From the NCBI RefSeq assembly GCF_963665355.1, contig NZ_OY762229.1, positions 4,464,001-4,528,000 of the forward strand: a stretch of DNA of 64,000 nucleotides, read 5' to 3'. Positions 1 to 64,000 of this stretch are shown here, piece after piece. Positions within the stretch are counted from its first letter, which is position 1; every line of letters begins with the position of its first letter. Below the pieces are notes generated by a model, which worked only from the letters and a program-made list of their open reading frames with translations, was not told the DNA's origin and made no database searches. This stretch comes from an uncultured Desulfobacter sp. Its GTDB lineage: Bacteria > Desulfobacterota > Desulfobacteria > Desulfobacterales > Desulfobacteraceae. A program made the translations under genes and the position numbers.

Positions 1-486
1 GTGCTGCCTGAAAATTTTGATGTTCCCGGCATCGATGATTCTAAAAAGCTTTCCGAGAAGAAAAGAGAGATGCTTTTTCCAGTCATTCAGGAAAGGGCAC
101 TTGCCTTTGGCATTGGAATGGCCGACCATGAAGAGATCGACAGGATTAATATTCTGCAGGCATCACTGCTCTCCATGAAGCGTGCGGTTGAGGCCCTGGA
201 AATTACACCCGATTATCTGCTCATTGACGGCAAGTTTTCCATAGACAGCACCATAGACCAGCGTTCTGTCATTAAGGGAGACGCCTTGAGCCTGTCCATT
301 GCGGCAGCCTCCATTATAGCCAAGGTCACCCGGGATCGAATTATGGCAGACCTTGACCTGCGATATCCTACGTATGGTTTTAAAAATCATAAGGGATATC
401 CAACCAAAGTCCATAAAGAGGCGATACTCGTCCATGGCCCCTGCCCTTTCCACCGGAAAAGTTTCAGGGGCGTAAAGGATATATGA
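1..486 (+). CDS. rnhB: Ribonuclease HII, C-terminal part (cut by window edge)
   Basis: RNase HII cleaves the RNA strand of RNA-DNA hybrids and nicks at single ribonucleotides in DNA. The visible 161 residues carry the family's IDDSKKL segment, the LIDGKF strand and the GDALSLSIAAASIIAKVTRD block, followed by a basic C terminus with the GFKNHKGYPT motif. The N-terminal block with the DEAGRG catalytic motif is missing because the reading frame is already open at base 1, so the apparent GTG start is an artefact of the window edge; the full protein would be about 200 residues. Its stop overlaps the yraN start by four bases (ATGA), and rnhB-yraN-rsmI is a familiar bacterial gene order. Confidence 0.95.
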   Translation: MLPENFDVPGIDDSKKLSEKKREMLFPVIQERALAFGIGMADHEEIDRINILQASLLSMKRAVEALEITPDYLLIDGKFSIDSTIDQRSVIKGDALSLSIAAASIIAKVTRDRIMADLDLRYPTYGFKNHKGYPTKVHKEAILVHGPCPFHRKSFRGVKDI

Positions 487-857
487 GCTCCGGGGGCCTA
501 CAGCTTGGCAGAAAGGGAGAACTGGCAGCCCGGCAGTTTCTTTTGTCCCGGGGGTACAAAGTCTTGGCATCCAATTTTTCGACTCCCCAGTTTGAAATCG
601 ATATCATTGCCAAAGACAATGACACATTGTGCTTTATTGAAGTCAAAACCCGGACAGGAGTTAAAAAAGGCCTGCCCCGGGAAGGCGTGACCGCGGCCAA
701 GCAGAAAAAAATTATCATGGGCGCCCAGTACTATCTCAGCAAAAATAAAATCATCAACACCCGCCTGCGTTTTGATGTGGTGGAAGTGCTGTACAAGGAC
801 AATTCGCACACCTGCTGTGACATCACCGTGATCCCCAATGCCTTTCAAGGATTGTGA
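483..857 (+). CDS. yraN: YraN family (UPF0102) endonuclease-like protein
   Basis: A 124-residue protein with the complete YraN/UPF0102 layout: N-terminal GRKGELAARQFLLSRGY, then FEIDIIAKDND and FIEVKTRT, the D...ExK arrangement of the Holliday-junction-resolvase-like nuclease fold, and a C-terminal LRFDVVEV strand. The cellular role of the family is not firmly established. The start overlaps the rnhB stop (ATGA), indicating translational coupling. Its last codons supply the ribosome-binding site of rsmI. Confidence 0.9.
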   Translation: MSSGGLQLGRKGELAARQFLLSRGYKVLASNFSTPQFEIDIIAKDNDTLCFIEVKTRTGVKKGLPREGVTAAKQKKIIMGAQYYLSKNKIINTRLRFDVVEVLYKDNSHTCCDITVIPNAFQGL

Positions 858-858
858 C

Positions 859-1698
859 ATGTCCGGCACCCTTTATATCGTGGCCACCCCTCTGGGCAAC
901 CTTGAGGATATTACCTTCCGGGCAGTGCGTATACTTAAGGAGGCAGACCTGATTGCAGCCGAAGATACCCGCCACTCAAAAAAACTGCTGAACCATTACG
1001 GCATTACAACTCCCACAATGGCCTGCCATGAACACAATGAGACATCAAAGGCCCAGGACCTGGTCCAACGGCTTGAAAACGGGAGCACAATCGCCCTGAT
1101 CAGCGATGCAGGCACCCCGCTCATTTCAGATCCCGGCTACCGCCTGGTTTCCCTGGCCAGAGACAAAGGCATTCCCGTTGTGCCGGTTCCAGGGTGCAAT
1201 GCGGCAATTACCGGATTGAGCGCATCAGGCCTGCCCACGGACACGTTTCTGTTTCTGGGCTTTCCGCCCAGAAAGCAGGGCAGTCTGAACACCTTTCTCG
1301 ATAATACCGCCCGTCACAAGGGCACACTGATTTTTTACGAATCCCCCAGGCGCATTATCCGGCTGATATCTTCGGCTATAACCGCCTTTGGCGATCGCCA
1401 GGCCTGCCTTGCCAGGGAATTGACAAAACAGTATGAAGAATTTCTCCGCGGCCCTCTCTCCAAGATTCTGGATACCCTCGAAACTAGGGAAACCATCAAA
1501 GGCGAATGCGTCCTGTTTATCGAAGGTGACGATGAACAGTCGGCCGGTCTGTCTCCGGAACAGATGGAGGCCATGATTATGGATGGTCTGAATCAGAACA
1601 TGGGGACCGGGGAACTTGCAAAAAACATAGCCAGGCTTGCAAACTGTCCCAAAGCACAAGTGTACGACATGATTTTAGCCGTAAAAAAACGTTCTTGA
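859..1698 (+). CDS. rsmI: 16S rRNA (cytidine-1402-2'-O)-methyltransferase RsmI
   Basis: RsmI methylates the 2'-O of C1402 in the 16S rRNA decoding centre using S-adenosylmethionine. Visible tetrapyrrole-methylase-fold motifs are YIVATPLGNLEDIT at the N terminus, AEDTRHSKKLL, LISDAGTPLISDPGY and VVPVPGCNAAITGLSASGL. I place the start at the ATG at 859, one base after the yraN stop, rather than at the in-frame ATG at 838 inside yraN: an AAGGA lies about eight bases ahead of 859 and homologues begin at this point. The resulting 279-residue length is normal. Third gene of a tight rnhB-yraN-rsmI unit. Confidence 0.95.
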   Translation: MSGTLYIVATPLGNLEDITFRAVRILKEADLIAAEDTRHSKKLLNHYGITTPTMACHEHNETSKAQDLVQRLENGSTIALISDAGTPLISDPGYRLVSLARDKGIPVVPVPGCNAAITGLSASGLPTDTFLFLGFPPRKQGSLNTFLDNTARHKGTLIFYESPRRIIRLISSAITAFGDRQACLARELTKQYEEFLRGPLSKILDTLETRETIKGECVLFIEGDDEQSAGLSPEQMEAMIMDGLNQNMGTGELAKNIARLANCPKAQVYDMILAVKKRS

Positions 1699-1941
1699 CC
1701 TTTTATTCGTATATTCCGTCCCCAGCCTTTCAGTTCAGGGTTCAACCACTACAGATGACATGTAAAACTGCCATCTCCCTCTACAGGTTGATAAACCCCT
1801 TGCCAAATCAGGGCTAAAAGCCTTATAAAGGGTCAAATATTTGCAAAGCGTAAGAATATTGTTAGGACTGCAATTCTAAAAAACTAACGGGCGTACTTCA
1901 CACCGCATATATCCAACTTTCACAAAGGGAATGAAAACACC

Positions 1942-4218
1942 ATGAGCATTGAAATATGCTATGTCATCGTAGGGATGCTGATCCTGTTTGCCATTTTTGA
2001 TCTGATTGTAGGGGTCACCAATGACGCGGTGAATTTTTTAAACTCCTCCATCGGCTCCAAGGCCGCGCCTTTTAAAATCATTATGATCATTGCTAGCGCA
2101 GGTATCCTGGCCGGTGTTACTTTTTCAGCAGGCATGATGGAGGTGGCCCGGAAAGGCATTTTTAATCCCGAACTTTTTACCATGCCCGAACTTCTGACCA
2201 TATTTCTGGCTGTCATGCTTACGGATATATTGCTTCTGGATCTATTCAACACATATGGTCTTCCCACCTCCACCACCGTGTCCATTGTATTTGAACTGCT
2301 CGGATCTGCCGTGGCCCTGTCCATGATAAAACTGACCGTCCATGCTGATTCGGGTCTGCGCCTTATGGACTATATCAACTCTGGTAAAGCCATCACCATT
2401 ATCAGCGGGATATTGTTATCCATTATCGTGGCATTTGCCTCGGGTGCCATCGTTCAGTTCATCTCCAGGCTTATCTTCACCTTTAATTATGAAAAACGGC
2501 TGAAGTATTACGGTGCGCTGTGGGGAGGTATGGCCCTTACCTGCATTACCTTTTTTATCCTTGTCAAAGGGGCCAAGGGGGCCACCTTCATGGATGCACA
2601 GATGGTGACATGGATAAAAAATCACTCTTTGGCCATCATGGGCTGTATTTTCGTAACCTCTGCAATTATCCTTCAAATTCTTATAATCGCATTCAAGGTT
2701 AATATTTTAAAACCCGTTGTCCTTGTGGGCACGTTTGCTCTGGCCATGGCCTTTGCAGCCAACGATCTTGTCAATTTCATCGGTGTTCCCCTGGCAGGCC
2801 TCAATGCCTTTAAAACAGCTCTTGTCTCATCCGATCCTCTGAACATCAGCATGGAGGCCCTTGGAGGCAAAATTCACACCCAGACCTATATCATGCTCAT
2901 TGCAGGCGCCATCATGGTGGTCACCCTGTGGTTCTCACGCAAGGCAAGAACAGTGACCGAAACAGAAATCAGCCTGGGCCAGCAGGATGAGGGAATGGAG
3001 AGGTTTGAATCTGTATGGCTGTCCAGGCGGATTGTCAATCTGTTTCACAGCCTGTTTGTCTCTGTCAAGGCAGTATCACCGCCAGTCATCGGTAAAATTG
3101 TAGCCAAAAGGATCGCCCCGATTCCCGAAGACATCAGTATCGGGGAAAAGGAGAAACCCTCCTTTGATCTGCTGCGTGCATCTGTGAATCTTATGGTGGC
3201 ATCTGCCGTGGTCTCCCTGGCCACGTCCCTGAAACTGCCGTTGTCTACCACCTATGTCACCTTCATGGTGGCCATGGGCTCTTCCTTTTCCGACCAGGCC
3301 TGGGGCAGGGAGAGCGCCGTATACCGCATCACAGGTGTTTTAACAGTGATCGGCGGATGGTTCATGACCGCCCTTATTGCCTTTGTGGTCTCCTTTGTCT
3401 GCGGTTTTATCATCTACTATTTCAAAATGCCTGGTGTGGCCGGGCTGATAATCTTTGTATTTTTCATGATCCTTAAAAACAAAAAACGCCACGAAGGCAA
3501 TGAAAAGACCAAAGAGGAGATCACCATCTACGTTCTTGAAGAGGTGGAGGATTTCGAGTCTTCGGTGGCAGCCACGTTTGACCATCTGGCCCTTCATCTT
3601 CGAAGCATAAGACTCTCTTTGAAAACGACGTTCAATGGGCTGTTTGAAGAGGATCTGGACACATTAAGGGAGCAGCGCAGGAAGGTCAAACAGTTCCAGA
3701 TGAGCAGCAATATCATCATTGCGAATATCTTTAAGGTGTTACGACTCCTGCAGCGGGCGGATCACAAAGGGTCTTACAATTATTACCAGATTATCCGGCG
3801 TCTTCAGAAGATCAACGACGGACACAGAGACACGGTCATCAGATCCACCATGCATGTTGCCAACCGGCACAAAGGTCTTTTGCCGGCCCAGATCGAAGAA
3901 CTTAAGGAGATCAAAACAGAAATTCTTTACATTTTTGAGCAGGTTGAACTGGCATTTATTAAAAAGGATATTGTGGACTGCAACCACATCGGGGCAAGAT
4001 TCCATTATCTCAGGGACCTTGTGGATCTGTATAATGCCAATCAGATTGCCAGGATCAGGGAAGAGTCCTCAAAGACACGCCTGAGCATCATGTACTACGC
4101 CATTTCCGGCAATTGCGTCATGATGGCCAAACAAACCGTAAAACTTCTTGAAATATTTAATGAGGCCCTGCCCTCAAAAGACGGTGCCAACGCCTGCAGT
4201 GGCCTGCACCTGGATTGA
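1942..4218 (+). CDS. PiT-type inorganic phosphate transporter with C-terminal PhoU-like domain
   Basis: A 758-residue inner-membrane permease of the PiT/Pit family, which moves phosphate coupled to H+ or Na+. The two inverted PiT signature segments are visible: GVTNDAVNFLNSSIGSKAA near residue 27 and FAANDLVNFIGVPLAG near residue 272. A second hydrophobic half follows (KLPLSTTYVTFMVAMGSS). After about residue 515 the protein turns soluble and helical (VLEEVEDFESSVAATFDHL, then several charged helices), resembling a PhoU domain. Many bacteria encode a separate PhoU-like Pit accessory protein; here it appears fused. The 243 bases upstream hold no gene I recognise. It converges on argO. Confidence 0.9.
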   Translation: MSIEICYVIVGMLILFAIFDLIVGVTNDAVNFLNSSIGSKAAPFKIIMIIASAGILAGVTFSAGMMEVARKGIFNPELFTMPELLTIFLAVMLTDILLLDLFNTYGLPTSTTVSIVFELLGSAVALSMIKLTVHADSGLRLMDYINSGKAITIISGILLSIIVAFASGAIVQFISRLIFTFNYEKRLKYYGALWGGMALTCITFFILVKGAKGATFMDAQMVTWIKNHSLAIMGCIFVTSAIILQILIIAFKVNILKPVVLVGTFALAMAFAANDLVNFIGVPLAGLNAFKTALVSSDPLNISMEALGGKIHTQTYIMLIAGAIMVVTLWFSRKARTVTETEISLGQQDEGMERFESVWLSRRIVNLFHSLFVSVKAVSPPVIGKIVAKRIAPIPEDISIGEKEKPSFDLLRASVNLMVASAVVSLATSLKLPLSTTYVTFMVAMGSSFSDQAWGRESAVYRITGVLTVIGGWFMTALIAFVVSFVCGFIIYYFKMPGVAGLIIFVFFMILKNKKRHEGNEKTKEEITIYVLEEVEDFESSVAATFDHLALHLRSIRLSLKTTFNGLFEEDLDTLREQRRKVKQFQMSSNIIIANIFKVLRLLQRADHKGSYNYYQIIRRLQKINDGHRDTVIRSTMHVANRHKGLLPAQIEELKEIKTEILYIFEQVELAFIKKDIVDCNHIGARFHYLRDLVDLYNANQIARIREESSKTRLSIMYYAISGNCVMMAKQTVKLLEIFNEALPSKDGANACSGLHLD

Positions 4219-4242
4219 TCTTTTTTAAGGCGACCAGAATGC

Positions 4243-4860
4243 TTACAAAGCCATGGCATACCGGGCTAAAGACAGAGCAATAATCCACAGGGTTACGCCG
4301 ATGACAGCATCAAGAATCCGCCAGGACAAAGGTTTGCTGAATAACGGGGCAAGCACCCTTGCCCCGGTGCTTAGGCTGATAAACCACAGTGCCGAAGACG
4401 TGACGGCCCCGGCCCAGAAAAAAAGGCGCTGTTCTCCGGGAAACCGGCCTGCCACACTGCCGATGAGCACAACAGTGTCCAGATAGAAATGTGGATTAAG
4501 AAGCGTTACGGCCAGTGTGGAGACCACAGCCGCACCAAGGGTCATACGGCAGTCCTGGTTCTCCACCACCAGAGTGTTTGTGCCCGCCGCAGACCTGAAC
4601 GCCCCAATTCCGTATAAAAACAAAAACGCCGCACCGCCCCAGGCTGTTAACCTGGACAGTAAAAACGAACTGGAAACTGCAGTGCCAAGGCCTGCAACGC
4701 CCAGGGTAATAAACAGGACATCGCAAAAGATGCAGATTGCGGCAATGACCAGGGGATGGTTTTTGCGAATACCCTGGGAAAGTACGAATGCGTTCTGGGC
4801 ACCAATGGCCACGATGAGGCCGCCGCCGGTGCCAAGCCCCTGGAAAAACGGTGTTACCAT
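4243..4860 (-). CDS. argO: LysE/ArgO family cationic amino acid exporter
   Basis: A 205-residue LysE-superfamily protein with about six membrane segments; members export L-lysine and/or L-arginine. The N-terminal GGGLIVAIGAQNAFVLSQGI segment is the diagnostic LysE/ArgO motif, and the second half has LLNPHFYLDTVVLIGSVA, also typical. It is divergently transcribed from the ArgP-like regulator at 4987 across 126 bases, the standard arrangement for this exporter and its LysR activator. Whether arginine, lysine or both are exported cannot be told from sequence. ArgO is favoured over LysE only by the pairing with an ArgP-type regulator. Confidence 0.88.
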   Translation of the reverse strand: MVTPFFQGLGTGGGLIVAIGAQNAFVLSQGIRKNHPLVIAAICIFCDVLFITLGVAGLGTAVSSSFLLSRLTAWGGAAFLFLYGIGAFRSAAGTNTLVVENQDCRMTLGAAVVSTLAVTLLNPHFYLDTVVLIGSVAGRFPGEQRLFFWAGAVTSSALWFISLSTGARVLAPLFSKPLSWRILDAVIGVTLWIIALSLARYAMAL

Positions 4861-4986
4861 TCTTTACTGATCCTTTCATTGGGTTTAAATCACAGGGTTT
4901 AAAAACTATCTGGTGAAATAACCCGGCAGGCATGTTAAGTAAAATTAATTGTTTTAATTATCCATAAATTTTACTAATAATATATC
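4861..4986. promoter_or_regulatory. Divergent argO/argP control region
   Basis: The 126-base gap between the two divergent start codons is AT-rich next to argP (4942-4985). By analogy with known argO/argP pairs it should hold the argO promoter and the ArgP binding site. I cannot point to a specific operator with confidence. Confidence 0.45.
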
Positions 4987-5895
4987 ATGTTTGATTATAA
5001 ACTCATTGAGGCCATGGCTGAGGTTATCCGGGAGGGGGGATTTGACAAGGCGGCAGCCAGACTGTGCCTGACCCAGTCTGCGGTTTCCCAGCGGGTCAGA
5101 CAACTGGAAGAGCAGGCAGGGCAGATATTGCTGACCCGGACGGTGCCGCCTGAGGTGACCCGGGCCGGGCAGTGGTTCCTGGCCCACTATCTTAAGGTTA
5201 AACACCTTGAAGAAAACCTTGCAGGCCGGATAAGCCCTGGTACAGAAGGACAATCCGTGACCCTGTCCGTGGGCGTCAATGCCGACAGTCTGACCACATG
5301 GTTTCCCAGGGCGGTTGCCCCCATGCTGGCGGACGGGAAATTATTGCTGGATATCCGGGTGGATGACCAGGATCAGACCCATAAGTTTTTGAAAAACGGA
5401 ACCGTGTGCGGCTGCATCAGTACCCTTGACCGGGCCCTGCAGGGATGTAAGATGTTTGAAATCGGCACCATGGCGTATCAGCTGATGTGCACCCCGGCAT
5501 TTGCCTGCACATGGTTTGCTGACGGTGTCACCACCCAGGCTGTTTTAAAGGCGCCTGCCGTGATTTTCAACCGCAAGGACAAACTGCATGCAAAAATGCT
5601 GGCCACTGTATTTGCTGACGTTCCCAAAGATATTCCCGTCACCTATGTACCGTCGTCGGAAACCTTTGTGGATTTCATTGCCCTGGGCCTTGGATACGGC
5701 ATGGTTCCCATTGTCCAGGGCCGGCACCTGGTCCGGAAAAAAGTTTTAACAGCACTGCTTTCCGGCCGGACAATAGATGTCCGGCTTTTCTGGCATTGCT
5801 GGAATCTTAAATCTCCTCTGCTTGAATCCTTCACAAAGGCCCTGCTGCACCAGGGACGTAAAAGTCTTGATGTGTTTGCAAGGCCTGGATCGTAA
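4987..5895 (+). CDS. argP: LysR-type regulator, ArgP-like
   Basis: A 302-residue LysR-type transcription factor. The N-terminal winged helix-turn-helix (residues about 1-60) contains AAARLCLTQSAVSQRVRQLE, and the rest is a periplasmic-binding-protein-like effector domain. ArgP proteins sense lysine and arginine and activate the exporter gene. The divergent neighbour is exactly such an exporter, which supports the assignment beyond the generic LysR fold. The C-terminal half is less conserved by eye, so effector specificity is inferred from context. It converges on the decarboxylase at 5925 with only 29 bases between stops. Confidence 0.85.
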   Translation: MFDYKLIEAMAEVIREGGFDKAAARLCLTQSAVSQRVRQLEEQAGQILLTRTVPPEVTRAGQWFLAHYLKVKHLEENLAGRISPGTEGQSVTLSVGVNADSLTTWFPRAVAPMLADGKLLLDIRVDDQDQTHKFLKNGTVCGCISTLDRALQGCKMFEIGTMAYQLMCTPAFACTWFADGVTTQAVLKAPAVIFNRKDKLHAKMLATVFADVPKDIPVTYVPSSETFVDFIALGLGYGMVPIVQGRHLVRKKVLTALLSGRTIDVRLFWHCWNLKSPLLESFTKALLHQGRKSLDVFARPGS

Positions 5896-5924
5896 ATTTA
5901 AGGGGATTCAGAAAAGGTGAGGTT

Positions 5925-7088
5925 TTATATGATATATGTCTTTAAAGGGGGAAATCCGTTAAATTCAATGGCGCTGTAGCTGCTGGTATACGCCCCTGTG
6001 GAAAGCCAGTAGAGCCTGTCGCTGATGGACAGATTCAAGGGCAGTTTGTATTTGAAGTCTTCATACATGATATCTGCACTGTCACAGGTGGGCCCGGCAA
6101 TAATGACCTCCTCAAGTTCACCGTTCCGTCCTGAGTAAATAGGGTACTTAATGGCCTCATCCATGGTTTCAATCAGTCCGGAAAATTTTCCGACATCCGT
6201 GTAGACCCATCGATTCAGTGCGGTTCTGGATTTTCTTGAAATCAGGACCACCTCGCTGACAATAACTCCGGCATTACCCATCAGAGACCGTCCGGGTTCA
6301 AGGAATATTGTGGGCAGCTCGTCGCCAAATCCCTCCTTGAGAAATCGGGTAATTTCCTGGGCATAGATCTCCAGGGCATTGGCTTTTGACAGATAACTGG
6401 CCGGAAACCCGCCACCCAGATTAATCATCTCAAGCTTGATATCATCCTCTTCCCGCAGCCTTTCAAAAATGACCTTTACTTTGCCAAGGGCGCCGTCCCA
6501 GGCACCGATATCCCTTTGCTGGGACCCCACATGAAAGGAGATACCATAGGGAACCAGCCCAAGATTTTTCGCCAGAATTATCAGATCCATGGCCATGTCG
6601 GGCTGACAGCCGAATTTTCTGGACAAGGGCCAGTCTGCCGTAAGGCTTCCTTCGGATAATATCCGGACATAAATCTTGGAGCCTGGTGCGGCCTTGGCGA
6701 TATTGCGAATGTCGGCTTCTGAATCCGTTGCATACAACCGGACCCCTTTATCATAAAAATACCTGACATCACGACTTTTTTTGATTGTGTTGCCGTAACT
6801 GATCCTGTCCGGGCTGATATTCAAAGACAGAACACGGTCCAGTTCATAGATGGATGCAATATCAAAATTGACGCCTTTGTCACGCATAACGGTCAGTACG
6901 TCAACCGCAGGATTAGCTTTTACAGCATAATAGATGCTCGCATAGGGAAAACAGGTTGTCAGATCGTCAAGATTCTTGACCACAGTATCCTTATCAATCA
7001 CGAGAAAAGGAGTCTCCTTGTCCTCGGAAAAGGTCTGAATTTTTTTAAAAACTTCCGGCGGGATGTAGTCTTCAAGTTGGATATTCAT
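5925..7088 (-). CDS. PLP-dependent ornithine/lysine decarboxylase (alanine-racemase fold)
   Basis: A 387-residue fold-type III PLP decarboxylase, which would make putrescine from ornithine or cadaverine from lysine in the cytoplasm. Lys57 in YYAVKANP forms the Schiff base; HVGSQ stacks on the cofactor; GGGFPA and EPGRSLMGNAG bind the phosphate; GPTCDSADIM supplies the catalytic Cys and Asp across the dimer interface. Length matches bacterial eukaryote-type ODC/LDC enzymes rather than diaminopimelate decarboxylase (LysA). Ornithine versus lysine preference cannot be read here. It lies beside a lysine/arginine exporter and its regulator, suggesting a cationic amino acid balance function (inference). 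Confidence 0.88.
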   Translation of the reverse strand: MNIQLEDYIPPEVFKKIQTFSEDKETPFLVIDKDTVVKNLDDLTTCFPYASIYYAVKANPAVDVLTVMRDKGVNFDIASIYELDRVLSLNISPDRISYGNTIKKSRDVRYFYDKGVRLYATDSEADIRNIAKAAPGSKIYVRILSEGSLTADWPLSRKFGCQPDMAMDLIILAKNLGLVPYGISFHVGSQQRDIGAWDGALGKVKVIFERLREEDDIKLEMINLGGGFPASYLSKANALEIYAQEITRFLKEGFGDELPTIFLEPGRSLMGNAGVIVSEVVLISRKSRTALNRWVYTDVGKFSGLIETMDEAIKYPIYSGRNGELEEVIIAGPTCDSADIMYEDFKYKLPLNLSISDRLYWLSTGAYTSSYSAIEFNGFPPLKTYII

Positions 7089-7304
7089 GGCAATACTCCA
7101 AGAGAAAAGGGTTGATAATACACACCAGGCAATCCCTCCCCCTTCGGGCTAAATAAAATGTCAGGGGAGAGCCTTTTTTCAAGGCTGTTAAAATTATTGG
7201 CGCAGCTTAAATGGACTAAAATTAATCATTAGTCAAGAAAAATATATTAATTCTGACCTGTTATTCAAGAACTTTATCATTTTCTAACACATGGGCGCTC
7301 ATTG

Positions 7305-8522
7305 TTATTGATACCATGCCCATATTGTCAGCACGAGAACGGACAGAACGGTCACGGGAACTCCGATCCTGGCATGTGCCTTGAAAGAGATATGCACACC
7401 ATGACCCAAAGCTTTTTCCACCACAATCAGATTCGCGATGCTGCCCAAAAGGAAAAGGTTTCCGGCAAAGGTGCTTGAAAGGGCCAGGATATACCAGGGA
7501 TCGGGAACAGATTTGTTCAGACATGGAATCACCAGCATCACAGCAGGAACATTGCTGAACAGGTTGGACAGGACCACAGAGACGCCGGTGAGGAAAACGG
7601 GCTGGGTGAGTTCAAAACCTTTCTGGGACAAAAATCCCAACACCCGTTCCGGCTGATGGGCCACGCCGATCCCGTGAATGATGATAAAAAGTGCGCAGAA
7701 CAATGTGATCAGGTGCCAGTCCACCAGAGCCATCATCTCCCGACTTTTTATCTTTCTGCTGAGAAGAAGAGTTCCGGCCACGGCCAGGGTTGAAAGATCC
7801 CTTGGGATATCCGTCAGGTAGAGTCCCACCAGGACCACAACTGCCCCAAGGCCTTTTCCGGTCTGCCAACGGTCAAATTGGGGCCAGTCCAACCTGTTGT
7901 CTTCAGTTGCAACTATTTTTTCAACAATGAGATCATTTCGATACAAGGCGACAATGATGCCAAATGCCATCGCCAGGGATACAAAAGACGGGATTACCGC
8001 CCACATAAAGAAGGCTCCAAAGCTCAGATGCCCCACCTGTCCGATGAGCATATTCTGGGGATTGCCTATGAGCGTAGACGCAGACCCGATGTTGCTGGAC
8101 ATGGCCAGGCCCAGCAAAAATGGAACAGGATTCAATCCCGCCCGTTTCAGTGACCAGGCCAGAATCGGTGCCATGGCAAAGCAGATGATGTCGTTGGCGA
8201 GAAGCGCGGACAGCACGGCGGAAAGCAGCATGCTTGCCAGAAGAAACAGCCGGGGACGATCGCAGAATTTAAGGACTTTCTCCGCAGCTGCCGTGTAAAA
8301 TCCGCCAAGCCGGAGCTGGGCCGAAATGATCATAAGCCCGTATAGAAGACACAGGGTTGGAAAGTCAATGCAATCTACGGCCTGGCGGGGCGACACTTCG
8401 CCAAAGACAACCATGGCGATGGCCCCCAGAATGGCAATCCCCACCCTGTCCACGGCCAGTCCGGGGATTCGTCCCATGGCGATTCCCAGATAGCTTACAA
8501 GAAAAATAATCAGTGCCGTCAT
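7305..8522 (-). CDS. SLC13/ArsB-NhaD superfamily permease
   Basis: A 405-residue integral membrane protein with about 11 hydrophobic segments and the ion-transporter-superfamily layout: SNIGSASTLIGNPQNMLIG in the first half and VVLSNLFSNVPAVMLVIP plus FAGNLFLLGSIANLIVVE in the second. These paired N-P and N-x-P hairpin motifs are those of CitMHS/ArsB/NhaD proteins. The substrate (arsenite, Na+, dicarboxylate or other anion) cannot be told. There is no ars gene beside it, so arsenic resistance is not supported. It stands alone on the minus strand, with about 100 bases to the lipoprotein gene upstream. Confidence 0.8.
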   Translation of the reverse strand: MTALIIFLVSYLGIAMGRIPGLAVDRVGIAILGAIAMVVFGEVSPRQAVDCIDFPTLCLLYGLMIISAQLRLGGFYTAAAEKVLKFCDRPRLFLLASMLLSAVLSALLANDIICFAMAPILAWSLKRAGLNPVPFLLGLAMSSNIGSASTLIGNPQNMLIGQVGHLSFGAFFMWAVIPSFVSLAMAFGIIVALYRNDLIVEKIVATEDNRLDWPQFDRWQTGKGLGAVVVLVGLYLTDIPRDLSTLAVAGTLLLSRKIKSREMMALVDWHLITLFCALFIIIHGIGVAHQPERVLGFLSQKGFELTQPVFLTGVSVVLSNLFSNVPAVMLVIPCLNKSVPDPWYILALSSTFAGNLFLLGSIANLIVVEKALGHGVHISFKAHARIGVPVTVLSVLVLTIWAWYQ

Positions 8523-8625
8523 GGCGTGTCTCCTTAAACTGTCTGTTCCACGACAGCATATACACCCGAAGGCACCATGAAAAACACTTATATTTTGATA
8601 CTCTTAATTTTTAGCCCAAGGACAA

Positions 8626-10392
8626 TTATTTTTTTTGCATCTTGTAAAGGGAAGGAACAGAAATATCCGGACGATTCAACCCTTCCACCGTCATCCACCG
8701 GGTACGACGGTCTTTGGTTGATCCGGCCAGGGTGATTAAGCGATTCCCCCTCCTGCAGATACCAATATAGAATGCCTGTGGGTAGTGTTCATACATGGTT
8801 GCAGGCGTTTTCGAGGAGGTGCTGGCAAAATCATAGGTTTGCACGAACGAATCCTGTGCATATTCGCCGTACCCGCTGATCGTTGCCGGAGCCTCAATAT
8901 TCCAGAAAACGTTTCTTACGCCTGCATGGGGAAGTACGCTCAAGTCACCACCCGGACAGACATAGAATCCTGTCATCCTTTCAAACAGATTTTCAAAAGG
9001 AAAGATTCCATGAAAATCCATGGCCGTGTCCGTGCCTGAAAGAAGATTTCTTCCTTCATAGTATGTTTTGCATTGTGTGACAACGTTTCCTGATGACGTC
9101 ATGGTGAGCGTCACCGGATGCACCAGCCGGGCATGAAACCCGATGTTTTGGACCAGGTTGTCGTTGCCCCAGCCGATGGTGACGCCGGCATGTCCCTCCT
9201 GCCCGGTGAACATCAGGTCTTGCAGGGTCCACTGGGCAGATCGGCTCAGGATAACCCCCTGGGTCATGTCCGCAAAGGTCACATCCCGCACCCATCCGTT
9301 CACTGCGCTGCTGATCCAGATTCCACCCCAAAGGTAGTCCTGTTCCTGGGCGGTGCGGATCACTTTTCCCTGGGCGTCCTGAAAAGGCTTGTGGTGCTCA
9401 TACCCGCCGGGCCAGGCGCTTTCGATGCGCAGATGTTCGATACCGACCTCGCTGATGCCGTTGAAGGAAAAAATTTCAGGGGTGTAGTCCAGGGGCTGAT
9501 CCAACCTTGCCGGACGGGTCAGACGGATGGTATGGGCATCAATGATTTTTTCAATGCCTGCGATCCAGGAAAGCTTTTTAACCGCAGATCCAAAGGTGTC
9601 CTGCTGGACAGGACCTAGTGCGAACGGTGTGGTCAATTGCACAGGAATATCTGCTTTTCCGGGTTCCGGATGTGCGGGGTCGATGAGCGGATCTGTGCAG
9701 ACCATTGTCACAGTCTGTCCTTGAAAAAACTTTTTGGTGTCAGTCACCGTGATGTCGGTTTGCCCCCGGAGTACGTTTTGTGTAAACGCGGCGAGTTTGT
9801 GACCATCTTCGGCACCTATAACGGCTATGGCTGTATGGCGCCGGGCCTCTATTTCAGCTGAAACGGTTCCCAGACGCCTGATCCGCCCCTGCTCTCCCGG
9901 TGCTCCCATGAAAAGGACAGTTCCGGTTTTACCGGAGCCCTGGCCCCGCAAAACAATGCGGTCCGATCGGATTTGAAGATAGGGTGACGCTTTTGCCTGA
10001 TGAATGTCATATCTGCCTTTGGGCAGAAATACGACACCGCCGCCGGATATTGCCGCCTTGTCAATGGCCGCCTGGATTGCCAGAGTGTCTTCTTTGCCGT
10101 CGTCGGGAACAGCACCGAACCGTACATCGGTGACATCGAACACCGGGGTTTTGATATCCGGAATCCTTTCTTTCCCCATCCTGTACCCCGCCCTTGAAAA
10201 ATCAGGAAGGTTTTTGCCTGTGGGACCGTTCTTGACAAACTGTGTCCACACCCAAGGCGTCCACTTTTTTGATGTTTCATCTATGCAGGCAGGTCTTCTT
10301 TTTTCTGCATGCGTGTGTCTTTGCAGCCCGGATTCATAACATCCGACCCATAAAAAACAAGGCAGAATGAAAAGGAGCATTTGTTTTAGCAT
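8626..10392 (-). CDS. Pectate-lyase-fold (right-handed beta-helix) lipoprotein
   Basis: A 588-residue secreted protein. The N terminus is a lipoprotein-type signal ending near Cys18 (FLWVGC), so it is probably anchored in a membrane. From about residue 85 it has a Pectate_lyase_3-type start (DVTDVRFGAVPDDGKEDT, then AIQAAIDKAA and GGVVFLPKGRYDI), continuing as a parallel beta-helix with a later section on TYYEGRNLLSG and a DFHG segment. The family includes polysaccharide lyases and phage/sugar-binding depolymerases; no catalytic set can be assigned. It is divergent from an MBOAT acyltransferase, which fits a role on an exopolysaccharide (inference). Confidence 0.78.
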   Translation of the reverse strand: MLKQMLLFILPCFLWVGCYESGLQRHTHAEKRRPACIDETSKKWTPWVWTQFVKNGPTGKNLPDFSRAGYRMGKERIPDIKTPVFDVTDVRFGAVPDDGKEDTLAIQAAIDKAAISGGGVVFLPKGRYDIHQAKASPYLQIRSDRIVLRGQGSGKTGTVLFMGAPGEQGRIRRLGTVSAEIEARRHTAIAVIGAEDGHKLAAFTQNVLRGQTDITVTDTKKFFQGQTVTMVCTDPLIDPAHPEPGKADIPVQLTTPFALGPVQQDTFGSAVKKLSWIAGIEKIIDAHTIRLTRPARLDQPLDYTPEIFSFNGISEVGIEHLRIESAWPGGYEHHKPFQDAQGKVIRTAQEQDYLWGGIWISSAVNGWVRDVTFADMTQGVILSRSAQWTLQDLMFTGQEGHAGVTIGWGNDNLVQNIGFHARLVHPVTLTMTSSGNVVTQCKTYYEGRNLLSGTDTAMDFHGIFPFENLFERMTGFYVCPGGDLSVLPHAGVRNVFWNIEAPATISGYGEYAQDSFVQTYDFASTSSKTPATMYEHYPQAFYIGICRRGNRLITLAGSTKDRRTRWMTVEGLNRPDISVPSLYKMQKK

Positions 10393-10484
10393 TGATGAAT
10401 AATTTACCTTTTTAAGTCATTGCATCATAAAGAATAGCATTTTCAGATAAAAACCATATCGGTATGTAATTGTCAATTTTGCAA

Positions 10485-10513
10485 TTGACTCAAGTGATGT
10501 GACTTTTTATAGT
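10485..10513 (+). promoter_or_regulatory. Sigma-70-type promoter for the MBOAT operon
   Basis: A near-consensus -35 box TTGACT (10485-10490) and -10 box TATAGT (10508-10513) are separated by exactly 17 bases and point into the acyltransferase gene, whose start is about 105 bases beyond the expected transcription start. The rest of the 231-base intergenic region has nothing else I recognise. Confidence 0.65.
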
Positions 10514-10623
10514 CCACCAGTGCAGGATAAAAGAACAGGAGGGCTACAACATTGAAGGAAAACCCCCAAAAACATATGGCCCGGCAGTTAACCATATGAA
10601 ATGAATATCCCCTGCGGACAACC

Positions 10624-12078
10624 ATGCTATTCAATTCCATCCAATTCGCCTTTTTTTTCCCTGTTTTAGTCGGACTCTACTATTTCATCCCCCATCGATA
10701 CAGATGGATTTTGCTGCTGTCATCAAGCTATTTTTTTTATTCTTTCGCAAAAACCGAATACATTTTTCTTCTCATGGGATCCACCCTGGCAAATTATACC
10801 CTGGGCCGTCTCATATCTTCAGCCCCGGAGAAAAGAAGAAAACCTTATATGTGGGCAGGCGTCTTCTTAAACATCGGAACGCTATTTCTATTCAAATATT
10901 TCAACTTCTTAAGCAAATCTGCCACCGGCATACTCGGGGCACTGAGTATCCATAAGGATGCGCCCATGCTTCACCTGCTCCTTCCGGTGGGTATTTCCTT
11001 TTATACATTCCAGGGGCTGGGCTATGTCCTGGATGTTTACAACGGCAAGTTCCCGGCAGAACGTAAGCTGCATATTTTCGCACTGTTTACGGCGTTTTTT
11101 CCCCCGTTGCTTTCGGGTCCCATCAACCGGGCCCGGCACCTGATGCCCCAGTTCACACAGCCCCACGGCTTTGAGTATCAGGCAGTGACCCAGGGGGTGC
11201 GGCTTATACTCTGGGGGCTTGTCAAAAAAATGGTCATTGCCGACCATCTTGCCGTGTATGTCAACCGTGTCTATAACCACGTGGGAGACTATCAGGGCCT
11301 TGCGCTCATTATCGCCTCCCTGTTTTATACTGTACAGATCTACTGCGATTTTTCAGGGTACACGGATATGGCCCGGGGCTCTGCCCGGGTTCTCGGATAT
11401 GATCTGATGGAAAATTTCAGACATCCCTATTTCTCAAAGTCTCTTCACGAATTCTGGCAACGCTGGCATATATCTTTGTCCATCTGGTTCCGGGATTATG
11501 TATATATTCCCTTGGGCGGGAACCGGGCCACAAAACGACGGTGGCGGTATAATATCTTTATTACCTTTCTGGTGAGCGGGTTGTGGCACGGGGCAGGCTG
11601 GACATTTGTGATCTGGGGTGGTTTACACGGCGTTCTGCTGATTTTTGAAAATCTCACGCACAATTTCCAGAGGCGACTGGCAGACCGGCTGTTTCCGGAC
11701 AAGGTATCCAGGCTGAACCAAGGAGTACAGGTGGCAGTCACCATGGGCATGGTCTCTTTTGCCTGGATCTTCTTCAGGGCAAATTCAGTGGGTCAGGCTT
11801 TCACCATTATCCGAAAAATGTTTTTGATCGATTTTAGCGGTTTGGGTCTAAAACAGGCCGGAATTGATGTGGTGGGCCTGCCCCAGTTTATTTTTCTAAT
11901 TTCTTCAATTTTATTTCTTTTTCTGGCAGAACTGTGGGAACGGGGAGGATGGATTCAGAACAAGGTGGGCAAGTTATCCCTGGCGTCCCGCTGGGCCATT
12001 TATACGGCCGCATTCTGGTCGGTGCTGATTTCCGGTATATTCGGAGTCAAACAGGAATTTATTTATTTTCAGTTCTGA
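10624..12078 (+). CDS. MBOAT family O-acyltransferase (AlgI/DltB type)
   Basis: A 484-residue polytopic membrane protein of the MBOAT family, which passes acyl (usually acetyl) groups across the inner membrane onto polysaccharides. The signature FWQRWHISLSIWFRDYVYIP and the invariant histidine in SGLWHGAGWTFVIWGGLHG (His322) are present; length matches AlgI. The N terminus FNSIQFAFFFPVLVGLYY is also typical. Followed after 33 bases by an SGNH-type partner, the usual pairing for periplasmic O-acetylation. No alginate polymerase genes are in the window, so the polymer is unknown. Confidence 0.93.
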   Translation: MLFNSIQFAFFFPVLVGLYYFIPHRYRWILLLSSSYFFYSFAKTEYIFLLMGSTLANYTLGRLISSAPEKRRKPYMWAGVFLNIGTLFLFKYFNFLSKSATGILGALSIHKDAPMLHLLLPVGISFYTFQGLGYVLDVYNGKFPAERKLHIFALFTAFFPPLLSGPINRARHLMPQFTQPHGFEYQAVTQGVRLILWGLVKKMVIADHLAVYVNRVYNHVGDYQGLALIIASLFYTVQIYCDFSGYTDMARGSARVLGYDLMENFRHPYFSKSLHEFWQRWHISLSIWFRDYVYIPLGGNRATKRRWRYNIFITFLVSGLWHGAGWTFVIWGGLHGVLLIFENLTHNFQRRLADRLFPDKVSRLNQGVQVAVTMGMVSFAWIFFRANSVGQAFTIIRKMFLIDFSGLGLKQAGIDVVGLPQFIFLISSILFLFLAELWERGGWIQNKVGKLSLASRWAIYTAAFWSVLISGIFGVKQEFIYFQF

Positions 12079-12111
12079 TAGGGACCTTTTTCCCGGCTGA
12101 CGAAACAAAAC

Positions 12112-13026
12112 ATGAGTGCAAAAGTTTTCATCATAAAAGTAATAATTTTTGGGATATTGAATCTATTTATTGCCACACTCCTTCTCAATTATTTTTCAGG
12201 GCAGCACAGGGATATCCGCCTTTCATATGCCGAAAGCGAATCCAACCTGCTTGTGATCAAAAATAACCAACATTACCCTGTCGTCCTTCTGGGGACATCA
12301 AGGGGCCGTGTGTTTTCCAGGGACGGGAACCATGAACTGATGGAAAAAATCCTGGGGCACAAGGTTGCCAACCTCTCCAAGGGGGGCGGCGGTGGCCTGA
12401 TGCCCATGGATGTCCATCTCTCTTTTTTCCTGAACCAGGGAAACACGACAGATCATGTTATATATCTGGTGGACCCTTTCATTTTCTACTCTTCCATCAA
12501 CAATGAAAACAATGATTTCTTTCTCAGGGATGAGCCCTTTGAGCTGTTCATTTTTTTTAAGCTCATTAAGGACCGTTATCCCCTGGACCGGCTCTCTTCA
12601 TACCTTCAAAAAATAACGGTCTCGGACTGGAGAAAGGTCTCCCGCTATGCAGCCCCGGGACTGACAGACGGCACGCTCAAGGACATAGATGATGAAAAAA
12701 TGGAGCAGGCGAGAAAACACTACCTGGAAAAGTATGACCGGAACAGTTTTGTGGCTTACGGCCATGTGGTGGATGACATCAACTACATGGTTAAAGCCCA
12801 TGGCGCCACCATCACCTATGTCATGCTCCCGCTGCTGATGCCTGATTTTCCCGGTCTGCCCCAGGTGGATGCATTCCTGCGGGACACTGCGGATCGTGAA
12901 GCCAGTGTGGAATACATCAATTGTGCCTCGTGCATGCAGGATAAAAAATTTTATTATGATCATATGCACTTCAATAAAACAGGCATTGAATACTTCCTAA
13001 AGACATTCATCCTTTCATTACATTGA
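12112..13026 (+). CDS. SGNH-hydrolase-like partner of the MBOAT acyltransferase
   Basis: A 304-residue protein with an N-terminal membrane anchor (residues about 5-25) and a periplasmic SGNH-type domain. Block I is LLGTSRG with candidate nucleophile Ser63. The closing DxxH block is YYDHMHFNKTGI with Asp283 and His286. The GGGGG stretch around residue 90 is a likely oxyanion-side loop. AlgJ/AlgX-like and other SGNH proteins complete transfer of acetyl groups handed over by the MBOAT protein, and this gene follows one directly. Overall similarity to AlgX is weak by eye, so I do not assign a symbol. Confidence 0.75.
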   Translation: MSAKVFIIKVIIFGILNLFIATLLLNYFSGQHRDIRLSYAESESNLLVIKNNQHYPVVLLGTSRGRVFSRDGNHELMEKILGHKVANLSKGGGGGLMPMDVHLSFFLNQGNTTDHVIYLVDPFIFYSSINNENNDFFLRDEPFELFIFFKLIKDRYPLDRLSSYLQKITVSDWRKVSRYAAPGLTDGTLKDIDDEKMEQARKHYLEKYDRNSFVAYGHVVDDINYMVKAHGATITYVMLPLLMPDFPGLPQVDAFLRDTADREASVEYINCASCMQDKKFYYDHMHFNKTGIEYFLKTFILSLH

Positions 13027-13284
13027 CTGTTGAACACCCCTATTGCCAATGGTATTTCCATCATTATACGGGTCTGGGTATCGGGTAAAAATGCAGAATC
13101 AGGCAAGTTTTTGAAAGAAACAGGCATTTAAAACCGGGCCGTAACATAGTATGATTTATCTTAAAAAAACCGGGGCTTTACAAATTCACCATCGTTACCC
13201 CTTTCTGCTGCGCTGATTTTAAACATAATGGACTTCGGGAGATACACATCAGAAACACACCGGATAAAACAGGAGAAACAACAA

Positions 13285-14418
13285 ATGGAAAAAGCAAAAG
13301 TCTACTTCACCGATTTTAGAACCAAACCCTTTGGGGACGGACTGCCCGCAAAGCTTAAAAAACTCATCAAAGAAGCAGGTATCGGACAGATTGACATGGA
13401 TGGAAAATTTGCAGCCATCAAGCTTCACTTCGGAGAGCTCGGAAACATCAGTTATCTTCGCCCAAACTATGCAAGGGCCGTGGCAGATGTGGTCAAGGAA
13501 CTGGGAGGCAAACCCTTTTTAACAGACTGCAACACCATGTATCCGGGGCATCGTAAAAACGCCCTGGAACATCTGGAATGTGCCTGGGAAAACGGGTTCA
13601 CCGCCCTGACCGTGGGCTGCCCCATCCTGATCGGGGACGGGCTCAAAGGCACAGATGATATCCTGGTGCCGGTGTCGGGTTGTGAATATGTCAAGGAGGC
13701 CAAAATCGGGCGGACGATCATGGATGCCGATGTGTTCATCAGCCTCACCCATTTCAAGGGACATGAGATGACGGGTTTCGGCGGCGCCATCAAGAACATC
13801 GGCATGGGCTGCGGCTCCCGTGCCGGCAAGACCGAACAGCACAGCAGCGGCAAGGCCCAGATTGATGAAACCCTTTGCCGGGGCTGCCTTGCATGCATGA
13901 AACAGTGCGCCAACAACGGCCTTTCGTTTGAGGAAGAAAACAAAAAAATGCGCGTGAACACGGATAACTGTGTGGGCTGCGGCCGCTGTCTGGGTGCATG
14001 TAATTTTGATGCCATTGCCTTTGACTTCAATGCAGCGGTGGAACTGTTGAACTGCCGGATGGCCGAATATACCAAAGCGGTGCTGGACAACCGCCCGCAC
14101 TTTCACATCTCCCTGGTTGTGGATGTCTCCCCCAACTGTGACTGCCACGGGGAAAACGATGTTCCCATCCTTCCCAATATAGGCATGTTCGCCTCCTTTG
14201 ATCCTCTGGCCCTTGACCAGGCCTGTGTGGATGCCTGCCTGAAAGCAACGCCTCTGCCGGGAAGCCAGCTGGCCGACAACATGGAACTACCGGGTTTCAT
14301 TGACCATCATGACCACTTCACCAACGCCCGGCCTGAAAGCGAATGGCGCACCTGTCTGGCCCATGCTGAGAAAATATGTCTTGGCACCCGGGCGTATGAA
14401 CTGATCACCGTCAAATAG
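13285..14418 (+). CDS. DUF362 protein with two [4Fe-4S] clusters
   Basis: A 377-residue DUF362-family protein. The N-terminal two thirds carry the family motifs AAIKLHFGELGNISYLRP and FGGAIKNIGMGC. Two ferredoxin-type motifs follow: CRGCLACMKQC and CVGCGRCLGAC, each with four cysteines. The family is widespread in anaerobes, and an electron-transfer or metal-dependent role is expected but not known. I start at the ATG at 13285, with AGGAG nine bases ahead, instead of the upstream in-frame ATG at 13228. The in-frame sequence after the stop codon encodes a piece of an unrelated methyltransferase. Confidence 0.88.
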   Translation: MEKAKVYFTDFRTKPFGDGLPAKLKKLIKEAGIGQIDMDGKFAAIKLHFGELGNISYLRPNYARAVADVVKELGGKPFLTDCNTMYPGHRKNALEHLECAWENGFTALTVGCPILIGDGLKGTDDILVPVSGCEYVKEAKIGRTIMDADVFISLTHFKGHEMTGFGGAIKNIGMGCGSRAGKTEQHSSGKAQIDETLCRGCLACMKQCANNGLSFEEENKKMRVNTDNCVGCGRCLGACNFDAIAFDFNAAVELLNCRMAEYTKAVLDNRPHFHISLVVDVSPNCDCHGENDVPILPNIGMFASFDPLALDQACVDACLKATPLPGSQLADNMELPGFIDHHDHFTNARPESEWRTCLAHAEKICLGTRAYELITVK

Positions 14419-14658
14419 AATCGGCTCCTTAAAAATGAAATTATTGACCGCCTTGTCATTCGGGACCATGTCATGGAGGATGATAAAACAGCTCCTGAAT
14501 CAGGTGCCATATTTGCCATGAACATGCTGGTGGGGACATATACTTTTGAACAGATTAAATCCGGTCTTGTTGAAGCCGGTTTTGAAAGAATCCGGATAGT
14601 TCAAAAAAGGGACGATATGATGGGGCTGATTGAAGCTTTTTGCACAGAAAAGAATTAG
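14419..14658 (+). pseudogene. C-terminal stub of a SAM-dependent O-methyltransferase
   Basis: Starting directly after the DUF362 stop and in the same frame, the translation reads through RLVIRDHVMEDDKT, AIFAMNMLVGT and TFEQIKSGLVEAGFERI before stopping at 14656-14658. This is the pattern at the end of methyltransferase_2-type O-methyltransferases (RLVIRD, ALNMLVGT, EEI..WLEEAGF). The cofactor-binding N-terminal 250 or so residues are missing. An internal ATG at 14473 could give a 61-residue product, but I judge this a relic left by a deletion. Confidence 0.65.
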
Positions 14659-14787
14659 GCGTCAGCACTGAATAATATGTTGAATTTTTACAGGTGAGAT
14701 GTTAGAAGGCATAAATTGTAATTTCTGTAATACTATGACCTTATTAACTTTATAACTGTTGTTCCGTTTGATTGTGAGGACCTAACT

Positions 14788-16398
14788 ATGCTCAACGCCT
14801 TTATTAAAAATTTTTTGGGGAATGCCCCCATATGGTACAAGCTTGCCATTATTGTGTTTTTAATTATTAACCCCATTCTTCTTGTTTCGTGTGGCTCTTT
14901 TCTAACAGGGTGGGTGCTCATTGCGGAATTTATCTTCACCCTGGCCATGGCCCTGAAATGCTACCCCCTGCCTTCCGGCGGACTTTTGGCCATTGAAGCC
15001 ATCATCCTTGGCATGGCCAAGCCGGAAACCGTTTACAACGAAGCCCTGCACAACTTTGAGGTTATCCTTCTTCTGATGTTCATGGTTGCCGGCATCTTTT
15101 TCATGAAAGAATTTTTGCAGTTCACCTTTACACGGATACTTGTGCGTGTCCAGTCCAAGGTGGTCATTTCTCTGCTTTTCTGTTTTGCCGGTGCCTTTCT
15201 CTCCGCTTTCCTTGATGCGTTGACTGTCACGGCGGTAATCATTGCCGTTGCCTATGGTTTCTACAATATTTACCACCGGTACGCCTCCGGTCAAGGGAGC
15301 ACTGGAGCCCATGACCTCACCAATGACCAGGCCGTCAAAGATGCAGCACGGGCAGACCTGGTTGAATTCCGGGCATTCCTGCGTAACCTGATGATGCATG
15401 GTGCCGTAGGTACTGCTCTGGGCGGCGTGTGTACCCTGGTTGGCGAACCCCAGAACCTGCTGATCGGCCACCAGATGGGCTGGCACTTTGTTGACTTTTT
15501 TCTGGAAGTTGCCCCGGTCTCCATCCCGACCCTTCTCGTTGGACTTGGAACCTGTTATACGCTGGAAAAAAAGCACTGGTTCGGATATGGCGTTGAATTG
15601 CCCGGCAACATTCGTTCCCACCTGCTGGAGACCGAAGTTAAAATGGAAGAAAAACGCGGAGACGCCGGCAAGGCCAGACTTATTCTGCAGGGCATTGCGG
15701 GTCTCTGGCTGATCATTGCCCTTGCCTTCCACCTTGCCGCCGTAGGTCTGATCGGATTATCGGTTATTATTTTACTCACCTCTTTCAACGGCATTACCGA
15801 AGAACATCATTTTGGAGAGGCGTTTAAAGAGGCTCTGCCGTTTACGGCACTGCTGGTCGTCTTCTTCTCCATCGTTGCGGTGATTCACGAACAACATCTT
15901 TTCAAGCCCATCCTGCATTGGGTACTCAGCCTCCATGGTCATTATCAGCTGGGCGCATACTATATCGCAAATGGTCTACTATCAGCGATTTCCGACAACG
16001 TCTTTGTTGCCACCGTATACATCACGGAAACAAAAATGCATTTCGTCAATATGCTTGCACAGATCCCCGATATCGGGATGACCGGACAGCAGCTGATGGA
16101 CAAACTCACCGACCCCCATATTGTAAGGGCCGACATTCTTGCCACCCTACCGGCAGAGGCTGCTGCCAAAGCACGTGAAGTGATCCAGCATTTTGACCAC
16201 CTGGCCGTTGCCATCAATACCGGAACAAACATTCCCAGCGTGGCCACACCCAATGGCCAGGCCGCGTTCCTGTTTCTGCTGACTTCAGCTCTGGCACCCA
16301 TCATCAGACTCTCCTATGGCCGGATGGTTTACCTTGCACTGCCCTACACCATCACCATGTCAATAACAGGTCTTTTGTCCTGTTACCTGTTTTTGTAA
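14788..16398 (+). CDS. nhaB: Na+/H+ antiporter NhaB
   Basis: A 536-residue inner-membrane protein matching NhaB throughout: [13 protein letters not shown] at the N terminus, [43 protein letters not shown] (with the acidic residue of the ion path), and LNPHP-like [28 protein letters not shown] near the C terminus. It exports Na+ in exchange for H+, consistent with a marine or saline habitat (inference). A single-gene unit ending in a clear terminator at 16430. Confidence 0.95.
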
Positions 16399-16429
16399 AA
16401 CTTATTGATTAAATACACTACACCCAAAG

Positions 16430-16468
16430 GGTGTGCCCATGCAGTATGCATTCCGGCACACCTTTTTT
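16430..16468 (+). terminator. Intrinsic terminator after nhaB
   Basis: An 8-bp stem GGTGTGCC (16430-16437) / GGCACACC (16455-16462) with a 17-base loop is followed by six T residues (16463-16468). A run of A residues on the left arm extends the pairing with one bulge. Confidence 0.85.
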
Positions 16469-16545
16469 ATTTATGTACAAGGCAGCTGACTGATTCAAAC
16501 TTTAAAAGCTCTCGAATCTTAAAGTCATTAAGGAAACATTAAGTT

Positions 16546-17109
16546 ATGGCAAAATGCTCAATATGCAATTCCCGGAAAGGAAAAAGAAAATGTTTGGTTT
16601 CGAACACCATGATTTGCAGCCCTTGTTGCGGAGAGTCCCGTAACGAAGACATATGCTTGGATTGTTCATATTTTCAGAAACCCAAAAGAAAATACAATGA
16701 GGTTCCCAAATTCACAACGTCAGAAATGAGTAATAATGATCAATTATCAGCTTATTCGAATGTAATCGAAGGAGCTTTATGTTCTTATGATATTGAATTA
16801 GAAAAAAGTCTTCAAGACAATGATGCGATAGCAATCCTTGAGATGTTGCTCGATAAATATCACTTTTCAGATGAAAACATTGAAAATAAATCCCCAACCC
16901 TGATCTCGGGATTCAACTATATCGAAAAAGCAATTCAAAAGGATTTGTCGGACATTGACCGTGAAATTTTGGTTAAAATAATAGGCGTTATCCGCTTTGT
17001 TGCCAACAGAAGAACAAAAACCGGAAGAGAGTACATGAATATCATTCATCAATTTGTAGGACAACGGATTGATACAGGGGTACGGGTGTTGTCCAACTTT
17101 AGCGCATGA
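16546..17109 (+). CDS. Hypothetical protein with N-terminal Cys-rich (zinc-ribbon-like) motif
   Basis: A 187-residue protein. The first 45 residues hold eight or more cysteines in the pattern CSIC-x8-C, ICSPCCGESR and CLDCSYF, typical of small zinc-binding N termini (RKGKRKC...ICSPCCGE..R) found on otherwise uncharacterised proteins. The rest is predicted helical and charged with no motif I know. A ribosome-binding AAGGAAA precedes the ATG. It lies just outside the left attachment site and is AT-richer than nhaB, so it may be accessory. No function is proposed. Confidence 0.7.
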   Translation: MAKCSICNSRKGKRKCLVSNTMICSPCCGESRNEDICLDCSYFQKPKRKYNEVPKFTTSEMSNNDQLSAYSNVIEGALCSYDIELEKSLQDNDAIAILEMLLDKYHFSDENIENKSPTLISGFNYIEKAIQKDLSDIDREILVKIIGVIRFVANRRTKTGREYMNIIHQFVGQRIDTGVRVLSNFSA

Positions 17110-17226
17110 GCGTATGAAAATTATAAACGTTCCAGACATACCTTTGAGTCTGCCACATCCAAAAGAAATCCAAAAGAAAGTTCAAGAGAGAGGAAAGAGC
17201 TGTCAAAGGGCATCATACATAGAAAT

Positions 17227-17257
17227 AAAAAAGCTTTCAACGAAAGTCGCTGAAAGC
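17227..17257 (-). terminator. Displaced tRNA-Phe terminator hairpin (left island end)
   Basis: On the minus strand a 10-bp stem with one mismatch (arms 17233-17242 and 17248-17257) is followed by a run of T (A run at 17227-17232 on plus). It mirrors the terminator of the intact tRNA-Phe at 26439-26469 and lies at the same distance from the tRNA 3'-end copy. Confidence 0.6.
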
Positions 17258-17270
17258 CTATTTATTGTTT

Positions 17271-17300
17271 TGTTTGTTGTGGTGCCCAGGAACAGAATTG
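17271..17300. repeat. Left attachment site: 30-bp copy of tRNA-Phe 3' end
   Basis: These 30 bases are identical to 26483-26512. They contain the last 21 bases of tRNA-Phe including CCA and nine bases downstream of it. Beyond 17300 similarity to the tRNA stops abruptly, so this is a fragment and not a gene. Direct orientation and the tRNA location are those of a site-specific integration scar. Confidence 0.85.
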
Positions 17301-17739
17301 TTCTCTTGAAAAAGAACCCCAATTTTTAAAAAATGCCCGCTGAGTGGGTATACGGAATATTAACCAAGGAGATAGGCTGTTATCTTTTGAGTCTGCTTTA
17401 GAACGACAAAAAAATATTGAATTAGAGACAATCATCTCTAAAGCTTTTTTGCAAGTTCATTTTTTTTAAATCAAGGTACTAACGTAAAGTCTTTCTTTTT
17501 CCGAAGGCTGAAGGGAAAACTTATCAGGGCATAATCTTTCTTGCTTGCATTCCCGGTTTGAGTATGTTTAAACTCCAATTGAATTGATTCTTAAAAGAAT
17601 CTTGTCCATGCAAAAAGTAGCCTAAACCTACAGGTTGAACTGGACCTGTGATGACATGGTTGGTTATCGGTCATAACGTTAGAAGCCCAGTGCTCCCCTA
17701 ATCGTATATCCGGAAAATGGAGATCCCAAGGAGGACGCC
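17301..17739. other. 439-base stretch without a recognisable gene
   Basis: Just inside the left attachment site. An open frame of about 30 codons around 17383-17469 (FESALERQKNIELETIISKA) looks protein-like but has no good start and no recognisable match; it may be the tail of a lost gene. The last 20 bases hold the strong ribosome-binding site AAGGAGG of the next gene. Confidence 0.4.
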
Positions 17740-19839
17740 ATGAAACCCACCCTCGCCTTACTTGCAAGCGGCATCGTATTCTGTACCGCGATCATTCCCA
17801 TTTGTTCTGTTCAAGGACTTGGAGATGTCTCCTTGACACTGCCGCAGTCCGCAGAGGCGAACTGCTGCTCGGTCATCCGTTTCAGCGAAGAAGACACGGT
17901 CTATCTGAAAACAGAGCAGTATCTCTGGCCCATCAGCGATCCGGCCACCTACGTGGATTTGGGCTACAGCAAGGGCGACTGTGAAACCCCTGACTGGCAA
18001 TTCATCAGCGTGGTGCGCCAGGCCGAGAAAGTCCTCTATGGCTCCCGCATCAGGACCGAACGGATCCCTTTTGAAGGCATGATCGTTCGCTTGACCGACT
18101 CGGTCGGGAAAAATACCTGTTACCCCAAGCCCAACTGGCCTGCGGATGAACCGGATCCGTTTTACTACTACGATGGTGATGGATTCCGGACTGCAGCGAA
18201 TTCCGAGGTCGCCGCAGATCTGGGGCTCACTGAGGACAACGAGGACGTCATCCCCATCACTCAAAGCCTGTTTGACAGACTCGGGTGGAGCGAAGCAGGA
18301 GACATCACCAGTCCCTTCGAATTCGTCAAAGACCAGGTTTCGGATTATACCCCCCTCCAGTTCGGCAACTATTCCGGCGTCTATCTCTATACCGACGATA
18401 CCCTTTGGCAGATCCGGGATCCGGAGACTTACGCCCTGCTCGGTTTCAACACTGGGGACTGCGTGACCCCCGATTGGAGCCTTGTCCGGAAGTTCAGCGG
18501 CTATCCGCCCAGCGGCATGGTCGGTCGTTCCGGATATTCAACCACCATCCAGTTTTTAGTCACCCACAGCGCTCCCATCCCCTTCAAAGGCATGGCCGCC
18601 ACGGTTGTCGAGGCAATCGGTCCTAAAACCTGCACCCCACTGGGGTCGAAAGAGAACACCGCCAAGGTCTACTATTTTGACGGCAACCAATTCCGCTGGA
18701 TCCAAACCCCGGAGGCCTATTTCGGTCTGGGATATCCCCAATGGAATTTCACCGTACCCATAACTCAGGATCTCTTCGACCGGTACGGTGAAGGAGACGC
18801 CATCGCCGTTCCAGAGGATGCCTTTGAATGGAACTGGATGCCCTTTGAAGCAGTCGTAGTCGTGTCCGATATCAATGATCTGTGGGGCTTTGCTGCAGAC
18901 GATGTGTATGCCGTGGGAGAGACGGATTCTTCGGTGCCCAAAGGCGTTCTATACCACTATGACGGCTGCCAATGGCACGACCTCGACCTGACAAATGTGC
19001 TGGCCACTGCCTCCCTTCCCCCCTTGAAAGGGGTTTGGTGCGGAATGGATGCCAACGTCTTTGTTGTGGGTGAGCAAGGAACCATCCTCCAATTCGACGG
19101 GACCCAATGGCGGCGGATGATCTCCCCTACGGAGGAGGGGTTAAACGCGGTCTGGGGTCTGAACGACGCGGATGTCTATGCCGTTGGAGACAACGGCACC
19201 ATCATCCATTACGACGGCTCTACCTGGCAAATCATGATCGTCCAGGCCAAAATGGATTTCCAAGGCATCTGGGGCAACTCTCCCAGCGACCTTGACCTCA
19301 TAGGTAAAATCGATGAGATCGCGTCCCCCTCACCCATACTCCATTTTGACGGTTCCTCCTGGACGCCTCAAGAGCTCCCCCTGCCGGCGGGAACGGATGG
19401 CAACCTGGATTTGTACGGTATCTGGGGTGCCACTGGCGGCCCTGTCCTTGCCGTGGGGGAAAAGGGCATCATCGTCAAACGCGAGTTTGAAGACGACCAG
19501 TGGCAACTGGTCCGGGCGCCTGAAGAAACAAGATGCTCCCCCGATTATCTCGACATCTGGGGATATACACCGGATGACCTGTTCATGACCTGGATGGCCG
19601 GCTATTACTATTTCTTCGGCACCAAGCACCAGTGCGTCGCAACGGAATCAGTTCTCCATTTTGACGGCACCGACTGGCGACGGATGAGTATGACTACCCT
19701 CAGCGTTCCCTGGCTCTATCCGCGGGAATTAAAAGCCGTCTGGGGCAGCAAGGACGGCCATGTCTTTACGGCCGGCCCTAGGGGCCAGATCCTTCATTAT
19801 CAGCGGCCAAGATCGGCCGGGGCTGCTTATGAAAAATAG
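17740..19839 (+). CDS. Large secreted beta-propeller-like repeat protein
   Basis: A 699-residue protein with an N-terminal signal peptide (about residues 1-26). Residues 55-350 hold two copies of a module: YLWPISDPATYVDLGYSKGD then CETPDW, and LWQIRDPETYALLGFNTGDC then VTPDW, each later followed by PFEGM/PFKGM, a YY(Y/F)DG motif, and PITQ-LFDR. A third partial copy (FRWIQTPEAYFGLGY) also occurs. From about 375 there are five or six blades of the type VWGLNDADVYAVGDNGTIIH then YDGSTW, matching bacterial propellers with W-G-x-D-V-Y-A-V-G repeats. The strong AAGGAGG site and GC-richer composition than its surroundings suggest a functional, separately acquired gene. No enzyme motif is visible; binding or surface adhesion is only a guess. 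Confidence 0.75.
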   Translation: MKPTLALLASGIVFCTAIIPICSVQGLGDVSLTLPQSAEANCCSVIRFSEEDTVYLKTEQYLWPISDPATYVDLGYSKGDCETPDWQFISVVRQAEKVLYGSRIRTERIPFEGMIVRLTDSVGKNTCYPKPNWPADEPDPFYYYDGDGFRTAANSEVAADLGLTEDNEDVIPITQSLFDRLGWSEAGDITSPFEFVKDQVSDYTPLQFGNYSGVYLYTDDTLWQIRDPETYALLGFNTGDCVTPDWSLVRKFSGYPPSGMVGRSGYSTTIQFLVTHSAPIPFKGMAATVVEAIGPKTCTPLGSKENTAKVYYFDGNQFRWIQTPEAYFGLGYPQWNFTVPITQDLFDRYGEGDAIAVPEDAFEWNWMPFEAVVVVSDINDLWGFAADDVYAVGETDSSVPKGVLYHYDGCQWHDLDLTNVLATASLPPLKGVWCGMDANVFVVGEQGTILQFDGTQWRRMISPTEEGLNAVWGLNDADVYAVGDNGTIIHYDGSTWQIMIVQAKMDFQGIWGNSPSDLDLIGKIDEIASPSPILHFDGSSWTPQELPLPAGTDGNLDLYGIWGATGGPVLAVGEKGIIVKREFEDDQWQLVRAPEETRCSPDYLDIWGYTPDDLFMTWMAGYYYFFGTKHQCVATESVLHFDGTDWRRMSMTTLSVPWLYPRELKAVWGSKDGHVFTAGPRGQILHYQRPRSAGAAYEK

Positions 19840-19883
19840 AGGATATCAAGATTTAGGCAAAAGTATAGGCGGATTTAGAAATT

Positions 19884-20075
19884 ATGGTCAATTTATTTTG
19901 TAACAATTTTTTACCTATTCTGAACTTCAAACGTAACGAATTTAAATTTGAGATAGATAGTAACATAACGTTAAAAGAGGCAAATTTTATGGAATCAGAT
20001 GTTTTGTATATCACTGGTCAACCGATTAAAGTTAATAATACTGTAAAATTTCCAGTTTCATCAGACAGGAAGTAG
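19884..20075 (+). CDS. Doubtful 63-residue ORF
   Basis: An open frame with ATG start and no convincing ribosome-binding site; the product matches nothing I recognise. The second half (ANFMESDVLYITGQPIKV) reads like part of a larger protein. It lies between the propeller gene and the nuclease remnant in AT-rich DNA. It could be noise. Confidence 0.2.
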   Translation: MVNLFCNNFLPILNFKRNEFKFEIDSNITLKEANFMESDVLYITGQPIKVNNTVKFPVSSDRK

Positions 20076-20245
20076 ACTTTTGTTGGGTTGCATTTATTAC
20101 ATTATTTTCGTTCCCGTCCGCAGATCTGGAAAAATCAAGAATATACCAGATATTGTTGATTCTGGACAAGGCAGGAACATCCCCCCTGGATAATCATCTT
20201 GTATCACAAAAGCAAACAGGGACGGTATCCCATTTAACCTTATAA

Positions 20246-20609
20246 TTATGGTTTGCAAATCCCGCAAGGCTTGTCTCCGGCATTTATAGCATCTTGTCTA
20301 CTCTGAAACACTTTCCGGCAATTCTTGCAGTCGTCATGCCTGCAACTTGATCTGTGGAAAGTATGGCTTTTCATATTGCCATGATAGGTTAAGGAAACCA
20401 ATGTCGTTTTTGGAGGTGGTTGATACTCATCAGGCTCACTCCAGATATTTAACCTTTCATGCATGGCCTCATTCTCTGCTATGAGGAAATCAGAATGGTA
20501 TTTTTCACTTTTACCGTATTTTGTGTAATATTTTGACCATCCTTGACGAACTAATTCCAGATTGAAGTTTTTGCCATCCAGAATCACATAAGCGAGGAGC
20601 CTACCGTAA
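20246..20609 (-). pseudogene. Staphylococcal-nuclease-like gene, 3' exon only
   Basis: Translation from the intron junction reads YGRLLAYVILDGKNFN then LELVRQGWSKYY, the C-terminal half of an SNase/thermonuclease domain. It is followed by a short linker and a Cys/His cluster (HTFHRSSCRHDDCKNC, ending GDKPCGIC) resembling the Ada-type metal-binding motif often appended to bacterial thermonucleases. The N-terminal half with the catalytic Arg/Asp/Glu set is absent. The coding sequence starts exactly where a group II intron would end (20610), so the gene was split by the intron and its 5' exon later lost. Confidence 0.7.
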
Positions 20610-20679
20610 TCTGGTAGGAGGTGGCTAACGCCACCCACCTACCTACAGAACGGCACGTACCGGCCAGGTATACCGCTCT
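20610..20679 (-). ncRNA. Group II intron domains V and VI
   Basis: Domain V is read at 20679-20649 on the minus strand. Its outer arms GAGCGG and CCGTTC pair with one G-U wobble and include the catalytic AGC triad; ACGTG follows the bulge side. Domain VI follows as a long hairpin, arms at 20631-20644 and 20614-20626 with a four-base loop, ending in CCTACCAGAT with the bulge-candidate A seven bases from the end. The loop of domain V is not the usual GAAA, so some decay is possible. Confidence 0.55.
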
Positions 20680-21197
20680 TCGATCAGCAACCGAACGGTA
20701 GTTCGAGAGTTTTCTGCCTTTTGACGTGAAGAAAGTATAATCCCTGCTTTTTGAACCATGCAATGTTCATTACAACCCGGGTTTCTTATGGTCCAACTCG
20801 TTCCAAGGAATTTAACATCTTCAGATCGACCTACCCTGCTTTTGTCCCGGTTAATCTTCAATTTGAGTTTGCCTTCGATAAACTTACTGATACTTTCTAT
20901 GACCCGGTTGGCCGCTTTAGGGGACCGGACGAATATATTACAGTCATCAGCGTATCGACAGAACTCAAGGCCCCGTCTTTCAAGCTCTTTATCCAACTCA
21001 TCAAGTACTACGTTACTCAATAACGGGCTTAAAGGGCTCCCCTGAACGGTTCCCTCTTTCGTAAGCAAAACCTTGCTGTTTGCCATCACACCACTACACA
21101 GTATCATGCCAATCAGACGAAGAATTTTTTTGTCCGTCACATGACCTGAGAGCAGGTAGATAAGGCGATCGTGGTTCACTCGGTCGAAGGAACACAC
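20643..21197 (-). pseudogene. Group II intron reverse transcriptase/maturase fragment
   Basis: A 184-codon frame containing RT motifs: FDRVNHDRLIYLLSGHV, EGTVQGSPLSPLLSNVVL and the catalytic FCRYADDCNIFVRS (YADD). The fingers region before FDRVNHD is missing, and after VKFLGTSW the maturase X domain is replaced by unrelated sequence that runs straight through intron domain V. Truncated at both ends relative to a normal protein of 400 or more residues, so not functional. Confidence 0.8.
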
Positions 21198-21233
21198 GAC
21201 ACACTACCCACCTCGACGGTTTTCCGCCTAAAG

Positions 21234-21712
21234 TAACGATAACAAAAAATTTTCATCCATTGGAGGGAAAAGCCCTTGATGTCCTCAGTTGGCTTCACAG
21301 AAATGGGATTTTACATTTGACCCTGGTTTTACCTGATGGCACGAGATCCTATATACCTGCTGATTGGACAAATCTGGGTGACATTTGCCCCCAATTCAAA
21401 CCACCAGACAACCGGAAACAGACGGATCTAATTGCCTCAAGATCGAACTTACTACAGGTACGGAAGATAGTAGATACCCTTCTCCTGAAAATATATCCTC
21501 CAAAGCAGCAATCTGAAATCGCTTTAAAGGAGGGACAGAATCATGCAAAAGCAATTGGAACTTTGGCCCGATCAGGAGGAGCAGAAAACTCAAGAAATTT
21601 GGAACAGTCTCAATCTTCAACAGAAGAAAAAAATCATAACCGTTCTATCACGTCTTGTCAGCAAATGTGTCTACTTGAAAAAAACAAATCAAACCATGGA
21701 GGCGGATCATGA
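21234..21712 (+). CDS. DUF5372-like companion of a serine recombinase, 5' end damaged
   Basis: From 21234 the frame reads VTITKNFHPLEGKALDVLSW then LPDGTRSYIPADWTNLGD, the layout of small DUF5372-type proteins found upstream of serine recombinase genes (FHPLEG..., ...IP.EWTDL). There is no ATG or GTG at the expected start; the first available start is a TTG at 21260, so the 5' end was probably cut when this module joined the intron remnant. The frame stays open to 21712, overlapping the next small gene in another phase. Confidence 0.5.
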
Positions 21713-21719
21713 TGAATAA
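21543..21719 (+). CDS. 58-residue protein between DUF5372-like gene and recombinase
   Basis: ATG at 21543 preceded by AAGGAGG (21528-21534). The product starts MQKQLELWPDQEEQ and is helical and charged. The stop overlaps the recombinase start, giving a three-gene overlapping arrangement. Small proteins of this kind sit between DUF5372 and recombinase genes in related elements; the function is unknown. Confidence 0.55.
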   Translation: MQKQLELWPDQEEQKTQEIWNSLNLQQKKKIITVLSRLVSKCVYLKKTNQTMEADHDE

Positions 21720-22113
21720 TCAAAAAATTAAGACGGACCACTTGCAACGGACCGCCTATATTTATATCAGACAGTCAACCGCCGCCAGGTCGAATTTAAT
21801 CGAGAATCCACTGAAAGGCAGTACAAACTCAAGGACAGAGCAGTTGATCTGGGCTGGACAGAACGACAAATTCGAATAATTGATCAAGATTTGGCTCAAT
21901 CCGGTTCCAGTACTTCACAACGTAAAGGTTTTGGTGAAATGATCTCAGAAGTCGCCCTTGGAAAAGTTGGTTTAATCCTGTCGATTGAGGTATCAAGGGT
22001 TGCACGGAACAACTCTGATTGGTACAGATTACTTGATCTGTGCAGCGTAACCAACACACTTATCGGCGACAGTGACGGCCTCTACCATCCGGGGCTTTTT
22101 AATGATCAAAGGG
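21709..22113 (+). pseudogene. Serine recombinase (resolvase domain), frameshifted and truncated
   Basis: The start reads TAYIYIRQST, with the catalytic serine context of resolvase/large serine recombinases. A one-base frameshift at about 21783-21792 follows, after which the other frame continues RQVEFNRESTERQYKLKDRA, LAQSGSSTSQRKGFGEM, ILSIEVSRVARNNSDWYRLL and GDSDGLYHPGLFND, all resolvase-domain motifs. Sequence then switches to IS21 DNA at a shared TGATCA (22108-22113). The DNA-binding C-terminal region is missing. Confidence 0.8.
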
Positions 22114-22566
22114 AACGCCGCCTATAGTGACACCCAGTTTATCCATATGCGTGAAGTCAGACTGGCATAGTTCGCCTGGTTTATGTATTTGTGCAAAGAA
22201 TATTTCTTTGCCGGGACCTTCTGTCGCCCTCCAATACTTGATTCGTCGCTGCAGGGTCCTTAATTGACCATCGGCAAATCGGCCGGGCTGTTTGCGCTGA
22301 AGATCCTCAAAAATGGTTTTGGCTTCCAACCCCGGATTTATTGACAACATTTCTTTGATACTATCCCACGCCTCTTCAAACGGATTTTTACGTGTACGCC
22401 AGTCATGTTCCTGTTTAAGCTCGCTTGGTAATTTACCAAATTCACGGTACTTTCGAGCCGTCTTTTCATCCATACCTGCTTTCATTGCTGCGATCCCGAA
22501 ATCCTTCTCAGATTGAATCAACATGAACAACCTCCTCACTTGTTGGTTTGTCACCATCCAAATCAC
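22107..22566 (-). pseudogene. IS21-family transposase IstA, N-terminal fragment
   Basis: About 150 codons of IstA on the minus strand: SEKDFGIAAMKAGMDEKTAR (helix-turn-helix), then EDLQRKQPGRF, QLRTLQRRIKYWR and GELCQSDFTHMDKLGVTIGG, which includes the first catalytic Asp of the DDE domain. It breaks off at GVPFDH against the serine recombinase. No istB follows. Confidence 0.8.
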
Positions 22567-22653
22567 TCCTTCAATAAGATTTGGAGGCTTTTACCATTTT
22601 TTTTGATTCTTTAAATTTCGGGAATTTTAATTGTCGTTCGGCGGGAATTATAA

Positions 22654-23460
22654 TTGACGCTGATCACATGTTACAGGGCAATTGTGGTTCATTCCAGCGC
22701 CAATGATAAAAGACGGCAAAAGCGTATAGATCGCATTATAAAAAACAGCAAGGACGAACTCGAAAAAACAATCAAGAATATGGTTTCCCAGCCCTTTAAA
22801 TGCCGACCAGATGCTGAAATCGCGGCGGAAAAGTTGGCCAAGGCTGCTGAAACAAGCCTTCATAAAATGCGTGTGGACATTGCCGAAATACCCAAATACG
22901 GTAAAGGACGTCCCAAAACTGGAGAAGTCAGAAAGCCACAACGGATTGAATATGATTTAAAAGTCACCATCGAAGACGATTCTGAAAAGATAGAGAAACT
23001 CAGGCTTGATGCAGGTTGCTTTGTACTCATTACCAATGTCCCGATTCAGGATAAAGATCAGAACTGGTCGGGAGCTGAATTGCTTCGGCTCTACAAAGAG
23101 CAAGACGGGATCGAAAAAAATTTCGGGTTTCTTAAGGATCCCGCTATCGTTAACGCTATATTCCTGAAAAAACCCCAGCGTGTGGAGGCCTTGGGATTGG
23201 TCCTTCTTATTTCTCTCCTCCTTTGGCGCCTGGTTGAAAGAAATTTGAAGCTGTATGTAAAAAATACGGGCAATCTCTTGCCAGGATGGAAGAAGCAGTT
23301 AACCAGAACCCCCACATCCTTCATGATGACTACAAAATTTCTTAACATTTTAATCATCACGGTTGGAAAACAGCGAAAATTGGCAAAACCTTTCAACAAA
23401 ACACAACTTCAATATCTTGAGGCCTTGGAAGTAAACCCCAAATGCTTTGTTTCGCCATGA
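22654..23460 (+). pseudogene. IS1634-family transposase, C-terminal part
   Basis: A 268-codon open frame matching the second half of IS1634/IS4-type transposases: GCFVLITNVPIQDKDQNW, then LYKEQDGIEKNFGFLKDP with the catalytic Glu, FLKKPQRVEALGLVLLISLL, and the usual CFVSP ending. The N-terminal half with the first catalytic Asp residues is absent, and the frame starts abruptly beside the IS21 fragment. Up to 23592 further bases hold no gene and may be the IS end. Confidence 0.75.
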
Positions 23461-23592
23461 TGAGGATACTCAACAGGTAACAAGAAAATGTCCTCGAACA
23501 ATGGAAAAGGGTGCTGAATGTAAGGTGTTTCAAGGTCTTATCGACCATGTGGTGAAACTGGATTTCCTGGGTTCCATACTTGACTGCCGGCA

Positions 23593-24174
23593 CTACTGAT
23601 TCGCTTCAAATCCCCATTGCGCTAACAAAACGGCTACCCAGGCTATAATAATCGCCATGAACTGACGCCCGCCATTGCTGAAAAATTGAATGAAGAACCG
23701 CCGTATCTCTTGTGAGAAAGTTTCGATCTGGACATGGGATTCCATAGAGTTCATCATGAAAAGGGAAAGGTCCATAATAGTCATACAGTAGACAAAAAGT
23801 GAGGCTGCTGTGACTGAAATGATTCGTGTTTTCCTTGAAAGGCCCGGCCAGGCGATCAGTAGAGCAAACGTTATGGCTGGATACAGCACCAGAAAAGACC
23901 CCGAAAAACTTGATTGGTATTCAAGTTGTGCCTTAACATATCGACCGCTCTGCATAACCTCACCTTTAAGGACAGCTTTAAACTCAACCTTTTGGTCTTC
24001 ATTGTCAAATATGGGCATTTGGAATTCAAAATAGTCCGGATAGATTAAATTCAGGAAAACAGAGATCACTGGAAGATAACCTTTGGCATACCGGTCTACA
24101 ACTGAATTAAGTAGAACTGATAATATAAAGTAGGCGAGCAGACATATAAGTACTGGTTTAATCTTTTTAGTCAT
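23593..24174 (-). CDS. Exosortase H-associated membrane protein
   Basis: A 193-residue membrane protein: N-terminal membrane segment, an extracytoplasmic stretch of about 75 residues (around FEFQMPIFDNEDQKVEFKAV), then three hydrophobic segments. It overlaps the 3' end of the exosortase gene by eight bases, indicating coupled translation. A membrane protein of this size and topology is the standard neighbour of exosortase H genes; its biochemical role is not known. I rely on position and topology more than on motifs. Confidence 0.7.
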   Translation of the reverse strand: MTKKIKPVLICLLAYFILSVLLNSVVDRYAKGYLPVISVFLNLIYPDYFEFQMPIFDNEDQKVEFKAVLKGEVMQSGRYVKAQLEYQSSFSGSFLVLYPAITFALLIAWPGLSRKTRIISVTAASLFVYCMTIMDLSLFMMNSMESHVQIETFSQEIRRFFIQFFSNGGRQFMAIIIAWVAVLLAQWGFEANQ

Positions 24175-24676
24175 TTACGCTATCTTTTCTGGTTCCATAA
24201 CGACTCACCCAGAACAGGAAAAAAAGTCCTCCAGCGAATATCACCATGAATTGTCCAACATAGATATGGAAAAAATCAAACCACTTCGGTGTGTTTAACA
24301 GGATGTAGAACAGAAGAACAATTCGTAAAAGGTTCGTAAGATAAATAACCAGGGTTCCCATCACCAGACCATTTAGTTTATATCGCCATGCCATGGGAAA
24401 GGCCAGGATGGCTGCAACAGCAATCAATAGGCCGTCCATACCGTCGCAACCGGCAGCTACGGTCATACGGATCGAATTGGAATTAATATTCCTTCCTTTT
24501 TGAACAATCGATAAGTCTGGTGAAAAATAATTGAGCAGTTTCACAGATACACTGACATTCATCCGTTCGATTAAGATTGGTTCGATCTTGGATTTCGAAA
24601 GATAATACAGAAATTGTCCAGCCAGCATGAGCAGCACAAAAAATGCAACAAACCTAATTTGATATTTTTTTTTCAT
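24167..24676 (-). CDS. xrtH: Exosortase H family cysteine transpeptidase/protease
   Basis: A 169-residue, multi-spanning membrane enzyme of the exosortase/archaeosortase family. The conserved triad is visible: Cys77 in AAGCDGMDGL, Arg118 in YLTNLLRIVLLF and His137 in FDFFHIYVGQ. Short length and the partner gene point to exosortase H, whose known targets end in an IPTLxxWG-type C-terminal sorting signal (established for the family). It would cleave such a tail at the membrane and probably attach the protein to a surface polymer. No protein with such a tail is present in this window. Both genes of the pair look intact. Confidence 0.85.
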   Translation of the reverse strand: MKKKYQIRFVAFFVLLMLAGQFLYYLSKSKIEPILIERMNVSVSVKLLNYFSPDLSIVQKGRNINSNSIRMTVAAGCDGMDGLLIAVAAILAFPMAWRYKLNGLVMGTLVIYLTNLLRIVLLFYILLNTPKWFDFFHIYVGQFMVIFAGGLFFLFWVSRYGTRKDSVND

Positions 24677-24909
24677 CCCAGCACGTTTTCAAAAATCATC
24701 TTAGTATATTTAGGAGACAGAATTTTAGCTCATATATAATGATCTTTATTTATCCCACTTGGTTTCACACCTGTCAAATCAATATTCTATTATTATCAGG
24801 CATATTACGATCTTCTAATTCACCATGTTGCATGCCTGATTGATATTTACCCATATACTTTCGCCGAGTCCGGTAAATATATTAGACTTCCTATCTAATT
24901 CATCCATTG
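24677..24909. other. AT-rich stretch upstream of the exosortase gene
   Basis: No gene recognised. By position it should contain the exosortase promoter on the minus strand; no clear boxes were identified. Confidence 0.4.
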
Positions 24910-25119
24910 TCAAATATAAGTTTGATAAGCCTGAATCTTTTCACCCAATCGGTTGGATAGATATTCACTCCCGGCCTTCAATTAAGCCAAAATCAATTCA
25001 GCCTGGCTCAGATATCTTTTTCGTTTTTCATAATCCAAAGATAAGAGTGGCTGTTGAAGGTTGGTAATCCGATCAGCAATCTTAACCATCCAAATTTCTT
25101 TGGGCTGAAATTTAAATCT
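24910..25119 (-). pseudogene. HD-domain (RelA/SpoT-type hydrolase-like) C-terminal remnant
   Basis: Minus-strand translation gives IWMVKIADRITNLQQP and EKRKRYLSQAELILA. After an indel another frame gives SEYLSNRLGEKIQAYQTYI followed by a stop at 24910. This is the ending of HD-family proteins of the type VKLADRITNLQPPP...KR.YL.EA..IL..LG.AS.YL..RL..KI..Y. The N-terminal part with the His-Asp metal site is missing. No single start-to-stop frame covers it. Confidence 0.6.
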
Positions 25120-25152
25120 TCGTCTTTTTATACCCTTCCCGTTTTTCCATCA

Positions 25153-26145
25153 CTACAACCCCAGCTCTTTCAAATACCCAGCCAATTGAGCATCAATCTT
25201 TTCTTCCTGTTTCTCTATTTCCTTGATACTGGCAAGCGTAGCCACCAAATCCACAGGCTTTTCCTCTTCGCTGGTGTCAATGTATCTGGCGATGTTGAGA
25301 TTGAAGTCGTTGGCTTTGATTTCGGCCATGTCCACGACGCGCATGTATTTATCGATTTCATCACCCCCATCATAGGCATCCACAATCTTTTTGACGTGTT
25401 CCTCTTCCAGGCGGTTCTGGTTCTTGCCTTCCTTGAAATCCTGGCTGGCATCAATGAAGATGACCTTGTTTTTCAAATGCTCGGGTTTGGCTTTATTCAC
25501 CACGAAGATGGAGGCTGGAATACCCGTGTTGTAAAAGAGTTTCGAGGGCAGCCCCACAACCGTTTCCAAGATGTCATCTTTCAGGATACCCTGACGGATT
25601 TTGCCTTCCGAGCCCGCCCGAAAAAGAACACCATGGGGCAGCACAATGCCAACTTTGCCGCCCTGTTCAGCGATGTACCGGGCAATTTCCACGAGCATCC
25701 CGCCGGAACCACACGCAGGGTCATACACAGAGTTCTTTTGTTCGGGCTTTATCAACTGAACAATCAGGCGCACAACACCCTTGGGCGTATAAAACTCGCC
25801 GCCCTTTTTACCCGCATCATCGGCAAACATCTTGATAAGGTATTCGTAGGCATCACCCAACAGGTCCGGGGTGTAGAGGTCCTTATTTTTCAGGGAATAT
25901 TTGTTGAAATGCTGGAGAAGACGCTGGAGCACGGCATCTCTTAAAACTTCCTTGTTCCCGAAGTGAACCGCCGTCATGACCCCTTAGAGGCTGGTATTTT
26001 CCTCTTCTATGGCGGCCAGGGCTTCATCAATGGCTTCCCCTATGTTCTCGGTCTTTTCAATGATACTTTGCCAGCGGGCGGTGTCAGGGATGAAAAAACG
26101 ATGATAGTCGGGGTCGCCTGCGGCCTCTTCAAGGTCCAACCCCTC
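25153..26145 (-). pseudogene. hsdM: Type I restriction-modification methylase HsdM, broken
   Basis: The downstream part (25153-25977, 274 codons) has GDAYEYLIKMFADDAGKKGG, EFYTPKGVVRLIVQLI and methylase motif I DPACGSGGM (residues 86-94). It then jumps directly to KVGIVLPHGVLFRAGSEG, losing 100 or more residues that normally contain catalytic motif IV (NPPF). The upstream part (26145-25987) reads FFIPDTARWQSIIEKTENIG, ending AAIEEENTSL, then a TAA (25984-25986) and continues in frame as GVMTAVHFGN, so a nonsense codon divides it. The first 90 or so residues are gone, and no hsdS or hsdR follows. Confidence 0.85.
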
Positions 26146-26438
26146 TCATTTTGGTTTTAATCAATTTGCTCAATTTAGATTTTATATTTTATATTTTTTT
26201 GTAGAAATTTTAGCTTTTCCATAATCAATGAGTTTCCGCTGGTTTACAATAGGAATCTCACCTGTTAATTCTTCAAAGCTGATTTTAGAATAATGCTTAT
26301 GATGCGGAATTGACAATTATCGCGCCTCCACGATTTTTTGAAATAAAATTCCAGCACGTCATACACCTGAACGTATTAAGAATCAAGGCGTTGGGCGGCA
26401 TCGTGGTCAGGTACGGGCACAGTCACCGATTTACCAAT
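26146..26438. other. Non-coding stretch at right end of island
   Basis: AT-rich DNA between the HsdM remnant and the tRNA terminator. A tyrosine integrase would be expected here in an active tRNA island, but neither strand shows one. Short open frames around 26320-26460 match nothing I know. Confidence 0.5.
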
Positions 26439-26469
26439 AAAAAAAGCTTCCAGTGAAATCACTGAAAGC
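26439..26469 (-). terminator. tRNA-Phe terminator
   Basis: On the minus strand a 10-bp stem with one C-A mismatch (arms 26460-26469 and 26446-26455, four-base loop) is followed by seven T residues (A run 26439-26445 on plus). It lies about 22 bases beyond the tRNA CCA end. Confidence 0.75.
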
Positions 26470-26482
26470 CTCTTTATTATAG

Positions 26483-26512
26483 TGTTTGTTGTGGTGCCCA
26501 GGAACAGAATTG
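26483..26512. repeat. Right attachment site overlapping tRNA-Phe 3' end
   Basis: Identical to 17271-17300 over 30 bases. Covers the T-arm 3' strand, acceptor 3' strand and CCA of tRNA-Phe plus nine downstream bases. The intact tRNA lies on this side, so the element supplied a replacement 3' end on integration. Confidence 0.85.
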
Positions 26513-26567
26513 AACTGCTGACACGGGGATTTTCAGTCCCCTGCTCTACCGACTGAGCTACCTGGGC
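26492..26567 (-). tRNA. tRNA-Phe (GAA)
   Basis: A 76-base tRNA on the minus strand. Acceptor arms GCCCAGG / CCTGGGC pair fully, the D-arm is AGCTCAGTCGGTAGAGC, the anticodon loop is CTGAAAAT with anticodon GAA, and the T-loop is GTTCAATTC. The CCA end is encoded (26494-26492). It lies downstream of rsmE on the same strand and serves as the integration target of the island. Confidence 0.97.
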
Positions 26568-26649
26568 ACATCAAACAACGCCAGCATTTATATGTTCTTT
26601 GACCGTTCAAGTCAAGCAAAAAATCAGCACTGTATTAAAACTTGCATTT

Positions 26650-27387
26650 TCAGCACCCACCCATATCACCCAGAAGATACTGAACCAACCCACAGGCACA
26701 TACCGCAGCTGTTTCAGCCCTTAAAATCCTGGGTCCCAGGGAGTAGCTGACAAACCCGGATTCAACAGCAAGCCGGATCTCTTCTTCTTCAAATCCGCCC
26801 TCCGGGCCGATCAGGACAACAGCACTGTGACTGCCTTGGGTATCCGGTGGGGCAAGGGGACGGTCCGAGGCCTCCCAGAAGGCAATTTTGTGTGAGCACT
26901 CTTTTGAAAAAGCCAGAACCTGCTCAAAATCCATAGCCGGCATAATTTCAACAAGACAGGACCGCCGGCATTGCTTCAACGACTCCCTGGCAATGGTCTG
27001 CCATCTTTCAATCTGTTTGCCTTCTTTCTTTTTATCTGACAATGGAATGGACCTTTTACAATAAAACGGAATCCAGCGGGTGACCCCGAGCTGGGTAATC
27101 TGCTTGATGATCTCATCCATCTTATTGTGTTTAAGCATGGCCGTGCACAAGGTCAGATCAAGAGGGGATTCCGTGAGACTCTTTTTTTCGCTTACAATGG
27201 AAATCTCCACCAAATCCGGAGAAATTTTCTCAATACAACCTGTAAAGTCCGTACCATGGCCGTCGGTCATGGAAACGGCATCTTTGGGTTTAAGCCTTAA
27301 TACCTTGCATATGTGCTTTGCATCCTGACCGTGAATTACGACCTTATCAGCGGTCAGTGCCTCTTTGCCAATTAAAAACTTCTGCAT
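26650..27387 (-). CDS. rsmE: 16S rRNA (uracil-1498-N3)-methyltransferase RsmE
   Basis: A 245-residue SPOUT-class methyltransferase that methylates U1498 of 16S rRNA. Motifs: HICKVLRLKPKDAVSMTDGHG in the N-terminal PUA-like part, CTAMLKHNKMDEIIKQITQLGV, and the knotted SAM site VVLIGPEGGFEEEEI then SLGPRILRAETAAV. Length is normal. Start ATG at 27387. Confidence 0.95.
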   Translation of the reverse strand: MQKFLIGKEALTADKVVIHGQDAKHICKVLRLKPKDAVSMTDGHGTDFTGCIEKISPDLVEISIVSEKKSLTESPLDLTLCTAMLKHNKMDEIIKQITQLGVTRWIPFYCKRSIPLSDKKKEGKQIERWQTIARESLKQCRRSCLVEIMPAMDFEQVLAFSKECSHKIAFWEASDRPLAPPDTQGSHSAVVLIGPEGGFEEEEIRLAVESGFVSYSLGPRILRAETAAVCACGLVQYLLGDMGGC

Positions 27388-27479
27388 ATTGATGTCTTGA
27401 TTTAAGTTAAAATGATAAATTTTTGATTGTTTTATATGAAAGACTGGGTAAATTACTCAGATCTTTCAACCTTTGTTGT

Positions 27480-27517
27480 GGGCCGAAGCCTGGCAGATGA
27501 TATGTCTGGCTCGGCCC
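27480..27517. other. Hairpin in the rsmE-maf gap
   Basis: A 7-bp GC-rich stem GGGCCGA (27480-27486) / TCGGCCC (27511-27517) with additional imperfect pairing inside lies between the divergent rsmE and maf genes, about 120 bases before maf. It has no T tract. It may be part of the maf 5' leader; role unknown. Confidence 0.35.
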
Positions 27518-27636
27518 ATGGCCGTTATAGTATGCGATAAACAATATTTACCATAAATTTATTTCACGTATTAAAAATAGTTTTAAAATTGGGCAAACAG
27601 TGTTCGATATTCATGAATTATGATACATAAGGGGCC

Positions 27637-28242
27637 ATGAAAACCATAAACAAAGAAAATATTATCCTGGCCTCGGGTTCACCGCGCAGAAAAGAACTCA
27701 TGGCCCGGGCAGGCATAGATTTCAAAATTCATGTGGCGGATGTTGACGAATCTGAAGTCGATCCGAACATGGCACCCGAAGAGTATGTCTGTTTATTGTC
27801 CAAAATCAAGGCCCAGGCCGTGGCTCCGATCTATCCCGGGGCCTGGACCATCGGAGCGGACACCATCGTGGCTGTGGGCAACACGATTTTAGGCAAACCA
27901 GCCGGACACCGGCAGGCCGTAGACATGTTAACCCGGCTCAGTGGCAGGGACCACAGCGTATTGACCGCTTTCACCATCACAAGGCCTAGTACCAATGATA
28001 TGGTTACAAAGGCTGTAAACACCCGGGTGCGGTTCAAAAAACTGTCCACTGATGAGATCAACTGGTACGCAGGCACAGGCGAGCCCTATGACAAGGCCGG
28101 AGGATATGGGATCCAGGGGATCGGAGCCTTCCTGGTCCAGGAGATATCCGGATCGTATACCAATGTTGTGGGCCTGCCCGTATGTGAACTCATTAAAACC
28201 CTTTTGTCCTTGGGGGCCATCAGTTTCAAGGAAGCAAAATAG
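27637..28242 (+). CDS. maf: Maf-family nucleoside triphosphate pyrophosphatase
   Basis: A 201-residue house-cleaning pyrophosphatase hydrolysing non-canonical or excess NTPs to NMP and PPi. The N-terminal LASGSPRRKELMARAGI, the central GADTIVAVGNTILGKP and SGRDHSVLTAFTI, and the catalytic EPYDKAGGYGIQGIGA are all present. The last two features place it in the Maf family; the dTTP/UTP subtype is likely but unproven. It starts a plus-strand unit with the PLP homeostasis protein two bases downstream. Confidence 0.93.
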   Translation: MKTINKENIILASGSPRRKELMARAGIDFKIHVADVDESEVDPNMAPEEYVCLLSKIKAQAVAPIYPGAWTIGADTIVAVGNTILGKPAGHRQAVDMLTRLSGRDHSVLTAFTITRPSTNDMVTKAVNTRVRFKKLSTDEINWYAGTGEPYDKAGGYGIQGIGAFLVQEISGSYTNVVGLPVCELIKTLLSLGAISFKEAK

Positions 28243-28244
28243 CA

Positions 28245-28934
28245 ATGCAGATCCAAGAAAATATAAAAAAAATTCATGAACAGATACGTGCCGCCGCAAA
28301 AAAAGCCGGACGGGATTCTTTCAAAGTCACCCTTGTCGCCGTAAGCAAAAGAAAACCGCCTGAAATGATCCGGCAGGCCATGGATGCCGGACACAAAGAT
28401 TTTGGAGAAAATTATATCCAGGAAGCCATGGAAAAGATAGATATCCTTGGCAGAACATCGGCTGTCTGGCATTTCATAGGACACCTTCAATCCAACAAAG
28501 CCAAATTTGCGGTCAAGTATTTTGACCTGATTCACACCGTGGATACGGTTAAGCTTGCCGGGGAAATCAACCGCCAGGCCGAAAAAATCGGAAAAATCCA
28601 AAATATTTTGCTCCAGGTGAACATTGCCCGGGAAACGACCAAATCCGGTGCCGGGGAAAGCGACGTTGTGGACATTGCAAAACAGGTCAGCCTGTTTGAC
28701 AACCTGCATGTATCAGGGCTGATGTGCATGCCGCCTTTTTTCGATGACCCTGAAGAGGCCAGAATCTATTTTAAAAGACTTAAACAGATCAGTATGGATA
28801 TTCAAACACTTAACCTTCCCCATACAGACATGACCCATTTATCCATGGGCATGAGCAATGATTTTGCCGTGGCTGTTGAAGAAGGGGCGACATTGGTGCG
28901 GGTGGGCACAGCCATTTTCGGAGCAAGACCGTGA
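28245..28934 (+). CDS. YggS-family pyridoxal phosphate homeostasis protein
   Basis: A 229-residue PLP-binding protein of the alanine-racemase-like fold, catalytically inactive in known members and involved in vitamin B6 and amino acid balance. Motifs: VTLVAVSKRKPPEMIRQAMD with the PLP lysine, FGENYIQEA, WHFIGHLQSNKAKF, GLMCMPPFF and THLSMGMSNDF, then VRVGTAIFGAR at the end. Length is normal. The stop overlaps the queH start by four bases. Confidence 0.95.
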   Translation: MQIQENIKKIHEQIRAAAKKAGRDSFKVTLVAVSKRKPPEMIRQAMDAGHKDFGENYIQEAMEKIDILGRTSAVWHFIGHLQSNKAKFAVKYFDLIHTVDTVKLAGEINRQAEKIGKIQNILLQVNIARETTKSGAGESDVVDIAKQVSLFDNLHVSGLMCMPPFFDDPEEARIYFKRLKQISMDIQTLNLPHTDMTHLSMGMSNDFAVAVEEGATLVRVGTAIFGARP

Positions 28935-29467
28935 AAATCCTTCTGCATTGCTGCTGCGGCCCGTGCACCATCTATCCCCTTGGGGTATTGAGAAGCATGG
29001 ACATGGAGGTCATGGGCTATTTTTACCGGCACAACATTCATCCCTTTACCGAATGCATGAAACGCCAGGAAACCTTGCGCGAATATGCGAACCAGGTGAA
29101 TCTTAAAATGATCTGGCAAAAGGGCTATGAACTTGAAGAATTTTTGCAGGCTGTGACCTTCCGGGAGAAAAACAGGTGCAGATACTGCTACCACGCACGC
29201 TTGAAATCCAGTGCCCTGGTTGCCAAAAAGGGAAATTTTGACGGCTTTTCCACCACCCTGCTCTATTCAAAATTCCAGAATCACGAATTGATTACGGAAA
29301 TCGGCCAGGACTTGGCCAGACAATATGGCCTGAAATTCATCTACCAGGATTTTCGCCAAGGCTGGACACAGGGCATAGAGTCATCAAAGGCCCGGGGCAT
29401 GTACCGCCAGCAGTACTGCGGCTGTATTTACAGCGAAAAAGACAGGTATTATAAGGACACTAAATGA
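28931..29467 (+). CDS. queH: Epoxyqueuosine reductase QueH
   Basis: A 178-residue QueH (DUF208) protein, which reduces epoxyqueuosine to queuosine in tRNA, the non-cobalamin alternative to QueG. Conserved cysteine motifs: LLHCCCGPC at residues 5-12 and CRYCYHARL mid-protein for metal/cluster binding, and QQYCGCIYS near the C terminus. The family motif GFSTTLLYSKFQNHELI is also clear. Overlaps its neighbours on both sides by four bases. Confidence 0.95.
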   Translation: MKILLHCCCGPCTIYPLGVLRSMDMEVMGYFYRHNIHPFTECMKRQETLREYANQVNLKMIWQKGYELEEFLQAVTFREKNRCRYCYHARLKSSALVAKKGNFDGFSTTLLYSKFQNHELITEIGQDLARQYGLKFIYQDFRQGWTQGIESSKARGMYRQQYCGCIYSEKDRYYKDTK

Positions 29468-29709
29468 AATATCTCTGGTGGGCAGCTCAGGTATTATGCC
29501 TTTTAATCTCCCTTTTCTTCTTTGTTTTCGGCATTGACCTTATCCGGGGGTCGTATGGCTTGAATGATCCTTTCAGCTTTATCATGACATTTTTTGCCGC
29601 AAGTTTCATCATTCTAATCAGCCTGGCCCTGGCCCTGGTGTCCGTCATTAAAATGATACGGGTCTACCGCCGCCTCAAGCCGACCCAGGCCCAAGGAGAC
29701 AGATTCTGA
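29464..29709 (+). CDS. Small two-span membrane protein
   Basis: An 81-residue protein with two hydrophobic helices (residues about 5-25 and 37-60) and a basic C-terminal tail (RVYRRLKPTQAQ). Its start overlaps the queH stop and its last base overlaps the start of the ABC-F gene, so it is translated as part of that operon. I do not recognise a family. Confidence 0.65.
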   Translation: MKYLWWAAQVLCLLISLFFFVFGIDLIRGSYGLNDPFSFIMTFFAASFIILISLALALVSVIKMIRVYRRLKPTQAQGDRF

Positions 29710-31538
29710 TGACGGTGCTGGTATCTGTAAGGCAGCTTTGCAAGGCATATGGTGATGACACCTTATTCACCGATTTAAGCTTTGATGTAAAACCGGGGGA
29801 AAAGCTCGGACTCATCGGCATGAACGGTTCAGGTAAATCCACCCTGTTGAAACTTATCTGTGGTTTCAGCAACCCGGACGAAGGAGAGATCAGTGTCCAG
29901 CCCGGCCAGCACCTGGTCTATCTGGCCCAGGAAGATGAATTTGATGAAGACCTCACCGTTGAACAGATTCTGTTCAACAGCCTATCATCAATGGAAATAC
30001 AGGAAAAAGAACGCCACCGCAGGGTGAACCGGGCCCTGGGGTTAGGCGGCTTCACCGACGCAGGCACCAGGACCAAAGAGCTGTCCGGGGGCTGGCGCAA
30101 GCGGCTGGCCATCACCCGGGCCTTTTGCCTGGAACCGGACCTTCTTTTGCTGGATGAACCCACCAACCACCTGGATATTGCCGGAATCCTATGGCTTGAG
30201 CAACTGCTTTTGGCGGCACGGTTCTCTTTTGTGGCCGTATCCCATGACCGGGCATTCCTTGAAAATGTCAGTTCCCACACCATGGAAATCGCCCGGTACT
30301 ACCATGGCGGCGTGTTCAAAATCCAGGGCAATTATCTTAAATTTGAACAGGAGCGTGACAAATACCTGGAGGCCCAGGAAAAAAAACAGTCCTCTCTGGC
30401 ATCCAAAATGCGCAGGGAAGACCAGTGGCTGCGTCAGGGCGCCAAGGCCAGAAGCACCAAGGCCAAATACAGGATTGACCAGGCAGAAGAACTGCGCAGG
30501 GAACTGTCCGAAGTCAAAGCCAGAAACCGGCAGACCGCCCGGATGGACATTGATTTTTCAGGCACAGGACGCCAGACCCGAAAGCTGCTCAGGGTGCACA
30601 ATCTGACCAAGGGATTCGGGGACAAAATACTTTTTTCCGGCATCACCTTTGAACTGGGACCTGGTTTCTGCCTGGGGGTTGTGGGAGACAACGGATCCGG
30701 CAAATCCACTTTTTTATCCCTCATCGAACAAAGCATGGAACCGGACCAGGGAACCGTTAAATGGGCGGAAAATCTTAAAACAGCCGTTTATCACCAGAAC
30801 CGGACCCAGCTGGACCCGGAAATGACCCTGCGGGATGCCCTGAATCCGGCCGGAGGCGATTCCATAAACTACAAAGGCCGCCCCGTTCATGTGGTATCCT
30901 GGGCCAAACGTTTTCTTTTCATGCCTGACCAGCTGGATATGCCGGTGGGAAGACTTTCCGGCGGAGAAAAGGCAAGAATCGTTCTTGCTGAAATTATGCG
31001 CCAGCCCTGTGATCTGCTGCTTTTAGACGAACCCACCAATGATCTTGATATCCTCTCCCTTGAAGTTCTGGAAACCTCCATCAAAGAGTTTGAAGGCGCC
31101 GTGATCATTGTCTCCCATGACCGGTATCTCATGGACCGGGTCTGCCACCGCATGCTTTATCTGGATAATAGCGAAAAACCCCAGTTTTACAGGGAGTTCA
31201 GCCAGATTCTCAAAGCCAGGACCCAGAGGGATAAAACAGCCCGGCCCGGGGAGGAAAAAGAAAAAAAAGAGCCGGCCAAACCAGCACCGGCTAAAAAGAT
31301 GTTGTTTTCATTTAAAGATAAATATGAACTGGAGCATATAGAAGAAAAAATTCTGGACGCTGAACAAAGCGTGGAAGATTTCACTGAGCAGGTACAGCGC
31401 CCTGAAGTCATGCAGGACCCGGCCCTTCTGGCACAGATCTGTAAAAACCTGGAGCAGGCCCAGTCCCTTGTCCAGTCCCTTTATTCACGCTGGGAAGAGT
31501 TGGAAGAGAAAAAGGCGGCAACGGATAAAAATCAATGA
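29709..31538 (+). CDS. ABC-F family ATPase (Uup-like)
   Basis: A 609-residue soluble protein with two ATP-binding cassettes and no membrane domain. Walker A motifs are GMNGSGKS (about residue 38) and GDNGSGKS (about 326); signature motifs are LSGGWRKRL and LSGGEKARI; Walker B are LLLLDEPTNHLD and LLLLDEPTNDLD. The linker between cassettes is charged (about 215-270). A C-terminal charged coiled-coil (about 510-609, after a Lys/Pro/Ala-rich hinge) is the feature that suggests Uup rather than EttA. ABC-F proteins act on ribosomes. Confidence 0.9.
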   Translation: MTVLVSVRQLCKAYGDDTLFTDLSFDVKPGEKLGLIGMNGSGKSTLLKLICGFSNPDEGEISVQPGQHLVYLAQEDEFDEDLTVEQILFNSLSSMEIQEKERHRRVNRALGLGGFTDAGTRTKELSGGWRKRLAITRAFCLEPDLLLLDEPTNHLDIAGILWLEQLLLAARFSFVAVSHDRAFLENVSSHTMEIARYYHGGVFKIQGNYLKFEQERDKYLEAQEKKQSSLASKMRREDQWLRQGAKARSTKAKYRIDQAEELRRELSEVKARNRQTARMDIDFSGTGRQTRKLLRVHNLTKGFGDKILFSGITFELGPGFCLGVVGDNGSGKSTFLSLIEQSMEPDQGTVKWAENLKTAVYHQNRTQLDPEMTLRDALNPAGGDSINYKGRPVHVVSWAKRFLFMPDQLDMPVGRLSGGEKARIVLAEIMRQPCDLLLLDEPTNDLDILSLEVLETSIKEFEGAVIIVSHDRYLMDRVCHRMLYLDNSEKPQFYREFSQILKARTQRDKTARPGEEKEKKEPAKPAPAKKMLFSFKDKYELEHIEEKILDAEQSVEDFTEQVQRPEVMQDPALLAQICKNLEQAQSLVQSLYSRWEELEEKKAATDKNQ

Positions 31539-31641
31539 TTATTCCAAGACCGAATCCATAGCGATTGCGATGCCGATAGCGAGTTGAATGACGGTACATT
31601 CTGAAACTACGCTACATGAAATCTCTCTAATCCAACCACTT

Positions 31642-32151
31642 CTATAGATACCCCTTGCTCTGCAGATATAATACCCCCTTCACAAGCAGGGGAATGACGA
31701 TGAAAAGGGTGAATATTCTCACCAGATGTAAAAATGCCACAAAGGAGCCGTTATGGTTTTCGGATTGGGCCAGGATGGCCATCCCCGTCATTCCTCCCGG
31801 GGAGAAGCCGAACAGGGCCGTACCAAAATCCACCAGTCCAAGCTTGCTGGCCAGAAACGCCATGCACACGGCAACAGTTAAAAGTACAATGGTGCTCAAA
31901 ATTGCCAGGGGCATGATCTTCATTCCCAAAGTCAGCAGGGAGCGGTCCATGGAGACCCCGAGAGTGATGCCCAGAATAATTTGTATACCCGTACGCACAG
32001 AAGGGGCCAGCACAACCCCCCTGGGTAAAAACAGTACTGTAAGTCCAGTACACAGCATTGCCCCGACAACGGCGCCACCAGGCACATTATAGCGTTGTGC
32101 CAGAAGGCCCCCGATAATCCCCACCGAAATAACCAGCAAATATCTTTCCAT
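31642..32151 (-). CDS. AbrB-like (ammonia monooxygenase superfamily) membrane protein
   Basis: A 169-residue protein with five or six hydrophobic segments and the motifs GAVVGAMLCTGL and, near residue 125, FGFSPGGMTGMAILAQ, typical of AbrB-type membrane proteins. These often have two repeats (about 350 residues); this one has a single repeat, a known half-size form. The function is not established despite the family being labelled as a regulator. Stands alone on the minus strand. Confidence 0.78.
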   Translation of the reverse strand: MERYLLVISVGIIGGLLAQRYNVPGGAVVGAMLCTGLTVLFLPRGVVLAPSVRTGIQIILGITLGVSMDRSLLTLGMKIMPLAILSTIVLLTVAVCMAFLASKLGLVDFGTALFGFSPGGMTGMAILAQSENHNGSFVAFLHLVRIFTLFIVIPLLVKGVLYLQSKGYL

Positions 32152-32341
32152 AATCTCTCATCCTGCTAACATAATAAAAGCAATACACCATACTTAAAAT
32201 TTTTCCATAACTATATCATGCGTGGGGCTAAATCAAGCAGCGGATTAAACTGGTATGATTTGTGCTGTATAATTCAGCCGGTTGCAAAAAACTTTTAATG
32301 ATCGCCACAATGATCCCCACGCTGTAAAAAAGGAAATTTAT

Positions 32342-33757
32342 ATGCCCTTTACCATCCGAACCAAAATTATATTGGGCTTTATGGCAAGCCTTATCTTTGT
32401 CTGTGTCCTAAGCATGGCCTTCGGGCTCAACATCGTGACATTGAAAAATAAAATGATGGTGTTAGACGAATTTCACGGACTTTTGGACAATATCCTTGAA
32501 ATCCGAAGATATGAGAAAAACACCATTCTTTACGGATACCAGGAAAAAACCGTTGAAGAGCTCATGGACTATCTGCAACGTACCAAAAGAGATATCTCCA
32601 TTCTTTCCCAGTCAATCGGCACCATTGAAGGCGTTGACCAGTACAACAGTTTCAAGAAGAAGTTTGAAACCTACAGAACACTCATGGGAGCGGGTAAAAA
32701 GCGACTGGACAGTGCCGAGGTTGCCCGGATCCGCACCCTCGGCAGTGATATGGTGAAGTTCTGTGAGGGATTGCTGGTACAAAAACGCGAACGAATCGAC
32801 CGCTCTTTGGAGAATATGGTCTCTTTTTCCATCACAGCTGTGCTTGGATTTATCCTTTGTGTTGCCATTCTATTCCTGTTTGAAGCAAAAAGCCTGATCA
32901 AACGTCTCAAGCAGGTGACGTTGGCGACACGAAGCATCCCCCAGGGGCGGTTCAAAACCATCATGGAAGATGCATCCAAACACGATGAGATTTCCCAGCT
33001 CATTGCCGGTTTCAACCAGATGGTCCGGGAGCTGGATGAAAAGCAGGAGCAGCTGGTCCAGTCCAGGAAACTGGCCTCCATCGGAACCTTTACATCGGGC
33101 ATTGCCCATGAAATCAATAATCCGCTGAACAATATATCCCTGACTGCCGACGGTCTTCTTGACGCCTTTGACGATCTTTCCGACACAGAAGCCCGGGAGA
33201 TGATCCAGGACATTCTCATCCAGACCTCCCGGGCGAGCAATGTGGTGAAAAACCTTCTGGATTTTTCCCGCAGTGATCAAACGCATATGTCACGGATTAC
33301 CATCCCCGAGGTCATTTCTGGCACCCTGGGGCTGATAAGAAATCAGCTCATGGTTCACAAGATCCGTCTGACCACAGATATCCCGGACAACCTTCCGGCC
33401 ATCCAGGGCAACCTGCACAACCTGGAGCAGGTCTTTATCAATCTGTTTTCCAACGCCATGGCTGCCATGGCCGACGGCGGCGATATCCATGTATCTGCCA
33501 ACGTGCAGGATGACGGAAGTATCCGTATACTGTTCAAGGATTCCGGCCAGGGCATTTCCCAGGAAAACCTGGCCCAGATATTTGATCCTTTTTTTACCAC
33601 CAAAGCCGTGGGTCAAGGTACCGGACTTGGTCTAAGCATTGTCTACGGTATCATCAAAAAACACTCGGGGAGTGTGGCTGTTGAAAGTGGAAATGGCCAG
33701 GGCGCATGCTTTATTATTACCCTTCCCACGGCCCAGGATGAACCGGACGCCCGGTAA
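32342..33757 (+). CDS. Membrane sensor histidine kinase
   Basis: A 471-residue kinase. Transmembrane helix 1 (about 8-28), a helical periplasmic sensor region of about 130 residues, transmembrane helix 2 (about 163-186) and a HAMP linker precede a HisKA domain with His256 in GIAHEINNPLNNISL. The ATPase domain has N-box NLFSNAMAAMADG, G1 FKDSGQGIS and G2 GQGTGLGLSIVYGI. I chose the ATG at 32342, where a normal N terminus (TIRTKIILGFMASL) begins, over the upstream TTG. It precedes the sulfite-exporter operon that encodes a receiver protein, a plausible partner (inference). Confidence 0.92.
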   Translation: MPFTIRTKIILGFMASLIFVCVLSMAFGLNIVTLKNKMMVLDEFHGLLDNILEIRRYEKNTILYGYQEKTVEELMDYLQRTKRDISILSQSIGTIEGVDQYNSFKKKFETYRTLMGAGKKRLDSAEVARIRTLGSDMVKFCEGLLVQKRERIDRSLENMVSFSITAVLGFILCVAILFLFEAKSLIKRLKQVTLATRSIPQGRFKTIMEDASKHDEISQLIAGFNQMVRELDEKQEQLVQSRKLASIGTFTSGIAHEINNPLNNISLTADGLLDAFDDLSDTEAREMIQDILIQTSRASNVVKNLLDFSRSDQTHMSRITIPEVISGTLGLIRNQLMVHKIRLTTDIPDNLPAIQGNLHNLEQVFINLFSNAMAAMADGGDIHVSANVQDDGSIRILFKDSGQGISQENLAQIFDPFFTTKAVGQGTGLGLSIVYGIIKKHSGSVAVESGNGQGACFIITLPTAQDEPDAR

Positions 33758-34111
33758 TCCGGCGGTTGTTCCAATATGGAACAACCCACCATCTACCATG
33801 GTAGACGGCATTTATCAAATATTGGAGAGCCTGTCTGCCGGCATCTATGTTTCAAAATGAATTCATCCAACCCCGGGGCCGCCTTTCCAGGTGGTCCCAG
33901 GGTTACATCTTTTTAACTTTTCCTGCCCAATCTTAAAAAAAATTTCGGGGAAAGCCTGTTCTGACGCGGGTCTTGTCACGGCTTTGCCAGGATTAAGCTC
34001 AATGGCATTTATTTTGCTATCCACGGTTTTAAAAGAGCGGGCGCCTTCATAGCACTGCCGGTACGGCAAAGGTCAGCCCAAATTAAAACCCAAAACAGGA
34101 GAGACTTAAAA
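33758..34111. other. 354-base gap before the tauE operon
   Basis: No convincing gene on either strand. It holds two palindromes near its left end (listed separately), a shorter one TGCCG-GTA-CGGCA near 34054-34066, and an AGGAGAG ribosome-binding site just before tauE. It likely carries the operon's promoter. Confidence 0.5.
33764..33805. promoter_or_regulatory. Two adjacent palindromes upstream of tauE
   Basis: Palindrome 1 has perfect 10-bp arms GGTTGTTCCA (33764-33773) and TGGAACAACC (33777-33786) around three bases. Palindrome 2 is a perfect 14-bp TCTACCATGGTAGA (33792-33805), six bases further on. They begin six bases after the histidine kinase stop. Neither has a T tract, so they look like protein-binding sites or an RNA structure rather than a simple terminator. 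Confidence 0.5.
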
Positions 34112-35053
34112 ATGTGGCATTTGTATCTGCCGATTGCAGGCCTTAGCATCAATACCCTTGCGGTGTTTGCCATGGGGGGATTTGTGGGGCTGCTTTCCGG
34201 CATCTTTGGCGTTGGCGGAGGTTTTCTGATGACCCCGCTTTTAATTATGATCGGCATTCCGCCGACCATAGCAGCAGCTTCGGATTCCAACCAAATTGTG
34301 GGCGCTTCCACCTCAGGCACCCTGGCCCATTACCGCCTGGGCAATGTGGATTTTAAAATGGGGATTCTGCTCCTTGTGGGCGGGATTCTCGGCGGCACCC
34401 TGGGCGTTCACGTGATCAAAATCCTGCGTGCCCTGGGCAATGCCGATTTTCTCATCCAGATCACCTACGTCCTCATGCTCGGATTTGTGGGTGCCTACAT
34501 GTTCATAGAGAGCCTGCAGTCCATGCGACGCACCAAGGTTCCGGCAACCGAAACCATTGATGTGGCGGCAGGACCCCGCAAGGAGTCCATGTACATGCAA
34601 CTGGTTAAAAAGCTGCCCTTCCAGACCCGGTTTGACAAATCCGGCGTGGAACTGTCCGTTCTGCTGCCCCTGATCCTTGGGACTTTCGTTGGTGTCCTTG
34701 CGGCCATCATGGGCGTGGGGGGTGGTTTTCTCATGGTACCGGTCATGGTTTATCTGCTTCGCATGCCCATGCATGTGGTGGTGGGAACAAGTCTTTTTCA
34801 GATTCTTTTCACCTGCATCAACGTCACCATCATGCAGGCGACCACCAATCACACCGTTGATTTTATTCTGGCTCTCATCCTGCTTTTGGGTTCCACTTTG
34901 GGTGCCCAGCTTGGTGTCAAGGTAAGCAAGAAACTTAAGGGCGAACAGCTTAAGATCCTTTTGGCAAGCCTGGTGTTGCTTGTGATGTTCAAAATGCTGT
35001 TTGATCTGCTGGTCACCCCCGATATTCTACTGGCATTTGCAGGAGGGCATTAA
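34112..35053 (+). CDS. TauE/SafE family sulfite/anion exporter
   Basis: A 313-residue membrane protein with the two-repeat TauE/SafE structure: GLLSGIFGVGGGFLMTPLL (about residue 30) and VLAAIMGVGGGFLMVPVMVY (about residue 200), each starting a half of about four helices. Members move sulfite, sulfoacetate or other organosulfur anions. In a sulfate reducer sulfite export or a sulfur-compound role is plausible but not shown. The stop is one base before the start of the next gene, so the operon is tight. Confidence 0.88.
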   Translation: MWHLYLPIAGLSINTLAVFAMGGFVGLLSGIFGVGGGFLMTPLLIMIGIPPTIAAASDSNQIVGASTSGTLAHYRLGNVDFKMGILLLVGGILGGTLGVHVIKILRALGNADFLIQITYVLMLGFVGAYMFIESLQSMRRTKVPATETIDVAAGPRKESMYMQLVKKLPFQTRFDKSGVELSVLLPLILGTFVGVLAAIMGVGGGFLMVPVMVYLLRMPMHVVVGTSLFQILFTCINVTIMQATTNHTVDFILALILLLGSTLGAQLGVKVSKKLKGEQLKILLASLVLLVMFKMLFDLLVTPDILLAFAGGH

Positions 35054-35054
35054 A

Positions 35055-35828
35055 ATGAAATTTTATCAAAAATTGGGGGGCATCTTTCTGCTGCTCATGC
35101 TTTTGGGCCTGCCTGTCTTTGCATCGGCCGACGTACCCGGCACCTTTACAGTGACCCCTTCATCCATTGATATCGGGGCCTCTTTCAACGGCATTAACAT
35201 CAAGGTGCAAGGCACCATTCCCCAGGATGCAGACGCCGTGGTTCGATTCAAATCCGAAGCCCGGGACGTGGCGTTGAAAGAGAAGGGAAAAGCCATGGGC
35301 ATCCTGTGGATGAACAAGGGCAAAGTGACCTTTCACCACTGCCCGGACATTTTCATGGTGGCAACACCGGCCTCTTTGCCCCAAGAATCCGACCAGTGGA
35401 AGGGTTTAGGATTGGGTATATCCTCTTTGGAAGACCAGATAGAGATTGTGCCGGCCCCGGAAAATAAAACGTTTCTCTTTGATGAATTTGTCAAACTTAA
35501 ATCCAAACACGGGGCTTACTCATCAGGGTTCGGCAATGTAACCTACCAGGCCGTATCCCAGGGAGTGAAACCGTTTAGCGCAGATATCTCCGTTCCTTCT
35601 GGATTAAAACCCGGATCCTACCAGGTGGAGGTATTCACGGTGAAAAACGGTGCCGTGGAATCAAAGGCTGAAACAAGCGTTACGGTCGAGGAGGTCGGAT
35701 TTCCCAAATTTCTGTCCTCCCTGGCTTTTGGCAAACCATTGCTCTATGGTATTGTGTCAGTGATCATTGCCCTGGCTGCAGGGCTTCTCACCGGCCTGAT
35801 CTTCCAGGGCAGCAACGAAGGACATTAA
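35055..35828 (+). CDS. TIGR02186-like extracytoplasmic protein with C-terminal anchor
   Basis: A 257-residue protein. The N-terminal signal peptide ends near ASA (about residue 24), the body is a beta-rich domain (FTVTPSSIDIGASFNGINI near the start), and a single C-terminal transmembrane helix (about 228-250) leaves a short cytoplasmic tail. This is the layout of TIGR02186 proteins, found next to TauE-type exporters. Start chosen at ATG 35055 with AGGAGG eight bases ahead; the frame is open further upstream inside tauE. Function unknown; a periplasmic partner of the exporter is likely (inference). Confidence 0.75.
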   Translation: MKFYQKLGGIFLLLMLLGLPVFASADVPGTFTVTPSSIDIGASFNGINIKVQGTIPQDADAVVRFKSEARDVALKEKGKAMGILWMNKGKVTFHHCPDIFMVATPASLPQESDQWKGLGLGISSLEDQIEIVPAPENKTFLFDEFVKLKSKHGAYSSGFGNVTYQAVSQGVKPFSADISVPSGLKPGSYQVEVFTVKNGAVESKAETSVTVEEVGFPKFLSSLAFGKPLLYGIVSVIIALAAGLLTGLIFQGSNEGH

Positions 35829-35840
35829 TCCGGGATCTTT

Positions 35841-38420
35841 ATGACCATGGGCAATTTTTTGGATCGGAGTCTTCTAAGCCGCCTTCTGGGCAAAAAACAG
35901 ACCGCTGCCGAGCAGCGCTCGATATTTGAGGTATTCTCAAGTTTCAGGCGGCTTCTGGATTCCAATAACCAGATCCTGGATCTCATGACCGGCATGGGAG
36001 ATAAACTGAGTGGTGATTATATTTTTGACACCCACTATATCCACACCAGCTGCCAGGAGATCGCAAGCCTTGTTTACAAACTGATCCATCATTTTAATTA
36101 TATTGCACAAGACAGATACCCCGGGCTTGATGACGCGTTCTGGCGCATCAACGCGGGGATTCAGGAGATGCTTGAAGGCAAATCCAGCCTGCGCCCTGAC
36201 CAGCAGTGCACCATTGCCGATACGTTTATCACTGCTGATCTTGAGGAGCAGGTGGGGGCCAAAAACGCCAACCTGGCCCAGCTAAAAAATGTGCTGGACC
36301 TCAATGTCCCCGACGGGTTTGCCGTCACCTCCTCAGCCTTTCACTGGTTTCTGGCCTACAACGGCCTGGACCGGGAAATTGAATCCTGGACCACCCAGTG
36401 GAAACAAAAACAGATTTCTGTCAAGAAAGCATCCGGGGAAATCTGTGAGCGCATCGACAGTGCCGTTGTGCCGCCGGGGATGAAAAAAGAGATCCAGAAG
36501 GCATTGAAGAAACTTGCCGGATGGGGTTCGAAAAGCAAACTGCGCCTGGCCGTGAGAAGCAGTGCCGTGGGCGAGGACGGAAAAAACAGTTTTGCAGGCC
36601 AGTACACCAGCTGCATCAACACCTGCGCCGATGATTTTTTTAAAAGCTACAAGACTGTTGTAAGCAGTGCCTACAGCCAGGAAGCCATGGCTTACCGGGA
36701 TGTCAACGGATTCGAAGAGCATGAAATGGCCATGGCTGTGGGATGTCTGGAAATGGTTTTTCCAAAGGTCTCCGGCGTCCTGTATACCCTGGACCCGGTC
36801 CGTCCTGAAGAAAACCGGATGAAAATCAATGCGGCTTTGGGGCTTGGCGCGCCCCTTGTTTCAGGACAGGCTGTATTTGACAACTATGATGTGGAGCGTG
36901 AAGCCCCCCACAAAATTCTGCGGATGATCGTGGGGGATAAAAAAAAGTGCCTGGTACCGCTGGTCCAAGGCGGAATGAGCCAGGAAGATGTGCCTGAAAC
37001 CTTGCAGTCCGAAGCCTGTCTCACCAAAGAACAGGTAGCCCGCCTGGCGGAAATCGGTATCATGGTGGAACGTTATTTCAGGGCTCCCCAGGACATTGAG
37101 TTTTCTATTGATGAGGCAGGAAAAATCTGGATTTTGCAGTCCCGGCCCTTGAATATCAAGGAAAAAATGAGCCGGCTGGTGTGCGACATCCCCAAGATCA
37201 AAGAAAAATATAACATCGTGTTTGAAGGAAAGGGCATGGTGGCCCAGAACGGCATCGGCATCGGAAAGGTGTTTCTGTATGAGGACGGCCAGGACCTGGA
37301 TGATTTCCCGCCGGGCGCCATCCTGGTCACACGCCATGCTTCGCCCAAATTCGCCATGATTGCCAAATATGCATCGGGAATCATCACGGATATCGGCTCC
37401 CCCGCAGGCCATATGGCCACCATTGCCAGGGAGTTCAGGGTCCCCACCCTTGTGGACACAGGCATTGCCACAAGCCTCTTACACCACGGCCAGGAGATCA
37501 CCCTGGATACCGAAGGAAAGGTGGTCTATGACGGCTCTGCCAAAACCCTTTGCTACTACGCATTCGCCGACGACAACTTTGCCGACACCTATGAGTATCG
37601 CCTGCTGAAGCGGGTATTGAAAAAGATTTCCCCCCTGACCTTTGTGGATCCCGAAGACAAACGGTTCTCTCCACGCTATTGCCGGACCTTCCACGACATT
37701 ACCCGGTTCGTGCATGAAAAGGCCGTGGAGGAATTGATTAACCTCAATTATTACGATCTGAAACATGAACGGTCACGGGCCCAGAAACTCAAGCTGGACA
37801 TCCCCCTTGATCTGATGCTCATCGACATCGGCGAAGGGCTTGCACCCGGTGCCGGCACCCGGGCCGTGCTGCCCGGCCAGATTACGTCCGTGCCCCTGAA
37901 TGCATTCCTCAAAGGGTTGACCCGGAAAGGGATGTGGAACAGCGAGCCCATGAGCGTTGATTTCAAAAGCTTCATGTCCAGTCTGACACGGACCCAGCCC
38001 CCCCACCAGACCCAACCCGGTTCCATCGGCCAGAATCTGGTGGTGATGTCCAAAGAGTATATCAACATCAGCCTTCGCTTAGGCTATCATTTCAACATGA
38101 TTGATGCCTATATGGGCCCCAATACCAATGATAATTATATCTATTTCAGATTTTTCGGAGGGGTGACCGATGCGGGGCGACGCACCCGCCGGGTCAGTTT
38201 TCTGGCCCAGGTCCTGGAAAAAGCCCATTTCAGTATGAAACAGGACAATGATCTGCTTGTGGCCAAAACAAAAAAAATGAGTTGGGAGCGCATGGAAGAA
38301 AGCCTTTTTATAGTAGGTGAACTGGTGGCTTTCACGCGACAGCTGGATGTCAAAATGCTCAATGACACCTATGTGAAAAAATATGTGGATGATTTCTGGG
38401 CGTTAAGCGCGGGCAAATAA
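35841..38420 (+). CDS. PEP/pyruvate-binding and phosphohistidine-domain protein without PEP-binding barrel
   Basis: An 859-residue cytoplasmic protein. Residues 1-120 are helical and unfamiliar. Residues about 130-445 are a PPDK_N-type ATP-grasp domain (KNANLAQLKNVLDLNVPDGF, LRLAVRSSAVGEDGKNSFAG, then IEFSIDEAGKIWILQSRPLN). Residues about 480-560 are the swivelling phosphohistidine domain with His524 in DIGSPAGHMATIAREFRVPT. The usual C-terminal TIM barrel of PEP synthase or PPDK is missing; instead there are about 290 residues of unfamiliar sequence (560-859). It therefore cannot be an ordinary PEP synthase. Fourth-from-last position in an exporter and stress operon suggests a phosphotransfer or regulatory role. 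Confidence 0.8.
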   Translation: MTMGNFLDRSLLSRLLGKKQTAAEQRSIFEVFSSFRRLLDSNNQILDLMTGMGDKLSGDYIFDTHYIHTSCQEIASLVYKLIHHFNYIAQDRYPGLDDAFWRINAGIQEMLEGKSSLRPDQQCTIADTFITADLEEQVGAKNANLAQLKNVLDLNVPDGFAVTSSAFHWFLAYNGLDREIESWTTQWKQKQISVKKASGEICERIDSAVVPPGMKKEIQKALKKLAGWGSKSKLRLAVRSSAVGEDGKNSFAGQYTSCINTCADDFFKSYKTVVSSAYSQEAMAYRDVNGFEEHEMAMAVGCLEMVFPKVSGVLYTLDPVRPEENRMKINAALGLGAPLVSGQAVFDNYDVEREAPHKILRMIVGDKKKCLVPLVQGGMSQEDVPETLQSEACLTKEQVARLAEIGIMVERYFRAPQDIEFSIDEAGKIWILQSRPLNIKEKMSRLVCDIPKIKEKYNIVFEGKGMVAQNGIGIGKVFLYEDGQDLDDFPPGAILVTRHASPKFAMIAKYASGIITDIGSPAGHMATIAREFRVPTLVDTGIATSLLHHGQEITLDTEGKVVYDGSAKTLCYYAFADDNFADTYEYRLLKRVLKKISPLTFVDPEDKRFSPRYCRTFHDITRFVHEKAVEELINLNYYDLKHERSRAQKLKLDIPLDLMLIDIGEGLAPGAGTRAVLPGQITSVPLNAFLKGLTRKGMWNSEPMSVDFKSFMSSLTRTQPPHQTQPGSIGQNLVVMSKEYINISLRLGYHFNMIDAYMGPNTNDNYIYFRFFGGVTDAGRRTRRVSFLAQVLEKAHFSMKQDNDLLVAKTKKMSWERMEESLFIVGELVAFTRQLDVKMLNDTYVKKYVDDFWALSAGK

Positions 38421-38495
38421 ATTTATTCATGTCCGCCATGCCCTGAATGAGTCGTCCAAAGCATTAAGGCCTTTGCGCCTTTAAGGAGTAAACCC

Positions 38496-38876
38496 ATGGA
38501 ACAAGCTAAAAAAACAAGCATTTTTATTCTGGATGATGAGCCCATTGTATGTAAACGGCTTAAAGCCTCCCTGGACAGAAAGGGATATGAGGTGATCACC
38601 AGCTGTGACAGCACCAAAGCCCTTGAAATCGTCAGGCAAACCCCATTTGATATCGTCATTACGGATTTGAAGATGGAAGGTATTGACGGCATGCAGTTTT
38701 TCACTGAAGTCAAAAAACTGCACCCGGATACCCAGGTCATCGTAATCACGGGTTTTGCCACCCTGGAGACCGCCAAGGAGTCCTTTAAGAGAGGGGTATT
38801 TGATTTCCTTGCCAAACCCTTCAAGCTGGGTGAAATTTTTGCCGTCATCGAACGGGCTGAAAACAATATCAAATAA
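38496..38876 (+). CDS. Single-domain response regulator (receiver only)
   Basis: A 126-residue CheY-like receiver. Acidic pocket DD13-14 in FILDDEP, phospho-acceptor Asp57 in VITDLKMEGIDG, the switch Thr in VITGFA, and the Lys in LAKPF are all present. There is no output domain, so signals are passed through protein contact, not DNA binding. It lies in the operon downstream of the PEP/pyruvate-binding protein; the kinase at 32342 is the nearest candidate partner. AAGGAG precedes the ATG. Confidence 0.92.
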   Translation: MEQAKKTSIFILDDEPIVCKRLKASLDRKGYEVITSCDSTKALEIVRQTPFDIVITDLKMEGIDGMQFFTEVKKLHPDTQVIVITGFATLETAKESFKRGVFDFLAKPFKLGEIFAVIERAENNIK

Positions 38877-38905
38877 TTATGTTCGCCGTCAGGAGATTAT
38901 GAATA

Positions 38906-39721
38906 ATGATACGTACCCTTATCGCCCTTGACAAGGACCTTTCCTCCAGCATTGCATTGAGATATGCCTGCAATGCCGTACGCAACTTTGACATGGCACT
39001 TTCAGCCCTTCATGTGGAAGACCCGGGCCCTTCCGGCCGGCGCCCCGGCACCGGCTGGGTCCAACGAAGCTGGGAAACAGCCATTGAGGAAGATGGCCTT
39101 CAAAAGATCAAAGCGCTGATTGACATGGAAAATGTGAAAATCCCGGCCATAGGGCTTCCCAAGATACGCATCGGAGATAAAACCGAAGAGATCCTTTTGG
39201 AAGCCCACACAGGCAACTATGATGTTTTTATGGAGGGGATGCTGGCAACAGCCAATACTGACGATTTTCACCAGGCCGTTAAATCACGACTGTTTCGTAA
39301 AATGCCTTTGCCAAGCATCCTGGTCAAAAACCTCATGCCTTTGGAGTCCATGGTCATGGTCCTGACCTCCGGGCATGATCTTTCACTGCTCATGCCGGTG
39401 TTGTCCTATTTTATAACCCAAAGCAGGCTGCCCCTTGAAATTCTTGTCTGGAATCCCCAGAACACGAAATCCATTGAATTTACAGAGCCTAAGGAAAACA
39501 GCAACGCATTTTTCACCCAGGTGCAGGAAAGTTTTAACAGTTCCAATTGCCCTTTTACCAGCCTTAAAGGCGTCAAGGGGCCGGCATCGCTTCTGGCCCG
39601 GGAACTTGGCCGCTCCAGCCTTGTTGCTTCTGTGATAGCACGCAAAACCCCGGAAGAAAGCCGGTCCAGCATGGACCTTCTGGCAAGGATAGAATCACCG
39701 GTGATGATGTTCTGGCAATAA
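38906..39721 (+). CDS. Tandem-type universal stress protein, divergent
   Basis: A 271-residue protein with the USP-type start IRTLIALDKDLSSSIALRYA and a second half built on the same pattern. The nucleotide-binding G-x2-G-x9-G-S/T motif is not clear, so ATP binding is doubtful. Next gene is a clearer UspA relative, 20 bases downstream. Assignment rests on fold-like pattern and context. Confidence 0.6.
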   Translation: MIRTLIALDKDLSSSIALRYACNAVRNFDMALSALHVEDPGPSGRRPGTGWVQRSWETAIEEDGLQKIKALIDMENVKIPAIGLPKIRIGDKTEEILLEAHTGNYDVFMEGMLATANTDDFHQAVKSRLFRKMPLPSILVKNLMPLESMVMVLTSGHDLSLLMPVLSYFITQSRLPLEILVWNPQNTKSIEFTEPKENSNAFFTQVQESFNSSNCPFTSLKGVKGPASLLARELGRSSLVASVIARKTPEESRSSMDLLARIESPVMMFWQ

Positions 39722-39741
39722 CCGGAAAAAAGGATTTATAA

Positions 39742-40593
39742 ATGAATATATTAACTGTTGTAAATGATGATTTCCAAGCATTGAAACAGGATCGGCAGAC
39801 CGTTCTGGAAGCGGCCCGCATCGCACGCCAGACCTGGGCGGATGTGACTCTTTTGGGACTGTATCCCAATGGAGGCAACGACGCTTGTGGCAGCATGATG
39901 GAGTTGATGCGTTCATATAAGCAGATATTTTTAGACATGTTTAAAGATTTAGGCGACGATTGCCCCTATACCCCGAACCGGCGGGCATCCAAAACGGTGA
40001 TGTCCGGACCGGGCATTTATGAAGACCTGGAAATTCTTCAGGGACGATTTAAAAATTTGTCCGTGCGGGTCCGTGTGGGCAACCCGGGATCACAGGTCCT
40101 GGCAGAGGCTGCGGATGCAGGTTCCGGCCTCATCGTCATGGGCAATCATGAATCCACGCCTCTGTGCCGCACGGTTGCCAATGATGCGGCCTGTTCCGTT
40201 CTGGCAGTCAAGGGTGAAAACCAGCCCAGACGTGTGGTGTGCTGCCTGGATCAGGAGAGTATCAGCCAGGCCTCCCTTGAAATGGTCAACCAGTTGACAA
40301 CTGCCTACCAGGCAGAACTTGAGCTTGTGGGCATCACCCATTCAGGCCAACTCAAAGAGGACGTGGACCGGCAGATGGATCTGTTGGTGCAATACTACCA
40401 GAACCAAGGAATCACGGCCCTGGTGAGGCTTGTGGATGCGAGCACCATGGAAGATTTTTTCACCCGGTACGCTGTGGAACACCTGATCTGTATGTGGATG
40501 GGAGAAAAATCACGGCTTCAAAAACTGTTTGCCCGCCAGGGTGTTACAAAACTGATAGACAATGCTCAGTCTTCAGTACTAATTCTGCGATGA
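39742..40593 (+). CDS. Universal stress protein (tandem UspA domains)
   Basis: A 283-residue protein starting MNILTVVNDDFQALKQ. The first domain ends with LVRVRVGNPGSQ-type sequence (VRVRVGNPGSQVLAEAADAG) followed by LIVMGNHESTPLCRTVANDA and CSVLAVK, the UspA nucleotide-loop region. A second USP-like half follows. Last gene of the tauE operon before convergent transcription with the small USP-like gene at 40667. Probably a cytoplasmic stress-response protein. Confidence 0.75.
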   Translation: MNILTVVNDDFQALKQDRQTVLEAARIARQTWADVTLLGLYPNGGNDACGSMMELMRSYKQIFLDMFKDLGDDCPYTPNRRASKTVMSGPGIYEDLEILQGRFKNLSVRVRVGNPGSQVLAEAADAGSGLIVMGNHESTPLCRTVANDAACSVLAVKGENQPRRVVCCLDQESISQASLEMVNQLTTAYQAELELVGITHSGQLKEDVDRQMDLLVQYYQNQGITALVRLVDASTMEDFFTRYAVEHLICMWMGEKSRLQKLFARQGVTKLIDNAQSSVLILR

Positions 40594-40603
40594 CATCAAG
40601 TTT

Positions 40604-40638
40604 TCTGTCTGCACCTTCAAATCGAGGATGCAGACAGA
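40604..40638. repeat. Inverted repeat between convergent stress-protein genes
   Basis: Perfect 10-bp arms TCTGTCTGCA (40604-40613) and TGCAGACAGA (40629-40638) with a 15-base loop sit between two convergent genes. There is no long T tract on the plus side; on the minus side TTTT is not adjacent either (AAGTTTT precedes the left arm). Possible weak bidirectional terminator. Confidence 0.45.
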
Positions 40639-40666
40639 TTCCGAAAATCTGTAATGGTTCGTGGCG

Positions 40667-41056
40667 CTAAAAAACAGATTTCTCTTTCACCTTTATGACC
40701 TGAACCGGCATATCGGCTTTAATCTTTTTCACCGCATCCTCCATATCCTGATCATCGGCATCTATGAGAATCAGGTCTATGCGTTCATCTTTTATGATTT
40801 TCATCAGTTCGGACTGCACATCACCCCGGCCCAGATAAAAGGAGACGGGCAGTTCTTCCTGGCGGGCCTGTCTTACAATATCCATGCATGCATGTTCAAG
40901 GGATGTTGATTTTCGCAGCCCGATGGCATCGCAATTGTGGATCAGCAGTACAAAAAGCCTGGCCCTGATACGCTCGATAAGGGCGATGCCGTGGTATAAA
41001 GCTTTCAGATCCGGGCTCTGGGCGGAAAAAAGAACAAGTATATTTTCGGTATTCAC
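40667..41056 (-). CDS. Small single-domain universal-stress-like protein
   Basis: A 129-residue protein with the alternating beta-alpha pattern of the USP/HUP fold: ENILVLFSAQSP at the start, ARLFVLLIHN, SFYLGRGDVQSELMKIIKDE, then IDLILIDADDQDMEDAVKKI. The ATP-binding G-S/T loop is not evident. It converges on the tauE operon that carries two larger USP genes, so it may belong to the same response, though on the opposite strand. Confidence 0.6.
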   Translation of the reverse strand: MNTENILVLFSAQSPDLKALYHGIALIERIRARLFVLLIHNCDAIGLRKSTSLEHACMDIVRQARQEELPVSFYLGRGDVQSELMKIIKDERIDLILIDADDQDMEDAVKKIKADMPVQVIKVKEKSVF

Positions 41057-41314
41057 CTGTCATGTCCATTTCTATGAAAAAATTCTTTACGCTGCAGCAT
41101 CTTCAGTCCTGCCGGGGCAGTCATAAAATCACCGCAGAAGTCCTTGTCTGATATCATAGAAGATTACAAAATTCATGCCATCAAGAACGTATGGAAAAGG
41201 CGCATTATAACAGGCTGTTCATATGGAGAATCCGGTCAACGGTTCAATATGAAACACGATGTCATTTCAAAATGAACTACAGGAAAATATGAAACAGTTT
41301 TAAAAGGAATCGGG

Positions 41315-42424
41315 CTAAAGCAGGTTACTGTCGAGTCCGCACCGGTTCACGGCAGCGGTGTCCAGCATATGGGCCAGTGCTTTGGGCTGTCCGGGAAAAA
41401 AGCCAAAGGTTTTCATCCACACCTCTTCATCTTCCATGCAGAAATAGACGGCAACATCGGGGGCAAGCTGCCGCAGCAAAGCAGCAAGGCGCTGGTATAT
41501 GGCTATGCGTAACGGCTTGAAGTAGCGCATTTTATTGTCAAGCCCCATGATGAATTCCCCGTAAGGGATTGTTGAATCGGGAAAACGCGATTCAATGATG
41601 GATTTTAAATGGGGCATGAACCTGAAAGTGCCGATGGAAATCCACACGACATCTTCCGGGCACACATGGGTGAAGATGGCTTCAATCACCTTTTCATATG
41701 CAGTTTCGCATCCCGGGTACAGAAAAATGGGGTCAAAATGAAATGCCACCCGAAACCCTTTGGACACTGCCTTGGCAGCAGCCTTAAGCCGTGCGGCAAG
41801 GCTGGCTGTGCCCCGTTCCTGGGAGGCTATCATTTCAGGAGTGTTGACAGACCAGGACAGAATGGTTTTCCGGTTATGGTCAAGATCCAGAAGTCCGTCT
41901 ATATTGACGGTTTTGGTTTTCAGTTCAAGAACGGCCCTGTCCTGGGCAGCAAACGTTTCAACCAGAAACCTGGGCATCAGGCTCACAGGTTCCCAGATCA
42001 GGGAGTCGGTGTACTCGCCGGTGCCGATGCGTAAAATGGTATTCCCCTGGAAAACCGGATCAAGTGCGGACGTATACCGGTCAAAACCTGCAAAATACTG
42101 GAGCACGGGGGGATGAAAATAGGCCTGAAGAATGCAGTAGGCGCAGTCCATGGTACAATAGGTGCCGCAGTGCAAAATGGTGTAATCACAGCAGGTATAG
42201 TGGCTGGTGCCCGGACACTGGCGGATCAGGGCCCCCTTGTTGCTGGTGATATACAGCACATTTTTGGCAAAGCCCACGGGATCATCGGCCTGGTTGATCA
42301 GATCATATACTGGTTTTGAGTCCGAAACCTTTTCAGGTGTCGGTTTGACCTTTGAAACCAGGTACGCGATTTCGGGGGTCAGCTCCAGCTCCTTGTCCAT
42401 GAATACCCGGGTGGGATTGATCAT
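41315..42424 (-). CDS. Spore-photoproduct-lyase-like radical SAM protein
   Basis: A 369-residue protein of the SPL family. The radical SAM cluster motif CTMDCAYC (CxxxCxxC) is preceded by a further cysteine (HCGTYC); SPL-type features CPGTSHYTCCDY, GTGEYTDSL, ELKTKTVNIDGL, LSWSVNTPEMIASQERGT and GFRVAFHFDP follow. Known SPL repairs the UV spore photoproduct in DNA, but members in non-spore formers are of uncertain role. Twelve bases behind the ParB-like gene, with purC ahead of that, giving a three-gene minus-strand unit. Confidence 0.88.
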   Translation of the reverse strand: MINPTRVFMDKELELTPEIAYLVSKVKPTPEKVSDSKPVYDLINQADDPVGFAKNVLYITSNKGALIRQCPGTSHYTCCDYTILHCGTYCTMDCAYCILQAYFHPPVLQYFAGFDRYTSALDPVFQGNTILRIGTGEYTDSLIWEPVSLMPRFLVETFAAQDRAVLELKTKTVNIDGLLDLDHNRKTILSWSVNTPEMIASQERGTASLAARLKAAAKAVSKGFRVAFHFDPIFLYPGCETAYEKVIEAIFTHVCPEDVVWISIGTFRFMPHLKSIIESRFPDSTIPYGEFIMGLDNKMRYFKPLRIAIYQRLAALLRQLAPDVAVYFCMEDEEVWMKTFGFFPGQPKALAHMLDTAAVNRCGLDSNLL

Positions 42425-42436
42425 TATTTTCTGTCC

Positions 42437-43393
42437 CTATCTGGCCATAAGGGATTTGAATGCTGGATGCTCTGAAAGCTTTGCCAGGCGGTTAAGGCGC
42501 ATGTTAAACTCATCCTCATTTTTGAATTCCATCTGCATGGTATAGACCATTCCTTCAAAATTTTCAGGAAGCGTCAATTGACATCCGGAATCCAGATCAA
42601 GTGTCTTGATTTGCTCCTGGGCCTTAAATTTAGCTGCCGTAAGTGCGGGAAACCGCCGCTGGGCAAGAAAGGACTTGAACTGCTTTCCAAGGGCTCCCAT
42701 ATCTCTATGTCCGGCATCATTGCCATCCAACGGGCTCTCCTGGATGAGCCTTGACAGGCTTATTTTTTCAAGGGCGCATATCTCCTTTGCCCAAGCAATG
42801 ATCTCCATCTGGATACCCGAGGAGACTTTGATCTGGGAAAAAAGATGTAAAAATTCAGATAAAATATCTGAATCCAGGGTCAAAAGATTTTTACACGCCT
42901 TAATGGATATCTGTCCTTGCTCCAGAAGGTCAAGGACAGGATCCGGCATGGTATGGATTCTGGCCAGCGTATGAATATAACCGGGATTCAGCGGCATGTT
43001 AAAGATAGAAGTAGCGTTTTCTGCCATACTTTTGGCATCCATAAAACCCATTAAAAGAGTGGTGGCCCGAATGAGTTCTGCAGGGGTCAACTCCCTTGAA
43101 AATGAATTTTCGGTGACGGCAGCCAGGGCAGCATCCAGAAACTGCCCTGCAGGCATGACACGGCATGATATCCGGGAAAGCCCTGAATGCAGAGCCGCTT
43201 CAATCCGCCTGAATCCGGACACCACAATGTATTTGTCCCGTTGACACATCACCAGGGGCGCAACCATAATGCCATATCGGCAAATGGATGCCGACAGGTG
43301 TTCAATGTCGCACCCGGACCCTGTAATGCGAAACCCGGTATCTGAAAGGTCTATCTCAGACACCGGGATATCAGTAAAGATCATGGCTGTCAT
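42437..43393 (-). CDS. ParB-N-domain (ParB/Srx superfamily) protein
   Basis: A 318-residue protein with a ParB-like N-terminal nucleotide-binding domain: IPVSEIDLSDTGFRITG, LSASICRYGIMVAPLVM, and YIVVSGFRRIEAALHSGL, whose FRR is the GxRR motif. A helical region follows (ELTPAELIRATTLLMGFM), like the ParB DNA-binding part. There is no parA and no parS site seen, so this is not the chromosome partition protein. The co-transcribed SPL-like gene downstream suggests a joint function in DNA recognition and repair (inference). Confidence 0.78.
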   Translation of the reverse strand: MTAMIFTDIPVSEIDLSDTGFRITGSGCDIEHLSASICRYGIMVAPLVMCQRDKYIVVSGFRRIEAALHSGLSRISCRVMPAGQFLDAALAAVTENSFSRELTPAELIRATTLLMGFMDAKSMAENATSIFNMPLNPGYIHTLARIHTMPDPVLDLLEQGQISIKACKNLLTLDSDILSEFLHLFSQIKVSSGIQMEIIAWAKEICALEKISLSRLIQESPLDGNDAGHRDMGALGKQFKSFLAQRRFPALTAAKFKAQEQIKTLDLDSGCQLTLPENFEGMVYTMQMEFKNEDEFNMRLNRLAKLSEHPAFKSLMAR

Positions 43394-43396
43394 GGA

Positions 43397-44284
43397 TCAG
43401 ATGCTTTTTCCGGTCAGGCGGGTAAAGATTTCCTTGTAGGTTTTGCTGGTATTATCAATGATTTCCTGGGGCAGTTTGGGCCCGGGAGGGGTTTTTCCCC
43501 AACCTGAATTGGTGAGCCAGTCCCTGACAGTCTGTTTGTCAAAACTTTTCTGTCCCCTGCCGGGTTCATAATCATCCAAAGGCCAGAACCTGGATGAATC
43601 CGGAGTCAGAATTTCATCAATGAGAATGATTTCACCGTCAAGCAGGCCGAACTCGAATTTTGTATCTGCTATGATAATCCCTTTTTCCAGGGCAAGGGCT
43701 GCACCGCGGTTATAAATCTCAAGGCTTAAGTCCCTTAATTTTTCTGCAATCTCTTTTCCCAGAATATTCACAGCTTCATCAAAGCCGATGTTAATGTCAT
43801 GATCACCGATTTCAGCCTTGGTGGACGGCGTAAACAAGGGCGTCTCAAGCTTGTCGGACTCCTTGAGGCCCCGGGGAAGTTTGATATTGCATACATGGCC
43901 TTCGGATTGGTAGGATTTCCAGCCTGACCCTGAAATATAGCCCCTTACGATACACTCCACAGCCATGGGCTGGGCTTTTTTCACCAGCATGCTGCGGCCT
44001 TCAAGTTTATCTTTATATTTATGAAACTGCGCCGGATAATCATTTACATCGGTACTGATGATATGATTTTTAATGATGCTTTCCATCTGTTTGAACCAGA
44101 ACACGGAAATCTGATTCAACACCTTGCCCTTGTCCGGAATGGGGTCGGGAAGCACCACGTCAAAGGCAGAAAGCCGGTCAGTGGTCACCATGAGCAGGGC
44201 ATCGCCCGTATCAAAAATGTCCCTGACCTTTCCCTGTCTGATCAGTGGCAGACCTTCATATTCTGTTCCGGGTATAATGCTCAA
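43397..44284 (-). CDS. purC: Phosphoribosylaminoimidazole-succinocarboxamide synthase
   Basis: A 295-residue SAICAR synthase of purine biosynthesis, which joins aspartate to CAIR with ATP. Motifs: [20 protein letters not shown] at the N terminus, [54 protein letters not shown], and TPDSSRFWP near the C terminus. Length matches the longer bacterial/yeast-type PurC. The 3-base gap to the ParB-like gene indicates co-transcription. Confidence 0.96.
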
Positions 44285-44528
44285 GCTTTCCTCCTGTCCT
44301 TAGAATGTAATTTAAAATCTTGTTGATAAATTATCATACAATGATTGGTTTTACTATCAAACCCATGAATTATAACCTTGAAAACATATTTTTCAAGGGC
44401 TGTGCAGATATTGTCTGTTGTCCAAAGAAATCATCAACTTGACCTGAATTTTAGGACATACTATGTTTATGGCGCACGGAGTCGTCAGATCGTTTCAACA
44501 CCATTTTTCGGCATATAAGGATTTAACT

Positions 44529-45833
44529 ATGAGCAAGATTTATGTCTGGGTTCTGGCTTTATTGTTAATGGTTTTCGAATTTGCATCACAAGGCATGTGC
44601 GAACCGTCATACACCCTGAAACAATTGTGCCGGATGGCCAATGAAAATGCAGAAACCATCCAGATTGCCCGGGAATATACATATATTGCCCAGCAGGATA
44701 AAAAGCGGGCCCAGTCCGTGCTCATTCCAGGAGCCACCATATACGGCAGTTATCTGAATTATAAAAACGACGATTATTATACCCCGGATGTCAATATCCT
44801 GGGGGGCAAACTCACCCAGTCGTTTACCCTGAACGGCAGGGAACTGATCGCCTATGACGTCAGCAAGAAAAATATTGAAAAGGCAAAGTTTTCAGAACAG
44901 GCCATTAGAAGCGATTACATCTTTCAGGTGGCCCAGGCCTATATCCAGGCGCTGAATTCAAAACGTCTGGTTGAAGTGGCAGATGCCGAAGTTGAACGGT
45001 TGACCACATACCGGGATTCGGTGAGTGAAAAGCTCACTGTGGGCAGTGTGACAAAAACAGCTCTGTACAGGGCCCAGGCGGAGTTGTCAAAGGCTAAAAC
45101 AGATCACATTGTTGCACTTAATAATGTTCAGACAGCCAAGGCCGGTATTGTCCGGCTCACGGGTGTCGAAGACCAGTTCACCATGGCACCGGGTGAGCTC
45201 AAAGAGATTGATAATTATTCAGTCACCTTTGAACAGATAAAATCCCACGCCCTTGAAAACCGTTATGAAATCAAGGAAGCCCTGAAAAATATTGAGGTTG
45301 CCCGGCAGACCGTTTCCTATGAAAAGGGTGAATACTGGCCCCGGGTTGAGCTTGAAGGCGGTTATCGGGAAAAAGATATCACATATGACACCGAAACCGG
45401 GACCCGGGGCGGGTATGATACCGAAGAGGCATATATCCAGGCCCAGGTGGCATTTACCCTGTATGACGGCGGGTTGCGGCGGGCCCAGGTGCGCCAGGCC
45501 ATGGCACGGCAGCGCCAGGCACAGCAGGCCCTGTCCGATGAAAAAAAAGCGGTTATACTTGAATCAAAGCAGTCTTTTCTGGAATTCAATACCGCAAAAT
45601 CAACCCTGGTCAACCTTGCGGATGAAGTCAAATCTGCCCAGGAAAATTTCAATGCCGTTCAGATGCAGTTTAAATACGGTATGGCTGACAGTATTGATAT
45701 CATGGATGCCAATACCCTGCTTGTGGATGCCCAGCGGCGAATATCCAATGCCCGATCCTCGTATTATCTATCCATTTTGAAAATTATTTACACCCAGGGA
45801 GATATCCTGGGTTATTTGCTAAACGAAAAATAA
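44529..45833 (+). CDS. TolC-family outer membrane efflux protein
   Basis: A 434-residue outer membrane channel subunit. Signal peptide at about residues 1-24 (WVLALLLMVFEFAS), then two similar helical repeats of the TolC family; second-half motif AYIQAQVAFTLYDGGLRRAQ (F-x-L-x-x-G) followed by ARQRQAQQAL is typical. I start at ATG 44529 (AAGGA eight bases ahead) rather than the upstream ATG at 44463. No inner-membrane pump or periplasmic adaptor is next to it, so its export partner lies elsewhere. Confidence 0.88.
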   Translation: MSKIYVWVLALLLMVFEFASQGMCEPSYTLKQLCRMANENAETIQIAREYTYIAQQDKKRAQSVLIPGATIYGSYLNYKNDDYYTPDVNILGGKLTQSFTLNGRELIAYDVSKKNIEKAKFSEQAIRSDYIFQVAQAYIQALNSKRLVEVADAEVERLTTYRDSVSEKLTVGSVTKTALYRAQAELSKAKTDHIVALNNVQTAKAGIVRLTGVEDQFTMAPGELKEIDNYSVTFEQIKSHALENRYEIKEALKNIEVARQTVSYEKGEYWPRVELEGGYREKDITYDTETGTRGGYDTEEAYIQAQVAFTLYDGGLRRAQVRQAMARQRQAQQALSDEKKAVILESKQSFLEFNTAKSTLVNLADEVKSAQENFNAVQMQFKYGMADSIDIMDANTLLVDAQRRISNARSSYYLSILKIIYTQGDILGYLLNEK

Positions 45834-45905
45834 AAATGAATCCTGGTTCAAGGGTGTCAAATGCAATAAATTCCATTTAACACCAATTATTAAAGGAGTG
45901 TTAGG

Positions 45906-45965
45906 ATGACACTTGAATACTCAAACAATGAATATCTAATTTTTTCAGTATCTAAGCTTGACTAA
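45906..45965 (+). CDS. 19-residue ORF with strong ribosome-binding site
   Basis: AAGGAG (45893-45898) lies seven bases before the ATG. The product MTLEYSNNEYLIFSVSKLD resembles the first strand pair of a STAS domain (..YLIFSVSG.LD) and then stops. Either a leader peptide before the following gene or the start of a lost STAS-domain gene. Confidence 0.3.
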   Translation: MTLEYSNNEYLIFSVSKLD

Positions 45966-46069
45966 TGCCCGGTGCCACCTTATTCTTCATCAAAATTATA
46001 CGTTGCTTGGCATCGGATCAGCGTTACCGCTTTTTCCGGATTAATTTGAGCTGTAAAGGAGTACAAAAT

Positions 46070-46402
46070 ATGTATGAAATCATCGCCAACCCCCAGGAAT
46101 ACCAGATTGACCACCTGATTAACGGCACTGGCAATGCAAATATCGAACTGACACGGGAAGAAAGAGACAAATGGTCAAAAGAGATCGTTCAATTCAGTGA
46201 ACGTTTGTCCGGGTTTGCCCAAAAAGCAGACCTGTTTTCTTCCGTTCTTGCATCCCAAGAAAAAATCGCGGCAACCCCGGCCTCGTTGAGAACACTGAAA
46301 ATTCAGCTTTTCATGATTAACGACGCCCTGAATTCCGCCTTAAGTATTGCTGACATGCTGGAAAGCGATATAATCAAAGCTCCCCAGGAAGCAATGCTTT
46401 AA
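46070..46402 (+). CDS. Hypothetical 110-residue helical protein
   Basis: Start chosen at ATG 46070 with AAAGGAG about nine bases ahead; the frame is open further upstream but lacks a site there. The product is soluble and mainly helical (ELTREERDKWSKEIVQF, LFMINDALNSALSIADMLES). I do not recognise a family. It follows the TolC gene at 236 bases and ends 41 bases before a long inverted repeat. Confidence 0.6.
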   Translation: MYEIIANPQEYQIDHLINGTGNANIELTREERDKWSKEIVQFSERLSGFAQKADLFSSVLASQEKIAATPASLRTLKIQLFMINDALNSALSIADMLESDIIKAPQEAML

Positions 46403-46443
46403 CAGGCTGAAATGTCTTAAAATCAATATACCGCCAGATTAAA

Positions 46444-46486
46444 ACCATGAAGAGCATGAAAATAGAATGTTCATGCTCTTCATGGT
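46444..46486. repeat. Perfect 17-bp inverted repeat between convergent genes
   Basis: Arms 46444-46460 and 46470-46486 match over 17 bases (left arm starts ACCATGAAGAG, right arm ends CTTCATGGT) with a 9-base loop. It sits between the convergent hypothetical gene and thioesterase gene and may stop transcription from both sides, although no T tract follows. Confidence 0.65.
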
Positions 46487-46510
46487 ACCATATTCAGCGC
46501 TGCTCCCTTT

Positions 46511-46894
46511 TTATCCAAGAACATGTTTTTCCAGGACAAAGCAGGCAAAATCCCCTTTGAACACCACCTCTTCGCCACGGCTGACCGTCACGCTGACCAT
46601 CTGTTTTTTACCAGACACGGATTCTACACTGGCCAGGGCATGGACAGATTCCCCTGCCTTAACGGGTTTTAAGAATTTAACATCTGCCCCGCCAAGAACA
46701 ACATTGGGGTGATTCACGGCAAGCATGGCCGCATAGTCGGCAAGTCCGAAAATAAATCCGCCATGAACCAGACCTGACTCGTCTGCCGCCATTCTCGACG
46801 TAGTTGTGTATTCCACTTGGCTTTTGCCGTTTTCCACCATGACCGGTTTGCCGCACAGTTCATTATCTATTAACTGATGGGTTATTATATTCAT
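46511..46894 (-). CDS. Hotdog-fold thioesterase-like protein
   Basis: A 127-residue single hotdog domain: GLVHGGFIFGLADYAAMLAV is the long central helix with the active-site region, followed by VLGGADVKFLKPVKAGESVH and VSVTVSRGEEVVFKGDFACFV strands. Related to PaaI/YigI-like acyl-CoA thioesterases; the acyl substrate cannot be told. Single gene. Confidence 0.82.
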   Translation of the reverse strand: MNIITHQLIDNELCGKPVMVENGKSQVEYTTTSRMAADESGLVHGGFIFGLADYAAMLAVNHPNVVLGGADVKFLKPVKAGESVHALASVESVSGKKQMVSVTVSRGEEVVFKGDFACFVLEKHVLG

Positions 46895-46959
46895 TAAAAC
46901 GCCTCCTTTTTATCATCTTGAAAATTTTGTTTTAACGCACACGGATTAAAACTCATCAA

Positions 46960-47937
46960 TTAAAACATGGAATGGATCAGATGATCAATGGTCACATCTT
47001 TAATATGTCGTTCCAAATCAACGGCCTCTAATATATTTTTGATAGATTCGGAATCATGGCGGCAGCCCGTAAGCAGGACCTCTATATCGCTGACAGGATC
47101 AATGCCGAAAAAGTCTCCGAAAATGCGTATCCCCTGGATCACACCGTCTTTTACCTGCATTCGAATGTCAATGGTGCCGCCGGGGGTCCGGGTGGATTTT
47201 GAAAAGTTATATGCAGGAGAGTCTCCAAAATTCCAATGCCACTGCCGGTATCTTTCCCCGGCAAGGCGGTTAATCTGTTTGAGATCATCTTCATTGAACT
47301 GTGTCATAACGGCATGATGGGCGTTGTGCATATGCCGGCCAAGATCATCCATAAATTGTTCAACATTTGGCCTGTCCAATAGATAATTCCTGATATTGCA
47401 AACCCTGCTTCGGATGGACTGCACGGCCTTGTCCCTGTATTTCTCAGGGTCCACCAACAAGGATGTGGCCAACATTTCCAGGTTAACATCAAAAAGCAGG
47501 GTGCCGTGATGCAGTACCCGGTTCTTGTGAATATGCTGGGCATTTCCGGAAATTTTAAGCCCATCCACGATCAGATCATTGCGGCCGTCAAGTACGGCAG
47601 GGACTGACCGCCCATTGAGATAGTCAAGGATCGGACGGGTATAGGCGGAAAAGTCTATTCGTTTTGCCTGTCCCCCCACCTTGATGAACGTGAAATTGAT
47701 ATTGCCCAGGTCATGGTAGACAGCGCCGCCGCCTGTGATTCGTCGAACCACGTGAATATTGTGTTTTTCAACAAATTCAGGATTGATCTGGGATAATGTG
47801 TTCTGGTTTCTGCCGACAACAATGGTATTATGATTGCGCCAGAGCATGAAACAATCTTCACTTGCATTTTCCAGTAAATATTGTTCGGCGGCAAGATTAA
47901 AGGCCGGATCTGTTCCTGTATTTAAATAATAACGCAT
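46960..47937 (-). CDS. lplA: Lipoate-protein ligase A
   Basis: A 325-residue ligase that activates lipoate with ATP and attaches it to lysines of lipoyl domains (glycine cleavage H protein, 2-oxoacid dehydrogenases). Catalytic-domain motifs: LWRNHNTIVVGRNQNTLSQI, RRITGGGAVYHDLGNINFTF, and DLIVDGLKISGNAQH with the active-site lysine. A C-terminal accessory domain follows (FNEDDLKQIN onwards). It is the last gene of the aromatic biosynthesis operon; the start ATG is one base past the aroK stop region (shared base 47937). Confidence 0.93.
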   Translation of the reverse strand: MRYYLNTGTDPAFNLAAEQYLLENASEDCFMLWRNHNTIVVGRNQNTLSQINPEFVEKHNIHVVRRITGGGAVYHDLGNINFTFIKVGGQAKRIDFSAYTRPILDYLNGRSVPAVLDGRNDLIVDGLKISGNAQHIHKNRVLHHGTLLFDVNLEMLATSLLVDPEKYRDKAVQSIRSRVCNIRNYLLDRPNVEQFMDDLGRHMHNAHHAVMTQFNEDDLKQINRLAGERYRQWHWNFGDSPAYNFSKSTRTPGGTIDIRMQVKDGVIQGIRIFGDFFGIDPVSDIEVLLTGCRHDSESIKNILEAVDLERHIKDVTIDHLIHSMF

Positions 47938-48470
47938 CAGGTACTCCTGTATTGCGGGCCAAGTTCCTCTATGATTCGAAGTGCTGCAGCTTGAGAAGAA
48001 AATTTCTCTGTGTCGATGGATATGGCGGCAAGTGCCTGGTACAAGGGGTTTCTGATTTCAAGCATCTTCTGGGTTTCAAGGGAAAGGCTGTCCCGGGTAA
48101 GATCGGGTCTGCGCTCGGTGTTTTTTTTATCTTTGCGGATCCTGTCCGTCAGAACAGAGGCCGTGGCATAAAGATATACAACAACCCCGTTTTTTATTAA
48201 AAACTGCCTGTTTTCTTCGGCAAGAATGATACCGCCGCCCGTGGCCACCACAGGAGCGTTTTCAAGATCCAGATTCATCAGGGTTTCAGTCTCTTTTGCC
48301 CTGAAATAGGGCCAGCCATGCCGATCCACCATCTGGGCAATGGTTGTGCCCCAAGTGGATTCCAAAACCAGATCCGTATCCAGAAAATTTTTGTTCAAAA
48401 GCTTGGCCAGATACGTTCCTGTACTGGTTTTGCCCGTACACCGGTATCCGATAAGAAAAATGGGACGCAT
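47937..48470 (-). CDS. aroK: Shikimate kinase
   Basis: A 177-residue kinase that phosphorylates shikimate at the 3-OH. Walker A is GYRCTGKTSTGTYLAK; DTD-type substrate motif is FLDTDLVLE; the VATGGGIIL segment binds shikimate; the lid Arg is in RDSLSLETQK region (RRPDL). Start chosen at ATG 48470 with AAGGAAG nine bases ahead. Encoded downstream of aroA. Confidence 0.92.
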   Translation of the reverse strand: MRPIFLIGYRCTGKTSTGTYLAKLLNKNFLDTDLVLESTWGTTIAQMVDRHGWPYFRAKETETLMNLDLENAPVVATGGGIILAEENRQFLIKNGVVVYLYATASVLTDRIRKDKKNTERRPDLTRDSLSLETQKMLEIRNPLYQALAAISIDTEKFSSQAAALRIIEELGPQYRST

Positions 48471-48533
48471 GGAAACTTCCTTTTGACAGACCACTAAAGT
48501 TTAAAGAATATTAAAATTTACAAAATATCAAAT

Positions 48534-49790
48534 CTACAACACATCAAAGAGCTGCCAGAATGTCGGGAATGATTTTTCCACGCATCCCGGATTTTCAATT
48601 TCAATGCCGTCCACCATAAGGCCTGCAACGGCAAAGGCCATGGCAATGCGATGGTCGTTAAAGGTTTCAATGACGGCACCATGGGGTGTACCGCCGGTAA
48701 TCTCCATGAAATCAGAACCCTGCTCCGCTTTAATCCCCATCTTTGTAAGCTGGGAACATACCGCATCAATGCGATCGCACTCCTTGACCCGAAGATGGCC
48801 GATATTGGAGATCCGGGTGGTTCCTTTGGCAAACGCTGCGGTTACAGCCACGGCAGGCACCGCGTCCGGGGTATCGGACATATCCACATCCACGCCGTGC
48901 ATGGGATGGCCCTTCACTCGCAACACCCGTCCGTCATGATTTACTGTGCACCCCATCTTTTCAAAGATATAGGCCTGTTTCACATCGCCCTGCAAAGAGG
49001 TTGTACCGATATTGTCCACGCCGATATCCGCACCTGTGACCGCCCCTGCGGCCCAGAAATAGCCGGCATTGGAAAGATCCGGTTCCACGGCTCTGGTTCC
49101 GGATAAGTAGGTCTGGTCTCCGGGAACCTCATAACTGGTGTCGGATATCTGGAAGGCATTGACCCCGAACTGCTTCATGACATCCAGGGTAAGATCGATA
49201 TAGGGCTGGGACACGGGGGGGGCGGTCAGATCAATCACAAGCCCCTGGTCAAAAAACGCCCCGGCCATGAGAAGGGCCGACAGGTACTGGCTTGACCGGG
49301 AGCAGTCAAGAAGGGTGCGGCCCCCTGCCCTGTCTGTGCCCTGGATTACAACCGGCGGTGTGCCCGCATCGTTCTGGGAATAGGCACGGATACGGATACG
49401 GCTTAAAGCATCCAAAAGTTCTCCCATGGGGCGTTGGCACATCCGTTCATCCCCGGTCAGGGTATATGGTGTACTGCCAAGGGCTGCAATGCCAGCCAGA
49501 AGGCGCATGGACGTACCGGAATTTCCAAGGTGAATGGGATCTGGCCAGGGCTTTGGCCGCCCGCCGAAACCTGTGACCGACAGGGTGCCGTCTTGTCTGC
49601 TTTCAATTTTCGCCCCCATGCACCCCAGGGTCTTGCGGGTAAGTGAAATATCCTGGCTGTCCAGAACATTATAAATTTCAGAGGTACCGTCGGCCAGGGC
49701 TGCACAGATCAGCATCCGGTGCGAGATACTTTTGGAACCTGGAATTCTGACCACCTGGTCCTGGATACTTCGGGGAATGACCTGCTTCAT
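48534..49790 (-). CDS. aroA: 3-phosphoshikimate 1-carboxyvinyltransferase (EPSP synthase)
   Basis: A 418-residue enzyme joining shikimate-3-phosphate and PEP. Motifs: PGSKSISHRMLICAALADGT at the N terminus, HLGNSGTSMRLLAGIAAL (the PEP/glyphosate loop), and near the end RVKECDRIDAVCSQLTKMG and FNDHRIAMAFAVAGL. Complete and of normal length. In line with pheA-aroE-aroA-aroK. Confidence 0.96.
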   Translation of the reverse strand: MKQVIPRSIQDQVVRIPGSKSISHRMLICAALADGTSEIYNVLDSQDISLTRKTLGCMGAKIESRQDGTLSVTGFGGRPKPWPDPIHLGNSGTSMRLLAGIAALGSTPYTLTGDERMCQRPMGELLDALSRIRIRAYSQNDAGTPPVVIQGTDRAGGRTLLDCSRSSQYLSALLMAGAFFDQGLVIDLTAPPVSQPYIDLTLDVMKQFGVNAFQISDTSYEVPGDQTYLSGTRAVEPDLSNAGYFWAAGAVTGADIGVDNIGTTSLQGDVKQAYIFEKMGCTVNHDGRVLRVKGHPMHGVDVDMSDTPDAVPAVAVTAAFAKGTTRISNIGHLRVKECDRIDAVCSQLTKMGIKAEQGSDFMEITGGTPHGAVIETFNDHRIAMAFAVAGLMVDGIEIENPGCVEKSFPTFWQLFDVL

Positions 49791-49808
49791 ATTGCTCTCC
49801 TTTTATCT

Positions 49809-50612
49809 TTACATATTGCTTGAAAGTATGCTCCGCATCAGATCCGTATCAGGGGTCACACCCGTCCACAATTCAAACTGGGCTGCGGCCTGGGCAATGA
49901 ACATGGACAGACCGTCAATGGTTGTGCACCTCTTTTGTTCCGCTGCTTCAAGCAGCCGGGTTTTCAACGGGGTATACACCACATCCATCACCACCATATC
50001 AGATGTCAATGCCCCGGCTGGAAAGCTAATCTGGTCCTCTTTGGGTGTCATGCCGATACTTGTGGTATTGATCAGCACATCAGCTTTAATACTTTCCATC
50101 TCCCGGGCAGGTATAAACAGACCATGAACCGCCTGGGCAAGGGAAAGGCCTTTTTGTTCCGTGCGATTGGTGATGATGATATTCGCCTTATGGGCGGCAA
50201 TGCCGTAGGCCACAGCCCGGGCTGCGCCGCCGGCACCTACGATGCAAACGGTTTTTCCGGCAATGCCGAAGGGAATGAGGGGGGCCACGGCGGCCAGACA
50301 ATCCGTATTATAACCTTTGAGAACACCATCGTCATTGACCAGGGTGTTTACGGCACCAATGGCCCGGGCCGTGGGATCGATCCAGTCGATATGTGCCATG
50401 ACGGATTCCTTGAAAGGAATGGTCACAGAAGCGCCCCGGATATCCAAGGTGCGCACGGCCTGCACCGCCTGGGCCGCATCCTGCACCTCGAAAGCGAGGT
50501 AAACGGCGTTTATGCCCTGTTTTTTCAACGCCGCATTATGAATTATGGGGCCTTTGGAGTGCCTGACAGGATTTCCGAATACACAAAAAACCCGGGTATC
50601 CGCATCAATCAT
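49809..50612 (-). CDS. aroE: Shikimate dehydrogenase
   Basis: A 267-residue NADP-dependent enzyme reducing 3-dehydroshikimate. Substrate motif CVFGNPVRHSKGPIIHNAAL, catalytic Lys and Asp in VTIPFKESV and GYNTDCLAAV, nucleotide-binding GAGGAARAVAYGI, NRT cofactor motif, and the ending GLSMFIAQAAAQFELWTG. Its start overlaps the pheA stop by four bases. Confidence 0.95.
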   Translation of the reverse strand: MIDADTRVFCVFGNPVRHSKGPIIHNAALKKQGINAVYLAFEVQDAAQAVQAVRTLDIRGASVTIPFKESVMAHIDWIDPTARAIGAVNTLVNDDGVLKGYNTDCLAAVAPLIPFGIAGKTVCIVGAGGAARAVAYGIAAHKANIIITNRTEQKGLSLAQAVHGLFIPAREMESIKADVLINTTSIGMTPKEDQISFPAGALTSDMVVMDVVYTPLKTRLLEAAEQKRCTTIDGLSMFIAQAAAQFELWTGVTPDTDLMRSILSSNM

Positions 50613-51727
50613 TGCAATATCTCCTTGTTTGAGGCAATCGGATATGATCCCAATACCTTTAAATACAGGGTCTGTCTTCGAATCTCTTCAATGGTTTGAA
50701 ATACTTTTTCATCCTGAATATGTCCTTCAATGTCCATGAAAAAATTATAGCTCCAGTTCTGACGGCGCGTGGGTCTGGATTCAAGCTTGACCATGTTCAG
50801 TCCGGACTGGTTCACAGGGGACAGAGCCCTGAAAAGAGCACCCGGAGCATGGGCCGTGGCAAACATAATAGATGTTTTATCATTCCCGGTTCTTTCCGGA
50901 GCAGCTCCTCCAATCACAAGAAACCGGGTAATGTTGCCTGCACGGTCCTCTATTTTTGATGCCACCGGCAGCAGAGTATAAAAATGAGCGGCCTTGACCG
51001 ATGCAATGGCTGCAATCCGTTCATCCTTTGAGGCCATCAGTGCAGCCTTTGATGTGGAGGTGGTATCCATGACTATGGCATCGGGCAAATGTTTCTTCAA
51101 CCAGTTTTTGCACTGGGCAATGGCCTGGGGGTGAGAATAAACGATTTTAACGTCTTTAAGTTCTCCTGAAATGGATAACAGATCATAGGAGATAGGCTCA
51201 TAATGCTCTGCTGTAACATGAATATCAAAATCGGCAAACAGGTCCAGGGTATAACTGACAGCCCCTTCAATGGAATTTTCGACGGGAACGATGCCGAAAT
51301 GAAGCTCTTTTCGCTTAATATTGTTAAAAATATCGAAAAAACCAGGCTGTTCCACAAACTCTCCGCAGTGATTGAAATAGTGGAGGGCTGCAATATGGGA
51401 ATTACTTGCAACGGGGCCGAGAAAACCTATGGTCACAGGCCGTTGAATTTCCCGGGTGGCCGTGATGATCACATTGAAAATGTACTGGATCAGACTTTCA
51501 TCGGCAGGGCCGGGATTGATCCGGGAAAGCCTTTCAATCACCATGCGTTCCCGGTTCCGGTCCAGAATCTGGCCGCCTTTCTGCTTTTTGATCTCACCTA
51601 CTTTTTTTCCGATTTCAAGGCGCTGGTTAATCAGTTCAAGGATGCGCTCGTCAATGCGGTCTATTTCCCCGCGAAGCGGAGACAGGGGCGTTTGGTTCTC
51701 TTTGTCCTTAATTTCCAGGTCTGTCAT
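50609..51727 (-). CDS. pheA: Bifunctional chorismate mutase/prephenate dehydratase (P-protein)
   Basis: A 372-residue enzyme of phenylalanine synthesis. An AroQ chorismate mutase domain (LRGEIDRIDERILELINQRL, then VGEIKKQKGGQILDRNRE) comes first, then a prephenate dehydratase domain (GFLGPVASNSHIAALHYF, VPVENSIEGAVSYTLDLF, GNITRFLVIG) and a C-terminal ACT domain with ESRPTRRQNWSYNFFMDIEG, the feedback-binding motif. The usual GPEGTFS-type segment is altered to GPVASNS. Start taken at ATG 51727 with GAAGGGA ahead. Probably regulated by the attenuator directly upstream and by Phe feedback. Confidence 0.93.
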   Translation of the reverse strand: MTDLEIKDKENQTPLSPLRGEIDRIDERILELINQRLEIGKKVGEIKKQKGGQILDRNRERMVIERLSRINPGPADESLIQYIFNVIITATREIQRPVTIGFLGPVASNSHIAALHYFNHCGEFVEQPGFFDIFNNIKRKELHFGIVPVENSIEGAVSYTLDLFADFDIHVTAEHYEPISYDLLSISGELKDVKIVYSHPQAIAQCKNWLKKHLPDAIVMDTTSTSKAALMASKDERIAAIASVKAAHFYTLLPVASKIEDRAGNITRFLVIGGAAPERTGNDKTSIMFATAHAPGALFRALSPVNQSGLNMVKLESRPTRRQNWSYNFFMDIEGHIQDEKVFQTIEEIRRQTLYLKVLGSYPIASNKEILQ

Positions 51728-51762
51728 GTCGATTCCCTTCTTTTTTGTAATTGGACACAAAT

Positions 51763-51799
51763 AAAAAAACCGCCTCAGGCCTTTGCCTGCTGCGGTTTT
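51763..51799 (-). terminator. Intrinsic terminator in the pheA leader
   Basis: On the minus strand an 8-bp outer stem (51792-51799 with 51766-51773) and a 5-bp inner stem (51785-51789 with 51776-51780, loop of four) is followed by seven T residues (A run 51763-51769 on plus). It lies 36 bases before the pheA start and after a leader peptide, as expected for an attenuator. Confidence 0.8.
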
Positions 51800-51829
51800 T
51801 AGTGATTTCAGTTTAATTTATGGGAAAAA

Positions 51830-51907
51830 TCAGTAGTCCACAGGCAGGCTGTCCTTGTTATAAAATCGAGTGCTAAAATAAAAATTTTTGTTGAAGCTAA
51901 AAGTCAT
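51830..51907 (-). CDS. pheL: Phe/Tyr-rich leader peptide of the pheA operon
   Basis: A 25-codon frame from ATG at 51907-51905 to TGA at 51832-51830. It contains five Phe and three Tyr, concentrated in the first sixteen residues (begins MTFSFNKNFYFSTRFY). An AGGGA site lies eleven bases upstream. Position between promoter and terminator, in front of a phenylalanine gene, is that of an attenuation leader peptide. It is too short for usual gene finding. The 3' half of the frame includes a sequence that can pair with the terminator stem. Confidence 0.7.
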   Translation of the reverse strand: MTFSFNKNFYFSTRFYNKDSLPVDY

Positions 51908-51938
51908 TGAACTATTTTTCCCTATAATTTTTTAGAAC

Positions 51939-51965
51939 CTTATACGTCGAATCTGTTTCTGTCAA
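51939..51965 (-). promoter_or_regulatory. Candidate promoter of pheA operon
   Basis: On the minus strand a perfect -35 TTGACA (51965-51960) and -10 TATAAG (51944-51939) are spaced by 15 bases, a little short of optimum. Transcription would start near 51932, about 25 bases before the leader-peptide ATG. Confidence 0.5.
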
Positions 51966-52054
51966 TAGATTCAAATCTCAATATCACAAAATTAAGATAT
52001 GTTTGACTTAAGACAATGGCGTACACGATGTTTAAGTGCATGATATTGCACAAA

Positions 52055-53311
52055 TCATGGTTCGTCAGCCGGTTTAATAATGAAAGACTGAATCCGGTTG
52101 CCGTCCATATCCTTTACCGTAAAAACCCAGTTGTTCATATGAATGGACTCCCCGGGGTTGGGAATACGCTCCACAAGTTCCAGGAAGAAACCCGATACCG
52201 TATCGTAGTTTGAAGATTCAGGAATGCCTAAGTTCAGCTCTTTGTTGAGATGATATATGTCTGTTTTACCGGCCACCAGCCACTTGTTACCTTTGATCTG
52301 GACAATATCCGGCGTATTTTTATCTGACTCGTCGGCAATTTCTCCAAAAATTTCTTCAACCACATCCTCAAGGGTTACGATGCCGGAAACGCCGCCATAC
52401 TCATCAACCACGACGGCCATATGACTTTTTTTCGCCTTAAAGGCTTTAAGCAGTGAATCCAGTTTCTTCGATTCCGGTATGAAATAGGGTTTCTTCATCA
52501 TCGATTTAATATCAAGGTTGTCCGGGGATGCTTCGGAACAGTCCTTTTCCAGGTATCTTGAAAAAAGATCCTTAATATGAAGAATTCCCACAACATTATC
52601 TATGGTATCTTCAATCACCGGAATGCGTGAAAAGCCAGTCTTTAGAACCGTTGGAATATCCAACCCCTCGGCTGCATCCACCACAAACATGTCGGCCCTG
52701 GGCGTCATTATCTCAGAACAGCAGGTGTCATCAAACTCAAAGATGTTGGTGATGTATTCTTTTTCTTCCTCCTTGATCTCGCCTTCACCTTCAACCACCT
52801 CCACCATGGTCATCAGTTCATCCTCGGTGACAGCTTCCTGGGCATTGTCTATGGTACCGTGCAGTTTGGGGATGAAATTGAGGACAAAGATCAAAGGCCA
52901 CAAAAGTTTTGACAGCCAGTAAAGGGGGTATATCACAGCCCTTGAGACCACCACATTGTTGTGGTTGGCAAAGGATTTAGGAAAAATCTCTCCAAAAACA
53001 AGGACCAGAAGCGTCATGATACCGGTGGCAATGCCCACGGCATTGGACTGAAAATGGGCAATGGCAAGGGAAGTGGCAAGGGCTGATGCACCGATGTTGA
53101 CCAGGTTGTTACCAATGAGAATAGTGGTTAAAAGGGTATGGGAGTTTTCTTTCATTTCAAGAATCAGCCGGCCGGAGTTTGACCCGTCCTTGGCAATATG
53201 CAGGGCTTTGACTTTGGAAATGGAGAAAAGCGCTGTTTCAGACATTGAAAAAAAACCTGAAAGAAGAAGGCAGAAACATAACAGGGTCAGTTCGAAACTC
53301 ATAAACGACAA
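52055..53311 (-). CDS. CNNM/CorC-type membrane protein with CBS pair (hemolysin family)
   Basis: A 418-residue protein: N-terminal DUF21/CNNM membrane domain (GFFSMSETALFSISKVKALH and HTLLTTILIGNNLVNIGASA), two CBS domains (IMTPRADMFVVDA, GFSRIPVIEDTIDNVVGILH, and HMAVVVDEYGGVSGIVTLED) and a C-terminal CorC_HlyC domain. Family members are linked to Mg2+/Co2+ or Na+/Mg2+ exchange. Despite old annotation as hemolysin there is no reason to suppose toxin activity. Divides the aromatic operon from the envelope operon, all on the minus strand. Confidence 0.92.
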   Translation of the reverse strand: MSFMSFELTLLCFCLLLSGFFSMSETALFSISKVKALHIAKDGSNSGRLILEMKENSHTLLTTILIGNNLVNIGASALATSLAIAHFQSNAVGIATGIMTLLVLVFGEIFPKSFANHNNVVVSRAVIYPLYWLSKLLWPLIFVLNFIPKLHGTIDNAQEAVTEDELMTMVEVVEGEGEIKEEEKEYITNIFEFDDTCCSEIMTPRADMFVVDAAEGLDIPTVLKTGFSRIPVIEDTIDNVVGILHIKDLFSRYLEKDCSEASPDNLDIKSMMKKPYFIPESKKLDSLLKAFKAKKSHMAVVVDEYGGVSGIVTLEDVVEEIFGEIADESDKNTPDIVQIKGNKWLVAGKTDIYHLNKELNLGIPESSNYDTVSGFFLELVERIPNPGESIHMNNWVFTVKDMDGNRIQSFIIKPADEP

Positions 53312-53384
53312 TATTTCCTAATAATTTGACATCTTGGAAAATAAATAATCTAATCGCTTTTGCCTGATTTTGTCAAACAGGTAA

Positions 53385-54641
53385 TTAGGGCATTGGCAGA
53401 TATTTTCTGTTTTTTGTATCATTTTTGTGAATCAGGTTAAGTATAATAGCTGCCGCACGTTTCGGAGCACCCGGCAGGCCTAACCGTTTGCGAACCTGGC
53501 GCAGTTTCTGCCTATGACTGTCAAGTTCAGGAAGCATTGCTAATACAGTTTCACTGATGGTCCGGGAATTGGCGTTGTCCTGGAGCAGCTCCGGCATCAC
53601 CTGGCTGCCCACAATCAGATTGGCAAGACCTACGAATTCAGTTTTCACAAGCAGCAGTGCAAGCCGGTAGGCCACAAAGGACATTTTATAGATGATGACA
53701 GTGGGCACAAGATTTAACGCCGCTTCCAGCGTAACGGTTCCCGATGCGGCAACCAAAAGACAGGCCTGGTCAAAAATCTGCTTGGGCCGTCCTGTTACAA
53801 CCCGGCATAACTTACCGTTCGGGTGGTGAGAAACAATATTTTCAATGCGTTCTTCATGCCGTTTAATACCTGATGAAATAAGAAACCTGGCATGGGGGAT
53901 TTTTTGGGCAATAATGCCTGCGGCATCCAGCATAACCGGAAGAAGGTTGTCAATTTCAGCAGTCCTTGAACCGGGAAGCATACCGACAACCAGATTATCT
54001 GACAAATCGGTTCTTTTATCTTTGCCTGAAACCGGCAGGCTTTGGGGGTATTCATCCACCAAGGGATTTCCCACATAGGTGGCAGATATTTTTTTTGCTT
54101 TATAAATGGGGATTTCAAAGGGAAAGATCAGTGCCACATGATCCGTAACTTTTGCAATGGTATCCAGGCGTTTTGCATTCCAGGCCCAGACTTTCGGCGC
54201 GATATAATAGCAGACAGGAATATCATAATGCTGTTTGATGAAGGCCGCGGTTTTCAGATTAAAGCCCGGATAGTCAATGAGCACAACAGCATCAGGGGGA
54301 TCTGTTCTTAATCGTCGCTTGACAAGGGAAAAAGCCTGTTTGATGGCGCCTATTTGTTTGATGACTTGGACAAGTCCCATGGCTGACAGCCTGTCAATGG
54401 GAAAGAAAATATCTGCCCCCTGCTCTGCCATGGCTTTACCGCCAATGCCTGTAATCCGGATTCCGGGGCAAAGATGTTTTAAAGACCGCACCAGGGCTGC
54501 CCCGTGGAAGTCTCCGGAAGGCTCACCGGTAAGGATCATGACGTGCCGGGCACTTTTTATATCAAAGTTACAACGCGTTGCGGACAAAGTCACGGGATCC
54601 GCAGACCTGGCCAGCCCATGGCTGTTATTCATGGATCTCAT
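53385..54641 (-). CDS. lpxB: Lipid-A-disaccharide synthase
   Basis: A glycosyltransferase (up to 418 residues) forming the lipid A disaccharide from UDP-2,3-diacylglucosamine and lipid X at the inner membrane. Motifs: MILTGEPSGDFHGAALVRSL (about residue 35), GIGGKAMAEQGADIFFPID, LIDYPGFNLKTAAFIKQ, YYIAPKVWAWNAKRLD, and GMLPGSRTAEIDNLLPVML then AASGTVTLEAAL. The N terminus is about 30 residues longer than usual, so the true start may be internal; I keep the first ATG because it overlaps lpxI by 17 bases. Final gene of the envelope operon. Confidence 0.93.
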   Translation of the reverse strand: MRSMNNSHGLARSADPVTLSATRCNFDIKSARHVMILTGEPSGDFHGAALVRSLKHLCPGIRITGIGGKAMAEQGADIFFPIDRLSAMGLVQVIKQIGAIKQAFSLVKRRLRTDPPDAVVLIDYPGFNLKTAAFIKQHYDIPVCYYIAPKVWAWNAKRLDTIAKVTDHVALIFPFEIPIYKAKKISATYVGNPLVDEYPQSLPVSGKDKRTDLSDNLVVGMLPGSRTAEIDNLLPVMLDAAGIIAQKIPHARFLISSGIKRHEERIENIVSHHPNGKLCRVVTGRPKQIFDQACLLVAASGTVTLEAALNLVPTVIIYKMSFVAYRLALLLVKTEFVGLANLIVGSQVMPELLQDNANSRTISETVLAMLPELDSHRQKLRQVRKRLGLPGAPKRAAAIILNLIHKNDTKNRKYLPMP

Positions 54642-55476
54642 CCTCGGTCACAGCAGTTATGCAGATATTGTACTGGTCTGCCAGGGCAATCATTTTTTCA
54701 CGGTCAAATGAAATGGACTTTTCCGCCTCAAGCACAAGAACGTCTACCCCTGACCGGTGCATGGTTTCAATGGTGGTGCATCCTGTTGAAGGCAGGTCAA
54801 AGCGCAAGTCCTGGGCAGGTTTGGATAATTTTACAATGGTGGCCCCATTGCCCCGGCTCAGGCGCCCTCCCCGTTCTATGGTGGCGTCAGTGCCGTCAAT
54901 GGCCTCCACGGCAAGGACCGTTCCATTGGAAATCACAAGGCATTGGCCGATATCAAGGCGCCCCACGGCTTTGGCAAGCTTGAATCCCTGCTGGATATCT
55001 TTTTTTTCTGCCCTGTCGGGTTTACGCTTTGTCCAGCAGCCTTTAGGGCTGATCAGTTCAGGCAGAAGAAAGGTGGACGGTACCAGGGTAATCCCCTGCT
55101 TTTCCAGAAGATCCGCAAAGGATGAAAGGATATTGTCGTCGTGGGTGCCTGCTGTTTTGGCGATAAAGGCAAGGGCTTTGAAATCGGGCCGGATATCTTT
55201 AAAAATATTGGCTTTGCTGACAGAACCCAAAAGCAGTGCTTGTGTGACGCCATGGGATTTAAAATAGCGGATCAGTTTGTTGAGCTGGCCAAGATAAAGC
55301 CATTCAAATGTGTGGGTCATTTCGGCCAGTCGGGGATCAGTTTCACTACGGAATCCGACCCCGATGACTTTGTAGCCCTTTGCATGGGCTTTGCGTGTGA
55401 AAAGCAACGGAAACTGTCCGCCGCCTGCAATCAGGCCGATGTGGGAAGAACAACTATTGTCTTCGCAAGGGATCAT
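54625..55476 (-). CDS. lpxI: UDP-2,3-diacylglucosamine pyrophosphatase LpxI
   Basis: A 283-residue LpxI protein, which hydrolyses UDP-2,3-diacylglucosamine to lipid X, replacing LpxH. N-terminal domain IGLIAGGGQFPLLFTRKAHA and WLYLGQLNKLIRYFKSHGV; catalytic domain with GQCLVISNGTVLAVEAIDGTD and GRLSRGNGATIVKLSKP, then FDLPSTGCTTIETM. Placed between lpxA and lpxB as in many bacteria without LpxH. Confidence 0.94.
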   Translation of the reverse strand: MIPCEDNSCSSHIGLIAGGGQFPLLFTRKAHAKGYKVIGVGFRSETDPRLAEMTHTFEWLYLGQLNKLIRYFKSHGVTQALLLGSVSKANIFKDIRPDFKALAFIAKTAGTHDDNILSSFADLLEKQGITLVPSTFLLPELISPKGCWTKRKPDRAEKKDIQQGFKLAKAVGRLDIGQCLVISNGTVLAVEAIDGTDATIERGGRLSRGNGATIVKLSKPAQDLRFDLPSTGCTTIETMHRSGVDVLVLEAEKSISFDREKMIALADQYNICITAVTEDEIHE

Positions 55477-55481
55477 GGATA

Positions 55482-56252
55482 TTAACGCGTCACCCCACGG
55501 TTGGAATTTTTTATGAATTCACAGAAAGCCACGACTTCAGGCAGTTGTTCGACCTCTGCCCGGGTTCTTTCCACGGCCTGGGTCACGGTCAGACCAATAC
55601 GGAAAAATATCCGATACGCTTTTTTCAACTGACGTACGACGAAAGTATCAAAATTATGGCGTTGAAGTCCCACATTATTCAGTCCATGCAGGGTGGCCCT
55701 GTCACCTGCGGCAATGACATAGGGCGGAATATCTTTTACCACCGCGGATTTACCACCGATGTAAGCGTAGTCACCAATTTTAACAAACTGATGAATGGCC
55801 ACAAGGCCGCCTATGGTGGCATAATTTCCGATTTCAATATGTCCTGCAAGGGTTGAGTTGTTTGCAAGAATAACCCCTTTGCCGGTTTTGCAGTCATGGG
55901 CAATGTGGGTGTAGGCCATCAGATAATTTTCTTCGCCCACTTCAGTGATGCCGCCGCCAAAACCCGTGCCGCGGTTAATGGTGACAAATTCTCGGATAAT
56001 AGACCCCCTGCCAATGGTAAGGTGGGTGATCTCGCCATGGAATTTAAGATCCTGGGGGGCACCGCCAATGGATGCGTACTGAAAAATATTACAGTCCGGA
56101 CCGATGGTGACGTGGTCGTCAATGGTGCAGTAGGGTCCTATGCTTGTGCCGGATCCAATGGTAACATCGCCCTTGACAATGGTATAAGGGCCAATGGTGA
56201 CATTCTCATCTATCCTGGCAGATGAGTCAATAATTGCGCTTGGATGAATCAT
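55482..56252 (-). CDS. lpxA: UDP-N-acetylglucosamine acyltransferase
   Basis: A 256-residue left-handed beta-helix acyltransferase, first enzyme of lipid A synthesis. Starts with IHPSAIIDSSARIDENVTIG hexapeptide repeats; catalytic His in MAYTHIAHDCKTG; FVTINRGT and QFVKIGDYAYIGGKSAV follow, and a C-terminal helical part with HNFDTFVVRQLKKAYRIFF. Overlaps lpxD by four bases, leaving no room for the fabZ gene that commonly separates them. Confidence 0.95.
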   Translation of the reverse strand: MIHPSAIIDSSARIDENVTIGPYTIVKGDVTIGSGTSIGPYCTIDDHVTIGPDCNIFQYASIGGAPQDLKFHGEITHLTIGRGSIIREFVTINRGTGFGGGITEVGEENYLMAYTHIAHDCKTGKGVILANNSTLAGHIEIGNYATIGGLVAIHQFVKIGDYAYIGGKSAVVKDIPPYVIAAGDRATLHGLNNVGLQRHNFDTFVVRQLKKAYRIFFRIGLTVTQAVERTRAEVEQLPEVVAFCEFIKNSNRGVTR

Positions 56253-57286
56253 GGTTGCTCCGTCTGAGTGCTTTCCAGCTTTTTGATCCGTTTTTCCAAT
56301 GAAAGCAGCCGTGTTCTTAAACCGGGTAGCCGGGGTATGATATTAGACACTTTCAGCCAAATTTTATGGGGCATGTGGGGTATGCCTGAAACAACTTCGC
56401 CCGGGGGAACATTACCGGAGACTCCGGAATAGGGTCCGACAATGGCCCCGTCGCCTATATTCAGGTGCCCGGAAATGCCGGCCTTGCCTGCAATAATGAC
56501 GTTTCTGCCGATGGTGGCGCTGCCGGCAATAGCAACCTGGGCCACCACCAGTGTATCATCCCCGATTTTAACATTGTGGGCAATATGGACCTGATTGTCC
56601 GTTTTAACACCGTTGCCGATGCGGGTTATGCCCAAAGTTCCTCTGTCAATGGTATTGCAGGCACCGATTTCACAGCGATCACCAATATGAACGTATCCTG
56701 TATGAACCAACTTGGCATGGGCGTGACCATCCTGGACAAATCCAAAACCGTCGGAACCCAGGACTGAGTTGGGGTGAATCATGGTCTGCCTGCCTATATG
56801 GGTTTTATCGGCTATGGTGACATTGGGGCTGATGCGGCAGGAATCGTTGATCTGACATTGTTTTCCGATCACCGTATTGGCCATGATGTGGACATGACTG
56901 CCAATAGTAGTGCCTTCCCCGATACTGACATAGGCCTCGATACGAGTACCCTGCCCGATAACACAGCCATCTGCAATAACAGCCGTGGGGTGAATAAACT
57001 CTTTCAACGGCTGGGCAGGCATCAGATGCTCCACAACCTTAAAAAAGGCAAGTTTTGGGTTATCGCTGCAAAGAAGCGTTATACCCGAAACAGCCGGGGT
57101 CTGGCTCGGAACAAGGATGATGCCGGCTTTTGTTTCATTAAGCCGGCAGAGAAAAGAGTTATCCACCGCAAAGGTCAGATCCTTTGGACCTGCATCGTCA
57201 AAGGAAGATACACCTGAAATGGCAGTGCCCGGATCCCCATGTACCCGGGCATTGACCATGGCGGATAGTTGTTCTGCTGTAAGCAT
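56249..57286 (-). CDS. lpxD: UDP-3-O-(3-hydroxyacyl)glucosamine N-acyltransferase
   Basis: A 345-residue beta-helix acyltransferase adding the N-linked acyl chain in lipid A synthesis. N-terminal uridine-binding domain (ISGVSSFDDAGPKDLTFAVD) then hexapeptide repeats with IHPTAVIADGCVIGQGTRIE, HPNSVLGSDGFGFVQDG, and HIAHNVKIGDDTLVVAQVAI containing the catalytic His. A C-terminal helix (RLPGLRTRLLSLEKRIKKLE) caps the trimer. Two bases separate it from the ompH stop. Confidence 0.95.
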   Translation of the reverse strand: MLTAEQLSAMVNARVHGDPGTAISGVSSFDDAGPKDLTFAVDNSFLCRLNETKAGIILVPSQTPAVSGITLLCSDNPKLAFFKVVEHLMPAQPLKEFIHPTAVIADGCVIGQGTRIEAYVSIGEGTTIGSHVHIMANTVIGKQCQINDSCRISPNVTIADKTHIGRQTMIHPNSVLGSDGFGFVQDGHAHAKLVHTGYVHIGDRCEIGACNTIDRGTLGITRIGNGVKTDNQVHIAHNVKIGDDTLVVAQVAIAGSATIGRNVIIAGKAGISGHLNIGDGAIVGPYSGVSGNVPPGEVVSGIPHMPHKIWLKVSNIIPRLPGLRTRLLSLEKRIKKLESTQTEQP

Positions 57287-57289
57287 GTA

Positions 57290-57823
57290 TTATTTTTTCT
57301 CAGCGTATACGGCATTGTATTCTTTGATTACTTCATCAGTGATATCCACCTTGTCTGCAGCAAAGATAACACCGGCCCCTTTTCTTTCGATGATGAGAAG
57401 ATACCCTTTTTGGGTTCCTATCTTGTTTGCAATGTCAAAGACATCTTTTTGCATTTCATTCATCTTCTTGTTTTGCAGCATCTGCATTTCCTGGGTATAA
57501 TCGGCATTCATTTTTTTCAAATCATCGACTCTGTCCCGAAGTTCCCGCTGACGTTCAAGTTTTTTTTCAGCACTGAGCACAAGGGCTTCACGATCCAAGG
57601 CCACTTTCATGTCCTGAATTTTTTTTTCCTCGGCCTGAAGTTTTTCCTTAAGTTCGTCTAATTTCGCCTGAAGTTCTTTTTGGGTCACTTTACCGGCACT
57701 GGACTCTTTTAATATTTTTTCAAAATTGATCATCCCTATTTTATTTGCATCTGCGGCAAAGGCGCTGCAGGAAAAGATTGCCGCAATCATCAGAACTGCC
57801 GGAACTAAAATACTTTTTTTCAT
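57290..57823 (-). CDS. OmpH/Skp periplasmic chaperone
   Basis: A 177-residue protein with a signal peptide (about residues 1-23, ending SAFA), then the Skp/OmpH strand KIGMINFEKILKESSAGK and a long coiled coil (about 50-130, rich in Lys/Glu) and a final VDITDEVIKEYN segment. It escorts outer-membrane proteins to BamA, whose gene is just upstream in the same operon. Confidence 0.92.
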   Translation of the reverse strand: MKKSILVPAVLMIAAIFSCSAFAADANKIGMINFEKILKESSAGKVTQKELQAKLDELKEKLQAEEKKIQDMKVALDREALVLSAEKKLERQRELRDRVDDLKKMNADYTQEMQMLQNKKMNEMQKDVFDIANKIGTQKGYLLIIERKGAGVIFAADKVDITDEVIKEYNAVYAEKK

Positions 57824-57853
57824 TTATGCCTCCAAAAATAAAATTCTAATTTT

Positions 57854-60490
57854 TTAGAAAAATGCACCAATTGAAAAATCAAACTGGCCATCACCGCAAC
57901 TTTTAACATCTTTACCATCTATAACAATGCCATAGGCCAGCCTGATGGGGCCCATGGGAGAGTTCCATCTGAGTTCAAAACCTGAGCTGGAAAACTGATC
58001 GCCCAAGTCAATATTTTCACCGTATCTATAGACATCACCTCTGTCGTAGAAAAGGACGCCGTACACCGCCTGTTCTTCAGCAATGGGAAAGATCAGTTCA
58101 ATATTAAACTGGCAATATTTCTCTCCGCCCACCTCGATGGAGGAGCTCCCCCTGGTGCCGTTGATGTCGGTATCGTCAAACCCCCTGATGGAGTTGATGC
58201 CGCCAAGATAAAAACGTTCCCAATCAATATCTGGATCTCCATCGGTCCTGTCATCAAGGTATCCCCCTTTGGCATAAATACCTGTTGAAAATTTCCAGAA
58301 CAAAGGAAAAAACACAGCTGATTCCAAAAGATACTTGGTAAAATCAATCTCTCCGCCTAAAAATTCACCGGCATATTCAACGGACAGCTTGTGGTACATC
58401 CCCCTTGTGGGCAGAAAACTGTGGTTTCTTGAATCGAAACTGATATAGGGTGTGATACTTGACGTAAGATAAGAGCCTTCGGTAACTGTTGTATACGCCG
58501 TTTCAACCGCTTCGATGTCAAATTTTTCAATGTTGTAAATCAGACCAATGGTGGTGTAATCAAAGTACCGTCGGGAGGCTGCCCGAAGCGTAAGCCCCAT
58601 AGCATTCTTATCATAATAATCGTATTCGTTTTCGAATTTATAAATATCAAAGCCAGCTGAAATGGGTTTGTCAAACAGCCAGGGTTCGGTGAATCCGATA
58701 TTATACAAGGCATTTTGGCCTGACATCCGAACAGTGAATTTGGCGGTCTGGCCTTTGCCGAAAAGGTTACGCTCTTCAATGGCAAACTGACCAAAGGGAC
58801 CGTCATCACTGGAAAAACCACCACCAAAGGTAAAGGCTCCTGTGGATTTCTCTTCCACTGATATCAAAACATCCCGTCTGTTTTCTTCTTTGGTTTCAAC
58901 CGGTTTGATGTCAAATTTTTGGAAATAGTCTTTGAACATCAGGTTCCTGTTGGAGCGCTGGATCTTTTTCATACTGTAAAGATCCTGCTCATCAAAGGCC
59001 AACTCTCTTCTGATAACCTTATCCCGTGTTTTATTGTTTCCGGAAATGATGATTCGATTGAAATAGACAAGGGGGCCCTTGCTGATGTCAAAGCGGATAT
59101 CCACAATTTTTTTATCGTCACGTTTGTCCACTTTAGGCGTGACCCTGACATTGGCATACCCCTGATTGGCATATTGATCGTTAAGGGTGATCATATCCTG
59201 GCGAATCAGTTCCCTGTTATACAGTTCCGATTTCTGGGAAACCAGAAGCGCCAAGAGCTCGGCTTCAGTGGTAAGAATGTCACCATTGATGCTGACCACA
59301 CCATTTTTATATTGATCTCCTTCATCGATTTTGAACTTGATGGTTATCTGTTCTTTTCCTATATTCACCACAGGGTCGGATACTTTGACATTTATAAATC
59401 CGTTATTTTTGTAAAGAGCCTCTATGCGGAGCACATCATTGTCAAGTTCAGTTTCATCAAGCTCACCCGAAGATGTGATAAAGGACCAGAAACCCTTTTC
59501 CCGGGTTTGCATCTTATCTTTGATGGCGTCATCGTCAAAATATTTATTGCCCTCAAATTCAATGGTTGTGATTTTTACTTTTTCACCCTCTTCAATAGTA
59601 AAAACAATATCGGCCTGATGATTCTTCAATGGTTTGACGCTATAGGAAATCCGGCAGTTATGATAATTTTTCTCATAATAGAGACGTTTGAGTTTATCCA
59701 CATCATTGTTCAGCTTATATACATTGAGGATAGATCCGGTTGATGTCCCCACAACTTCGAATAATTCTTTTTCATCATAAACACTATTATTTTCAAAGCG
59801 GATATTACGGACACTGGGTTTTTCCCGGACTTCAAAAATAAGCTCAACCCCTTTATCCATATTCTCTTTTTTGATGACTACATCATCAAAATAGCCCATC
59901 TTATATATGTTGTTCAAATCATTTCCCAAGGTAATTCGATTGAGAAGATCTCCTTTTTTCGATGAGATGGCTCTTTGGATGGCATCTGCATCAACACGCA
60001 CATTGCCTTTGATGGTAATGGCTGAAATAATTTTCTGTTGAAAAAGTTCGCCGGCAATATCTTTTCCCAGAGAGGTCGCCGCTGCGTACAGTTCCGCCAT
60101 ATTTGGGGACTGGGAAGAAAAAACCAGGGGCTCCTGTTTGTCATATACATTGTGCATCTCTATGTCAATGCTCACGGCTTGCCCGACTATGAAAATATCT
60201 CCGGTGATAATTCTGTCAACGCCCAGGCGTATACCTTCCTGGCGGAATTGATCGTATCCCCAGTCCGTTGTATCAACATCGGTGTGGGTTAACGCCACTT
60301 TTGCACCGTTTTTCTCAAGTTTTTCTTTCAGGGTTTCTGACAGAGCCGCCGCAATTTTTTCATCGGGGTGCTCCGCCTGGACATGAAAGGGGAACAGTGC
60401 TACTGCAGTTTGCTCCTCGGCAGACAAAAGGCCTGTTCCCCAAAAGCAGAAAAAGGCTGCAAGTAGTACACTGAACTTAATATGCTTCAT
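57854..60490 (-). CDS. bamA: Outer membrane protein assembly factor BamA with extra N-terminal domain
   Basis: An 878-residue protein. Signal peptide to about residue 24 (GLLSA). Residues about 25-155 form an added domain of the TolB-N/CsgG type (VALFPFHVQAEHPDEKIAAA, then GVDRIITGDIFIVGQAVSID). Five POTRA domains follow (first ISAITIKGNVRVDADAIQRA; KITTIEFEGNKYFDDDAIKD mid-way). The C-terminal beta-barrel (from about 545) has the WERFYLGGINSIRGF motif in the region where BamA carries its VRGF loop, and ends in Phe. Start chosen at ATG 60490. Inserts barrel proteins in the outer membrane. Confidence 0.95.
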   Translation of the reverse strand: MKHIKFSVLLAAFFCFWGTGLLSAEEQTAVALFPFHVQAEHPDEKIAAALSETLKEKLEKNGAKVALTHTDVDTTDWGYDQFRQEGIRLGVDRIITGDIFIVGQAVSIDIEMHNVYDKQEPLVFSSQSPNMAELYAAATSLGKDIAGELFQQKIISAITIKGNVRVDADAIQRAISSKKGDLLNRITLGNDLNNIYKMGYFDDVVIKKENMDKGVELIFEVREKPSVRNIRFENNSVYDEKELFEVVGTSTGSILNVYKLNNDVDKLKRLYYEKNYHNCRISYSVKPLKNHQADIVFTIEEGEKVKITTIEFEGNKYFDDDAIKDKMQTREKGFWSFITSSGELDETELDNDVLRIEALYKNNGFINVKVSDPVVNIGKEQITIKFKIDEGDQYKNGVVSINGDILTTEAELLALLVSQKSELYNRELIRQDMITLNDQYANQGYANVRVTPKVDKRDDKKIVDIRFDISKGPLVYFNRIIISGNNKTRDKVIRRELAFDEQDLYSMKKIQRSNRNLMFKDYFQKFDIKPVETKEENRRDVLISVEEKSTGAFTFGGGFSSDDGPFGQFAIEERNLFGKGQTAKFTVRMSGQNALYNIGFTEPWLFDKPISAGFDIYKFENEYDYYDKNAMGLTLRAASRRYFDYTTIGLIYNIEKFDIEAVETAYTTVTEGSYLTSSITPYISFDSRNHSFLPTRGMYHKLSVEYAGEFLGGEIDFTKYLLESAVFFPLFWKFSTGIYAKGGYLDDRTDGDPDIDWERFYLGGINSIRGFDDTDINGTRGSSSIEVGGEKYCQFNIELIFPIAEEQAVYGVLFYDRGDVYRYGENIDLGDQFSSSGFELRWNSPMGPIRLAYGIVIDGKDVKSCGDGQFDFSIGAFF

Positions 60491-60529
60491 AATTGGTCCT
60501 AAGCAGGTAATCAACACAAACATTACTTT

Positions 60530-61213
60530 TTATACCGGGGATATTTTTCCATCTTTCAGTGTCAGTTTTCTGTCCATTAAACCAGCCAGATCTGAATTGT
60601 GGGTGACCACGATGATGGTCATTCCCGTTTCCCGGTTAAGTTCTTTTAAGAGTTGGTGAACAGCGTGGCTGTTCTTCTGATCCAGATTTCCGGTGGGCTC
60701 ATCAGCCAGCAGAAGGGCTGGTGCCATAACAAGGGCCCTTGCAATGGCCACTCGCTGCTGCTCGCCGCCGGACAGGTCTTCCACCCTGTATTTGATTCGG
60801 GCGCCGAGCTCTACCCTTTCAAGCATATCTACTGCATATTTTTCAATAGTTTTTTTAGATTTACCACTGATCAGTCCGGGGAGCATTACATTTTCAACCG
60901 CTGTAAATCCCTGGAGTAAATAATGAAATTGAAAAACAAAACCGATGTTCTTATTTCGAAAGGCGGCAAGTTTTTCATTATTGTAGCCCAGAATCTGTTC
61001 TCCATTGAACATCAGATTTCCCTCATCGGGCTTGTCAAGGGTGCCGATGATATTAAGCAGGGTGGATTTTCCAATACCCGAAGACCCTACCACGGCAATG
61101 GTTTCCCCCTGTTGTATGGTCAGATCGGCCTTGTGCAGAATGTTCAACTCAGCCGTTTTGAATACAAAAGAGCGTGACACCCCATCCAGTTGCACCAACG
61201 GTGTGTCATCCAT
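60530..61213 (-). CDS. lolD: Lipoprotein-releasing system ATPase LolD
   Basis: A 227-residue ABC ATPase of the LolCDE transporter that releases lipoproteins from the inner membrane. Walker A VVGSSGIGKSTLLNIIGTLD, Q-loop FVFQFHYLLQGFTAVENVML, signature DLSGGEQQRVAIARAL, Walker B ALLLADEPTGNLD. Overlaps the lolC stop by eight bases. The FQFHYLL sequence is typical of LolD. Confidence 0.94.
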   Translation of the reverse strand: MDDTPLVQLDGVSRSFVFKTAELNILHKADLTIQQGETIAVVGSSGIGKSTLLNIIGTLDKPDEGNLMFNGEQILGYNNEKLAAFRNKNIGFVFQFHYLLQGFTAVENVMLPGLISGKSKKTIEKYAVDMLERVELGARIKYRVEDLSGGEQQRVAIARALVMAPALLLADEPTGNLDQKNSHAVHQLLKELNRETGMTIIVVTHNSDLAGLMDRKLTLKDGKISPV

Positions 61214-62429
61214 ACCTTATGGCCTCAACCGGATTCATGCGTGACGCCTTATACGATGGATATAAGGTGGACAGAAAACAGATTACCAGGGCGGAGACAG
61301 CGGTTAAGATAACATCTGAATATTCAAGCTGAACCGGAAGAGTCGAAAAAGGATATGCCTCAGGCAGCTTGATAAACTCGTATCGTTTGAGAACGAAACA
61401 GATCACCACGCCAAGGGTTGTACCGATAGCCGTACCGATAATGCCGATAATCATCCCCTTGATTATAAATATGCGGCGGATGACGGCATTTGTGGCACCC
61501 ATTGCCTTTAACACAGCGATATCCCGGGTTTTTTCCATAACCATCATGATCAGGGCTGATGCAATATTAAATGCAGCCACAAGAATAATCAGCGTTAAAA
61601 TGACAAACATGGCTGTTTTTTCAAGTTTAAGGGCTGAGAAAAGACTGTGGTTGATATCCATCCAGTTGCGCAGGTAATAGGGATATTTGATGAATCCAAG
61701 GCCGTTTTCGCTCAGGTGTTTTACCTGGAATATCTCATCGGTCCAGATGCCGAATGCCGAAATTTTACCTTTGGCAGACACCAGGGCCTGGACCTGATCC
61801 AATCGGGCATAGGCCAGGCTTGAATCATATTCCGACATGCCGGATTTAAATGTACCTGTCACCACAAACTGCTTCATGGACGGAATTTGTCCCATGGGAG
61901 AGATAACACCCGCTGCAGACATCAGGATCACACGGTCGCCTTTCATTACCCTGACGGCATGGGCCAGGGACTGACCAAGGATGATACCGGGAAGGCCGGT
62001 TGTGCCTGTTGTGGCATTTAATGTTTTTTCAAGGTCCTCGGGTGTGTAGCCTTTGATCAGTGCTGTTCCTTTTTCCGGTTCGATCCCCCGGATAATGATA
62101 CCGGAAAAAGAGTTGGCCGTGCGTATCATGGCCTGGCCGAATAATATGGGAGAGACGGCTGTAACCCCGGGGGTCTGCCGGATCTTGTCCTCCATATCCG
62201 GATCAGGGCTGAAGTGGCCGGAATAATTCATGGCCAGAATATGGGGCTCCAGCCCAAGAATCCTGTTGCGAAACTCGGTTTCAGACCCGCTCATGACGGC
62301 AATCACCACAACAAGTGCCATGACACCCAGAATCACTCCCGCCACGGACAAAAGGGTGATCAAAGAGATAAACCCCTCCTTGCGTTTGGCCCGCAGATAT
62401 TTGCCGGCTATGAAGAGCTCTGCTCCCAC
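61206..62429 (-). CDS. lolC: Lipoprotein-releasing system permease LolC/LolE
   Basis: A 407-residue permease with four transmembrane helices: one N-terminal (LITLLSVAGVILGVMALVVV), a large periplasmic domain (about 50-270), then three (ILVAAFNIASALIMMVMEKT onwards). The GATNAVIRRIFIIKGMIIG segment couples to the ATPase. Only one permease gene is present, so it probably works as a homodimer (LolF-like arrangement) instead of the LolC/LolE heterodimer. Confidence 0.92.
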   Translation of the reverse strand: MGAELFIAGKYLRAKRKEGFISLITLLSVAGVILGVMALVVVIAVMSGSETEFRNRILGLEPHILAMNYSGHFSPDPDMEDKIRQTPGVTAVSPILFGQAMIRTANSFSGIIIRGIEPEKGTALIKGYTPEDLEKTLNATTGTTGLPGIILGQSLAHAVRVMKGDRVILMSAAGVISPMGQIPSMKQFVVTGTFKSGMSEYDSSLAYARLDQVQALVSAKGKISAFGIWTDEIFQVKHLSENGLGFIKYPYYLRNWMDINHSLFSALKLEKTAMFVILTLIILVAAFNIASALIMMVMEKTRDIAVLKAMGATNAVIRRIFIIKGMIIGIIGTAIGTTLGVVICFVLKRYEFIKLPEAYPFSTLPVQLEYSDVILTAVSALVICFLSTLYPSYKASRMNPVEAIRYG

Positions 62430-62437
62430 AATGCCTT

Positions 62438-63916
62438 TTATACGTTTTTCATATGGGGGAAAAGAATCACCTCTCGTATGGAGGCGGCATCCGTCAGCAG
62501 CATGACAAGACGGTCAATACCGATCCCCTCCCCTGCTGTGGGGGGCATCCCGTATTCCAAAGCCTCGACATATTCCGCATCCATGATATGGGCTTCATCA
62601 TTGCCCTCATCGCGCTGGCGCACCTGCATGAGAAAGCGGCTATACTGATCTTCGGGATCATTGATTTCCGAAAATCCGTTGGCGATCTCTCTGCCGGCAA
62701 TGAACAATTCAAACCGGTCCGTAAGCTCCGGATCTGATTCGCTTTTCCTGGACAAAGGAGACACTTCCACCGGATATCCGGTAATAAATGTGGGCTGGAT
62801 GAGTTTAGGTTCCACAAGAGCATCAAAAAGTTTGGTCAACACTTTGCCGTGGCGGTCCTTTTTGGCAATTTGAATATTTTCTTTTTCAGCGTGCAAAAGC
62901 AGGGCCTGGGTGTCATTGACAATGGCCGGATCAATGCCGCCGATTTCAGACAGAGAATCGACCATGGAGAGACGTTTCCATCCCTTGGCAAAATCAATGG
63001 CCTGTCCCTGGTATTCAATACGGCTGCCCCCGGTAATCTGGATAACAATGGATTCAAACATCTCTTCGGTCAGATTCATCAGATCTTCATAGGTGGCGTA
63101 AGCCTGGTAAAACTCAACCATGGTGAACTCCGGATTATGCCGGGTGGAGACCCCTTCATTCCTGAAATTACGATTGATCTCAAACACCTTTTCAAATCCG
63201 CCCACCACCAGTCGTTTCAGATACAGTTCCGGTGCGATGCGAAGAAATAATTCCATGCCAAGGGCATTATGCCAGGTTTTAAAAGGCGTAGCTTCGGCAC
63301 CGCCCGGCAGTGTCTGCATCATGGGTGTTTCCACCTCCATGAACCCGTTTTCATCAAAAAAGCGTCTCATGGCAGCCACAATGGCACTGCGTTTTTTAAA
63401 AATCTGGCGGGTGTTTTCATTCATAATCAGGTCGAGATATCTTTGGCGATATCTTTTTTCAGGATCCTTGATACCGTGAAATTTTTCAGGCAGAGGTCTC
63501 ACAGACTTGGATAAGAGCCTGAAACTTTCGGCAAGCAGAGTCCATTCACCTGTTTTGGTCTGGAACAACGGCCCTTCAACACCAATAAAATCTCCGATAT
63601 CCAGTTTTTTAAACAGGGCATACACATCATCTCCCACCATGTTTTTCTGGATATATACCTGCATCTGTTCACCGGCATCCTGAAACCTGACAAATGAGGA
63701 TTTTCCCATTTTATTAATGGCCATCATGCGCCCGGCCAAACGGAATTTAATTCCATTTTCTCCCAGACTGTCCGATTTTTTTTCAATAATGTCTTTTAAT
63801 TCATGTACCCTGTGATCGGGTTTGAAATCATTGGGATACAGACTGATGCCATCGGTTTTAAGTTCGTTTATCTTCTCTTTGCGAAGATCAAGAAGTTTAC
63901 TCGTTTTGTTATCCAT
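62438..63916 (-). CDS. lysS: Lysyl-tRNA synthetase (class II)
   Basis: A 492-residue class II enzyme. N-terminal OB-fold anticodon domain (VRFQDAGEQMQVYIQKN); class II motif 1 MRRFFDENGFMEVETPMM, motif 2 FEINRNFRNEGVSTRHNPEF, and motif 3 GIGIDRLVMLLTDAASIREV at the C terminus. Complete. It is eight bases upstream of lolC, an order seen in many Desulfobacterota and related bacteria. Confidence 0.97.
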   Translation of the reverse strand: MDNKTSKLLDLRKEKINELKTDGISLYPNDFKPDHRVHELKDIIEKKSDSLGENGIKFRLAGRMMAINKMGKSSFVRFQDAGEQMQVYIQKNMVGDDVYALFKKLDIGDFIGVEGPLFQTKTGEWTLLAESFRLLSKSVRPLPEKFHGIKDPEKRYRQRYLDLIMNENTRQIFKKRSAIVAAMRRFFDENGFMEVETPMMQTLPGGAEATPFKTWHNALGMELFLRIAPELYLKRLVVGGFEKVFEINRNFRNEGVSTRHNPEFTMVEFYQAYATYEDLMNLTEEMFESIVIQITGGSRIEYQGQAIDFAKGWKRLSMVDSLSEIGGIDPAIVNDTQALLLHAEKENIQIAKKDRHGKVLTKLFDALVEPKLIQPTFITGYPVEVSPLSRKSESDPELTDRFELFIAGREIANGFSEINDPEDQYSRFLMQVRQRDEGNDEAHIMDAEYVEALEYGMPPTAGEGIGIDRLVMLLTDAASIREVILFPHMKNV

Positions 63917-64000
63917 AAAATAGCTGCTCTCATTTATATTTAGAAAAGGCCACGCCGTTTCGATTTAAAATTTTTAAAGCACGGCAACCCCGTGAATCAA

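Follow-up and report, generated by a model that had tools for sequence, protein, structure and literature searches.

A predicted phenylalanine attenuator before pheA in Desulfobacter and related putative leaders of aromatic amino acid genes in the Desulfobacterales

Ribosome-mediated attenuation has been known since the enteric trp, his, and pheA systems. In the enteric pheL-pheA arrangement, a Phe-rich leader peptide is combined with an alternative antiterminator and an intrinsic terminator before pheA. The available part of PMC1183508 lists pheA of E. coli and S. typhimurium among the attenuation-controlled operons. The Desulfobacter locus analyzed here shares with the enteric one a Phe-rich leader and the alternative antiterminator and intrinsic terminator before pheA, but it belongs to another phylum, its operon runs on into aroE-aroA-aroK, its leader mixes in Tyr codons, and its putative protector arm lies at the start site of the leader.

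Beyond the enteric bacteria, a predicted Phe attenuator before pheA, filed with the Rfam Trp_leader family, is described for Shewanella in the available part of PMC2659441. The Desulfobacter leader is alike in being a candidate Phe attenuator in such a place; however, Shewanella belongs to the Gammaproteobacteria and its leader to Trp_leader, whereas the Desulfobacter leader reaches no Rfam gathering score. The earlier note on this DNA had seen here the pheL logic outside the Enterobacteria; the design is supported by our analysis, but a location of that kind is not new, given the Shewanella precedent (PMC2659441, in its available part). The uORFC-13-1 motif, known from 24 sequences of Acholeplasma and unknown organisms only and carrying at least one Phe codon according to the available part of PMC8632094, likewise joins a short ORF with Phe codons to a terminator before a DAHP synthase gene (Acholeplasma aroF), but the Desulfobacterota leaders are Phe/Tyr-rich, about 25 codons long, and from a different phylum. 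In Actinobacteria, attenuators of the classical type were predicted from genome comparison, as is done here, and the available sections of that study describe the Phe and Tyr operons as having no conserved upstream RNA structure (PMC1262725), whereas the Desulfobacterota do show putative Phe/Tyr leaders. The delta-proteobacteria are treated for leader-to-gene distances only in the accessible text of PMC4833913. Among the titles and abstracts covered by our literature search, none deals with attenuators of Desulfobacterota, and the likeliest surveys (Vitreschak 2004, Lopatovskaya 2010) fell outside its coverage. Therefore, what is new is new as far as that search goes: the phylum, the lack of an Rfam match, the putative Tyr-sensing leaders, and the predicted control of the alternative aromatic pathway. 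The mechanism, classical ribosome-mediated attenuation, is known, and the family is matched by no Rfam model here.

The window, that is, the whole 64,000-nucleotide stretch analyzed, covers positions 4464001-4528000 of contig C2 of genome G000. The gene order on its minus strand is a CorC-like gene (52055-53311), an intergenic region, pheA (50609..51727, ATG at 51727; chorismate mutase/prephenate dehydratase with an ACT domain), aroE (49809..50612; shikimate dehydrogenase, overlapping the end of pheA), aroA (48534..49790; 3-phosphoshikimate 1-carboxyvinyltransferase), an aroK/aroL-type shikimate kinase gene (47937..48494), and a lipoate-ligase-like gene. The nearest named relatives of the pheA protein are those of Desulfobacter vibrioformis, D. 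latus, and D. postgatei bins, with 82-87% identity, which points to that genus as the source of the window. The Rfam scan of the whole window gave nothing at or above gathering at the pheA leader and no match to an amino-acid leader or T-box family; near-matches to SurA, RsaJ, and the trpB motif were dismissed, their scores being far below gathering. The sole match above gathering in the window is a minus-strand tRNA gene at 26495-26567.

All leader elements lie on the minus strand. The promoter that the earlier note had placed before pheA was found at 51939..51965 (TTGACA at 51965-51960, a spacer of 15, TATAAG at 51944-51939), and re-reading of the minus strand confirmed the leader ORF of 25 sense codons with five Phe and three Tyr (MTFSFNKNFYFSTRFYNKDSLPVDY; 51830..51907, ATG at 51907, stop TGA at 51832-51830). 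The intrinsic terminator claimed in the same place is also present between this ORF and pheA (51763..51795; hairpin 51795-51770, U-tract 51769-51763). As for the antiterminator proposed from GCCTGC (51849-51844) and GCAGGC (51790-51785), both motifs stand at these positions and their pairing holds, but its length does not, as the helix extends from 6 bp to 11 bp with one bulge (51849-51838 with 51795-51785). Its 5' arm, segment 2 (GCCUGCCUGUGG; 51838..51849), lies within the end of the leader ORF, and its other arm, segment 3 (CCGCAGCAGGC; 51785..51795), is common to the antiterminator (2:3) and the terminator (3:4). Besides these two hairpins, a third, protector helix (1:2) is predicted, which had not been noticed before: segment 1 (GGGAAAAAUAGUUCA; 51908..51922), immediately 5' of the leader start codon, pairs with 51840-51822 in the lowest-energy fold. 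The Shine-Dalgarno sequence of the leader is weak by eye. A consensus scanner, whose spacer range is 16-18 against the 15 found here, listed neither the promoter nor the terminator, yet both are kept in relatives.

This set, namely an own promoter, a short Phe-rich leader ORF, an intrinsic terminator before the first gene, and an antiterminator that is exclusive with the terminator and whose 5' arm falls in the last part of the leader ORF, is that of a classical attenuator. We put at about 0.9 the probability that transcription of pheA-aroE-aroA-aroK is controlled here by classical ribosome-mediated attenuation, in which charged Phe-tRNA is sensed and readthrough into the operon is set accordingly; Tyr probably contributes to the sensing as well. 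When Phe is short, the ribosome would stall at Phe codons 3-15 and leave segment 2 free, and free segment 2 would pair with segment 3 once that is transcribed, so that the terminator is blocked and transcription continues into the operon. With ample Phe, the ribosome would move on to the stop UGA and cover segment 2, 3:4 would pair, and transcription would terminate. Should segment 2 be released, the putative protector 1:2 would tip the balance towards termination; its 5' arm in Desulfobacter is located where the leader itself starts.

The proposed switch was modelled with the leader masked to 11 nt past the first base of the A-site codon. For a transcript ending at segment 3, the probability of 2:3 was 1.00 with a stall at any Phe or Tyr codon from 3 to 16 and 0.00 with the ribosome at codon 25 or the stop. 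It was also 1.00 with no ribosome, and since the ribosome-free transcript up to segment 3 thus folds into 2:3, the protector helix of the window may be weak. In the full-length leader at equilibrium, the terminator was preferred for most ribosome positions (3:4 mean pairing 0.64-0.80), with 3:4 pairing of 0.64 for a stall at codon 15 and of 0.44 vs 0.45 at codon 16. As equilibrium favours the terminator, we infer that antitermination must be kinetic and decided during transcription, as in known attenuators.

Chance alone might be thought to yield such an arrangement, with the terminator merely ending the transcript of the CorC-like gene and the U-rich stretch giving a Phe-rich ORF by base composition. 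The CorC-like gene is indeed on the same strand as pheA, and when the 327-base intergenic stretch was dinucleotide-shuffled 5000 times, the Phe-rich ORF alone appeared in 4.1%; however, a comparable terminator appeared in 0.02% and the two together in 0/5000. The fold of the 169-nt leader had z = -2.95. Moreover, the promoter TTGAC[ATC]-N15-TATA, which separates the CorC-like gene from the leader, is kept in 31/39 leaders vs 0.1% of shuffles, the antiterminator pairing is maintained across clades, and the identical design stands before DAHP synthase elsewhere in the genome. We therefore regard this explanation as highly improbable and keep to the attenuator.

The earlier note had named the lack of a Phe-rich ORF in relatives as the finding that would speak against it, and this check did not go against the attenuator. 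Of the family's 86 genomes, the 53 in which pheA was matched at E <= 1e-60 had their upstream regions read; the Phe-rich leader lies directly before pheA in 39 of these 53. In one genome (G017), it is intact and displaced upstream by about 1.5 kb; in three (G025, G087, and G092), it lies about 2 kb upstream and precedes a 2-amino-3,7-dideoxy-heptulosonate synthase gene. The leader was not found in seven of the 53 (G019, G068, G071, G072, G077, G083, and G089), and three loci were uninformative owing to contig ends or fragments (G069, G082, and G108). In G017, an IscB-like gene with RRXRR and HNH domains (L334:556-1797, plus strand) lies between the leader match and pheA. In L112 (G089) and L006, the terminator is kept before pheA while the leader and the -10 region are gone, as if deleted.

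The 39 leaders that were aligned come from 38 family genomes and one genome of another family (L028), G029 being counted but kept outside the alignments. Each contains 4 to 8 Phe, which is not independent evidence by itself, since the search for leaders asked for ORFs containing several Phe; their Phe codons are 172 UUU and 29 UUC. The mean F+Y per leader is 7.6 in the ORF frame vs 3.2 and 4.1 in the other frames (the ORFs having been picked by Phe content), and the +1 and +2 frames are free of stops over the leader in 8/39 and 3/39, respectively. Segment 2, CUGUGG or nearly so, is kept at the ORF end in these leaders and is followed by 8 further bases of the ORF in 20/39 (peptide ends like LPVDY and LPVVR) and by 3 in 19/39 (peptide ends like CLW). 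As segment 2 is thus read in two frames, the RNA and the Phe codons are conserved separately: the peptide end follows the RNA, and the Phe/Tyr codons stay.

These data bear on two further explanations. An RNA element of the riboswitch or T-box type, binding a metabolite, tRNA, or protein directly and leaving the ORF incidental, would agree with the conserved RNA segments and the alternative helices. However, no Rfam family reaches gathering in the window leader or in the leaders of 20 relatives, the open Phe-rich frame is kept with its start and stop despite the frame shift of segment 2, and the codon content varies with the controlled gene, all of which leaves direct binding with very little probability. 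The ORF could instead encode a functional small peptide or serve translation coupling to pheA, with the terminator separate and unregulated, and the leader peptide is in fact nearly constant within Desulfobacter. Between genera, however, its length (18-27 aa), its ends (LPVDY, CLW, LPVVR), and the order of its residues differ while the Phe/Tyr content stays, and the terminator stands between the ORF and pheA; such a role thus seems most unlikely, and the attenuator remains the preferred reading.

The covariation of the helices, a check proposed earlier, was measured in alignment A2 of 25 non-Desulfobacter pheA leaders, and both the terminator and the antiterminator arms co-vary in relatives. 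Paired cells amounted to 72.5% for 1:2, 88.4% for 3:4, 80.8% for these two combined, and 89.1% for 2:3, with two-sided changes in 7/10, 3/11, 10/21, and 2/10 pairs, respectively. For 1:2 and 3:4 combined, neither the paired percentage nor the covariation score was reached by shuffles (0/500 each), and the two-sided-change count beat them weakly (27/500). For 2:3, the shuffles reached the paired percentage in 0/500 and the covariation score in 4/500, but the two-sided-change count was no better than shuffles (155/500). Sliding the 2:3 partner by -3 columns lowered the paired cells to 57.5% and left the covariation score unchanged at 0.110.

The partners were also swapped between species. For 2:3, the mean energies were -15.8 kcal/mol with the own partner and -13.5 kcal/mol with a swapped one (28 sequences, 0/2000 swaps as good), and for 1:2 they were -11.9 and -10.5 kcal/mol (25 sequences; 0/2000 with segment 1 limited to -10..+40, 23/2000 without this limit on its position). 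With one representative per clade, swaps were as good in 0/10000 for 2:3 and for 3:4 each (17 representatives) and in 30/10000 for 1:2 (16 representatives). The arms of the antiterminator and the terminator thus pair better within species than between species, with shuffles and swaps removing the relatedness of the sequences only partly. The protector helix 1:2 is supported by covariation and swaps in the non-Desulfobacter leaders. In Desulfobacter, segment 1 lies outside the ORF, and the bases 5' of the start codon pair around or after the ORF end; the energy of this displaced helix in 14 Desulfobacter leaders is -12.1 to -17.7 kcal/mol. A helix as strong occurred in 5/1000 shuffles for the window and in 2 to 20 of 1000 shuffles for 10 of the 14 leaders; in the other four (L003, L011, L088, and L091), shuffles reached it often (79 to 249/1000). 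Three of these four have an ACACAGG/CCUGUG pairing of -14 to -16 kcal/mol, a value without a shuffle control.

The design recurs before other genes. Model R1, built solely from 25 pheA leaders, matched 80 of the 86 family genomes, with at least two matches in 39/86 and in 18/19 within the genus, and 22/297 genomes of the phylum sample (E <= 0.01). The second copy in G000 (C2:237420-237564; L203:1514-1645, plus strand) has the leader MTTRNTGKFYFYFRYYAYTGLPVLR and a terminator, followed by a DAHP synthase gene of the AroFGH type, and its lowest-energy fold is the textbook 1:2 plus 3:4. The 126 R1 rows of the family comprise 40 pheA leaders and 86 others, of which 60 were fetched, giving 61 with the G000 copy. 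DAHP synthase lies downstream of 55 of these 61 (over 50% identity, E <= 1e-10), and each of the 55 has an ORF with F+Y >= 5 when the ORF richest in F+Y is taken. Among the other six, L223 has a gene cut by the contig end whose start resembles DAHP synthase, L254 (G025) lies before tyrS and has 7 Tyr but no Phe, L260 has an FFFFF leader before the other type of DAHP synthase, and L265 precedes, by eye, the alternative-pathway synthase; the matches L261 and L262 (G016 and G107) were set aside as having a chance look. The mean content was 5.15 F and 2.49 Y in pheA leaders and 3.95 F and 5.16 Y in DAHP synthase leaders, and the pheA leader was the more Phe-biased in 31/32 genomes with both. As R1 was trained on U-rich Phe leaders, its matches are to some extent bound to be rich in F/Y; this does not apply to which gene lies downstream.

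Leaders for other amino acids were also observed. Those of tyrS and trpE in G000 were found via the gene and not via R1. The tyrS leader (L266, about 120-220 bases upstream; C2:1362200) reads AYYYCGYY, with a terminator-like hairpin after it; it sits before one of the two tyrS genes only. Tyr-rich leaders (YYYCGYY or YYYYYRYY) with a terminator precede tyrS in L254 (G025) and L335 (G006) as well. Of 30 tyrS loci examined, the ten best were counted and all carry a Tyr leader (L274-L283, L278 via a separate reading); most lower-ranked loci were uninformative, the longest open frame running to the locus edge, and a few lacked a Tyr leader (e.g., L284, L287, and L292). The trpE leader of G000, MKTSATNQKQILWHWHSWPIWQWLLHRSSKMI, is followed by a terminator-like hairpin (L269, Trp-rich stretch LWHWHSWPIWQW plus terminator about 118-217 bases upstream of trpE, C2:4844226). 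Among trpE relatives, 24/29 loci scanned have an ORF with at least three Trp, two of them (L308 and L326) with no terminator in the scan. No matching leader was found for the second tyrS, trpS, pheS, or hisG of G000. At the third R1 match in G000 (E 0.0017), a Val-rich leader (VVMSVVGVVVSV) and a terminator stand before ilvB (L205:1523-1651, plus strand, within C2:93042-93255). In that locus (L205:1770-3214, plus strand), the acetolactate synthase frame stops at 2519, and from about 2492 similar sequence continues in a different frame; this change of frame is either real or due to the assembly. In L204 (G038), an Ile/Leu/Val-rich leader stands before ilvD.

A second model, R2, was trained on 24 leaders. 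Most of these precede DAHP synthase or the alternative-pathway synthase; one tyrS leader and L194, which stands before another gene, were also included. It matched 150/194 genomes of the order (111/123 of those of good quality) and 94/297 genomes of the phylum sample (both at E <= 0.001), and the putative leader family is thus spread across the order. We scanned 55 R2 loci (L336-L390, without L200; some overlap the training loci) with five gene queries. Going downstream, the first gene recognised was that of the alternative-pathway synthase at 24 loci, that of DAHP synthase I-alpha at 17, that of I-beta at 3, and pheA at 1; at 10 loci, none of the five was found downstream. An ORF with F+Y+W >= 5 was present in 54 of the 55, the picks in L351, L352, and L367 probably not being leaders. 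Phe/Tyr leaders precede the 2-amino-3,7-dideoxy-heptulosonate synthase gene in L181, L183, L184, L187, L336, L337, and others, in some genomes about 2 kb before pheA.

The view that pheA of other families has no leader proved wrong. In 15 genomes of other families with a pheA match at E <= 1e-103, R2 matched upstream on the same contig in 12, about 2 kb before pheA in 11 and directly before it in one (G054); no such match was found in G052, G053, and G055. The first gene after the leader, read in four of them, was 2-amino-3,7-dideoxy-heptulosonate synthase in G041, G050, and G058 and DAHP synthase in G045. Aromatic-rich leaders were also seen before a gene matching an acetate--CoA ligase alpha model below the cut-off (L194, G204), with a similar leader in L349 (G329), and before a LivK-type binding protein look-alike by eye, with no NCBIfam match (L193, G138).

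Across these loci, the codons of the putative leaders track the gene presumably controlled: Phe for pheA, Phe/Tyr for DAHP synthase, Tyr for tyrS, Trp for trpE, and Val for ilvB. Leader conservation, co-varying arms, and this match of codons to genes all support the reading of the pheA upstream region as a probable Phe attenuator.

Attenuators of amino-acid genes may have arisen in Gammaproteobacteria with very few transfers, according to the available part of PMC3766115, in which the four then-Rfam leader models were used; a coherent Desulfobacterota set without an Rfam match suggests that this picture reflects the models searched. The set predicts that the alternative aromatic pathway is controlled in this way and that there is an attenuator sensing Tyr, and the leaders offer a natural series in which the sensor codons change on similar RNA frames. 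We lean towards the view that much of the aromatic amino-acid network of the Desulfobacterales is governed by attenuation through the ribosome on a common RNA scaffold retuned by codon swaps, with Phe for pheA, Phe/Tyr for DAHP synthase and for the operon of 2-amino-3,7-dideoxy-heptulosonate synthase, Tyr codons serving tyrS, and Trp codons preceding trpE. If this is true, the resulting regulatory family would match the enteric one in breadth, would be of non-enteric origin, and would also comprise attenuators that sense tyrosine.
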